DNA of 40,228 nt, from contig CAINMU010000058.1 in assembly GCA_903850885.1 (NCBI GenBank), positions 1 to 40,228 on the forward strand, given 5' to 3'. The translations under genes were made by a program, and so were the position numbers. This stretch comes from an uncultured Opitutia bacterium (GTDB taxonomy: Bacteria; Verrucomicrobiota; Verrucomicrobiia; Opitutales; UBA953). This document shows positions 1 through 40,228 of the stretch, in pieces (within the stretch, counting starts at the first letter, position 1; each line of letters opens with the position of its first letter). The notes beneath the pieces are model-generated. The model saw only the letters and a list, made by a program, of their open reading frames with translations. It ran no database searches and was not told the origin of the DNA.

Positions 1-979
1 ACTTCATATGCTTGTACGCGTCCTCTGCAGTCTGGCGGTCAGCCGCGTTCAAGGTTTCCAAGGCGGGCATCTTTTCGTCGATGAAAATCGCCTGACCAGG
101 CGTGATGCCCCAAGTCACCGTCGGACGGATTTCCGAGGCCTCGAACTTGACGACTTCATCGTAAGCGCAACCGGGATCGGAAGCAAAAGACTGCCAGCGG
201 GCGACCGCCGCATCCCAATCCGCCGCCTTAGGCGCGAAGGGCTTACCCTTAATGTAGTCAAAAGTCTTTTGGTCGGGATTCACGTAACCACAACGGGCGC
301 CGCCTTCGATCGACATGTTACAAACCGTCATGCGCTCCTCGAGGGAGAAGCCGTCGAAGGTCGAGCCGGCGTATTCATAGGCGTAACCGATGCCGCCATT
401 GACGCCGAGCTTACGGATGATGTGAAGAATCACGTCCTTGGCGTAGACGCCAGGGGCGAGCTTGCCGTTGACCTCGATACGGCGGACTTTGAGGGGGCTC
501 AGCGCCAACGTCTGGGTGGCAAGCACATCGCGGACCTGCGTGGTACCGATACCGAAAGCGATGGCACCGAAGGCCCCGTGGGTGGCCGTATGCGAGTCGC
601 CACAGGCGATGGTCGTACCAGGCTGGGTGATACCCTGCTCCGGACCGACCATGTGGACGATACCTTGCGTGCCCGTATGGGTGTCGAAGAAACGGATGCC
701 GTAGTCTTTGGTATTCTTGCGAAGCGCCTCGATCATCTCTTGGGCGATCGGGTCGGAATAAGGCTCCTTGAGCTCGTTGGTCGGGACGATGTGGTCGACG
801 GTGGCAAAGGTCCGCTGAGGGTATTTCACCTTCAAGCCGAGGTCCCGGAGCATGCCGAAGGCCTGGGGGCTCGTCACCTCATGGATGAGGTGCGTGCCGA
901 TAAATAGCTGGGTCTGCCCATTAGGCAACTTGCGCACCGCGTGCGCTTCCCAGACTTTTTGGAACAATGTTTTGGCCAT
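1..979 (-). CDS. leuC: 3-isopropylmalate dehydratase large subunit, 3' end cut by window edge
   Basis: Catalyses isomerisation of 2-isopropylmalate to 3-isopropylmalate in leucine biosynthesis, as the 4Fe-4S subunit paired with LeuD in the cytoplasm. The visible 326 codons begin [15 protein letters not shown] and contain the aconitase-family substrate loop VDHIVPT (residues 61-67), the [10 protein letters not shown] signature (126-135) and the later [11 protein letters not shown] segment, all typical of LeuC. The remaining cysteine ligands of the cluster would lie beyond the left edge, so completeness cannot be judged. The ATG at 979 is chosen because the conserved start follows it directly; no Shine-Dalgarno sequence precedes it. 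It is divergent from purU, with about 170 bp between the two starts. Assignment to LeuC over the homologous homoaconitase is likely but not absolute. Confidence 0.95.
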
Positions 980-1149
980 CTTCGGAAAAGGTAAGGGGTC
1001 AATTTAGGATGAGAGCGGGGCTGGTCAATCCCACAGGAAAGCCACCCCCGGATGATTAGAGGCTTAAAAAGTGCCGAAAATGACCAAGCAGAGCCTCGGG
1101 TAAGAGGCTGCGACTTGACCCACTCGCCTCCACCCTTCCATCCTGCCCT

Positions 1150-2004
1150 ATGGACCGCACCCTCACCCTCAGTTTTTCCTGCCCCGATACCAGCGGTATC
1201 GTCGCCGAGGTGTCGTCCTTTATCGCCCAACACCAGGGTTGGATCACCGAAGCCAGCCAACATTCCGAAACCGAACTGTCCCGCTTCTTCATGCGCGTCG
1301 AAATGCGGGCCAGCTCGTTTACTTTCCCCGCCGAAGAATTCGGTACACGATTCACGCCCATCGCCCAAAAATATAAGATGGATTGGTTGCTCTCCGATTC
1401 GCAAAAGCCGCGTCGCGTCATTCTTCTCTGCTCCAAACAGGAACACTGCCTCTACGACCTGCTCGCCCGTCACGTCGCCCAAGACTTCGCCTTCATCGTC
1501 CCCTGCGTCATTTCCAACCACGAAGACCATCGCAAGATCGTCGAAGCCCACGGGATTCCTTTTCATTATATTCCGGTCACGCCGGAAAATAAAGATGCGG
1601 CTTATCGGCAGATGGAGACGATTTTCCGCCAGGAAAAAGCCGACCTCATCGTGCTCGCTCGCTACATGCAGGTGCTCGACGCGCAACTCTGCCGCAACTT
1701 CGCCGGTAAGATCATCAACATCCATCACTCTTTCCTGCCATCGTTCGCCGGCGCCAAACCTTACCACCAAGCCCATCGTCGTGGCGTCAAGTTAATCGGT
1801 GCCACTTGTCACTTCGTGACGCCAGACCTCGATGAGGGGCCGATCGTCGAGCAAGACGTGATTCGCGTCGACCATTCCGATTCCCCCGAAGACATGGTGG
1901 AACTGGGCAAAGATATCGAAAAGGTCGTACTCGCCCGCGGCCTGCGTGCCGTCGTTGAGGATCGCGTGCTGCTGGCTGGTCATAAAACCGTCGTCTTCCG
2001 CTGA
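1150..2004 (+). CDS. purU: formyltetrahydrofolate deformylase
   Basis: Hydrolyses 10-formyltetrahydrofolate to formate and tetrahydrofolate, supplying formate for PurT-type purine synthesis and balancing one-carbon pools in the cytoplasm. The 284-residue product has an N-terminal ACT domain (about residues 1-80, starting MDRTLTLSFSCPDTSGIV) followed by a formyltransferase fold. The catalytic triad pattern is visible: N190 and H192 in NIHHSFLPSF, and an aspartate at about 228 in LDEGPI. Length matches the family. The ATG at 1150 fits the ACT domain start exactly; the leader before it is pyrimidine-rich and has no Shine-Dalgarno. It is monocistronic as far as can be seen, with a palindromic hairpin just after the stop. 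The ACT domain and the triad context make PurU much more likely than PurN. Confidence 0.95.
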   Translation: MDRTLTLSFSCPDTSGIVAEVSSFIAQHQGWITEASQHSETELSRFFMRVEMRASSFTFPAEEFGTRFTPIAQKYKMDWLLSDSQKPRRVILLCSKQEHCLYDLLARHVAQDFAFIVPCVISNHEDHRKIVEAHGIPFHYIPVTPENKDAAYRQMETIFRQEKADLIVLARYMQVLDAQLCRNFAGKIINIHHSFLPSFAGAKPYHQAHRRGVKLIGATCHFVTPDLDEGPIVEQDVIRVDHSDSPEDMVELGKDIEKVVLARGLRAVVEDRVLLAGHKTVVFR

Positions 2005-2014
2005 TAATGCTCGG

Positions 2015-2038
2015 AAACCTTCGATAATACGAAGGTTT
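2015..2038 (+). terminator. perfect hairpin after purU
   Basis: A 9-bp perfect inverted repeat (AAACCTTCG, loop ATAATA, CGAAGGTTT) begins 10 bases after the purU stop. It lacks a U-tract on either strand, so it could be a 3' end stabiliser or a weak terminator rather than a classical intrinsic terminator. Confidence 0.4.
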
Positions 2039-2091
2039 AGAGATTGGACTTAGGGAGATAAAGTTAAGGCTACCTTGAACCCCATCACCCC

Positions 2092-3525
2092 ATGCGTCCG
2101 CTCCTCGTATTAATCTTATCATTTGTTTTGGTCGGTGCCGCGACGAATCCGGAAACGATCAACCCCAACGCCAAGGCGCCGTTCGTCCAACCCGCCGAGG
2201 CCGAGCGGCCTGCGCTGCTCAAAGCCATCAAGTCCTATATGGCGCAAGAGCCGGGGACATTTTCCGCCCACCCTTCGGCCAAAGATTTCCCCGGAGAGGT
2301 CACGGTGAAGGAAAGAGTCAACCGGACGGTAAGCTACGATGCCAATCTGCTCACCCGTTGGGACACCGCTGCAGGTAATGCCCCCAACCTCGCCACGGGT
2401 CCGGAGGTCTGGCAGGAAACCGGCCTCTATGCCGCCCCGGGCGAAGTCATCGTCGTCAACGCCGCCAGCCTTCCCTCCAACCGCATCGTGAAAATTGTCG
2501 TCGGCGGGCACCGCGATAGTCTTTTCAAACTCGATAAGTGGAACCGTTTCCCGCTGATCAGCCGCTCCTTCGAATTAAAAATCGGCGCGAATAAGATCGG
2601 TAATGCATTCGGCGGCCAGCTCTTCATTCACGTCCAAAGTAAAGGGGCGAAAGCACCGGAAAAGGCTGTGCCTGGCTCGCCTTTGCAATTTACGAACGCG
2701 GTGGCCGCACCGACTTATATCCTGGGCAAAGATACTCCCGAATCCTGGAGCAAAGCCAAACACGAGCCCGCCCCATGGGCCACCCTCGTCGGCAAACAAG
2801 TCATCCTCCATATTCGTACTTCGGAATTAAAGAAACTCACCGACCCCAAGCCGCTCTTGGAATGGTGGGACAAAGCGATGGGGCTAGAAGATGACCTCAT
2901 CGCGCTTAAACGCTTAGCGCCCGAGCGCGTCATGCCTGATCGGCAGATTTCCGCCGGCTTCATGCACTCCGGCTATCCCTTCATGTGCTGGATCAATCCC
3001 TCCGAAGCGGATGCGATTAATCTCCCGAAATTAATCAAAGAAGGCAACTGGGGCTTCTTTCATGAGCTCGGCCACAACCATCAACGCAAGTCTTGGACTT
3101 TCGAAGGCCAGACCGAAGTCACCTGCAATCTGTTTTCTCTCTATGTGATGGAAAAACTCGTGGGTAAGCCACCCGGCCAAGGCCACCCCGCGATGGTCAA
3201 ACTGGACGAACCTTTAAGCAAACGTCTCGCGACCCCGCCCAATCTCGGCCCCTTCGAACAACTTTCCACCTTCGTCGTCCTCATTCGTGCCCACGGCTGG
3301 GGGCCCCTTCGCGAGGCCCTTCGCTCCTACGCCACGACGCCCGAGAAGAATGAGACACCCATCCCCGAGCTTAAAAACTCGTTTGTCTTACGCTACGGCC
3401 ATGCCGCCAAAGCCAATGTGGCGGATTATTTCACGCTGATTGGCTACCCGGTGACCGATTCCTGTCGCGCCGCGCTCAAAGGGTATCCTGCATTCAGCCC
3501 CACCCTGCCTACGCCTGCCAAGTGA
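2092..3525 (+). CDS. secreted M60-like (enhancin/mucinase-type) zinc metallopeptidase
   Basis: Predicted to cleave glycoproteins outside the cytoplasm; M60-like peptidases are known to attack mucin-type O-glycoproteins. The 477-residue product has a signal peptide (MRPLLVLILSFVLVGAA) and a zinc site HELGHNHQ at residues 324-331, with the expected downstream glutamate near residue 342 (GQTEV), matching the HEXXH(8,24)E gluzincin pattern of the family. A conserved W-N-P and M-HSGYP region just before the motif also fits. The region before the catalytic part (about 40-210) probably forms the usual accessory beta-sandwich. The start at 2092 is fixed by the signal peptide; it is preceded directly by CCCC and no Shine-Dalgarno. 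It stands alone between purU and pta and is followed by a terminator. The natural substrate is unknown. Confidence 0.85.
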   Translation: MRPLLVLILSFVLVGAATNPETINPNAKAPFVQPAEAERPALLKAIKSYMAQEPGTFSAHPSAKDFPGEVTVKERVNRTVSYDANLLTRWDTAAGNAPNLATGPEVWQETGLYAAPGEVIVVNAASLPSNRIVKIVVGGHRDSLFKLDKWNRFPLISRSFELKIGANKIGNAFGGQLFIHVQSKGAKAPEKAVPGSPLQFTNAVAAPTYILGKDTPESWSKAKHEPAPWATLVGKQVILHIRTSELKKLTDPKPLLEWWDKAMGLEDDLIALKRLAPERVMPDRQISAGFMHSGYPFMCWINPSEADAINLPKLIKEGNWGFFHELGHNHQRKSWTFEGQTEVTCNLFSLYVMEKLVGKPPGQGHPAMVKLDEPLSKRLATPPNLGPFEQLSTFVVLIRAHGWGPLREALRSYATTPEKNETPIPELKNSFVLRYGHAAKANVADYFTLIGYPVTDSCRAALKGYPAFSPTLPTPAK

Positions 3526-3546
3526 TTGGCTGACAAGGGGTCGGAT

Positions 3547-3573
3547 GGCAGACGCCTTCCGTCTCGCCCTTTT
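3547..3573 (+). terminator. intrinsic terminator after the M60-like peptidase
   Basis: Stem GGCAGACG / CGTCTCGCC (one bulged C) around the loop CCTTC, followed by CTTTT. It lies 22 bases after the peptidase stop, in a position and form typical of Rho-independent termination. Confidence 0.6.
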
Positions 3574-3631
3574 ATCAGTCTTACGCCTAAGGTAGTCGTA
3601 TGCGGCGTCCCATGGGCGCCCCCATTATCCA

Positions 3632-4687
3632 ATGTCCCTTATTTCACGTCTTTCCGCCCGACTGCAGAATCATCCTAAGCGTATCGTCTTCCCCGAAGGC
3701 GCCGACCCGCGCGTCATCCAGGCGGCCCGTCAATTCGCCACTAAAAAGCTGGGGGTGCCGATTCTGATCGGCGATCGTCAGCGCATCAAAGTCAACGCGG
3801 CCCGTCTTAATATCCGACTCGATGATATTCGCATCATCGAACCCGAGCGCAGCGACGAGCTCAAGGGTTACATCGAAAAACTCGAATCCATCCAGCGCTA
3901 CGGCAACACCAATCTCCAAGGTGATCCGCGCGAATTAGTCCTCAATCCTAACTACTTCGCGTGCCTCATGGTCGCGACCTCCGCGGCCGATGCGCTCATC
4001 TCCGGCGCCACCACGCATGCCGCTTCCGGCCTGCGCACAATCCTCCAGACTTTACCGCGTCAACCCGGAGTCGAGACCGTCTCTTCGATGCAGATCCTGG
4101 AATCGGAAGAAGCGAAATTCGGTTGCGACGGTGTCCTGTTCCTCGCCGATTGCGGCGTCATCCCCGACCCCACCGCCGAACAGCTTGCCGATATCGCGAT
4201 CACCACCGCGGGGCTCGCTGGGCACCTTACCAATACCATCCCGAAGGTGGCGATGCTCGCCTACTCCACGCATTCCGCGAACCCGCGTCAGGCTTCCGTG
4301 AAGAAAGTCCAATCCGCCACCGAACTGGCTCGCCGTAAAGCACGCGAATTAGGTATCCCGTGCGACATCGACGGTGAAATGCAAGCCGACGCCGCCCTCA
4401 ACCCTTTCGCCGCCGAATCCAAAGAAGTCTCGGGCACCGTCGCCGGCAAAGCCTGCGTGCTGATTTTTCCCGACCTCAACTCCGGCAACATCGCCTCCAA
4501 GATGGCCCAACACATCGCGGACATCCCTGCTTACGGCCAAATCCTGACCGGCCTCGAACGCCCCGCCGCTGAAATCTCTCGCGGCGCCAGCGCCCATGAT
4601 ATCTTCGGAACGGCCGTGATCGTGGCCGCCCAAGCAGTCGATAAGTCCTACCTCTACCCCACGCGCAAAGACAGCCCTGACGCCTAA
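3632..4687 (+). CDS. pta: phosphate acetyltransferase, catalytic domain only
   Basis: Interconverts acetyl-CoA and acetyl phosphate in acetate metabolism (cytoplasm). The 351-residue product is the length of the stand-alone PTA_PTB catalytic domain. Visible family features include the opening KRIVFPEGADPRVIQAA, the SAADALISGATTHAASG stretch and the C-terminal GASAHDIFGTAVIVAAQA segment that lines the CoA site. It lacks the N-terminal P-loop and DRTGG regions of the ~700-residue enterobacterial Pta; those are encoded by the next gene, 2 bp downstream. No acetate kinase gene is adjacent in the window. The start at 3632 is the first methionine before the conserved region; the leader contains a near-palindrome around CCCATGGG (3604-3620) but no Shine-Dalgarno. 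The alternative phosphate butyryltransferase is less likely. Confidence 0.93.
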   Translation: MSLISRLSARLQNHPKRIVFPEGADPRVIQAARQFATKKLGVPILIGDRQRIKVNAARLNIRLDDIRIIEPERSDELKGYIEKLESIQRYGNTNLQGDPRELVLNPNYFACLMVATSAADALISGATTHAASGLRTILQTLPRQPGVETVSSMQILESEEAKFGCDGVLFLADCGVIPDPTAEQLADIAITTAGLAGHLTNTIPKVAMLAYSTHSANPRQASVKKVQSATELARRKARELGIPCDIDGEMQADAALNPFAAESKEVSGTVAGKACVLIFPDLNSGNIASKMAQHIADIPAYGQILTGLERPAAEISRGASAHDIFGTAVIVAAQAVDKSYLYPTRKDSPDA

Positions 4688-4689
4688 CC

Positions 4690-5835
4690 ATGGCCCTCAA
4701 GAAACGTTTCGCGGATAACGTACCGGGTCTGCTGGCCCGTCCGATGAACAAGGATACCCGCCGGGTCTTTGTCGCCGCCACGCGGATGAACGACGGCAAG
4801 ACGACGACCTGCCTCGGCCTGACCGCCGCCCTTCAGACCATGGGTCTTCACGTGGGTTACATCAAACCCATCGCGCAACGCGTCGTGCAATCGGGTGACG
4901 ATCAAGTCGATGAAGATACTTTGTTAATCGATGGCTTATTCAATTTGGATATCCCGATCTCGGCGATGTCGCCCGTGGCCATCGGGCCCGACTTCACCAA
5001 ACAGTTCCTGGAAAACCCCGGAGAAATCGGTCCGCAACTTCAAGACCGTATCTGCCGGGCCTTCGACCGCGCCGCTTACGGTAAAGATATCGTGGTCGTC
5101 GAAGGCTCCGGTCACGCCGGCGTCGGTTCGGTCTTTGGCGCCTCTAACGCCGACAATGCCAAAGTCCTGAACGCTAAGGCGATCATCGTGGCCGCCGGCG
5201 GCATCGGGAAACCCATCGATGAGATTGCCCTCAATAAAGCGCTCTTCGACAAGGCCGGCGTCGAGGTCGTGGGCGTCATTTTAAACAAAGTCATGCCCGA
5301 TAAGCTGGAGTTCATCCGAGACTTCGCCGGACGGGGTCTTAAGCGCCTCGGGGTGCCTCTCCTGGGCGTCATCCCCCTCCAAGAGACCCTTGCCTACCCT
5401 AACCTCGACCAAGTCGCCCAGGAGACCCGTGCCCGCTGGATCCACCAGCCGGCCGGCCTGCGCCGCGTTCGCCGCGTCTTCATCGGCGCAATGTCTGCCC
5501 GCCGGGCCGCCGAATACCTTAAGTTACCTGGCACCTTGGTCATCGTCCCCGGCGACCGGGAAGACCTGCTCGACGCTTTCATCAACGGCGGGGGCGCCAA
5601 GACACTGGCGGGCGTACTGCTTTCCAATGGCCTGCTGCCCAACGACGAGATAATTCGCCGCCTCACCGAGGCCGGCATCCCGCTCGCCGCCGTGGAAGCC
5701 GAATCTTTCACCGTCACCGCTCGTATTAATAATATGACCGTTAAGACCATGCGCGAAGACGCCGACAAGATCCCGATCATCGAAAAGATGATTTCCGAAT
5801 CGGTCGACATCCCCGCGCTGCTGAAGGCGATCTGA
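4690..5835 (+). CDS. BioD-like P-loop plus DRTGG domain protein (Pta N-terminal half as a separate gene)
   Basis: Probable regulatory partner of phosphate acetyltransferase. The 381-residue product has an N-terminal dethiobiotin-synthetase-like P-loop (residues about 25-200, with the nucleotide loop TRMNDGKTTT at 31-40 and YIKPIAQ after it) and a C-terminal DRTGG domain (about 255-365, including GDREDLLDAFINGG). In enterobacterial Pta these two domains precede the catalytic domain in one chain and influence hexamer activity. Here they are encoded separately and downstream, with 2 bp between the pta stop and this ATG, so translational coupling is likely. No kinase or biotin gene is nearby, which argues against a true BioD role. 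The function as a Pta regulator is inferred from domain composition and context. Confidence 0.8.
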   Translation: MALKKRFADNVPGLLARPMNKDTRRVFVAATRMNDGKTTTCLGLTAALQTMGLHVGYIKPIAQRVVQSGDDQVDEDTLLIDGLFNLDIPISAMSPVAIGPDFTKQFLENPGEIGPQLQDRICRAFDRAAYGKDIVVVEGSGHAGVGSVFGASNADNAKVLNAKAIIVAAGGIGKPIDEIALNKALFDKAGVEVVGVILNKVMPDKLEFIRDFAGRGLKRLGVPLLGVIPLQETLAYPNLDQVAQETRARWIHQPAGLRRVRRVFIGAMSARRAAEYLKLPGTLVIVPGDREDLLDAFINGGGAKTLAGVLLSNGLLPNDEIIRRLTEAGIPLAAVEAESFTVTARINNMTVKTMREDADKIPIIEKMISESVDIPALLKAI

Positions 5836-5838
5836 CGC

Positions 5839-6816
5839 CTAAACGGCTCGCAGGATTTCACCCAGGCGGGTGAAGTGACCATCATCGAAGCCCATCGCTC
5901 GCTTCAGGAAAGCGTCGCGCTCGATGAGATTCGGGATCTTGCCGGCCTCGCGACTTTGCACCGACGTGATCAGACCGCGCAGCCGCACCCAACGGGCGCT
6001 GACCGGCACGGGGTAATCGCTGCCGTGTAAAAAACGCCCCAGCCGCCCCGACGCGATGATCTGCTTAAACACGCCGCTGCGAATCGGGCTATTGAGCGCG
6101 CTGGTATCCGCATACATCTTCGGAAATTCATCCATCAGTTTAATCAGCTCGCCGAAATAATTCGGGTCAAAGAAGTGGCTGTTGCCCGAGGAGTGCGCGG
6201 CGATGACTTTGACGCCTAACTCCAGCGGGCGCCGCAGGATGCGCGGATCCTGATAAGAGCGATTCATCACCGGCACGGTCATTTCGCCACCGGTGTGGCA
6301 AAGGAACGGCAGACCAGCGGCCGCCATGCGTCGCCAAAATTCATCATACTGTGGCAACGAGCAATTCACGTTCTGGCAGTTCGGCAGTAGCTTGAGCGCA
6401 CGGGCACCGGACGCCAAACAGCGCTCCAACTCCTCCATGGCGTCCTTGCGCCCGGGATGAATCGATACCGCCGGGACAAATTCCGGATTCTCGCGGCAGA
6501 CCTTGAACAAGTAGTCGTTCGGCACGTGGAACGAACCGAAGTCGATCTTCTTACCTTCTTCGTCGTAGACCTCGTCTTGCGCGAGCAACAAGGCCTTGTC
6601 GACATACGAGCCGCGGATGAGCTCGCGCAGAGCTTCGACATACTTCACGTCAAAATCCTTGTGCGTCAAAGGCAACGGCATCCCCACCGCCCGCCGCATA
6701 ACCTCACTGAGCGCCTTCAGCCAGAGGCCTTCAATGCGCAGCCAGCAACCGCTCCCGTCCCGGCCGTTGCCGACGAGGTGGACGTGACAATCATAACGCG
6801 GTGCGGCCGGAGGCAT
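5839..6816 (-). CDS. amidohydrolase family (Amidohydro_2-type) metal-dependent hydrolase
   Basis: A TIM-barrel hydrolase of unknown substrate. Metal ligands of the superfamily are visible: H11 and H13 in DCHVHLVG, H174 in CHTGGE, H208 in AAHSSG, and the catalytic aspartate D267 in HGSDYPV. This arrangement without a carboxylated lysine matches the ACMSD/Amidohydro_2 subgroup, which includes decarboxylases and lactonases. I prefer the ATG at 6816, 4 bp after the stop of the upstream DUF2339 gene; an in-frame ATG at 6849 would extend it by 11 residues and overlap that gene by 29 bp. The tight spacing suggests co-transcription with the membrane protein gene. It converges on the Pta-regulator gene, with 3 bp between their stops. 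The substrate cannot be inferred. Confidence 0.8.
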   Translation of the reverse strand: MPPAAPRYDCHVHLVGNGRDGSGCWLRIEGLWLKALSEVMRRAVGMPLPLTHKDFDVKYVEALRELIRGSYVDKALLLAQDEVYDEEGKKIDFGSFHVPNDYLFKVCRENPEFVPAVSIHPGRKDAMEELERCLASGARALKLLPNCQNVNCSLPQYDEFWRRMAAAGLPFLCHTGGEMTVPVMNRSYQDPRILRRPLELGVKVIAAHSSGNSHFFDPNYFGELIKLMDEFPKMYADTSALNSPIRSGVFKQIIASGRLGRFLHGSDYPVPVSARWVRLRGLITSVQSREAGKIPNLIERDAFLKRAMGFDDGHFTRLGEILRAV

Positions 6817-6820
6817 GAGA

Positions 6821-9109
6821 TCAGGCGCTGGGTTCCTGCTTTTCCGCATTCATGCGACCATACAGCCAGGCGACGCCCAGGAAGGCCACGGCAATGATGC
6901 CGACGGCGATGACCCGGTTAGTCGTCCCGGTGATATCGACTTTGAACATGCGGAAGGTCGTGCAAGCCAGGCCAGCCAGCCCGAGCATACGGAAGGACTT
7001 GGAATAATTAAAGTGTCCCATCACGAAGAACAGGATCGAAGACACGACCCAGAAGACCGAAGGGAGCACAGCGAATTGACCTTTCATGTCCAGACACACC
7101 CAGAAAGTGTGGGCGAGTAGCAACGACCCGATGACTGGTCGCTGCATGGATTCCACCTCTGCGTCCGCATATTGCAGGGTGTACCTGGCGAGTGCACGGA
7201 GGAGCAGGCCGAGCCCGAGAATCCAAAACAGACCTCCCACGAGGTCCTTAGGCCCGTCGAATCCTGCAATACTTCCCCAGTAGCTTAGATTGATAATGAC
7301 GTAAGCAACCAAGAACCCTGGAAGAGCCAAGACCATCTTCTTGAACTGAGATTCCGCCAGAGCCAGCCAAGCCGCCACGGCCGAGATCAGCAAGGCGCCC
7401 CCGAACCAGGCGAAAACCTGCGAGTACCAACCGTTGACGTGACACCAGACACCGCACAGGAAGGCTGACCACGTCATCAGGAAGGCCATCGTGAACGTAA
7501 ACGCATGCTGCAAAGCGAGGACCCACTCTTCTTTGCGCTCCGCCGTCTTCCAGATGATGCCGGCCTGGGTCAGGCCGATGATGAGCAGCCAGAAGGCATG
7601 CCATCCAACCGTCGCGGGATTAGGGGTCGTCGTCGACATCCACTTGAGGGCAAGCATACAGCTCACCAAGTAAGCAGGAACGGCAGCCCAGATCAGGCCC
7701 TTGCGGTAACGCACTAACGCGATGACACCGATGACCAACCAGGGCCAACCGGCCATCTCCGGCGTCGAACGAGGGTGCTGCACGCCGACCAACGCGCCGC
7801 CGAGGACGACAAGGCCGCAGATCCGAAGAAGATACTGCCATTCGTCGGTGTGCTCCCATTCCTCCCTGAACGATACCAGCAACGCCATGCCGGCGATAGC
7901 GACCAAGGATGCCCAAGGGTACCCGTGAGAAGCTGATGTTGGTTGAAAAATAAGGTAGAACGCGGCCAGGGCGCTCAGCGCTTCCGTCGCCGTGCGGCCC
8001 AGACTGGATTTCGTGCGGGAGGCCAGAAGCTGCGCCAAGGCGGCGGCAAGCAACCAGGCGATCCAGCGATTGTCAGTGTAAATCGTCGTGATTCCGGCCG
8101 CCGTGAAGACCAGCGACGAGATGAGCATCACCTGTGAGATATTCGCGGAGCGCGTGCGCTCCAACCAACCGAGCGCCAGCGCGATGGCTGCCAACTCAAA
8201 GCCGAGAGTCGAACGACCATGATTAATCGGATTGCAGGCGACAAAGGCGATCAATGCTGGGACGAAGAATGAAGCCAGCTGGAAGGTTTCGTGCGACCGA
8301 GTTCCACCCAGAATCTTTGAATCCGTCAAAAGTCGTCCCCCGACCCAAAGGATAGCGAAGCAGAATAAAGCCGTCAGTTGAATCGGATTAGAGTAATGAC
8401 CGGCGCCGAGGTGGTATTGCCAAAAGCCCAGGCAAAGCTGCGAGACGAACAAGCCGAGCCAGCCGGCCGAACCCCAACCACCACGCAACATGAGCACCAC
8501 GCCAATGAGGGCGACCATGGCTACGCCCAAGACGTTGACGTAATCATCGATCTTAACCCCAACATCGGGATTCTGAATGGCGAAGAATACGGCCAGGCCG
8601 GCGAAGATTACCGCCAGCTGGGCAAACAACTTGTCCTGGCGCCATAGGGCGATCACGACCACGCCGATCGCGGCCACGAACTGCAGGACGGAGGAACCGA
8701 GTACCGAATCAAAGAGCTTGAATTTCTCCAGCCCATAGGTTGACCAAGCGGCAAACTGCAGGACACCCAAGCCAGCGGCCCCGATGACCCTCCCCAGATC
8801 TTGATTCCGGAGCGAAAGCCTCAGACTGAACCAGAAGATAGCGCCACCAATCGCGGCAATCTCGCTCACCATAACCCAAGCTGGGAAATTTTGGTAAATA
8901 TTCAGGTAGACACCATAAAAAATCACGGCGGCGAGGAAGAGCACGCCACCGATTCGTCCCGTCCACCAAGCCCCGAGCGCGTACTCACCCTTGAGATTCG
9001 AGGGGGGCAGCATGCCGAGTTCCCGCAGCTTGGCAGCCAGCGGACTCGGACCCTCCGCTCGCGACGGGCCAGAAGAGGTAGGCAATGGAGGCGGGGTGTT
9101 GTTGGGCAT
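6821..9109 (-). CDS. DUF2339-type polytopic membrane protein
   Basis: A large integral membrane protein, 762 residues from the chosen start. After a proline-rich cytoplasmic N-terminus (NNTPPPLPTSSG) the first membrane segment GAWWTGRIGGVLFLAAVIF resembles the first helix of DUF2339 proteins. Roughly twenty hydrophobic segments follow, and the C-terminus (FRMFKVDITGTTNRVIAV, then a helix ending in LYGRMNAEKQ) also matches that family. The function is unknown. The ATG at 9109 is preferred over 9169 because it lies 7 bases after a TATAAT box and gives a normal DUF2339 N-terminus; the longer form would add a basic stretch reading through the promoter. It is probably co-transcribed with the amidohydrolase gene. 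The family assignment rests on end motifs and topology only. Confidence 0.75.
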   Translation of the reverse strand: MPNNTPPPLPTSSGPSRAEGPSPLAAKLRELGMLPPSNLKGEYALGAWWTGRIGGVLFLAAVIFYGVYLNIYQNFPAWVMVSEIAAIGGAIFWFSLRLSLRNQDLGRVIGAAGLGVLQFAAWSTYGLEKFKLFDSVLGSSVLQFVAAIGVVVIALWRQDKLFAQLAVIFAGLAVFFAIQNPDVGVKIDDYVNVLGVAMVALIGVVLMLRGGWGSAGWLGLFVSQLCLGFWQYHLGAGHYSNPIQLTALFCFAILWVGGRLLTDSKILGGTRSHETFQLASFFVPALIAFVACNPINHGRSTLGFELAAIALALGWLERTRSANISQVMLISSLVFTAAGITTIYTDNRWIAWLLAAALAQLLASRTKSSLGRTATEALSALAAFYLIFQPTSASHGYPWASLVAIAGMALLVSFREEWEHTDEWQYLLRICGLVVLGGALVGVQHPRSTPEMAGWPWLVIGVIALVRYRKGLIWAAVPAYLVSCMLALKWMSTTTPNPATVGWHAFWLLIIGLTQAGIIWKTAERKEEWVLALQHAFTFTMAFLMTWSAFLCGVWCHVNGWYSQVFAWFGGALLISAVAAWLALAESQFKKMVLALPGFLVAYVIINLSYWGSIAGFDGPKDLVGGLFWILGLGLLLRALARYTLQYADAEVESMQRPVIGSLLLAHTFWVCLDMKGQFAVLPSVFWVVSSILFFVMGHFNYSKSFRMLGLAGLACTTFRMFKVDITGTTNRVIAVGIIAVAFLGVAWLYGRMNAEKQEPSA

Positions 9110-9116
9110 AAGGTTT

Positions 9117-9147
9117 ATTATACCGCAGCAAGCTCTGCTGCGGTCAT
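9117..9147 (-). promoter_or_regulatory. leaderless-type promoter overlapping a perfect palindrome, upstream of the DUF2339 gene
   Basis: On the minus strand a consensus TATAAT (9122-9117) is followed by 7 bases and the ATG at 9109. A perfect 8-bp inverted repeat (CCGCAGCA / TGCTGCGG, 9123-9143) abuts it. A weak -35 candidate, ATGACC, lies at 9147-9142 with a 19-bp spacer. Initiation about 7 bases after the box would give an mRNA starting at or next to the start codon. The palindrome fills the spacer, as an operator would. Confidence 0.5.
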
Positions 9148-9298
9148 TGAAAATCTTGATTGGGCGCATCGGCTAAAACAATGCCGCCACCGACTTTTGA
9201 CCAGAATCGCCGAATCTCCCGCAAAAACGCCACTTCTCAAGGACTGCGGGGTATCCATTTCCCAGACAATGCCGCGGCAGCAGGATAAGCCAATGGTT

Positions 9299-9315
9299 AA
9301 TTTATAGCATAAATT
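9299..9315. promoter_or_regulatory. AT-rich palindrome in the nagA to DUF2339 intergenic region
   Basis: AATTTAT-AGC-ATAAATT is a perfect inverted repeat in an otherwise GC-rich sequence, 54 bases downstream of the nagA stop and about 190 bp before the DUF2339 start. It could be a binding site or part of a distal promoter. The rest of the 259-bp gap shows no credible gene. Confidence 0.3.
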
Positions 9316-9368
9316 TATTAAATGTAGCCATCGATGATCCCGCCACCGATCAAGCAATAACCTATAAA

Positions 9369-10526
9369 TCAGCGCACCGATTCTCCGCACAACCAGACGT
9401 CGGCTACTTCCGGCCGAGCCGAGGAACCATCCCAGTCAAAGGCAACAAAATCCGCTGGCTGGCCAACCGCCAACACTCCCCTTCCCCCGACGAAGCGGCC
9501 AGGCGCGGAAGTCATCAGCGCAACGGCCTCACCCAAACTCAATCCGACCTGGGTTACCAACACGGGAATCGCCGCAATCATCGGCAAAGCCGCGCCAGCA
9601 AGGTAATTGCCGGTACCATCATCGAGTGCGAGGAAGCCGTCCGCGCGCAGCTCCACCTTGCCGCCGATCGAGTTCTCATATTTTCCGGCAGCAAGACCGC
9701 CGAGCGCGACGAGATCCGAGACGACCAGCGAACGGGCCAAGCCCTTGGCCCGGAGCATCACTTTTAATTGCGCAGGGGTAAGGTGGTGCCCATCCGCAAT
9801 GAACATAGCCGTCAGCCGATCATCCGCCAATTGCGGCCAAAGATGATTATGCCGACGATTCATCGTCGCATGCGAGCCGTTACCGAGGTGCGTTGAAAGG
9901 GTCGCACCCGCGTCGACCGCGGCGGCAATCTGGGCGGCATCCGCCGAGGTATGCCCAAGCGAGACGAACACACCAGCCTTCACCAGATGACGGACGTAGG
10001 CGGGGGTCTCGGGCCAATGCGGTGAGAGCGTGACAATCTTCACCAGCCCGCCAGCGGCCAACTGCCAGCGGTCAAACTCGGCGACCGAAGGCGCCCTCAC
10101 GTCCGCGGCCGAGTGTGCCCCACGTGACCCATCTTCAGAGGCTATATGCGGCCCTTCGACATGAATGCCCGCGACCATCGCGGCGACGTCAGGATGCTGG
10201 GCGCACGCGTCACGGATAGTACTCAGCGCCGCGACGATGCGGGCTTCGGTAGCGGTGACGAGCGTCGGCAAGAAGGTCGTGACGCCGACCTTGAGCATCG
10301 CCTGGCAAAGGGCCCGTACGGTCGCGATGTCGAGCGTGAGTCCGTTGAGGTCATGCCCAGCATAACCGTTGACCTGCAGATCAACGAAGCCCGCACTAAG
10401 CCACCGCTTCTCGCCGTGCTCCTGGAATTCGATGGCCTTAATCAGCTCGCCTTCGGTGGTGACCGCGATGCCCCTGCCCGTAGAAGGATCGCGGCCGAGG
10501 AGGCGTTGCGACGAAACGGGCGACAT
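9369..10526 (-). CDS. nagA: N-acetylglucosamine-6-phosphate deacetylase
   Basis: Removes the acetyl group from GlcNAc-6-phosphate, giving glucosamine-6-phosphate for NagB in the cytoplasm. The 385-residue product shows the family landmarks: DLQVNGYAG near residue 49, the metal-binding E124 in HVEGPHI, H192 in GHTSAD, H213 in STHLGNGSH, and the catalytic D271 in VSDLVALGG. The usual THLFNAM reads THLGNGSH here, a divergent but compatible version. Length is normal. The nagB stop lies 3 bp before this ATG, so the two form an operon in the order nagB-nagA. No Shine-Dalgarno is present, so translation is probably coupled to nagB. Amino sugars could come from peptidoglycan, chitin or mucin; the window does not decide which. 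Confidence 0.9.
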   Translation of the reverse strand: MSPVSSQRLLGRDPSTGRGIAVTTEGELIKAIEFQEHGEKRWLSAGFVDLQVNGYAGHDLNGLTLDIATVRALCQAMLKVGVTTFLPTLVTATEARIVAALSTIRDACAQHPDVAAMVAGIHVEGPHIASEDGSRGAHSAADVRAPSVAEFDRWQLAAGGLVKIVTLSPHWPETPAYVRHLVKAGVFVSLGHTSADAAQIAAAVDAGATLSTHLGNGSHATMNRRHNHLWPQLADDRLTAMFIADGHHLTPAQLKVMLRAKGLARSLVVSDLVALGGLAAGKYENSIGGKVELRADGFLALDDGTGNYLAGAALPMIAAIPVLVTQVGLSLGEAVALMTSAPGRFVGGRGVLAVGQPADFVAFDWDGSSARPEVADVWLCGESVR

Positions 10527-10529
10527 AGC

Positions 10530-11270
10530 CTAGCGGGCGAGCTCCGAAGCGGCGGCCTCGTCGATATAAAGCGTACAGTCAGCATGCTGCTGGACAATCG
10601 AAGCGGGACAAGTCGGCGTCACCGGACCTTCGACCATCGCCTTGACCGCAGCGGCCTTACGCTTGTCCGGCACTGAAAGGATGATGACTTGGCTGCGCAT
10701 AATCTCCCGGATCGACATCGAAATCGCCTGCTTCGGCACATCGGACATGGCCGGGAACCAGCCTTCGCCGAATTGTTGGGCCCGGCAGGCGACATCCAGG
10801 TCAACTACGATATACGGGTCGCGCACTTCGAAATCGGCCGGCGGATCATTGAAAGCCAGGTGGGAATTCTCTCCGATGCCGGCAAAACAAAGATCAATCT
10901 GACGTCCCGAAATCAAAGCACTTAGTCGGGCTAATTCCGCCTTTAGGTCGACGGCATCGCCGTTGACCGGAATAAATTCCGGGGCGACCGGCAAATGGGC
11001 GATGAAACGCTCCCGTAAGTACTTCCGGAAACTCGCCCCATGCGTCTCGGCCAAGCCAACATACTCATCCAAATGGAAAACCGTCACGCGGGCCCAATCG
11101 ATACCCGGCTCAAGAATCAGCCCTTTCAACGTTTCAAACTGACTGGCCCCCGTGGCCACGATGATATTAGCCCGAGCTTTTTGACTGAGAACCTTACGCA
11201 ATACTTCCGCTCCGTGATGTGAAGCTGATTTACCCATGGCGACAGGGTCTTTAAAATGAAGGATTTTCAT
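10530..11270 (-). CDS. nagB: glucosamine-6-phosphate deaminase
   Basis: Converts glucosamine-6-phosphate to fructose-6-phosphate and ammonia, linking amino sugars to glycolysis. The 246-residue product has the substrate and active-site motifs HLDEYVGL (residues 66-73) and GIGENSHLAFNDPP (131-144, with E134 and H137 in the acid/base positions). The length is close to the short form of the family. The C-terminal TCPASIVQQHADCTLYID segment is also characteristic. The ATG at 11270 is directly preceded by CCCC and there is no Shine-Dalgarno. A perfect TTGACA occurs 25 bases upstream but no -10 box follows at the right spacing. It forms an operon with nagA. A 6-phosphogluconolactonase (same fold) is unlikely given the motifs and partner. 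Confidence 0.92.
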   Translation of the reverse strand: MKILHFKDPVAMGKSASHHGAEVLRKVLSQKARANIIVATGASQFETLKGLILEPGIDWARVTVFHLDEYVGLAETHGASFRKYLRERFIAHLPVAPEFIPVNGDAVDLKAELARLSALISGRQIDLCFAGIGENSHLAFNDPPADFEVRDPYIVVDLDVACRAQQFGEGWFPAMSDVPKQAISMSIREIMRSQVIILSVPDKRKAAAVKAMVEGPVTPTCPASIVQQHADCTLYIDEAAASELAR

Positions 11271-11359
11271 GGGGTATGAACGACCTCCACCCTGTCAAAA
11301 GGGCTACTTCAAGCAAGCGCCGAACTGTATCCTTTGGGAGAGTTATTGCGCATTTAAAC

Positions 11360-11389
11360 TGCGTTCGAAATTTCGCTCCGAACAACGCA
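11360..11389 (-). terminator. hairpin between the DUF1552 gene and nagB
   Basis: On the minus strand TGCGTTGTTCG and CGAACGCA can pair (3-base bulge) and are followed by GTTTAAA. It lies just after the DUF1552 stop and before nagB, so it may end the DUF1592-DUF1552 transcript. The U-tract is short; an operator role for nagB is an alternative. Confidence 0.35.
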
Positions 11390-11404
11390 ACGTGGGTCCA
11401 GAGC

Positions 11405-12748
11405 TTAACCGACGAGATTCAAGCCCCGCATCGTCCCGGTCGACGAGGCGAACTTATCGGCGTCGATGCCCATGCGCTGGAGCATCGAGACGAAGAGGTT
11501 CGGTAGGGGATAATTCCGCTCCGTGTCAAAGGCGAGATTCTGGCCGTGTTTAAAGCCCCCGCCCATCAGGAGGGTCGGCAGATTAGTCGTCACGTGCGTA
11601 CTGGCGTTACCCAGATTGCTACCGTAAAGAACCATGGTGCGATCCAGCAAAGGAGCGCCGTCTTCTTTGGCGACCTTGAGGTCGGCCATGAGTTTGGAGA
11701 GAAGCTGCATGTGCATGCTGTCGATCTGCTTGAGCTGGCTGAGTTTCTTATCGGATTTTCCGTGGTGCGAAAGGCTATGATACCCGTCGGTGGTGGTGTG
11801 GACGTGATCAAGATCGAGGGCCGGCGTATTGACGCTATCGAGCATCAGCGTCACCGCGCGCGATGAATCCGTTTCGAAACAGATGCGTGCCATGTCATAC
11901 ATCACCCGGACTTTATCCATGTATTCCTTGGGACTGCTCGGATCGAGCGGCGAAGAGGATGTGGCGATCGGCCGCGGCTTCTTTTCCCATTCCTTAGACA
12001 TCTGCATCCGTTGTTCGAGCTCACGGACGCTGGTGAAATACTGGTCGAGACGATCGCGATCCTGGGTGCCCATTGTGCGGCGCAGTTCACCCGCCTGGCC
12101 CCCGACGGCATCCAAGATGCTCTGCCCGAGCACGAGTCGGCGCTCTTGCGCCGCGATTTCCTGCGCCGAACCACCCATGAACATCTTGCGGAAAACTTCC
12201 GAGGCCTTTTCTTCGGTCGGGATCATCACGCCGCCCGCCGTCCAGGAAAGGCTCCGCGAACCCCGCGAACAGTTCACACCCAAGGTCATGGAAGGATAAC
12301 GCGTGAGATGGCCGATGCGTTCCGCCATGAATTGATCGAGCGAAATCGTATTACGGAAGCCACCGCTGCTGGGATGCGGCGCCGCGGTCAGGAAACAATT
12401 GTCCGCCGGGTGGCCGCCATCGACGTCCGGGTGCGAAACGCCGGAAAATACCGTGAAGTCCTTGCGGTGATCTTTCAGCAGTTCGAGGTACGGGGAAGCT
12501 TTGTAATCCGCCCCCTTGCCTTGCGGGAAAAAGAACTCTGGAACCAAGCCGAGGTTATTACAAATACCAAGCATGCGCCGAGGCTTGACCGCCGCCGGAG
12601 CAGAAACCGCGAAGGCAGGCGTCATCGACTCCAAGAGCGGCAGCGCCAGTAAGACGCCGGTGCCGGCCAGAAAACGACGACGGGAGACGGCACGCTTAAA
12701 GGCCACAAAGGGCGCTTGAGTAGGATTAAAGGACGACGGGGTGGTCAT
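11405..12748 (-). CDS. DUF1552 family protein, Tat-exported
   Basis: A member of the DUF1552 family, common in Planctomycetota and Verrucomicrobiota and usually encoded beside DUF1592/DUF1588 cytochrome-like proteins; the biochemical role is unknown. The 447-residue product has a twin-arginine signal (SRRRFLAG at 22-29, then a hydrophobic stretch ending about residue 50). Conserved DUF1552 features include [14 protein letters not shown], the [11 protein letters not shown] segment and the late [11 protein letters not shown] and [14 protein letters not shown] stretches. The fold is related to the alkaline-phosphatase-like DUF1501 group. The start at 12748 puts the Tat motif in the expected place. 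It follows the DUF1592 gene by 10 bp and is almost certainly co-transcribed. Its Tat signal implies cofactor loading or folding before export; tatC is elsewhere in the window. Confidence 0.88.
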
Positions 12749-12758
12749 GAAGGTAGAG

Positions 12759-15323
12759 TTATTTGTTAAGAAAAAGATCGCTGGTCACAAGCCCGCGCAC
12801 CAACGAACGGACGCCAAAGTGCGTCGGAGCGGCGGCATCCAGCACGGCTTCGACCTTGGCTCGGTCGCCAAAGGAAACGGCGGCACCGGTGGCATAGACC
12901 GTGAATTGGCCGAGCATATTTCGGGCAAGCTGACGGTCGTCAGTAGCCACCAATTTCTTGAAATCACGGATGTCCGTGAATTTCTTCCCGTCAAGCTGAC
13001 CATAAGATTCGACCGCCAGCGCGTTATGAAAGGCGAATTTTTGCCCGTTCTTCCCGATCCCGACCTCAGGCGTCTTCCCATCCAGCGCCCGATAAGTCGT
13101 CCGGAAACCTCCCATCACGTCAAAATTCTCTAACGCGAAACCCGGCGGATCGATTGTGGCATGACAAGCCGAGCAGGATTCCAATTTCCGATGCTTATCA
13201 AGCTGCTGGCGGATAGTGACAGCTCCGCGCGTATCAGGCTCGACCGCCGGGACGCTCGCGGGCGGCGGTGCTGGCTTACGACCGAGGATGCGCTCCATGA
13301 TCCAGGCTCCGCGAATGACCGGCGAAGTCGTGGTACCATTAGCGGTGACCTTAAGGACGGCCGCCTGCGTCATGAAACCACCGCGCACGCTATCCTTGGG
13401 TAACGCAACCTTACGCAACTTAGCCCCCATCACAGGCGGCAATTGATAAAGTTTAGCCAAGCGTTCGTTAACGAAGACGAAATTGGCTTCGACGACGTTG
13501 CGGATGGGCAGATTACCGCGCAGGAGTTCAGCGAAGGTTTCGTGGCTTTCATCCCGGGCCGATTCCAAGAGATGGTCGTCTAAGTAATAATCAGGATAAA
13601 GATTAGAATCAGGATCATTGGATCCCGCCTTTCGCAGGTCCAACCAGTAATCCGTAAACGTATCAACGAAACGACGACTACGCTCATCCGCCAAAAGTCG
13701 GTCGGCTTGGGCCAGCAAAATCTCCGGTTGATGCAGTTGCTTGGCCGCGGCCAGCTTGCGCAGTTCTTCGTCGGGCGGAGAGTTCCAAAGGAAAAAGGCG
13801 AGCCGCGAAGCCAAGGCGAAATCATCCAGCCGCCCCGGTTTCTCTTCGAGATAAAGGAAAGTGGGAGAGCAAAGGACGGCGGTGTAACCTGCGAACATCG
13901 CCTCCGTAAAACTACTGCCGGTCTTCATCGCCTCCAAGATGACGGGAAGGAAGCGCACTTCTTCATCCGAACTTAGCGGACGGCGACAAGCCTGCTGCAC
14001 GAAACGGCGGAGCAGACGTTCGGCATCCTTCGGAGCGTCGTTTGTCTTGACGTCAAAAGTCAGCGAGGTCCCTGGCAAGCGCACGACAGGGAGATGATCA
14101 AAGAGGGCGACGTAAGGAGCGGACGGCCAAGCGGGCGCCAGCGGCCCTTCGACTTCGATCCAGCGCATGACCATGCCGGGCTGCCCCTCCGGCGTTGCCA
14201 AAGGATTTTGGGCCCGACTCGCACCCGGACGGGAGCGGAAAAAACGGTTGGTGTCGATCTGGATACTTTCGCCAGCTTTAAGCGCGACGTCCAATTCGTT
14301 GACGGTTGGGTCAGGATTGAAATCCACATTACCGATTCGTCTAAGGATACGCGGGGAAGTCAGAGCGTAGACTGTGACGGGTTCCGGACGATGCCCTTTG
14401 GAAATATTGTCGAGATCAGGCACCCACCAGCGAACCGTCCCCTTGGCCGAAGGCAGGCTGGGGCCGACCCAGACGGTTTGTCCGCAAAGTTTGATCCGAT
14501 AGCGGCCGGACACCGGCGCCCGGAAGGAACTGAAGTTCGGCTCCACGGGTTCGTAGGCACCATGCACGACCCCCACGCCTTCTTCATCCCGTACTTTTTT
14601 ATTAGACTTACTGGCGGTCACCGGTGCGTCGCCCCGTCGGACCTCCGGTTGTCCGGCGAAACCGAGCGTCGGAAACGTTGCACGCTCGGGTGACTGATTG
14701 AATTCCGAAAATTTCATCTTGCCAGTATAGCTACCCTGCTGCCGGGCATAATAACGGTACGGCGAAACGTCTGGCTTCTCGACGGAAGAAATGAAAGCCG
14801 ATTTAAGGGCTTCTTCCGCGGCAGTCATATAACGGGCAAGTTGCACGTGCGAAACATCCAGCGCCTGGCCGGATTTATTGAAACGATAAGCTTCCGAGTC
14901 TTCGGGCAGAATCTCTTTCACGTCGAGCCACGGCGCCTGCAACAGATCGCGCAGGGCATTCTCATATTCGAACCGGTTCATGCGCCGCTCCACCGAACGA
15001 CCTTGGGCCGCTACTCGCGCGATTTCGAATTCGCTCAACGTACGGGAAAGCGTCCCAAGATACCCGACGAGCTGACTGGCATCAGGACGGGCCTTCTTCT
15101 TAGGCGGCATCTCACCGTTAGCCGTCCGATCGTAAATCTTCACCCAAGCGTCGAAAGTTTTGGGCTGAGTAAGGTCGGCGCCCAGCGTGGTCAGATCGAG
15201 TCCGCCCTTCTTCACCTCGGCATCATGGCACTCCACGCAGTTCTTCTCCAGAAACGGGGCCACCCCCGCCCACGGGCAAAGCGGCAGAAGCATCAGGAGA
15301 TAAGTGACTTTCCGAAATTTCAT
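12759..15323 (-). CDS. DUF1587/DUF1592/DUF1588/DUF1585 multidomain c-type cytochrome-like protein
   Basis: A large secreted protein (854 residues) with a short signal peptide and a haem-binding motif CVECH at residues 29-33. The domain order matches the family: an N-terminal cytochrome segment, DUF1587 (about 110-175, [16 protein letters not shown]), a divergent beta-rich middle, DUF1595 (about 430-490), DUF1592 (about 490-620, including [19 protein letters not shown]), DUF1588 with a second haem-type motif CSACH (about 650-750) and the C-terminal DUF1585. The physiological role is not established; these proteins are presumed to act in periplasmic redox or polymer degradation. It forms a two-gene unit with DUF1552 and is divergent from comM. 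The leader before the ATG at 15323 is AT-rich with no Shine-Dalgarno. Confidence 0.9.
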
Positions 15324-15449
15324 ATCTTAGAAATAAGACAGCGAGGTTTGCCGATGGTTGCGAACGATAACCAAAGAAATTAGGCGGTTTTACTAAGGAT
15401 TAGTCATCAAGTTAAAGTTATTGAGATACGCCTTGGGCCACCCTGCCTC

Positions 15450-16982
15450 ATGGGCATGCTTTCCGTCATCCGCTCTGCCGCCCTGCTGGGAGTCGAAGCC
15501 GTCCCCGTCGAGGTCGAGGTCAACACGGGTGAGCTCGGCGAATACGGTCTCTGGCTAGTTGGGCTACCGGATGCCGCCGTCAAAGAGTCCGAGGAACGCG
15601 TGATGTCCGCCATGCAGAACTGTGGCCTGCGGATTCCGGAGACCCGGACGACGGTCAACCTGGCTCCCGGAGATTTGCGCAAAGAAGGTGCGATGTACGA
15701 CCTTCCCATCGCGTTGGGTATCGTCGCCTCGACCGGTCAGCTGGAAAAAACCCGTCTGCAGCGCTACCTAATCGCCGGCGAACTCGGCCTCAGCGGCCGC
15801 ACCCGCACGGTGCGCGGCGGCGTGGCCATCGCCGTGCTCGCCAAGAAATTAGGCCTACAGGGTGTACTATTGCCGCGCGAGTCAGCCGAAGAAGCAGCGC
15901 TCGTGAGCGGGATCGAAGCCGTGGCGATCGATTCGCTGGACGGAGCGGTGCGTTTCCTCAGCGGCGACCCTAAGTTCGGACCGCTACCCGCCGGCACTAA
16001 TCCCTTTCGCCGGCCACCCACCGCTGGCCAACCAGATTTCACCGAAGTGAAAGGCCAAGCTGGCGTGCGACGCGCGGTCGAGGTGGCGGCGGCCGGCGGA
16101 CATAATATACTTATCATCGGACCGCCTGGCTCCGGTAAATCGCTCATCGCGAAACGGATTCCCTCCATCCTGCCCGAACCTGATCCGGAAGAGTTCCTGG
16201 AGATCCTCAGCGTCCATTCGGCCGCTGGTGCTTCGCTTTCTGACCCGACCCGCCATTGGCAAAGGCCCTTTCGCGCCCCGCATCATACGATCAGCGATAT
16301 CGGCCTAATTGGTGGCGGTAGCATTCCTGGACCCGGCGAGGTCTCACTGGCCCATCACGGCGTCCTCTTCCTCGACGAGCTACCTGAGTTCCGCCGTTCG
16401 GCACTGGAAGTCTTACGTCAACCCTTGGAGGACGGCTACGTCACCGTCTCTCGGGCCGCCGCCAAAATCACCCTGCCCTCCCGCTTGATGCTGGTGGCGG
16501 CGATGAATCCCTGCCCCTGCGGGCATCTCGGCGATAAGCAACGTGAGTGTCGTTGCTCACCGCAACAGATCAGAAAATATCGCGCCAAGATTTCCGGCCC
16601 GTTGCTTGATCGCATCGATATCCAAATCGAAGCTCCCGCCCTAAGTTTGGACGAACTGCGCACCGCTCAGCTGGGAGAATCTTCCGAACTAATTCGGGTT
16701 CGGATCGAGACGGCGCGCGCGATCCAACGGCAACGGTTTGGCCAAAGGTCCGGCGCCTGTAACGCCGTACTGAGCGGTCAACTGTTACGCGATCACTGCG
16801 CCCTCGATCGCGCCCAGGGGGATCTGCTGCAACAAGCGATGGAGAAACTAGGCCTCTCCGCCCGCGCTTATGACCGCATTCTTCGAGTTTCGCGCAGCAT
16901 CGCCGACCTCGCCGGGGCGGAACGCATCGCCACGTCACACTTGCTGGAAGCCATCCATTATCGTTCGCTGGATCGGAGTTAA
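15450..16982 (+). CDS. comM: YifB/ComM family magnesium-chelatase-like AAA+ ATPase
   Basis: AAA+ helicase of the ComM group, which promotes branch migration during integration of transformed DNA in competent bacteria. The 510-residue product has the N-terminal ChlI-like Lon-fold region (1-180, [19 protein letters not shown]), Walker A GPPGSGKS (224-231), Walker B LFLDE (306-310), the cysteine-rich stretch [18 protein letters not shown] and the C-terminal Mg_chelatase_C domain. All hallmark residues are present and the length is standard. The start ATG is preceded by a C-rich leader without Shine-Dalgarno; an internal ATG two codons later is possible. It lies alone between divergent DUF1592 and the ThuA gene. 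Its presence hints at, but does not prove, natural competence. Confidence 0.93.
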
Positions 16983-17028
16983 AAACGCTCGCCCCCGTCT
17001 AGAATAATCATCCAATGACCCCATCCCC

Positions 17029-18078
17029 ATGAAATCCCTCCATAAACTCGGGCTGATCTGCCTGCTCGCCCTTCTGGCCCTTCCGCTCGACGCGGCCGAA
17101 AAGATCCGCGTCCTGATCGTCGACGGTCGCAATAATCACGACTGGCTCCGTACGACCGAATCGTGCAAGGCCACCCTCGAAGCGACGGGTCTCTTCACCG
17201 TCTCGGTATCCACCGCTCCCGCCGCCTTTGCAAAAGCCAAGCCAGCGAAACCGAAGGCCGGCGATGCCGTCGCCAAAAAAGCTTTCGACGCCAACATGAA
17301 AGCCTGGAACGCCGAAGAGGCGGCTTTCAATAGTGCCCATGCCGCCGAGTGGAACCGCTGGGTGCCGAAGTTCACGGACTACCAGGTCATCGTAAATAAT
17401 TATAACGGACCCGAATGGGGCACCGACATGAAAGATGCGTTCACCGACTTCGTTCTCAACGGCGGCGGCCTCGTCAACGTCCATGCCGCCAATAACGCTT
17501 TTACCGGCTGGGATAACTTCAACGAGATGATTTGCGCAGGCTGGCGCGGGGCCGACTTTGGCCAACGCGTCGCCGTCGATGATGCGACCGGCAAAGCCAT
17601 CGGCGTCCCCAACGATCAGGAAAAAATCACCACCAAAGGCTTTGGTTCCGGCCACGGCGCCAAGCACGATTTCGTCCTCAAAGCCCGGGATACTTCTCAC
17701 CCCGTCATGAAAGACCTGCCAGCAGAGTGGCTTCACGCGACCGACGAACTCTACGGCCGCATGCGTGGTAGCCCTGACCATATGGATGTCATCGAGAGCG
17801 CCTTCTCCAAGCAGGAGTTTGGCGGCACCGAGATGCACGAACCGATGGTCTGGTGGGCTTTATTCAACAAAGGTCGCGTGGTGACCACTTCGATGGGTCA
17901 CCTCTGGGTCGGCGATACCAACTTCGACGCGCTTTATTGCGTCGGCTTCCAGACCATCCTCGCCCGCTCGACCGAATGGGCCGCGACTGGCAAGGTCACC
18001 TTAGGCGTACCAGAAGGCTTCCCGACCAAGGACAAGACGAGCGTCATCGAACCATCCAAGGTCGTCTGGAAGAAATAA
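17029..18078 (+). CDS. secreted ThuA-domain protein
   Basis: ThuA (trehalose-utilisation) proteins have a class I glutamine amidotransferase-like fold and are implicated in disaccharide handling; the exact reaction is unknown for the secreted verrucomicrobial forms. The 349-residue product has a signal peptide (ends near LDAAEK), the opening IRVLIVDGRNNHDW, the NGGGLVNVHAANNAF segment and the C-terminal VVTTSMGHLWVG typical of the family. Between residues about 60 and 105 there is an Ala/Lys-rich helical insert (AKAKPAKPKAGDAVAKKAFD and on) that is unusual for the family and resembles a linker or coiled coil. The start is fixed by the signal peptide and is directly preceded by CCCC. A strong terminator follows 23 bases after the stop. 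The neighbours downstream are convergent. Confidence 0.85.
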   Translation: MKSLHKLGLICLLALLALPLDAAEKIRVLIVDGRNNHDWLRTTESCKATLEATGLFTVSVSTAPAAFAKAKPAKPKAGDAVAKKAFDANMKAWNAEEAAFNSAHAAEWNRWVPKFTDYQVIVNNYNGPEWGTDMKDAFTDFVLNGGGLVNVHAANNAFTGWDNFNEMICAGWRGADFGQRVAVDDATGKAIGVPNDQEKITTKGFGSGHGAKHDFVLKARDTSHPVMKDLPAEWLHATDELYGRMRGSPDHMDVIESAFSKQEFGGTEMHEPMVWWALFNKGRVVTTSMGHLWVGDTNFDALYCVGFQTILARSTEWAATGKVTLGVPEGFPTKDKTSVIEPSKVVWKK

Positions 18079-18101
18079 GCTTCCCGCTTAGGTCGGAAAA
18101 C

Positions 18102-18134
18102 GAAGGCCCGCCTCCGTGCGGGCCTTCTGCTTTT
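18102..18134 (+). terminator. strong intrinsic terminator between the ThuA gene and gntK
   Basis: A 10-bp perfect stem (GAAGGCCCGC / GCGGGCCTTC) with loop CTCCGT is followed on the plus strand by TGCTTTT. It abuts the gntK stop, and on the minus strand the stem is followed by GTTTT, so it probably terminates both convergent transcripts. Confidence 0.85.
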
Positions 18135-18646
18135 CAGGCGAAGCGACGCATCGCCACTCCGACCGTTGCGCAAATCTGCTCGGGCGAAAGGCTGATGCTG
18201 ACGTGTAGGCACTTCTCCGTGGCGAGGTTTGGGCGCTCCAGCGTGGCTAGCTGACTACCGAGCAGGCCGGGCGGCATGAAGTGCCCCTTACGCGCGTCGA
18301 GGCGTGCCTGCAGGAGCTCCTGACTGCCATCGAGGAAGACGAAGAAGAGCTCCGGGTCGCCCTGGCGCAGGCAATCGCGGTAAGCCTTCTTCAAGGCGGA
18401 ACAGGTGACCACCATGGCCTCACCCTTGGCCTTACCCTCGGCGAGGCGATCGGCCATGGCGGCCAGCCAGCCCGCGCGATCGGCGTCGGTCAGAGGCATA
18501 CCGGCACTCATCTTCGCAACGTTCTCTGGCGGATGGAAGACGTCGGCTTCGATGAGCGTGGCGCTGGTGCGCTGAGCGTAAATCTCCGCGACGGTGCTCT
18601 TGCCGCAACCGCAGACGCCCATGAAGACGAGGTTCGGGTGCGCCAT
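18134..18646 (-). CDS. gntK: gluconokinase
   Basis: Phosphorylates D-gluconate to 6-phosphogluconate for the pentose phosphate or Entner-Doudoroff routes. The 170-residue length and sequence match the small GntK/IdnK family: Walker A GVCGCGKST (10-18), DVFHPPENVAKMSAGMPLTD with the family HPxxNxxKM pattern, CSALKKAYRD and FLDGSQELLQARL, then the KGHFMPPGLLGSQLATLE segment. The start at 18646 is the only one giving an intact P-loop. It begins 6 bp after the stop of the Gfo/Idh/MocA gene, so the two are likely co-transcribed with the sulfatase further upstream. No gluconate transporter or 6-phosphogluconate gene is in the window; the sugar source is inferred to be an oxidised sugar from polymer breakdown. 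Confidence 0.93.
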   Translation of the reverse strand: MAHPNLVFMGVCGCGKSTVAEIYAQRTSATLIEADVFHPPENVAKMSAGMPLTDADRAGWLAAMADRLAEGKAKGEAMVVTCSALKKAYRDCLRQGDPELFFVFLDGSQELLQARLDARKGHFMPPGLLGSQLATLERPNLATEKCLHVSISLSPEQICATVGVAMRRFA

Positions 18647-18652
18647 CGCCGC

Positions 18653-19732
18653 TCAGAGGTTAATCGTACGACCTTCGCGGAAAGATTGGTCCGCGGCTGC
18701 GACGATACGCATCGAATTAACGGCATCATCCATGTGCGCGGTCAAATCAAGGTCTTCGCGGATGGCTTTTTCGAAATACGCCTGCTCGCGTTCGCATAAC
18801 CCGTCGTGCCCGGGATCAGCCTCGGTCGGGACGATTTCGTCGGGCTTGGTGAATTTGCCATCCGGACCGAGCTGCGAAGAGTGCACCTTCAAAGCCTGGG
18901 CGGCGGAGTGTGAATCGACGTCGGCGGAATTGCCGGCCTGCGAGGCCTTACCGGCGACAATGGAGACGCACCCTTTCGGGCCGATAACATCTTTCACGAA
19001 GAAGGCCTCCTCGGACATCATCGGACCCCAACCGGCTTCATACCAGCCCACGGAGCCATCGGCGAAGGTCACCTGCAGGTGACCGTAATTGATCTGACCA
19101 GCGGGCATGTCTTCCGTCAGACGCGCACCGATACCCGAGACGCGCACCGGGCGGCTACCCGTCATCAGACACATGACATCGACATAGTGTACGCCGCAAT
19201 CGACCACGGGGCTGCACGTCTGAAGCAAAGCCCGATGCGTCTTCCACATGTCACCGTAGCTTTGCTGATTGAGGTTCATGCGCATCACCAAAGGTTTACC
19301 TAAAGTCTGCACCGTCTTGATGAATTGGGTCCAAGCCGGGTGATGCCGTAGAATATAACCGATGACCACCTTACGCTTCACTTCCTTGGCTTTGGCGACG
19401 ATTTGCTCGGCTTCCGCAACGGTGACGGCGAGCGGCTTCTCGACAAAAACGTGGCAACCGGCCGCAAGCGCGGCGACCGCGTATTCGGCATGCGTGTCGG
19501 GGTAGCTTGAAATGGAAACGGCGTCCGGCTTGGTCGCCTGGAGGGCGACATGGAAATCACCGAACTCCGCATACCCTCCACCCAGTTCGGCATTAAGTTT
19601 AGCCCGCGAATCAGCGGAGCGGGTAACCAAGCCGCAAATTTGAAACCCCGGAAGCTTGTGGTAAGCGAGGGCATGGGAACGACCCATGTGGCCAGCTCCG
19701 ACGCAAAGAACACGGATGGGTGAAAGGCTCAT
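18653..19732 (-). CDS. Gfo/Idh/MocA family NAD(P)-dependent oxidoreductase
   Basis: A sugar or inositol-type dehydrogenase of unknown substrate. The 359-residue product has an N-terminal Rossmann fold with GAGHMG at 12-17 and the family EKP motif at 98-100 (HVFVEKPLAV), where the lysine is part of the active site. The C-terminal half carries GVHYVDVMCLMTG, the family histidine region used in catalysis. Length is typical. It sits between the sulfatase and gluconokinase genes on the same strand, with 6 bp to gntK, which suggests a role in processing a sugar released by the sulfatase. The start ATG has no clear Shine-Dalgarno. The precise reaction cannot be assigned. Confidence 0.88.
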   Translation of the reverse strand: MSLSPIRVLCVGAGHMGRSHALAYHKLPGFQICGLVTRSADSRAKLNAELGGGYAEFGDFHVALQATKPDAVSISSYPDTHAEYAVAALAAGCHVFVEKPLAVTVAEAEQIVAKAKEVKRKVVIGYILRHHPAWTQFIKTVQTLGKPLVMRMNLNQQSYGDMWKTHRALLQTCSPVVDCGVHYVDVMCLMTGSRPVRVSGIGARLTEDMPAGQINYGHLQVTFADGSVGWYEAGWGPMMSEEAFFVKDVIGPKGCVSIVAGKASQAGNSADVDSHSAAQALKVHSSQLGPDGKFTKPDEIVPTEADPGHDGLCEREQAYFEKAIREDLDLTAHMDDAVNSMRIVAAADQSFREGRTINL

Positions 19733-19757
19733 CGAAGCACCAGCATCACCCTTCCCC

Positions 19758-19777
19758 CTCCCGCTTCAAGCCGGGAG
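19758..19777 (-). other. hairpin between the sulfatase and oxidoreductase genes
   Basis: CTCCCG and CGGGAG can form a 6-bp stem with an 8-base loop in the 74-bp spacer. In the direction of transcription (minus) no U-tract follows, so an RNA-processing or attenuating structure between the two genes is more likely than a full terminator. Confidence 0.35.
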
Positions 19778-19806
19778 AGTTTTCGCATCAAAAATTATTC
19801 GACCGA

Positions 19807-21378
19807 TTAAAGCGGTAAAGGCTGGGCAACGCCCTTGGCCCGCTGCACCTCGAGTAAGGCTTTGAGTCGGGCCACGATTTCAGGGTGATCATGGGCGACG
19901 TTGTTGCGCTCACCGGGATCACTCTGAAGATCAAATAAACGCGGACCAACTTGGTCGCGGGTATCGTTAGCCTGTTCGGACTCGGAACCAAGCAAAGCGA
20001 CGACGGGACCCTGAGCCTTCTTGCCTTTACCGGCAGCGCCGCCTCCAGAGATGTACTTCCAGCGAGCGTCACGGATCGAAAGCAAGGTGCCCTGCGTGCT
20101 GGATATGAGCGTCTCGCGGCCGGCGCCGCCCGTGAGAGCTGCGGACGTATCGACGGAGTCTAGGTTGAGGAAATCGGCGGGGTCGCCACCCGCGACCTTG
20201 GTGAAGACAGCCGGCAGGTCGACCTGTGAAATCAGCGCCTCGGAGACCTTCCCAACCGGAGTGTGCCCAGGCCAGCGAGCGATGAAGCCGACGCGGGTGC
20301 CACCTTCAAGGATGCTGTATTTGCCCCCGCGGAAAGGTCCGGCGGGTGTATGACCAGCCTGCTTGTTCAGTTCGACGGCCTTGTCCTTGTAGCCATCGTC
20401 GAGCACGGGGCCATTATCGGAAGAATAGATCACCAGCGTATTCTCGGCGAGACCGTGCTTATCGAGCTCGGCGAGAATGCGACCAGCCTGATCATCGAAT
20501 GCTACCACGGCATCGCCGCGCGGGCCCAGCGGCGTCTTACCGGCGTAGCGCGGATTGTGGACGCGCGGCACATGGTTCTCATGCGAAGCATAGTAGAGGA
20601 AGAAAGGCTTATCCTTGTTGCGCTCGATGAAGCCGCAGGCCTTTTCGGCAAAAGTATCACCCATCGTCTCGTCGTTCCAAATCGCGGACTTACCACCTTT
20701 CATCCAGCCAATGCGGCCGACGCCATTGACGAGTGCCATATTGTGGCCATGCGACCAATCCATCTTCAGCTTCGCGCGTTCGGCATCGGTGGTCAGATCA
20801 GGATTACCAGGGTAGGCTTGCTTGTAACTGACTTCGATCGGATCTTTAGGATCGAGGCCGACGACAGAACCATCCTCCACAAAAACCGTCGGCACGCGGT
20901 CGCCGGTGGCGGCCATGATAAAAGAGTAAGTGAAGCCGATCTGATTAGGCGACGGGTCGATCTTCTTATTCCAATCCACCTCGCTAGAGCCGAGGCCGAG
21001 GTGCCACTTACCGACGACGCCGGTCGCATAACCCAACTTAGCGAGGCTGGCGGCCATTGTCGGCCGGCCGGGCTTAATGATGAGGCGGGCGTCACCAGGC
21101 AGGACACCGGTCCCTTCGCGGCGCCAGGCGTATTCGCCGGTCAGCAGGGAATAACGGGAAGGCGTGCAAGTCGCGGAAGTGCAATAACCAGCGGTGAAGC
21201 GCGTGCCCTGCGACGCAAGCTTATCGAGGTTCGGGGTCGGGATGACCTTTGAGCCGTAGCAACCGAGATCACCCCAACCGATATCATCCGAATAGAGCAG
21301 GACAATGTTGGGCGGGCGCTTATCCGCCGCGAAGGCCGAGAGGACGAAGGAAAGGGCAACTAGGGTCAAGTGACGCAT
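19807..21378 (-). CDS. secreted formylglycine-dependent sulfatase (arylsulfatase family)
   Basis: Hydrolyses sulfate esters, most likely from sulfated polysaccharides. The product has a signal peptide (HLTLVALSFVLSAFA), metal ligands DD at about 31-32 (YSDDIGWGDLG) and the sulfatase signature CTPSR starting at C71, where the cysteine is converted to formylglycine. Further family segments are GVVGKWHLG, the SSDNGP metal site and GPFRGGKYSILEGGTRVGF. I prefer the start at 21378 because AGGAG ends 6 bases before it; the in-frame ATG at 21384 directly abuts that sequence and would add two residues. This is the best Shine-Dalgarno I noticed in the window. It probably heads an operon with the oxidoreductase and gluconokinase genes. 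A formylglycine-generating enzyme must be encoded elsewhere. The substrate is unknown. Confidence 0.92.
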   Translation of the reverse strand: MRHLTLVALSFVLSAFAADKRPPNIVLLYSDDIGWGDLGCYGSKVIPTPNLDKLASQGTRFTAGYCTSATCTPSRYSLLTGEYAWRREGTGVLPGDARLIIKPGRPTMAASLAKLGYATGVVGKWHLGLGSSEVDWNKKIDPSPNQIGFTYSFIMAATGDRVPTVFVEDGSVVGLDPKDPIEVSYKQAYPGNPDLTTDAERAKLKMDWSHGHNMALVNGVGRIGWMKGGKSAIWNDETMGDTFAEKACGFIERNKDKPFFLYYASHENHVPRVHNPRYAGKTPLGPRGDAVVAFDDQAGRILAELDKHGLAENTLVIYSSDNGPVLDDGYKDKAVELNKQAGHTPAGPFRGGKYSILEGGTRVGFIARWPGHTPVGKVSEALISQVDLPAVFTKVAGGDPADFLNLDSVDTSAALTGGAGRETLISSTQGTLLSIRDARWKYISGGGAAGKGKKAQGPVVALLGSESEQANDTRDQVGPRLFDLQSDPGERNNVAHDHPEIVARLKALLEVQRAKGVAQPLPL

Positions 21379-21384
21379 GCGCAT

Positions 21385-21389
21385 CTCCT
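21385..21389 (-). promoter_or_regulatory. Shine-Dalgarno sequence deciding the sulfatase start
   Basis: AGGAG on the minus strand with a 6-base spacer to the ATG at 21378 and zero spacing to the ATG at 21384. It is notable because nearly all other genes here lack such a sequence. Confidence 0.55.
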
Positions 21390-21480
21390 AGGGCGACGGC
21401 GGCAGGAAATAAAGCCAAGAGTGCTCGACCGCACCCCTTGCTTGCCAAGCCAGCCTTTGAACCTCAATCATAAGGTAAGC

Positions 21481-22335
21481 ATGCGTTTCGCTAAATACCA
21501 CGCCCTCGGCAATGATTACCTCGTCCTTGAGCCCAAGGATTGCCCGACCCTTTTCTCTCCCGAAGCTATCCGTAAGGTCTGCCATCGACACTACGGCCTT
21601 GGCTCCGACGGTATCCTCTTCGGACCAATCGACCGAGCGGATGGTACCTTCGGCCTTCGCATCTTGAATCCGGACGGCTCCGAAGCTGAAAAATCCGGTA
21701 ACGGTATCCGCATTTTTTGTCGTCACCTCCTCGAAACCAAACGCATTCAAGAAGGCGAAGAATTTAAGCTTCACACCCTCGGCGGCGTCGTACGTTGCTC
21801 GGTCTTCGAAGGCGGCCAACGCATCCGGGTCGAAATGGGCAAGGTCTCTTTCCGCGCTCCAGTCATCCCGCACATCGGACCCGACCGTGAAGTCCTCGGC
21901 GAAGAAATCACCGTGTCGGGTAAGACCTTCAAGTATTGGGCCGCCACCGTGGGCAACCCCCATTGCGTCATCCCCGTCGACACCCTTAACGCCGAGCTCG
22001 CCAAAACCTATGGCCCGGGACTCGAAGTGCATGCTAACTTTCCCAATCGAACTAACGTGCAATTTATGAAGGTCTTGGATCGCAAAAATATCCAGATCGA
22101 GATCTGGGAACGCGGTGCCGGCTATACTCTCGCTTCGGGCTCTTCCTCCTCCGCCTGTGCCGCCGTTGCCCGTAAAATGGGCCTAGTTGACCCTGATTTG
22201 ACGGTTAATATGCCCGGAGGCAAAATTGTGATTGGCATCGGGGATGATTATTCCATCGTGATGACAGGTCCGACGACCCCTGTGGGCATCTTTGAGATGC
22301 ACCCCGGAGTTCCGGACCAAGACATCGCTGTTTAA
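21481..22335 (+). CDS. dapF: diaminopimelate epimerase family protein with both catalytic cysteines replaced by serine
   Basis: DapF interconverts LL- and meso-diaminopimelate for lysine and peptidoglycan synthesis, using two active-site cysteines. The 284-residue product starts MRFAKYHALGNDYLVL and keeps the family architecture: NPDGSE (63-68), SGNGIR (72-77), GNPHCV (158-163), NRTNVQF (189-195) and ERGAGYTLASGS (210-221). However the usual CGNG cysteine is S72 and the usual ACGTG cysteine is S219. Similar serine variants labelled DapF are, from memory, found in other phyla, so this is probably a subfamily and not damage. Whether it epimerises diaminopimelate is uncertain; C80 and C226 lie nearby. 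The ATG at 21481 fits the conserved start; an upstream in-frame start at 21370 would overlap the divergent sulfatase. Confidence 0.8.
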   Translation: MRFAKYHALGNDYLVLEPKDCPTLFSPEAIRKVCHRHYGLGSDGILFGPIDRADGTFGLRILNPDGSEAEKSGNGIRIFCRHLLETKRIQEGEEFKLHTLGGVVRCSVFEGGQRIRVEMGKVSFRAPVIPHIGPDREVLGEEITVSGKTFKYWAATVGNPHCVIPVDTLNAELAKTYGPGLEVHANFPNRTNVQFMKVLDRKNIQIEIWERGAGYTLASGSSSSACAAVARKMGLVDPDLTVNMPGGKIVIGIGDDYSIVMTGPTTPVGIFEMHPGVPDQDIAV

Positions 22336-22368
22336 GGCGAGAAGTCTTCCCCTAGTCAGTTTTCCATT

Positions 22369-22390
22369 GGCACGCCGTTTTGGCAGTGCC
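22369..22390 (+). other. hairpin in the dapF to SNF2 helicase spacer
   Basis: GGCACGCC and GGC-A-GTGCC pair (one bulged A) around GTTTT, 33 bases after the dapF stop and 21 before the helicase start. No U-tract follows; it may slow or process the transcript between the two genes. Confidence 0.3.
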
Positions 22391-22411
22391 GTCCAACGTA
22401 CGACCCAACTC

Positions 22412-25336
22412 ATGGCGCCGCGCCAGCCGCTACCTAACATCTCTGAAGACGATTTAATCGATCTGGCAGGAGGAGCCACCGTGCTGCTCGCCAAGGGTCT
22501 GGTAGCCAAAGGTAAGGTCAAGAAAGCCCATTGGACCGCCCCCGTCGTCGAAGCCTTGGTCGACGATGGCACCGAATCCCGCGAAGCCCGCTGGAACCTG
22601 CGTTCGATTACTTTCCAACGCAATGAGTGCGGCTGCAGCGTCTCCCTTCTCCAACGCAAACTTTGCGTCCACTCCGTCGCCGCCTACATCTCTCTGGCGA
22701 TTAAGGAAGGTTACTTCAAGGGCGACGAAACGCCAGCCAAGCCCAGCCCCGTCGCGCTCAAGGAGACCAAAGGAGATAAGATAGATAAAAAATCTGAGAC
22801 GTTAAAAGAGCCGGATGCCGCCCAAGCCGGGCCGCGTCTCAAATCCATCACGCTCTCCCATACGCGCGGGACGCCAATCGAGGTGCGCTTCATCATTCCG
22901 CCCAACATCACCACGGCGGCGCAACGCGATGAAATCATCTGCCGCCTCGAACTGCGGGTTGATGACGTGCAAGTCGCCCCAGAAAATCTCGACCGCAGCA
23001 AAGCCTGGACCATGGAACCCGACACGGTGTTCTTCTTGGCGATCTTGGAAAATCTCTGCCACGGCAAACTTCAAGGGATCCTCCCCCTGACCCGTCGCCA
23101 CTTACGCCAACTGCTTTCCGTCGGCAAAGGCCTCACGGTCTTCCGGATGGCTAATGCGCCCGAAACCCCCTTGAAATGGAACGGTGATAATCTCGAGAAA
23201 GTACACGAACACCTCGACGAGCCTGAATCCACGCCCCAAACGACCGCTTCCGGCGATCCGGTCGAAGACAATAACGACGAACAGGAAGTACGTTCCCAAG
23301 ATAGCGGCCGCGATGACCGACCTTGGGTCGATGGTTCGATGAAATGGCTGCGTATCCGCCTGCCCCAACAATCTTCCGGCCCGGTCGCCGAACTCCGCGA
23401 CGTGCTTTCGCGTAGCGGTTTCACCCTCGAGACGACGACGCGTGAATGGTACCTCGCGGGCACGATCCAGGTCCTCAACTTTCTCGCCCGCCATCACAAG
23501 TTGCTCATCGAACAGAACGATGCGTACTTCACCCATAATCTTTCGCACTCCCTCCGTAACGTCGACTTAGCCAAGGCGAAATGCGATGCGGCCGAAGAAA
23601 AGGATGGCTTCCGTTTCGCCATCGGCATCGACCCCGAAGGCAAATCTTCCAAGGTCGTTCAAGAGGCCTTGGCCAGCGGCCGAATGTTCTTCTACACCGA
23701 TCGCGGTCCGCGTCTCATCACGCCCGAGCTGATGGATTCGATCCGTAACGCCCAACGCCGCATCACCGGTGAATCGAAACGGGACGTGGACTTGGATCTG
23801 AATCTCAAGATCGGCTACGCCGACCTCGCCAGCGCCGATGCCATCGCGGAAGAGCTTCAAGCCGCCTTCGCGCCGCCCGAAACCTGGAGCCAACGTTCTT
23901 CGGCGATCCGGAACCTATCCAAACTGCAGGCCGCCCCCGTGCGCGAAGAGCTCACGAAAATGCTGCGCCTTTACCAGCAGGTCGGCGTCGCTTGGCTCTG
24001 GCATATTCATAATAATTCCTTGGGCGGCCTGCTGGCCGATGAAATGGGCCTAGGTAAGACCGTCCAAGCTTTGGCGTTCATGGAAGCCCTCCGCGTCCAT
24101 CGCCCTGCCGACGGACCATGCCTCGTCGTCTGTCCGGCCTCCTTGGTCGAAAACTGGCGCCGCGAAGCCCGCCGCTTTACCCCCAGCCTCAAAGTCCTCG
24201 CCCACCACGGCCAATCCCGCATCACCTCGCAGGACTATCTGAAGAAGTTTGATTTGGTCATCACTTCCTATGGTACCTTGGCCCGCGACATCGGCTCTTT
24301 CGCCCTGATCACCTGGGGCGCCGCCGTCTGCGACGAAGGTCAGAACATCAAGAATGCCCGAGCCCAAGCTGCCAAGGCCGTCAAGCAACTGATCGCCAAA
24401 GGGCGCTACATCCTCACGGGTACGCCGGTCGAAAACTCACTGGAAGACCTTCGCTCTCTCTTCGGCTTCTTGATGCCCGGCTACTTGCCCAAACCCGAGG
24501 AACGCCTGCTCGCTGACGATCGTAAATGGCACGATGATCGCCTGCTGCAAATGGCGGCCCCTTACATCCTGCGACGCTCCAAGCTCGCCGTGGCACCCGA
24601 ACTCCCGCCCAAGATCGAACAGATCGTCTATTGCGACTTCGAAGAAAACCAGTCCGCCATCTACGCACAGTTCCAAGAGTCGACGCGGAAAGAAATCTTC
24701 GAGATGGAAATGGGCGGTGCCAGCGAAGCCCGCATCCGCATGGCGGCCTTCAACCAGCTTCTTCGCTTACGCCAAATCTGCGCCGACCCCCGCATCCTCG
24801 ACCCTAAGCTCGAAGAAACCGATTCGGCCAAACTCCAGGCTTTCTTGGAACTAGTCGAAGAATCCAAAGATGCGAAACACCGCATGCTGGTCTTCTCCAC
24901 TTTCGTCACCGCTCTCCAACTAATCAAAAAGTCGCTCGAAGATCGCGGCATCCCCTACTGCTACCTCGATGGCTCCACTAAGGACCGCCAAGGCGTCTGC
25001 GATACGTTCAATTCCACGCCTTCCATCCCCGTCATGCTCATGTCGCTGAAGGCCGGAGGTACCGGCCTCAACCTGACCGGGGCTGATACTGTCGTCCATT
25101 TCGATCCTTGGTGGAATCCGGCCGCCGAAGCCCAAGCCACCGACCGTGCCCACCGCATCGGCCAGACCCGCACCGTCACAAGCATCAAACTTATCGCCTC
25201 CGGCACCATCGAAGAACGGGTCATGGAACTCCAAAAGACCAAGTCTGAGATGTTGCGTAAGCTCCTGACCGAATCAGACTCGGTTTCGTCTGCGATCAGC
25301 CTCGACGACATTAAAGCCCTACTCCTCAAGGACTGA
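22412..25336 (+). CDS. SWIM zinc-finger SNF2-family (DEAD/DEAH-like) helicase
   Basis: A bacterial SNF2/HepA-type DNA translocase of unknown cellular role, 974 residues from the chosen start. A SWIM-type zinc motif CxC(x9)CxH spans residues 73-87 (C73, C75, C85, H87). After a linker with an acidic region come the helicase motifs: motif I DEMGLGKT at about 543-550, Ia CPASLVENW, motif II DEGQ at about 641, motif III LTGTPVENS, and the C-terminal half with VFSTF, SLKAGGTGLNLTGAD and motif VI TDRAHRIGQ at about 910-918. The ATG at 22412 is preferred over an in-frame ATG at 22292, which would overlap dapF by 44 bp and add an atypical N-terminus. The tatC start lies 4 bp after the stop, suggesting an operon. 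Possible roles are transcription recycling or DNA repair. Confidence 0.92.
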   Translation: MAPRQPLPNISEDDLIDLAGGATVLLAKGLVAKGKVKKAHWTAPVVEALVDDGTESREARWNLRSITFQRNECGCSVSLLQRKLCVHSVAAYISLAIKEGYFKGDETPAKPSPVALKETKGDKIDKKSETLKEPDAAQAGPRLKSITLSHTRGTPIEVRFIIPPNITTAAQRDEIICRLELRVDDVQVAPENLDRSKAWTMEPDTVFFLAILENLCHGKLQGILPLTRRHLRQLLSVGKGLTVFRMANAPETPLKWNGDNLEKVHEHLDEPESTPQTTASGDPVEDNNDEQEVRSQDSGRDDRPWVDGSMKWLRIRLPQQSSGPVAELRDVLSRSGFTLETTTREWYLAGTIQVLNFLARHHKLLIEQNDAYFTHNLSHSLRNVDLAKAKCDAAEEKDGFRFAIGIDPEGKSSKVVQEALASGRMFFYTDRGPRLITPELMDSIRNAQRRITGESKRDVDLDLNLKIGYADLASADAIAEELQAAFAPPETWSQRSSAIRNLSKLQAAPVREELTKMLRLYQQVGVAWLWHIHNNSLGGLLADEMGLGKTVQALAFMEALRVHRPADGPCLVVCPASLVENWRREARRFTPSLKVLAHHGQSRITSQDYLKKFDLVITSYGTLARDIGSFALITWGAAVCDEGQNIKNARAQAAKAVKQLIAKGRYILTGTPVENSLEDLRSLFGFLMPGYLPKPEERLLADDRKWHDDRLLQMAAPYILRRSKLAVAPELPPKIEQIVYCDFEENQSAIYAQFQESTRKEIFEMEMGGASEARIRMAAFNQLLRLRQICADPRILDPKLEETDSAKLQAFLELVEESKDAKHRMLVFSTFVTALQLIKKSLEDRGIPYCYLDGSTKDRQGVCDTFNSTPSIPVMLMSLKAGGTGLNLTGADTVVHFDPWWNPAAEAQATDRAHRIGQTRTVTSIKLIASGTIEERVMELQKTKSEMLRKLLTESDSVSSAISLDDIKALLLKD

Positions 25337-25340
25337 CCCC

Positions 25341-26339
25341 ATGCTCGCCTCTCTTATTCGACGTAACAAGCCCCGGAGCGAGATGTCGTTCCTCGAGCAT
25401 CTGGACGACCTGCGTATCTCATTAATCAGAGTCATGGCCGTTTTCGCCGTCGGCATGCTCGGGGCGCTAATCTTTTACGATAAAGTCCCGGCCTTCCTGA
25501 GCATGCCGCTTGAGTGGGCTAAGCACCCGGAAACCTCTCCGATACACATGGTCCTGGGCGCCGCCGAACCCGGCCTTGCCGCCTTAGGAGAATTAAAAGA
25601 ATTTACGTTCATCGGCGTCTGGTCTGTCCTGATGTACGCCGCTTTCGGCGTCGGCATCGCCTTAGCTTCTCCGGTCTTCCTTTATGAAGTCGTCCGCTTT
25701 GTCGGACCCGCCCTCTCCGTCCGCGAAAAACGCGGGCTCATCCCTTTCTGTGTAGCCGCGCTTATCCTTTTCTTAGCGGGAGCCGCCTTGGCCTTCATTT
25801 GGCTCACGCCGATGTCAGTCCAGATTTGGCACCACTTTGCGACCGGGCTAAAAATGGAAGTCATCTGGCAAGCCTCCGATTATTACGGCTTTGTCATTAT
25901 GATGTCTTTGCTCACGGGGCTGACCTTCCAATTTCCGTTAGCGCTCATTATCTTGATGTGGCTCGAGTTGGTTCGGCCCAGCACCCTACTTCGCTCCTGG
26001 CGCGGCATGCTCTTTGGCATTCTAATCGTCGTGGCCGTCATCACCCCCATCGGTGAACCCATTTCGCTGGGCGTCCTGACTGGTATTCTTTTCGGATTCT
26101 ATCTGATCGCCGTGTCCATCGGCTCGGTGATTGTCCGTCGCAAACGTGTCGCCCGCGGGGATAAGCCCAACCCAGAGGACGACGATATCGACGACGACGA
26201 CGATCAAGATGATGATGACGACCGCCCTTCGCGTTACGATCGCCCTTCCACCCCCATCTCGCCTGCCGCCTCCACGGTAACCGCCAAACCTAAATCCACG
26301 CCACCTCCTGCCGAAGGCGATTTGAGTTCGCTCGACTAA
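25341..26339 (+). CDS. tatC: Sec-independent protein translocase TatC with acidic C-terminal tail
   Basis: TatC is the receptor for twin-arginine signal peptides in the inner membrane. The product shows the conserved first loop SFLEHLDDLR (residues about 16-25), six membrane segments and the P-loop-like TPIGEPISLG before the last helices. The C-terminal 67 residues (266-332) extend past the usual end and include EDDDIDDDDDQDDDDD at 279-294 followed by a Pro/Ser/Thr-rich stretch. Such a tail is not part of the canonical fold and should be cytoplasmic. No tatA or tatB gene is adjacent. The start is preceded by CCCC and lies 4 bp after the helicase stop. A client with a Tat signal (DUF1552) is encoded in the same window. 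Confidence 0.93.
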   Translation: MLASLIRRNKPRSEMSFLEHLDDLRISLIRVMAVFAVGMLGALIFYDKVPAFLSMPLEWAKHPETSPIHMVLGAAEPGLAALGELKEFTFIGVWSVLMYAAFGVGIALASPVFLYEVVRFVGPALSVREKRGLIPFCVAALILFLAGAALAFIWLTPMSVQIWHHFATGLKMEVIWQASDYYGFVIMMSLLTGLTFQFPLALIILMWLELVRPSTLLRSWRGMLFGILIVVAVITPIGEPISLGVLTGILFGFYLIAVSIGSVIVRRKRVARGDKPNPEDDDIDDDDDQDDDDDRPSRYDRPSTPISPAASTVTAKPKSTPPPAEGDLSSLD

Positions 26340-26348
26340 TTTATCCCC

Positions 26349-27176
26349 ATGATCACCCGGCTCCTCCTCCTCTTCGTTGCGTTCGGTCTCATGACCCACG
26401 CCTCCGCCCAGACGGCCGCACCTGCCGCCAAGAAAGCCGCCGAACCTACCAGCGAAACCGCTGCCCCGAAAGCCGACGAGGATGCCACTATCATCACGCC
26501 CTTCCGGCCAGCCCAATTGCCGACCGCCAAGGAAACGCATACCTTTCAGCTCGCGAAATTGAATAAGTTGCAAGCCACGGAAACCACCCGCGAACTGCAA
26601 CGGCTCTACTCCGCTTACGCCAATCAGAACATGGTCGACGGCTCGCCGGCTGGCTTCAGCAAAGCCTTGGGTTACATCGCAACAATTACCTACGTGGTCC
26701 ACCAAGACCTCGGCGATAACCGCTACTTCGTGAAAGCTTCTTGGCCGTCCGTCGGTTCGATCAAAGACGGCCTGCCGGCCGCTACCGATGCGTATTGCAT
26801 CCTGTTGCTGGACCACCCGGTCGCCGTCGGCAGTTCCGGTAAAGCCAACGGCATGCACGTGGGCATGGTCTCGATTCAATTCACAGCCAAATTCCCGCCC
26901 CTCGACGGCAAGCGTCTGACCATGCGCCGCGATGCCTTTGTGGAATGCACCCCGCTCGAAGACTCGCCCGCAGCCTTGCAGAAATTTGCCACTGAAATCC
27001 TGCAAGGGGCCAGCTATAGCGTCACGACGCTCGAGAAAATAACCTGTAAGACCTGTGGCGGACTGGGGTTCACCCGCGAAGCCCAAAAAGGGAAACTGGA
27101 AGATAAGCGTACCCCGTGCACCGAATGCGAAGGCGGTAAATCGGCCATCACGGTGGAGACCAAGTTTATCCCTTAG
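26349..27176 (+). CDS. secreted protein of unknown function with C-terminal DnaJ-like zinc finger motifs
   Basis: I do not recognise the family. The 275-residue product has a signal peptide (MITRLLLLFVAFGLMTHASA) followed by an Ala-rich linker and a globular middle with no known catalytic motif. At the C-terminus two half-sites CKTCGGLGF and CTECEGG, separated by about 20 residues, resemble the CxxCxGxG repeats of DnaJ-type zinc fingers. In an exported protein these could bind zinc or form disulfides. The start at 26349 is supported by the signal peptide and is directly preceded by CCCC; it lies 9 bp after the tatC stop, so it is likely co-transcribed with tatC. It lacks a twin-arginine motif. 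No function is assigned. Confidence 0.75.
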   Translation: MITRLLLLFVAFGLMTHASAQTAAPAAKKAAEPTSETAAPKADEDATIITPFRPAQLPTAKETHTFQLAKLNKLQATETTRELQRLYSAYANQNMVDGSPAGFSKALGYIATITYVVHQDLGDNRYFVKASWPSVGSIKDGLPAATDAYCILLLDHPVAVGSSGKANGMHVGMVSIQFTAKFPPLDGKRLTMRRDAFVECTPLEDSPAALQKFATEILQGASYSVTTLEKITCKTCGGLGFTREAQKGKLEDKRTPCTECEGGKSAITVETKFIP

Positions 27177-27236
27177 TTCGGGGTAAATCCCCTCATCCTC
27201 GCTTGCGACTTTTCGGTATTCATCACAATTTGTGCC

Positions 27237-28181
27237 GTGCCCACCCCTCTTCACGAAGGCCTCGAGGAACACTTCAAGGCGTTAGAACTTTTTCTTAACG
27301 CCCAAGAGTCTGTCTTTGAGCCAGAATTGCGCCCGATGGTGCGTGAGGTGCTGGCCCACCCCGGCAAACGTCTCCGCCCTTTGCTGGTTTTCGCCTCGGG
27401 TGCGGGCGGCCCGCCCAGCGATGCCCTCGTCCGGGGCGCAGGTATCGTCGAACTTGTCCACCTGGCCACGCTGGTCCATGACGACGTCCTCGACGGCGCC
27501 GATCAACGCCATGGGGCCGACACGCCCAACCGTACTCACGGCGCCCATGCGGCCGTGCTTTTCGGCGATGCGCTTTTTGCGCACGCCTTGGTTCTCGCCG
27601 CCGAACATCGCACGCCCGAGCTCTGCGGGATCGTGGCCCGCGCTTCCCGCGAAGTCTGCTCCGGCGAGGTCTGCCAAACCTTCTCTCGCGGCCAAGACGA
27701 TTTATCTCTGGCCGATTATTATCGGCATATCCGTCTCAAGACCGCCGAGCTCTTCGAAGCCGCTTGCTTTACGGGCGCGCTCCTCGCCGAACATCCGCCG
27801 GTCCATATCGAAGCCTGCCGGACTTTCGGCCGTCACCTGGGTATCGCCTATCAGATTTACGACGACCTCATCGACCTGCTGCAAGACGACGCCAAGGCCG
27901 GCAAGACCCTCGGCACCGATGCGGCCAGCGGTAAACTGACTTTACCGATGCTGCTCGAACGCGACCGCCAAGGGCCTGCGTTCTTGAGCAAACTCCGCCA
28001 AGGCCATGATCCGCGCACGGTAATCTCCCCAGAGACATGGCGCGAATCCTTCCGCCTGCTTGACGTAGAAATCGCCGCTGCCGAGACCGCCCTACTTGCC
28101 ATTGTGGGCTCGCCTTCGCCTTACTTTCTGCTGCGCTTGACATCCTTCCTCCGTCTCGCTGCCGCTCGTCTTTCGCCGTAA
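27237..28181 (+). CDS. polyprenyl diphosphate synthase, probably long-chain
   Basis: Condenses isopentenyl diphosphate onto allylic primers; probably makes the side chain of a quinone. The 314-residue product has the opening GKRLRPLLVFASG, the first aspartate-rich motif HDDVLDGAD and the second IYDDLIDLLQD, both with intact DDxxD. The residues before the first motif (HLATLVHDD) have small or branched side chains at positions -4 and -5, as in long-chain octaprenyl-type enzymes and unlike farnesyl synthases. A GTG start at 27237 is used because it is the first in-frame start before the conserved region. It follows the zinc-finger protein gene by 60 bp. The chain length is inferred from residues only. 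Confidence 0.88.
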   Translation: MPTPLHEGLEEHFKALELFLNAQESVFEPELRPMVREVLAHPGKRLRPLLVFASGAGGPPSDALVRGAGIVELVHLATLVHDDVLDGADQRHGADTPNRTHGAHAAVLFGDALFAHALVLAAEHRTPELCGIVARASREVCSGEVCQTFSRGQDDLSLADYYRHIRLKTAELFEAACFTGALLAEHPPVHIEACRTFGRHLGIAYQIYDDLIDLLQDDAKAGKTLGTDAASGKLTLPMLLERDRQGPAFLSKLRQGHDPRTVISPETWRESFRLLDVEIAAAETALLAIVGSPSPYFLLRLTSFLRLAAARLSP

Positions 28182-28182
28182 G

Positions 28183-28287
28183 ATGAAACTTTTCCTGACC
28201 ACCCGGTCCGAAAGAATCGCCGTCTCGTTTTGGCTCAGCGTCCTAGCGCTCGCCACCCTGCTCGTCCTTCTCTGGCGCTCGCTTTAA
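28183..28287 (+). CDS. possible 34-residue single-span membrane protein
   Basis: An ATG one base after the polyprenyl synthase stop opens a 34-codon frame: a short basic start (MKLFLTTRSERIAV), a hydrophobic helix rich in Leu, Val and Ala, and a final WRSL. The layout (basic N-terminus, one membrane helix) fits small membrane proteins, and the position suggests translational coupling. It ends 3 bp before the stop of the convergent DUF192 gene. Length alone gives little statistical weight, so it may be chance; conservation would decide. Confidence 0.4.
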   Translation: MKLFLTTRSERIAVSFWLSVLALATLLVLLWRSL

Positions 28288-28290
28288 ACG

Positions 28291-28800
28291 TCAGGGAATA
28301 TAACGGGTCGCCACAAAACCCCGGGCAGTCAGGCCGCGGCGAAGGTCATCCGGGTTCAGCCGGTCGCCCACTTTGATACCGGAGCGCTTAAACCATTGCG
28401 CACTCATTTCGACGGCGAGGCGGACTTGATTCGAGGTCGAAGCGGTGGTCTCGGTATCGCCCGCCTTCATCGTCTTGATCTCTAAGATTTTCCCGTTCGC
28501 CGCGACGAACGCGATATCGAGATCCAGGGGGGTATCTTTCATCCAAAAGCTCATCTGCTGATCGGCTTCATAAAAGAAGGCCATGCCCTCACCCTCCCTG
28601 AGTTGCAACGTCCCCATCAGTCCGCGGGCCTTTTCCAGTTCGGTCGCCGCGAGGCGAAGATTGATTGCCACCATGCCGACCCGCACAGGAAACAACACTT
28701 CCATTTCGGCTTCGGCTCCTGCCGACGGCGGGGCGACCGGAGGGCGAGCATCACACGCCGCCAGAAGTACGGTACCCATCATGAGCAATAGTCGGGACAT
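28291..28800 (-). CDS. DUF192 family lipoprotein
   Basis: A small exported protein of the DUF192 family (PF02643), whose function is not established. The 169-residue product has a lipobox LLAAC with C16 as the lipidation site. The family core follows: EKARGLMGTLQLREGEGMAF, then MSFWMKDTPLDLDIAFV and NGKILEI. It probably sits on the inner face of the outer membrane or in the inner membrane. The start ATG at 28800 fits the signal sequence; AGGAAA lies 12 bases upstream, too far to be a confident Shine-Dalgarno. It is divergent from the methyltransferase gene, with 53 bp between the starts, and convergent with the polyprenyl synthase. Confidence 0.88.
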   Translation of the reverse strand: MSRLLLMMGTVLLAACDARPPVAPPSAGAEAEMEVLFPVRVGMVAINLRLAATELEKARGLMGTLQLREGEGMAFFYEADQQMSFWMKDTPLDLDIAFVAANGKILEIKTMKAGDTETTASTSNQVRLAVEMSAQWFKRSGIKVGDRLNPDDLRRGLTARGFVATRYIP

Positions 28801-28853
28801 CGGGCCATATTTCCTGCGATTGCCTCCGTGGCAAGAATCGGTTGCTTCCTTCT

Positions 28854-29567
28854 ATGCATCGGGACCCCAAAGCTCACTGGCGCGAACCTGCGACAGCCTT
28901 GATGTACGCACGCACGGCCACGCAAATCGGGCTTTGGGAATCTGAGCGCATTATGGTCCAACGATACTTCGCCCCGACGGACGACTTACTTGAAGTCGGG
29001 TGCGGAGGCGGTCGGGCCGGTCTGGGAATGCTTAAGCTGGGCTATACGGGACTGCAGCTGACCGATTTTTCCGAAGCCATGGTCTCGATTACGCGCGGAG
29101 TTCTTGCCGACGCCAACCCCACCTGGGCCGCGCTCGTCGCCCAACAGGATGCCACCGCGTTGACCTACGCGGACGCCAGCTTTGACGGCGTGATCTATGC
29201 GTTCAACGGTCTGATGTGCCTGCCGGATCGCGACGCCCGCTTAGCCGCCCTTCGTTCGATTCATCGCGTGCTGCGTCCACAGGGAATCCTGATCTTCACC
29301 GCGCCTGATCGCGAAAAAGGCAAAAACGCGGCACACTGGAAAGATCAGACTCTACCGGCCGACGGCATACCCGGCGATCGTTGGCACGAGACCGAAACCT
29401 CGCCCGTCTTCATGCACAGTAGCAACGAAGCAGAAACCCGTGAACTGTTGTCCGCAACAGGCTTCACGGTCATCGAGTGTCCGCTCAGCACCGAAGTGGC
29501 GACCGATGGGCCTCTGGTCCAGGAGTTCGCCGGCGAGACGCGTTTCTTCGTCGCCCGAAAGTCTTGA
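28854..29567 (+). CDS. class I SAM-dependent methyltransferase
   Basis: A Rossmann-fold methyltransferase of unknown substrate, 237 residues. The SAM-binding motif I LLEVGCGGGRAG lies at about 45-56, then an acidic motif II region (QLTDFSEAM), motif III DATALTYADASFDGV and the post-motif IRVLRPQG-like HRVLRPQGILIF. The Methyltransf_11/25 type is the best fit. I use the ATG at 28854; a TTG four codons upstream is also in frame. The leader has no Shine-Dalgarno. It is divergent from the DUF192 gene and convergent with the esterase. The substrate could be a quinone, lipid or small molecule; proximity to a polyprenyl synthase is suggestive of quinone methylation but weak. Confidence 0.82.
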   Translation: MHRDPKAHWREPATALMYARTATQIGLWESERIMVQRYFAPTDDLLEVGCGGGRAGLGMLKLGYTGLQLTDFSEAMVSITRGVLADANPTWAALVAQQDATALTYADASFDGVIYAFNGLMCLPDRDARLAALRSIHRVLRPQGILIFTAPDREKGKNAAHWKDQTLPADGIPGDRWHETETSPVFMHSSNEAETRELLSATGFTVIECPLSTEVATDGPLVQEFAGETRFFVARKS

Positions 29568-29589
29568 GAAAACCGCCCGAACCCGCTGA

Positions 29590-30426
29590 TCACTTCGCGG
29601 GCTTAGGATTTTCTTTAAAGAACCGGACAATGAGTTCGGTCGCGCCTTTAGGATATTCATGGCCGCCGCCATGGATGCCGGTCACCAACGGCGCGCCTTT
29701 CGTCGACGCATAGATTGTCGCTTCGATCACGCCAGCCTTGGCCCAGGGCTTAGCCTCTTCCGCACAACCGTTGATCTTCCTTACGGCCGCGAACGTCGCC
29801 TGTTGCCAAGAGAACTTGACGACCGGGTCCTTCTCGCCGGCGACATGAATCACCGGCATCGGTGGCAGCCCCTTGACGTCGCCCCGCAAACCGCCAGCCA
29901 CCGAACCAATGGCGGCTACCATCTCAGGCCGAGCCTGCCAGAGCAAATAGCTGAAGGCCGCGCCATTGGAATGGCCCATGGAAAAGATGCGCCGTTCATC
30001 GACGGGATACTGCTTTTTCAGGTCGGTGAGGATGGCATCGAAAAGATGGATATCGCGGTCGCCCTCGCTGCCCACAGTCGTCTGCCACCCTGGCAGGCGC
30101 CCTTCCTTATCGACCAACGGCGAGACGGTCGGCAGGCCTTGCGGAAAGACGAGGAGTGAAGACGTGTCGGCGGAGTCATAGCCCCACTTGCCAGCCGCCG
30201 CCGTGGCGCGGCCGCCATGTCCATGCCAACAGAAAACCACGGCCACCTGCCCCGCAACGCCCGCCGGCACCCGCAACAAAGCCGTCCGCTTCACACCGTC
30301 GACCGTCCAGGACTTTTCGACCAACCCTTCGGGTGCTTTCGCCGTCAAGACGTCCCGGGACTTCGCCTGGGCCGATAAGGAAACTGCACTGAAGAGGGCA
30401 AGTCCGAGAAGGAAACAACGGTGCAT
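29590..30426 (-). CDS. secreted PHB-depolymerase/LpqC-like alpha/beta-hydrolase
   Basis: A predicted secreted esterase; related proteins include feruloyl or acetylxylan esterases and short-chain polyhydroxybutyrate depolymerases. From the chosen start the 278-residue product has a signal peptide (MHRCFLLGLALFSAVSLSAQA), an oxyanion region FCWHGHGG, the nucleophile elbow GHSNG with S153, an acidic D200 (GEKDPVV) and a late histidine in HGGGHEYP. The longer in-frame ATG at 30486 would read through a terminator hairpin and hide the signal peptide, so 30426 is preferred. Its start codon touches the U-tract of that terminator, leaving no room for a separate promoter in between. The substrate is unknown; a plant polysaccharide ester would fit the neighbourhood. 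Confidence 0.85.
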   Translation of the reverse strand: MHRCFLLGLALFSAVSLSAQAKSRDVLTAKAPEGLVEKSWTVDGVKRTALLRVPAGVAGQVAVVFCWHGHGGRATAAAGKWGYDSADTSSLLVFPQGLPTVSPLVDKEGRLPGWQTTVGSEGDRDIHLFDAILTDLKKQYPVDERRIFSMGHSNGAAFSYLLWQARPEMVAAIGSVAGGLRGDVKGLPPMPVIHVAGEKDPVVKFSWQQATFAAVRKINGCAEEAKPWAKAGVIEATIYASTKGAPLVTGIHGGGHEYPKGATELIVRFFKENPKPAK

Positions 30427-30464
30427 AAATAAAAAGGGCTCTCCGATGTAACACCGGAAAGCCC
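30427..30464 (-). terminator. intrinsic terminator of the BI-1 gene abutting the esterase start codon
   Basis: On the minus strand GGGCTTTCCGGT and ATCGGAGAGCCC form a 12-bp stem (two G-U pairs) with loop GTTAC, followed by TTTTTATTT and then directly by the ATG of the esterase. It ends the BI-1 transcript or acts as an attenuator for the esterase. Confidence 0.8.
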
Positions 30465-30486
30465 CATGAAGTTGCTTTAAAACCAA

Positions 30487-31212
30487 TCAGTCTTCGCGCC
30501 GACCAAGGAAGAAGGAGATGACATACCAAAGCAGCGTCACGAAGGCGGAAAAGAGAATGAAGGCCGCGAACACATGCTGGTCGGTCTCACAAGAATCCTT
30601 AATCATCCAGGTCTGATAAAGAATGACGGTCGCCATCAGGACAATCATCGCCAAAGCGAACCAAGTGCCCGGGTTGATGCCCATAAGGGAAAAGACGATG
30701 ACGGCACCGAGGGCGCAGATCGAACCGATGACAATGGCCACGCGCAGGAAAGAGAAGTCTACGCCGGTGAAGAAGACGGCGACCGAAAGACCGACGACCA
30801 AGGCGGCGGTGACGCCGCATGCTGGCAGGAGGATTTGGTCGGGGTTGCCTTGGGTCTTCAGGGAGACCATCCAGATCAGCGGGATGAAGATTAGAGCCTC
30901 GAGTACCACGTAAAGACCAAGGCCAGCGTATTGGGCACCCCGGGAAGCACGGTTAGCGGCCAGAGACTGCGCCGCATAGGTACCTCCCCAGAAAGCCAGC
31001 ATCACGATCAACCAAGCGAAGCCGCCCATCGACTTCAACATCGAGCCCAAGCCCATCATCACGGTTTCGGCGATGCCGGAAGCGAAGAAAAAGAAGAGTA
31101 AGGCTCCGAAAGCGGCAAAAGCCCCGGCAACGTGAGCGTAGGTGCGACGGTAGAAGGCGGCGCGGTCGGCGGCCGGGGCGTCAGCGACGATGAAGGGATT
31201 GGATTCGTACAT
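30487..31212 (-). CDS. Bax inhibitor-1/YccA family membrane protein
   Basis: A seven-span integral membrane protein of the BI-1 (UPF0005) family; bacterial members are linked to calcium leak or to modulation of FtsH, but the role here is unknown. The 241-residue product has a short cytoplasmic N-terminus (MYESNPFIVADAPAADRA, then FYRRTYAHVAGAF), seven hydrophobic segments and the acidic end typical of the last loop (IKDSCETDQHVFAAF). Length matches the family. The ATG at 31212 lies 7 bases after a TAAAAT box, so the transcript may be leaderless. It ends at a strong terminator before the esterase gene. Confidence 0.92.
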   Translation of the reverse strand: MYESNPFIVADAPAADRAAFYRRTYAHVAGAFAAFGALLFFFFASGIAETVMMGLGSMLKSMGGFAWLIVMLAFWGGTYAAQSLAANRASRGAQYAGLGLYVVLEALIFIPLIWMVSLKTQGNPDQILLPACGVTAALVVGLSVAVFFTGVDFSFLRVAIVIGSICALGAVIVFSLMGINPGTWFALAMIVLMATVILYQTWMIKDSCETDQHVFAAFILFSAFVTLLWYVISFFLGRRED

Positions 31213-31219
31213 ACATTTA

Positions 31220-31246
31220 ATTTTAGGTCTTTCTTGTGCCAGTCAA
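31220..31246 (-). promoter_or_regulatory. leaderless-type promoter of the BI-1 gene
   Basis: On the minus strand TTGACT (31246-31241) and TAAAAT (31225-31220) are separated by 15 bases; 7 bases then lead to the ATG at 31212. The box-to-ATG distance equals that at the DUF2339 gene. Confidence 0.5.
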
Positions 31247-31259
31247 GCCCCCAAGCATT

Positions 31260-33809
31260 TTATAGGTTACGAATGCGGGTGGAAATTATCCTGAACTGCC
31301 GACCCAACGTAGCCTGCGGATGGGCCTCGGGCATGCGTTGGACAATCCATTCAACCTCGCAAGCCCCACCCTGGCTGACCCCCGATGATTCCGCCCGCCC
31401 GATCACCCTAAAAGTATCCCCGCGTACCGAAATCATCGGAGCCAAAGCTTCCAACATCGCATCCGCTTTCAAACTCAAAGGCGACTGAAGCAGCTCCCTA
31501 CCCAAGAAAGCATTGAGGTCTGCCTGCTTGATCGCTTGGTCGAGCAGGCCGGACTCCGCCCAAGCCTTAAGCGATGAGAACGGCCAGCCGCAGCTGGCTT
31601 GTAATTCTACAATCTTGGTTGCCAGCATCTTAATCTCGGCCGCGGTCAGGCAGCGGGCTGATTGCTGCAAGCTCACGTTAATCAAAGTTTCTTGGCCTAG
31701 ACTTCCGAGCTTCTCGCGGCTGAGATCGATGGGATTTACGGCCGCCCATTTAGCCAAATGCGCGCCACTGGGCTGGTTGAAGAAAGCATTTCCAGCCAGT
31801 TGACCAGCCAGCTGCGGGCCTCCCGCTTCCGCCTGCCAGAGGAAAGTCGCGGAACCTAAGAAGGCGACCCAGGCGGCCACTTCCGTACTATTGATATTAA
31901 ATACGCCTCGCAGAGCGAGTTTCTCGGCAGCGTTTCCGTCATCGAACGACGATCCCGAAATCCAGGGCACCAAGCGCGGGTTATGTGAAAAAACTCCGGC
32001 CTCCGGCACGGAAAGCGGTGCCGCGCAAAACCCCTTGTCTATCCACGCATACCACTCCTGGCCGGCGGGCGCCTCCAAATGCCTAAGCGCCCCAGTTGAA
32101 ATGAGCGGCGGTAAGATGAACTCGCGGACTCGGGCCACCGCAAACGCTCCGGCACTTTCGGCGTTATGCGTATTCGCATCGGTATCCCAAAATAGCCCAT
32201 CAGCGGGACGTTGTGCAAAGTCGCACTCATCTAAGCTGGATAATAGGGGGTTATCTACCACCCAATCCGCAGCATCCAAAGGGTCGTCCAGATTCCAATA
32301 GGTTTTCAGCAAGTCATGGCTATGGGCCCGACTGAATAATTCCGCCAGCTCCTCGTTGCGTAGGCGTAATCGGAGGCAAGCCCTTCTTTCTCCGATCACA
32401 TAACTCGAACTATCCTCGCGGGAATAATCCGCCCCGGTCGTCAGGATGCGAAAATCGGGCATGGGGATGTTTTCGAGCGTGATCATCGGACTCGAAGGAT
32501 AGTCCAAAATCAAAGTATCTCGATCGGCTTCCACGGTCGCAGGTCGAAAACGGAGGGAGAGTTTTTCAGGAAAGCTTATCGTTATTTCAATCTTATCTGT
32601 TGGCTGAAAAACCGTCACCGAAGGCCGCCGCCAAGTGGGGCCATGAATCGCCGTATCCATCTTCCACGTGGTGCGAGTTAGAATCCGTGCCAGGCCCTGC
32701 GGCTGCGAGGTCGGACTCGGCGTGACCAACGCGAAGACCTCCCCTGGCAACAGCCCCCGACGCTCCATGCCGTAAAGCGGAGCGTCGCCAATTTCCGCCC
32801 AAAACCATAGGCCTTGTTCTCGTAATCGTTGATCGATCACGCCAAGGTCGAACTGCGGACAATCATCAAGCGCGGTCGTAAAAGTAGCGGTGGAGTTCAG
32901 ATTCTTAATGGTAACTTCAGGCGCCCCCTGAATTTCAACCAGAAACAATCGGTGCGCTGAATTCGCCAAGACCGGGGACGCCGAAGGATTCCACCACACC
33001 ATCGTCCCATGGAAACGTAAGCGATGCCTTCCGTCGCTCCGTGAATTAAAAAAACCAAGGCTCAGTCTGAAATCCGTCAACATCGGCGCGTTCGTGTGCA
33101 CCCGTCCGCCTTCTTTCTCATATTGGAGCGCCCAACCCTGCGCGGGCGAACGCAAAGTCGGGGGCGCTGATATCACTTCTGCCAAACGCTGTCCTAGAAC
33201 CGACTTCAAGACCGATGGGCTTGAGAGGTTAAGCTTAAAGCCGCCTTCAATCGGATTAGTCAAAAGCCCCCGTACTCCCCAGCTGACTCCCGGTTTTTCA
33301 GTCCACCCCGCATGGTGATAAAACAAATCATGATCACCCAGCGCCAAAGCCAGTCGGGCCGAACTATTAAGCATTGAGTCCGGAGCGCTCAGCCAAAGTT
33401 TTTGTCGTCCCGCTGACATCTTCGCCCAAGCCGATGATTTGAACGCCGCCGAGAGGCCGGCGGAGACATCATATTTCAGGGACAGGTCCTCGATGCGCCA
33501 ACTTAGCCGGCCATCCTCCGCCGCGAATTCCCCGCTCAATTTATTCCGATCTTCGTGCCGTTTGAAACACAACCCCACCGTTAAATCATCAAAGGTCGGC
33601 GCTTCATCCCGACCGACCTGCCCTTGCAGCTCCCCCACCCCGCGCAACGCCGCCGCTTCAGCTCCCATTCGTAAAATCCGTAAATGACGGCTGCTGGCGG
33701 CCTCTCGGCTGCTCACGACAAGCCCCGAAGATAATGCGATGACTGTAAAAAAAAGCCCGCTAAGTAAGGTCAGCACTAACAAAAGCGCCCAACCGGGATG
33801 TGTCTTCAT
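31260..33809 (-). CDS. GspK/PilX-like pilus-assembly protein resembling Verru_Chthon cassette protein A
   Basis: An 849-residue protein with a type IV pilin-like N-terminus (MKTHPGWALLLVLTLLSGLF, then a helix rich in Ala, Ser and Arg) and a very large exported C-terminal region. Near the C-terminus (about 650-670) is LRGVFNINSTEVAAWVAFLG, reminiscent of the NINSA region of GspK minor pseudopilins. This combination resembles the Verru_Chthon cassette A proteins of Verrucomicrobia, which sit with other pilin-like genes; here no such companions are adjacent, so it would be an orphan. The pilin position equivalent to Glu5 is not evident. It is divergent from a response regulator gene with 72 bp between the starts, which suggests shared regulation. 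The family assignment is tentative. Confidence 0.65.
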   Translation of the reverse strand: MKTHPGWALLLVLTLLSGLFFTVIALSSGLVVSSREAASSRHLRILRMGAEAAALRGVGELQGQVGRDEAPTFDDLTVGLCFKRHEDRNKLSGEFAAEDGRLSWRIEDLSLKYDVSAGLSAAFKSSAWAKMSAGRQKLWLSAPDSMLNSSARLALALGDHDLFYHHAGWTEKPGVSWGVRGLLTNPIEGGFKLNLSSPSVLKSVLGQRLAEVISAPPTLRSPAQGWALQYEKEGGRVHTNAPMLTDFRLSLGFFNSRSDGRHRLRFHGTMVWWNPSASPVLANSAHRLFLVEIQGAPEVTIKNLNSTATFTTALDDCPQFDLGVIDQRLREQGLWFWAEIGDAPLYGMERRGLLPGEVFALVTPSPTSQPQGLARILTRTTWKMDTAIHGPTWRRPSVTVFQPTDKIEITISFPEKLSLRFRPATVEADRDTLILDYPSSPMITLENIPMPDFRILTTGADYSREDSSSYVIGERRACLRLRLRNEELAELFSRAHSHDLLKTYWNLDDPLDAADWVVDNPLLSSLDECDFAQRPADGLFWDTDANTHNAESAGAFAVARVREFILPPLISTGALRHLEAPAGQEWYAWIDKGFCAAPLSVPEAGVFSHNPRLVPWISGSSFDDGNAAEKLALRGVFNINSTEVAAWVAFLGSATFLWQAEAGGPQLAGQLAGNAFFNQPSGAHLAKWAAVNPIDLSREKLGSLGQETLINVSLQQSARCLTAAEIKMLATKIVELQASCGWPFSSLKAWAESGLLDQAIKQADLNAFLGRELLQSPLSLKADAMLEALAPMISVRGDTFRVIGRAESSGVSQGGACEVEWIVQRMPEAHPQATLGRQFRIISTRIRNL

Positions 33810-33881
33810 GAGTAAAGAACCTTAGCGTCTTTTAATTGAGTATTACCCATCAACGCAGGAAATACCCCAAGCAACTTAACC

Positions 33882-34640
33882 ATGAAAACCTCGCTCCAAA
33901 AAATCCGTATCTCAAAACCTACGGCTTTACGTACCCCTCTTCGTAAAGATGCGAGCTTGGCTAAGCCGAAAACCCCGGCCTCTAAATTAACCGTAGTCAT
34001 CATCGAAGACCAGTCGGCGATCTGCGACATGCTCGCGGAACTTATTTCCAAACACGGACGCTATACCGTCGTCGGCAAAGCCGCCGACGGAAAAACCGGT
34101 ATCGAAATAGCCTTGGACTTACGTCCCGACTTACTGGTGCTCGACGTGATTATGCCTGGCCTCAGCGGTATCGAGGTACTCCGCCGACTCAGTCGCGGCT
34201 TGCCCTTTATGAAGGTGCTGATTTTTTCCGGGAAGAAAGAACCGCACATCATTCGCGCGCTGGTCCAAGAAGGAATCCACGGCTTTGTGCACAAGACCGA
34301 TCCGCTCTCTGAATTCCGCAAGGCCGTCGATTCGCTTGCCAATGGCCAAACTTGGTTTAGCGAAAACTTCGACCGCACGGTCCGCGAAGCGCTCGCTACC
34401 CCAGTCAATCACGCAGATAATATGTTGGATCAGCTGACGCCGCGGGAACGCGAGATCTCCGTCCTCATCGCCAAGAGCCATAGCAGCAAGGAAGTCGCCG
34501 GCCAACTCCAGATCAGCATCAAGACGGCCGAGAACCACCGGGCCAATTTGATGCGTAAGTTGGGCGTGCGCGACGTGGCCGGGTTGGTCCGCTTCGTCAT
34601 CCGGCAGGGGCTGGTCGACCCCTCGGGCGATGCGGCCTAA
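33882..34640 (+). CDS. LuxR/NarL-type response regulator, first of a tandem pair
   Basis: A two-component response regulator, 252 residues, with a basic N-terminal extension (about 1-35) before the receiver. The receiver has the acidic pair E42-D43, the phospho-acceptor D88 (LLVLDVIMPG), S116 as the switch residue and K138 (FVHKTDP). The C-terminal LuxR helix-turn-helix (about 185-245) reads PREREISVLIAKSHSSKEVA and the KTAENHRANLMRKLGV recognition segment. No histidine kinase is encoded in the window. It is a paralogue of the next gene, 52 bp downstream. The divergent neighbour is the pilin-like gene, a likely target. The start is the first ATG with a complete N-terminus; the leader has no Shine-Dalgarno. 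Confidence 0.92.
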   Translation: MKTSLQKIRISKPTALRTPLRKDASLAKPKTPASKLTVVIIEDQSAICDMLAELISKHGRYTVVGKAADGKTGIEIALDLRPDLLVLDVIMPGLSGIEVLRRLSRGLPFMKVLIFSGKKEPHIIRALVQEGIHGFVHKTDPLSEFRKAVDSLANGQTWFSENFDRTVREALATPVNHADNMLDQLTPREREISVLIAKSHSSKEVAGQLQISIKTAENHRANLMRKLGVRDVAGLVRFVIRQGLVDPSGDAA

Positions 34641-34692
34641 GGGGCTAAACTTTAACCCTTTAACCCTGTCGGGAATAGGGCATGCTGACCCC

Positions 34693-35367
34693 ATGAAGTC
34701 GGCCCCAGCTCCGAAAAAGACCGTGGTGGTCATCGAGGATCAGACCGCGATTCGGGAGCTGGTCATGGAAATGCTTGAATCGCGCGGCAAATACTCGGCC
34801 GTCGGTTCGACGGCCGATGGCGCCGAAGGCGTCGCGTTGGTGCTTAAACTTAAACCCGATGTGCTCATCCTCGATATTCTGCTCCCTGGCATCAGCGGCA
34901 TCGAAGTCCTGCGACGACTCCACCACACGTTGCCCGCTCTGCGGGTGTTGATTTTTTCCGCCAAGACAGCAAAGCAACTTGCCCACGGTCTGCTTCAAGA
35001 AGGGGTCTGCGGCTTCGTGAACAAGAGCGCCCCGCTCTCCGAACTTCGCGAAGCCCTGGACGCGGTGGCTGAAGGTAAGAATTGGTTTACCCCCTCCTAC
35101 CATAAAGCCATCATCGACGCCCAACAATCCTCCGAAAGTCAGGTCGATGAAAAAGGCGGGGCGCTTTCTGGTCGTGAACGCGAGATCGCCGTGCTCTTAG
35201 CCCAAAGTCATTCCAGTAAAGAAGTTGCGAACCGACTCAACATCAGCGCCAAGACGGTCGAAAATCATCGCACCAATCTCATGCGCAAGCTCGGCGTGCA
35301 CGATGTCGCCGGGGTCATCCGCTACGTGATCCGCCAAGGTCTCTACGACCCTTCCGAGCAACCATGA
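34693..35367 (+). CDS. LuxR/NarL-type response regulator, second of a tandem pair
   Basis: A 224-residue response regulator closely similar to the preceding one over its whole length but without the basic N-terminal extension. The receiver has E15-D16, phospho-acceptor D61 (LILDILLPG), S89 and K111 (FVNKSAP). The DNA-binding domain repeats the SHSSKEVANRLNIS and ENHRTNLMRKLGV segments. I use the ATG at 34693, directly preceded by CCCC, over an in-frame ATG at 34630 that would overlap the first regulator gene. Its stop overlaps the start of the downstream HEXXH protein gene by 4 bp (ATGA), so the three genes form one operon. It most likely arose from a tandem duplication. The partner kinase is unknown. 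Confidence 0.92.
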   Translation: MKSAPAPKKTVVVIEDQTAIRELVMEMLESRGKYSAVGSTADGAEGVALVLKLKPDVLILDILLPGISGIEVLRRLHHTLPALRVLIFSAKTAKQLAHGLLQEGVCGFVNKSAPLSELREALDAVAEGKNWFTPSYHKAIIDAQQSSESQVDEKGGALSGREREIAVLLAQSHSSKEVANRLNISAKTVENHRTNLMRKLGVHDVAGVIRYVIRQGLYDPSEQP

Positions 35368-36074
35368 TCGGTAAAATCGCGGTGGGGCTCCTGCTATCGG
35401 CCAGTCTTGCCGCCGCCGAAGCTCCCGCCGCTCCGAGTTATGAAGTACGCGACCTCCAAGGCTGGTCCGTCCACGTCCGCAGCGAACTCCTGACGCCAGA
35501 AAAGAAAGCCCTCACCGAGGCCCGCCTATTGATGGTTGCCCAACAGCTGGTCGAAATCGTTCGCGTCGTGCCCGCCGCGGCCGTCACGGAGCTGCGGAAG
35601 ATTCCCCTCTGGATTTCGCCCCCCTACCCCAAGATTCCGCAACGCGCTGAATACCATCCTGGGGCCGATTGGCTGAAGAAAAACGGGCGCGACCCCGCCA
35701 TGGCCAAGGGCGTCGAATTCACCAACTTCGATATTCTCGACAAAGAAGTGCTGCGGATGCCGATGCTATCCTTGCACGAGCTCGCCCACGGCTACCACGA
35801 CCGCGTCCTCGGGGCCAATCAGCCGGACATCAAAGCCTGCTTTGCCCGCGCGGTAGCCAATAAATCCTACGACAAAGTTTCGCGCAAAAACTGGCAGGGT
35901 AAGGTCACCCCCAACGTCAAAGCCTATGCCATGACCAACCCGCATGAATTCTTCGCCGAAACCAGCGAAGCGTTCTTCGGCGAAAACGACATGTTCCCGT
36001 TCAATCGCAAGGAGCTCGAGCAACACGACCCCGAAACCGTGACCATGCTCAAGAAGATCTGGCACGGTGAATAA
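35364..36074 (+). CDS. secreted putative HEXXH zinc peptidase
   Basis: A 236-residue protein with a signal peptide (MIGKIAVGLLLSASLAAAEA) and a zincin-type motif HELAHGYH with H138, E139 and H142. About 50 residues on, NPHEFFAETSEAFFG (E195, E199) could supply the third metal ligand, as in gluzincins of the lethal-factor or M34-like kind. The central part carries WISPPYPKIPQRAEYHPGA. I do not recognise a named family. It overlaps the upstream response regulator by 4 bp, so it is translationally coupled and probably under the same control. Possible roles are cell-surface remodelling or extracellular proteolysis. Activity is inferred only from the motif. Confidence 0.7.
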   Translation: MIGKIAVGLLLSASLAAAEAPAAPSYEVRDLQGWSVHVRSELLTPEKKALTEARLLMVAQQLVEIVRVVPAAAVTELRKIPLWISPPYPKIPQRAEYHPGADWLKKNGRDPAMAKGVEFTNFDILDKEVLRMPMLSLHELAHGYHDRVLGANQPDIKACFARAVANKSYDKVSRKNWQGKVTPNVKAYAMTNPHEFFAETSEAFFGENDMFPFNRKELEQHDPETVTMLKKIWHGE

Positions 36075-36119
36075 AGACATCAGCGCCCTTGTTCGACTGC
36101 CTTAAGGGCGGGGCGCGAT

Positions 36120-36137
36120 GACATCTCATCCGATGTC
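36120..36137 (+). other. hairpin after the HEXXH peptidase gene
   Basis: GACATC and GATGTC form a perfect 6-bp stem around TCATCC, followed by TTTA, 46 bases after the stop of the peptidase gene. It could be the terminator of the regulator operon. Confidence 0.4.
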
Positions 36138-36146
36138 TTTAGGAAG

Positions 36147-36173
36147 GGACACCACCACGTGCTGTCCTCTTTT
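36147..36173 (+). terminator. hairpin with T-rich tail after the HEXXH peptidase gene
   Basis: GGACACCAC and GTGCTGTCC pair (one C-C mismatch) around CAC, followed by TCTTTT. It sits just before the REPIN-like repeats and is a better terminator candidate than the preceding hairpin. Confidence 0.45.
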
Positions 36174-36180
36174 GCCTCAG

Positions 36181-36234
36181 GTAGGGTTGAGCGCCCTCGC
36201 TCAACCGCGGCTGACCAAGGGTGGTCAGCCCTAC
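36181..36234. repeat. REPIN-like element 1: two inverted REP units (type a/b)
   Basis: Two 26-base units face each other around GC. Each unit reads GTAGGG, a 7-bp stem, loop CCCT, the paired stem, then CC: stem TTGAGCG/CGCTCAA on the plus strand and CTGACCA/TGGTCAG on the minus strand. A 55-bp segment (36184-36238) recurs exactly at 36411-36465. The reading frames crossing it are by-products of the repeat. Confidence 0.85.
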
Positions 36235-36246
36235 CAGATGCTTCGG

Positions 36247-36346
36247 GTAGGGCGGGCTCTCCGAGCCCGCCGTCGAGTCGGCCGACCTCCCCACTCGACA
36301 TCCGTATCTCCGTCCGCGAACGGACGGCTCGGAGAGCCGTCCCTAC
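36247..36346. repeat. REPIN-like element 2: two inverted REP units with a structured centre
   Basis: The left unit is GTAGGG, stem CGGGCTC/GAGCCCG, loop TCC, then CC. The right unit, read on the minus strand, is GTAGGG, stem ACGGCTC/GAGCCGT, loop TCC, then CC. The 50-base centre holds GTCGAGT/ACTCGAC arms and a perfect CCGTCCG-CGAA-CGGACGG hairpin (36310-36327) that overlaps the right unit, so alternative folds are possible. Confidence 0.85.
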
Positions 36347-36407
36347 CAAAGACCGCAGCATCCTATCCGGTTTCCGGTCTCCCTTTGAATCAAACCCTCT
36401 GCCTTGG

Positions 36408-36461
36408 GTGGGGTTGAGCGCCCTCGCTCAACCGCGGCTGACCAAGGGTGGTCAGCCCTAC
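36408..36461. repeat. REPIN-like element 3: copy of element 1
   Basis: Same layout as element 1, differing by one base in the left head (GTGGGG instead of GTAGGG). The 60 bases between elements 2 and 3 hold nothing recognisable. Between 36075 and 36473 no convincing gene is present. Confidence 0.85.
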
Positions 36462-36473
36462 CAGACGCTGACC

Positions 36474-36722
36474 TTAAAGCCTAATCCTTAAGCGAGGCGA
36501 GATAGGCGTACCGGTATCGCGTCGCGGACCCGAACCACCTTTGCTTGGACCTTTTTCCGGACCACCCAAGGCTTTCTCAAATTCCTTAGGCATTGGAGCG
36601 GTCGCGCTGAAATGGATTTCCTTACCCTGCCAGGAGAAGGTCAGCTCGGTACCCATCGCGTGCAAGAAGAGGCGCTTAAAACCTCGGGCACTACCGAGGG
36701 TCATATTAAAATCAAAATCGCC
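36474..36722 (-). pseudogene. 3' part of the RluA-family pseudouridine synthase, beyond the in-frame amber codon
   Basis: In the same reading frame as the upstream synthase, directly after the TAG at 36725-36723, the translation continues GDFDFNMTLGSARGFKRLFLHAMG and then FSWQGKEIHFSATAPMPKEF. The GD-F-N and KRLFLHA segments and the late A-P-LP-like pattern are the normal C-terminal end of RluA-family enzymes. The end is a basic Gly/Pro/Arg tail. It has no start of its own worth trusting (an internal ATG at 36704 is mid-domain). It is therefore the continuation of the upstream gene, separated by a single nonsense codon. Confidence 0.8.
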
Positions 36723-37331
36723 CTAAGTGCGGTCGCCGAGAATCGGATGACCGTGCTGGGAGGTCTGGACGCGTAGCTGGTGCGTGCGCCCGGTGCGAGG
36801 CTCCAACCGGATCAATGACAGCGGGATACCCTCTCCGGCCGCCCGCTCCCATTGGTACATCGTGATCGCGGCCAAGCCGTCGCCGCTGGCGACACCCGAA
36901 CGCACGCTATTACCAGGACCTTTGGACTTCACCAACATATCCTGCCAGGTGCCGCGCGGGGTCCGCAGCCCCCGCCCTTTGACCAGGGCGATGTATTTCT
37001 TGGAAACTTTCGATGTCGCAAAAAGTTTGCGGACGATATCCGCTAACGCTTCGTCCAGCGCGAGCAAGAGCACGCCACTGGTCGGAGAATCGAGCCGGTT
37101 GAGCAGATAAACGCGCCGGATGCCCCCCTTGCCGTCGCGGATATGAAAGGCTTCCTCTTCGTGCGAATAATTACCTTCGATCAATACGGTGCCTTTCTCG
37201 TTAGCCTCATTCGGATTAGGATGTGCCAAGATACCGTCAGGTTTTTCGACCGCGAATAAGCCGCACTCGTGCTGCTGCACCACGCGCACGCCACGGCCAA
37301 AAGGAATCCAATCAAAGGGGGCGGCACACAT
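36723..37331 (-). CDS. RluA-family RNA pseudouridine synthase, truncated by an in-frame TAG
   Basis: Converts specific uridines of rRNA or tRNA to pseudouridine. The visible 202 residues carry the catalytic NRLDSPTSG (usual HRLDxxTSG, with the catalytic Asp), KKYIALVKG and the RLEPRTGRTHQLRVQ motif, ending at HPILGDRT followed by TAG where the family has a conserved tyrosine (GDxxYG). The frame continues intact for 83 codons after it. There is no S4 domain at the N-terminus. I use the ATG at 37331, which shares its A with the last base of the TonB-like gene's stop (TGATG), over an in-frame ATG at 37400 within that gene. It may be a recent nonsense mutation, a sequencing error, or an amber-readthrough case. 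Because the C-terminal end packs against the active site, the truncated product may be inactive. Confidence 0.8.
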   Translation of the reverse strand: MCAAPFDWIPFGRGVRVVQQHECGLFAVEKPDGILAHPNPNEANEKGTVLIEGNYSHEEEAFHIRDGKGGIRRVYLLNRLDSPTSGVLLLALDEALADIVRKLFATSKVSKKYIALVKGRGLRTPRGTWQDMLVKSKGPGNSVRSGVASGDGLAAITMYQWERAAGEGIPLSLIRLEPRTGRTHQLRVQTSQHGHPILGDRT

Positions 37332-38245
37332 CAGCGGTAATGAAAACTGACGGTGACCGTATCCTCTTCGCCGAAGAGGGCGACCATATCTGGGCGCCAA
37401 GCATCAAAGGGGGCCGGTGCCATGACCGAATCTTTGCAAGCAAAGGCCATGATATTGGGCACGTCTTTCCATAGGATCTGGGCATCGGTGACGGTGCCAT
37501 CGCGATGTAGTTTGAAACGCACCACGACCCGACCTTGCGCCATGGTCTCAAAACGCGAGCGATCGATGATATCCCACCAGCTGGACTGGATGGCTTCCAT
37601 CATCCGCTGGGTATAATCCCCATAGATGCTGAAACGGGCATCGATCGCGATGACTCCGGCCCGGCCGACCCCGATATTATTCTTTAAAATCAGGCCTGTC
37701 GTACCCGAGGACACGGTGGCCTTGGGACGCTCCGGGTCGCGCGGTGCCGCGGAGGGTGGAGCGAGCGGCTTGGCCTCGACGGGTTTGCCAGGCATGGGGC
37801 CGACCGCGGCCGAAGCCGTCCCGGCCTGCCCTTCCGCCGAAACCGATTCGGGAGAATCAATCGAACGGGGTTTACCTTGGGCCACCCGAATCGTATTCTC
37901 GGTCCCAAGTGATTTTGGTAAGGATGATTTGGTCGGCGTCTTTTCGGGCACGGGCTGAGCGGCGACCTGGTTGCGCGACGCAACAAAGGGAGCGACCAAG
38001 GGCTGGGCACGATTCGCCGCGCTATTGGTCTCCGCATAACGCAGGACTGGCGGTAGCCGGGTTTCGGCAAACGGAACGGGGGCCGTCAACACCTGAACAG
38101 GATGTACCACCAAAACCGGATGATGAAAGACGGTCGGCAAGACCCAGATCAAAACGAGGTGCAGGCACAAAGAAATCCCGGCCGCAAGGAGGGCGGCTTG
38201 GAGATCAACGGGCTGGTCATCGCGCACGGTCTCGAACCTATGCAC
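37331..38245 (-). CDS. TonB-like energy transducer
   Basis: A 304-residue periplasm-spanning protein: a single membrane segment near residues 15-37 (LAAGISLCLHLVLIWVLPTVF), a long Pro/Ala/Ser-rich linker (about 60-200) and a C-terminal TonB-fold domain (about 205-304: YTQRMMEAIQSSWW, VVVRFKLHRDGTVTDA, then APFDAW). Such proteins couple the proton gradient to outer-membrane receptors or act like TolA. The GTG at 38245 is chosen; there is no ATG upstream in frame before the previous gene's stop. It follows the unknown secreted protein gene by 33 bp, and its stop overlaps the pseudouridine synthase start by one base. No ExbB/ExbD genes are in the window. Confidence 0.75.
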   Translation of the reverse strand: MHRFETVRDDQPVDLQAALLAAGISLCLHLVLIWVLPTVFHHPVLVVHPVQVLTAPVPFAETRLPPVLRYAETNSAANRAQPLVAPFVASRNQVAAQPVPEKTPTKSSLPKSLGTENTIRVAQGKPRSIDSPESVSAEGQAGTASAAVGPMPGKPVEAKPLAPPSAAPRDPERPKATVSSGTTGLILKNNIGVGRAGVIAIDARFSIYGDYTQRMMEAIQSSWWDIIDRSRFETMAQGRVVVRFKLHRDGTVTDAQILWKDVPNIMAFACKDSVMAPAPFDAWRPDMVALFGEEDTVTVSFHYR

Positions 38246-38278
38246 CCAGCCCCGGACTTCAAGCGTCGGAAAATAGGA

Positions 38279-39193
38279 TTATCGGCCCGCGAACTCTTTC
38301 GTCAACGCCGCCAAGGCCGCCCGACAATCTTCCTGGGAGCCTAAAACCACATATAACTGATAAGAATAATCTCCGGCGCGGAGCGGCTCCGCTTGATCGA
38401 GCCGGAAGACGCAATTCCACTTCACGACCTGGTCGGCCGCGAAACTGAAGCGACCATAGCCGACGGGCGGCTGACCGCGGGGCGCCTTATCCGGCGTAAA
38501 AATCCCCATAGCATGGGAACCGGAAGCCGTCGCCAGCACGACCGGATCACGGATCTCACCGTCGGCCCGGGGCAAAGCGACCAAGGCCGAGGTCTTCGCA
38601 TCGAACCTCAGTTCGCGGCTGAAAGTCGCGGGCATATAAGCCGTCAAGGCTTCGAATTGAAGGACCTTATGCGGACGATCGGCCGGCACGTTGAACGTGA
38701 CCCTGTAATCGAGCACATGATCCATGCCGGCCCGCCCGATGCGGACCTGTTTGGTAAGAAGATGGTTCGAAACCAAAGCGCGATTCTGGGCTAACTGTCC
38801 GTGGGACTTCATCCCTGGCGCGAGCCAATAAGCCATCCGGGTCCGGGTGGATAATACGCCATCTTTGATCGTCAGTACCTGTAGATCGCTGGTCGACTTC
38901 GGGCCGAGCGCATCGACCACCGAACCCGCTTCGGTCGGGTTATAACATTCGATATTAAAGACCCCGTCGACATCGGCATTGAGCGCCGATTGCAGCTGCC
39001 GGCCATGGTCATGGGAGTCGATGAATTCGACCCCTTCCCACTTTATCGAATCAATGGCGCCGGCCAGACGGTCGGTCGTGCGGATGACGATCGGTTTACC
39101 ACCGAGCTGACCCGCCAACTCCGCGTCGCCTTTCACCCGAGGGGGCGCTTCGGCTAATAGTAACGATGCAAACAGCAGGCAGAAGCATCTCAT
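38279..39193 (-). CDS. secreted protein of unknown function
   Basis: I do not recognise a named family. The 304-residue product has a signal peptide (MRCFCLLFASLLLAEA) and a beta-rich body with the segments AGAIDSIKWEGVEFID, HDHGRQLQSAL and CYNPTEAGSV. The DHGRQLQ stretch looks conserved from memory of verrucomicrobial and planctomycete secreted proteins, but without a known activity. The start is set by the signal peptide and lies after AAAGG with 8 bases spacing, one of the few plausible Shine-Dalgarno sites here. Its start overlaps the maf stop by 4 bp (ATGA), and the TonB-like gene follows 33 bp on. A carbohydrate-related role is a guess only. Confidence 0.7.
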   Translation of the reverse strand: MRCFCLLFASLLLAEAPPRVKGDAELAGQLGGKPIVIRTTDRLAGAIDSIKWEGVEFIDSHDHGRQLQSALNADVDGVFNIECYNPTEAGSVVDALGPKSTSDLQVLTIKDGVLSTRTRMAYWLAPGMKSHGQLAQNRALVSNHLLTKQVRIGRAGMDHVLDYRVTFNVPADRPHKVLQFEALTAYMPATFSRELRFDAKTSALVALPRADGEIRDPVVLATASGSHAMGIFTPDKAPRGQPPVGYGRFSFAADQVVKWNCVFRLDQAEPLRAGDYSYQLYVVLGSQEDCRAALAALTKEFAGR

Positions 39194-39783
39194 AAGTTCA
39201 GCCTTTCTAAGAGGCCCAACGCCACCAGCCGCGCTTTTAGAAATTCCACCGGTAAGCCCATGATGGTCGAGATAGGCGCTTGGAAGGATTCGATGATGAT
39301 CTCCTTGCCTTCCTGAATACCATAGGCGCCGGCCTTATCTAAAGTGTTCACCAAAGCCTGATAAAGGGTGATATCACCCTCGGTGAGGGTTTTGAATTTA
39401 ACCCAAGCCGTGACATCATGCACCTCATCAAGACCAAGCGTCGGACACAACAGACAGACGCCCGTATGGACCGTATGCTCGCGGCCGGAGAGACTCCGCA
39501 ACATCGCGCGAGATTCCGCTAAGTCAGCCGGCTTGTTCAAAGCCCGCTCGCCGAGCGCGACCGTCGTATCCGCCCCCAAGACCACCGCGGCCGGATGAAG
39601 CCGAGAGACCGCCGCGGCTTTCAAGCGAGCGTTGTGTAGGACCATCTGCGCGGGGTCGGTTGTGGGGTCCTCGTGCTCCGTCACCGCGGCCACCACGACG
39701 CGATGGGGGATATCCGCTTCGCGGAGTAGTTCCGTGCGTCGGGGCGAGGCGGAAGCGAGGATGAGTGAAAGCGGCGACGGCAC
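39190..39783 (-). CDS. maf: Maf family nucleotide pyrophosphatase
   Basis: Maf proteins hydrolyse non-canonical or pyrimidine nucleoside triphosphates and affect septum formation. The 197-residue product has the N-terminal ASASPRRTELLREA signature (SxxR loop), the catalytic region VLGADTTVAL, KPADLAESRAMLRSLSGREHTV and the DKAGAYGIQEG segment. Length matches the family. A GTG at 39783 is used; the only nearby ATG upstream is in another frame. It heads the minus-strand block with the secreted protein, TonB-like and pseudouridine synthase genes. Whether it belongs to the YhdE or YceF subgroup is not decided. Confidence 0.93.
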   Translation of the reverse strand: MPSPLSLILASASPRRTELLREADIPHRVVVAAVTEHEDPTTDPAQMVLHNARLKAAAVSRLHPAAVVLGADTTVALGERALNKPADLAESRAMLRSLSGREHTVHTGVCLLCPTLGLDEVHDVTAWVKFKTLTEGDITLYQALVNTLDKAGAYGIQEGKEIIIESFQAPISTIMGLPVEFLKARLVALGLLERLNL

Positions 39784-39896
39784 CCCCGGACATGAACGGA
39801 ATAATCCGAATAAGACAACCGCAACAGCCGATACCGTTTTCTGTCGTTTACTCCTTCCGCCCCACCCCTACCCCTATCTCCACCCCTCCCTTCGCC

Positions 39897-40228
39897 ATGC
39901 GCTTACCTCTTCTGCTGCTTCTGCTCCTCACGATTAGTCCGATGCTGACCGCGGACGAAAGTGCCCGACGCTTCCTCAATAAACCCGACAGCTGGTTCAC
40001 CTCTGCCGAAGCGAAGAAGGTCGCCACCATCATCCTGAGTTTCCAATGCGACGCCGGTGGCTGGCCGAAGAACACCGACACCATCAGCAAAGCCTATGAA
40101 GGCGACCGGTCGAAGCTCCAACCCACCTTCGACAACAAGGGCACCGTCGACGAACTCCGCTTCATGGCGCGCATGTTCAACGCCACCCAAGACGAGACCT
40201 ACCGTAAATCGTTCGACCGCGGACTAGC
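39897..40228 (+). CDS. PL10-type pectate lyase, cut by the right window edge
   Basis: The visible 110 codons hold a signal peptide (MRLPLLLLLLLTISPMLTA) and the N-terminal part of a family 10 polysaccharide lyase: WFTSAEAKKVATIILSFQ, then DAGGWPKNTD and FDNKGTVDELRFMARMF, which are highly characteristic. PL10 enzymes cleave polygalacturonate by beta-elimination, with a catalytic region that would lie beyond the edge. The ATG at 39897 is set by the signal peptide and preceded by a C/T-rich leader. It is divergent from maf with 113 bp between the starts. Completeness cannot be judged. Confidence 0.88.
   Translation, partial: MRLPLLLLLLLTISPMLTADESARRFLNKPDSWFTSAEAKKVATIILSFQCDAGGWPKNTDTISKAYEGDRSKLQPTFDNKGTVDELRFMARMFNATQDETYRKSFDRGL

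What the first reader, a model, noticed from the sequence alone, without database searches (positions are those of the whole stretch)
36181..36461. Cluster of three REPIN-like elements built from six covarying REP units
The sequence holds six copies of one layout: GTAGGG (once GTGGGG), a 7-bp stem, a CCCT or TCC loop, the paired stem, then CCG. They are paired head-to-head as three elements. Stem bases differ between units but always in compensated pairs (TTGAGCG/CGCTCAA, CTGACCA/TGGTCAG, CGGGCTC/GAGCCCG, ACGGCTC/GAGCCGT), while the head, the loop and the CCG tail stay fixed. This covariation shows selection on structure, as in REP/REPIN elements mobilised by RAYT (TnpA-REP) transposases in other bacteria. 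I know of no named family in this lineage; it may be undescribed.
Basis: partly seen in the sequence, partly recalled or inferred. Interest (0 to 1): 0.75.

Follow-up and report, generated by a model that had tools for sequence, protein, structure and literature searches.

The report
REPIN repeats with matching RAYT genes
This stretch holds three tiny hairpin-forming mobile repeats of a known kind (REPINs); hundreds of copies lie between genes of this Verrucomicrobiota genus, and each repeat family has its own matching transposase gene, which makes the group a good test bed for how such enzymes recognise and move their repeats.

Summary
Six hairpin units form three head-to-head pairs: A 36180-36235, B 36246-36347, A 36407-36462. 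The unit is a GTAG tag plus a 9-bp stem (GG+7/7+CC) and a 3-4 nt loop, so the "fixed" GG and CC belong to the stem. The genome carries three intact RAYT genes. One (C73, 155 aa, above the NF047646 cut-off) is bracketed by A units. Across 41 REP-flanked RAYTs of the family, 13 REP types need 13 changes on the RAYT tree (shuffles at least 26): each REP type has its own RAYT clade. Type B has cognate RAYTs in sister species; none was found in this assembly. Sister species show gain and loss at the window's own site, and at four other sites one REPIN family replaces another exactly at the GGTAGGG boundary. Verdict: GTAG REPs/REPINs with RAYTs, a known kind already reported in Verrucomicrobia (Opitutus terrae, 2013). 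These are new members of it. The boundary-precise family swaps and a shared outer motif are the less expected part.

The parts
36180..36235 (.). REPIN type A, first copy: unit TTGAGCG (36180-36207, +) and unit CTGACCA (36208-36235, -), 2 bp between the 9-bp stems
   Evidence: DNA fold -22.4 kcal/mol, z -7.1
36246..36347 (.). REPIN type B: unit CGGGCTC (36246-36272, +) and unit ACGGCTC (36321-36347, -) with a structured spacer
   Evidence: fold z -4.6; cognate RAYTs in sister genomes L057, L061
36407..36462 (.). REPIN type A, second copy: unit TTGAGCG with head GTGGGG (36407-36434, +) and unit CTGACCA (36435-36462, -)
   Evidence: present in G043, absent in G027
36107..36132 (+). decayed REP unit of family E (consensus GTAGGGATGCGATGACATCGCATCCG)
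   Evidence: sequence comparison with family E units and with the better preserved copy in G027
36143..36168 (+). decayed REP unit of family C1 (consensus GTAGGGACAGCACCACGTGCTGTCCT)
   Evidence: sequence comparison with family C1 units; shared with G043, absent in G027
35364..36074 (+). upstream neighbour gene, M90-like metallopeptidase, ends toward the cluster
   Evidence: Pfam PF06167 at its cut-off; used as the orthology anchor
36723..37400 (-). downstream neighbour gene, pseudouridine synthase, converging on the cluster; interrupted by an in-frame TAG
   Evidence: Pfam PF00849, 81.4 bits; sister sequence

Best explanation
The cluster is three GTAG-type REPINs of two families (A, B, A) plus two decayed REP units, piled up in one convergent intergenic gap. 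They are short non-autonomous elements. As single strands they fold into two GTAG-tagged hairpins. Each family is recognised by its own RAYT (TnpA-REP, a Y1 HUH nuclease) through the GTAG tag, stem and loop. The RAYT would cut and rejoin next to the tag, at a CT-containing outer motif, and so spread copies between genes. Type A is served by the intact RAYT on contig C73 of the same genome. Type B is an orphan in this assembly, with its RAYT in sister species. Shown here: copies, pairing, intergenic bias, REP-flanked RAYTs, one-to-one association of RAYT clade and REP type, gain and loss between sister species. Inferred from the known biochemistry of TnpA-REP: the cutting and strand transfer. 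Not shown: movement today, or any benefit to the host.
For: At least 147 units genome-wide with covarying stems. RAYT1 passes the NCBIfam REP-transposase cut-off (86.1 against 80 bits), matches the solved TnpA-REP 4er8 (2e-07) and is bracketed by A units, its stop codon lying inside the 3' unit. RAYT2 is bracketed by F units and RAYT3 by C1/C2 units. 41 REP-flanked RAYTs: 13 types, 13 changes on the tree, shuffles at least 26. B units bracket RAYTs in G047 and G066. 220 of 239 sampled units lie outside predicted genes at a coding density of 0.81. Presence/absence at the window's own site: G043 lacks the first A and B; G027 lacks the second A. Outer motif with information at -8 to -2; TnpA-REP of E. 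coli cuts at CT beside GTAG-tagged hairpins (PMC8266576).
Against: No excision or insertion was observed. No B-type RAYT was found in this assembly. The outer motif is weak apart from the G at -1. Clean empty sites were rare: most differing sites also have other spacer changes. Genes were called with a crude codon-usage finder on stretches chosen for holding REPs.
Confidence: 0.88

Rival explanations
1. Host regulatory hairpins (bidirectional transcription terminators or mRNA-stabilising ends) kept by selection on expression, not mobile elements.
For: Enriched between convergent genes: 56 of 142 intergenic units against 31 of 176 gene pairs. Very stable folds.
Against: No terminator-like site with a T run in the region. 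Fixed GTAG tag, strict heterodimers, cognate RAYTs and presence/absence between sister species are not predicted. A secondary effect on transcripts remains possible.
Confidence: 0.06
2. The units are mobile but spread or swap mainly by homologous recombination or gene conversion between copies, with RAYTs playing no part now.
For: Families with no RAYT found in this assembly (B, D, E) are abundant. Several genus members have tens of units and no RAYT hit (G031, G040, G070). Neighbouring REPs could offer short homology.
Against: Swaps need exchange at ends that share only about 7 bp. REP type tracks RAYT clade. Intact RAYT1 and RAYT2 are kept beside their units.
Confidence: 0.1
3. A local tandem duplication with no wider meaning.
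For: The two A copies in the window differ at a single base.
Against: The same A dimer recurs on many other contigs, across the genus and beside RAYT1. The two window copies have separate presence/absence histories.
Confidence: 0.01

Closest known systems
GTAG-tagged REP superfamily, above all the Opitutus terrae families such as GTAG-17 head-to-head dimers (Di Nocera et al. 2013, PMC3733652)
   Same: GTAG tag, short perfect stem, 2-4 nt loop, head-to-head heterodimers 1-2 bp apart, several families per genome, intergenic and convergent bias, phylum Verrucomicrobia
   Different: Stem and loop sequences could not be compared (their figure is not held); here the families are tied to RAYT clades across a genus
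Group 3 TnpA-REP/REP systems (e.g. Stenotrophomonas maltophilia REPtron; PMC8266576)
   Same: GTAG plus perfect palindrome with a 3-nt loop, REP-flanked RAYT gene, several REPtrons per genome
   Different: Different phylum; activity not tested; group placement of the RAYTs not computed here
REPINs of Pseudomonas fluorescens SBW25 (Bertels and Rainey 2011, PMC3116915)
   Same: Two inverted REPs that fold together, dispersed, each class linked to a RAYT
   Different: Here the two REPs of a pair have different stems, and type A has almost no spacer
REP 'orthoswitch' (Nunvar et al. 2013, PMC3686654)
   Same: Different REP classes at corresponding places in related strains
   Different: The orthoswitch concerns REPs flanking a RAYT gene, explained by mutation of those REPs and later spread; here dispersed REPINs are replaced by members of other families at boundary-identical sites

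Membership tests
GTAG REP superfamily | 5' GTAG tetranucleotide followed by a palindrome of variable sequence | tested here: met
GTAG REP superfamily | high copy number, mostly intergenic | tested here: met
   at least 147 copies; 220 of 239 sampled units outside predicted genes
[quoted passage not shown]
   same-family head-to-head pairs dominate among neighbours; folds
REPIN | moves as a unit (excision or insertion) | tested here: inconclusive
   presence/absence and swaps between sister species, no direct intermediate
REPtron / RAYT (TnpA-REP) | Y1 HUH transposase of the RAYT family | tested here: met
   NF047646 above cut-off for RAYT1 (RAYT2 at 75.8, below the cut-off of 80); PF01797; PDB 4er8; HLH motif and Tyr in the alignment
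REPtron / RAYT (TnpA-REP) | gene flanked by the cognate REPs | tested here: met
   clade-REP association
REPtron / RAYT (TnpA-REP) | cleavage of single-stranded REP at CT beside the GTAG hairpin | not testable with these tools
   only a weak outer motif that can hold CT was seen
Opitutus terrae family GTAG-17 | same stem and loop consensus | not tested
   the consensus is in a figure that is not held; only the spacing (1-2 bp, head-to-head) agrees
Intrinsic transcription terminator | G+C-rich hairpin followed by a T run | tested here: not met
   0 sites found
Described Rfam RNA family | match to a covariance model at gathering score | tested here: not met
   only a chance-level hit, 21.9 bits against 100 needed

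The most novel reading that the evidence does not exclude
REPIN families exchange bodies in place: RAYTs act on fixed GGTAG/CTACC ends that carry a common outer motif, so a REPIN of one family is replaced by one of another at the same chromosomal slot, like cassettes in a socket. If so, REP positions are older than the REPs that fill them.
Probability: 0.2. Interest if true: 0.65.

Novelty: new member of a known kind. Interest (0 to 1): 0.42.

Why it matters
How RAYTs find and move REPs is still open. This genus offers a natural experiment: 13 REP types with their own RAYT clades across the family, several of them together in one small genome, orphan types, a freshly broken RAYT in a sister species, and sites where one REPIN family has replaced another at a precise boundary. 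That makes recognition (which residues read which stem and loop) and mobility (insertion into a shared target against exchange at fixed ends) directly testable. As a finding about the window alone it is ordinary.

Tried and rejected
A first genome pattern was mis-spaced and found nothing, and a later type-B pattern was mis-typed; neither counts as evidence. Terminators and Rfam RNAs as explanations of the hairpins were dropped. Exact whole-genome counts per type were not obtained because listings are capped. Placing the RAYTs in the published groups or subclasses was not attempted, since the reference sets are not at hand. Stem-by-stem comparison with the O. terrae families was not possible (figure not held). 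The alternative that the swaps are assembly errors was weighed: swap 1 lies at a contig end and is weak; swaps 2-4 are internal, with both flanks collinear in the sister genome.

Full report
OBSERVATION. Two details change. First, folding shows a 9-bp stem, GG+7 pairing with 7+CC, so the unit is GTAG + stem + 3-4 nt loop, and the constant GG and CC belong to the stem. Second, each pair is a heterodimer: A = TTGAGCG with CTGACCA, B = CGGGCTC with ACGGCTC. In sampled stretches of this genome the same pairings recur (exact forms: A 19, F 9, B 7, D 6, plus variants), and homodimers are rare. Chance is excluded: 224 of 369 GTAGGG occurrences carry a perfect 7-bp stem, against 0.26% in shuffles, and covariation over 12 distinct stems is far outside shuffled and slid controls.

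GENOME AND LINEAGE. The window is contig C58 of a 2.34-Mb MAG. A covariance model of the unit finds at least 147 copies, with only 150 candidates scored. It finds the unit in 53 of 79 family genomes and in 82 of 286 genomes, 46 of 137 genera, of the class. Named relatives are Verrucomicrobiota: a Lac Pavin MAG whose contig length equals that of sister G043's C54, and an 'uncultured Opitutae' MAG whose contig length equals that of G052's C13. The taxonomic naming is therefore by inference. The same genome carries further GTAG families (C1-C3, D, E, F). By a crude codon-usage gene finder, units lie outside genes in 220 of 239 cases, and convergent gaps are enriched, as reported for REPs elsewhere (PMC3733652). 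The window cluster itself lies between an M90-like gene and a converging pseudouridine synthase gene.

TRANSPOSASES. Three RAYTs are intact in this genome. RAYT1 (C73, 155 aa) passes the NCBIfam REP-transposase cut-off and resembles the solved TnpA-REP 4er8. It is bracketed by A units, with its stop codon inside the 3' unit. RAYT2 (C149) is bracketed by F units, and RAYT3 (C21) by C1/C2 units. In sister genomes RAYTs are bracketed by A, B, C1-C3, D, E, F and other units. On a tree of 49 RAYTs the 41 REP-flanked ones need 13 changes for 13 REP types, one above the minimum; 300 label shuffles need at least 26. The extra change is type B in a second genus. So REP type follows RAYT clade, as expected if each enzyme serves its own repeat. 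No B-type RAYT was found in this assembly. It may be lost or lie in an assembly gap, since several contigs end in REPs.

HISTORY OF THE SITE. In sister G043 (97% identical neighbouring protein) only the second A is present; in G027 (93%) only the first A and B are present. The window's cluster is thus a mosaic of separately gained or lost elements, with two decayed units of families E and C1 beside it. Of 29 clusters compared with G043, 11 have the same family content and 18 differ under a strict unit caller; some of the differences are mutated heads rather than missing elements.

FAMILY SWAPS. At four places the flank aligns up to GGTAGGG and a different family follows: B against A (own C41, G043 C66), E against D (C95, C59), A against D (C105, C54), A against D (C17, C47). 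The last three are internal to contigs with both flanks collinear; the first lies at a contig end. All families share a weak outer motif, about TGYCTYRG, before GTAG, which can hold the CT that known TnpA-REP enzymes cut (PMC8266576). Either all families insert into the same target, so that a vacated site is refilled, or the enzymes exchange bodies at fixed ends. The data do not decide. G043 carries a RAYT1 with a 122-bp frame-shifting deletion and otherwise near-identical sequence, and in the sampled stretches it has more D and fewer A units than this genome. The samples were not random, so this is only a lead.

COMPARISON WITH THE KNOWN. Every defining feature of a GTAG REP, a REPIN and a REPtron that could be tested was met, apart from direct movement (inconclusive) and cleavage (not testable). 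Di Nocera et al. (PMC3733652) already report Opitutus terrae GTAG families, with GTAG-17 head-to-head pairs only 1-2 bp apart; type A here has that spacing (2 bp between 9-bp stems). One RAYT per REP type and several REPtrons per genome are also known (PMC6006769, PMC3686654). What I did not find in the papers read is family replacement at boundary-identical dispersed sites; the nearest idea is the 'orthoswitch', which concerns REPs at RAYT genes. The search of papers was limited to open-licence texts.

VERDICT. Real, correctly interpreted, and a new member of a known kind. The interest lies in the genus as a test system and in the swaps, not in the window as such.

Noticed in passing
L044:66 (-), L163:5108 (-), L173:9619 (-), L035:4529 (-) against G043 loci L196, L191, L185, L159: At orthologous sites the flank is conserved up to GGTAGGG and then a REPIN of another family follows in the sister species (B/A, E/D, A/D, A/D).
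   Followed up: partly
L041:597-741, L036:193-351, L041:12708-12816, L051:19188-19296: Nested composites: a type B pair sits between or beside the two halves of a type A pair in a fixed order (TTGAGCG, CGGGCTC, ACGGCTC, CTGACCA), complete at the first two places and with an outer A unit missing at the other two.
   Followed up: partly
window about 36358-36390; about 14 further sites in the sampled own stretches: A second repeated tract (about CCAGCNAATCATCCGGTCTCCGGTTTCCCTTTGAGT) recurs close to REP units.
   Followed up: partly
window 36723-36725 (-): The pseudouridine synthase gene has an in-frame TAG stop where sister G043 has a sense codon; the frame continues beyond it.
   Followed up: partly
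L083:2930-3343 (G043 C54): The sister species' copy of RAYT1 has a 122-bp frame-shifting deletion with near-identical sequence elsewhere, so it was broken recently.
   Followed up: yes
L097-L100, L103-L105: Two RAYT clades of the genus carry no recognisable GTAGGG unit nearby; they may use another repeat.
   Followed up: no
G006 and G008 (same family): 13 and 32 weak RAYT-like matches, mostly in larger frames of about 200-470 aa, suggesting an expanded, different Y1 family there.
   Followed up: no
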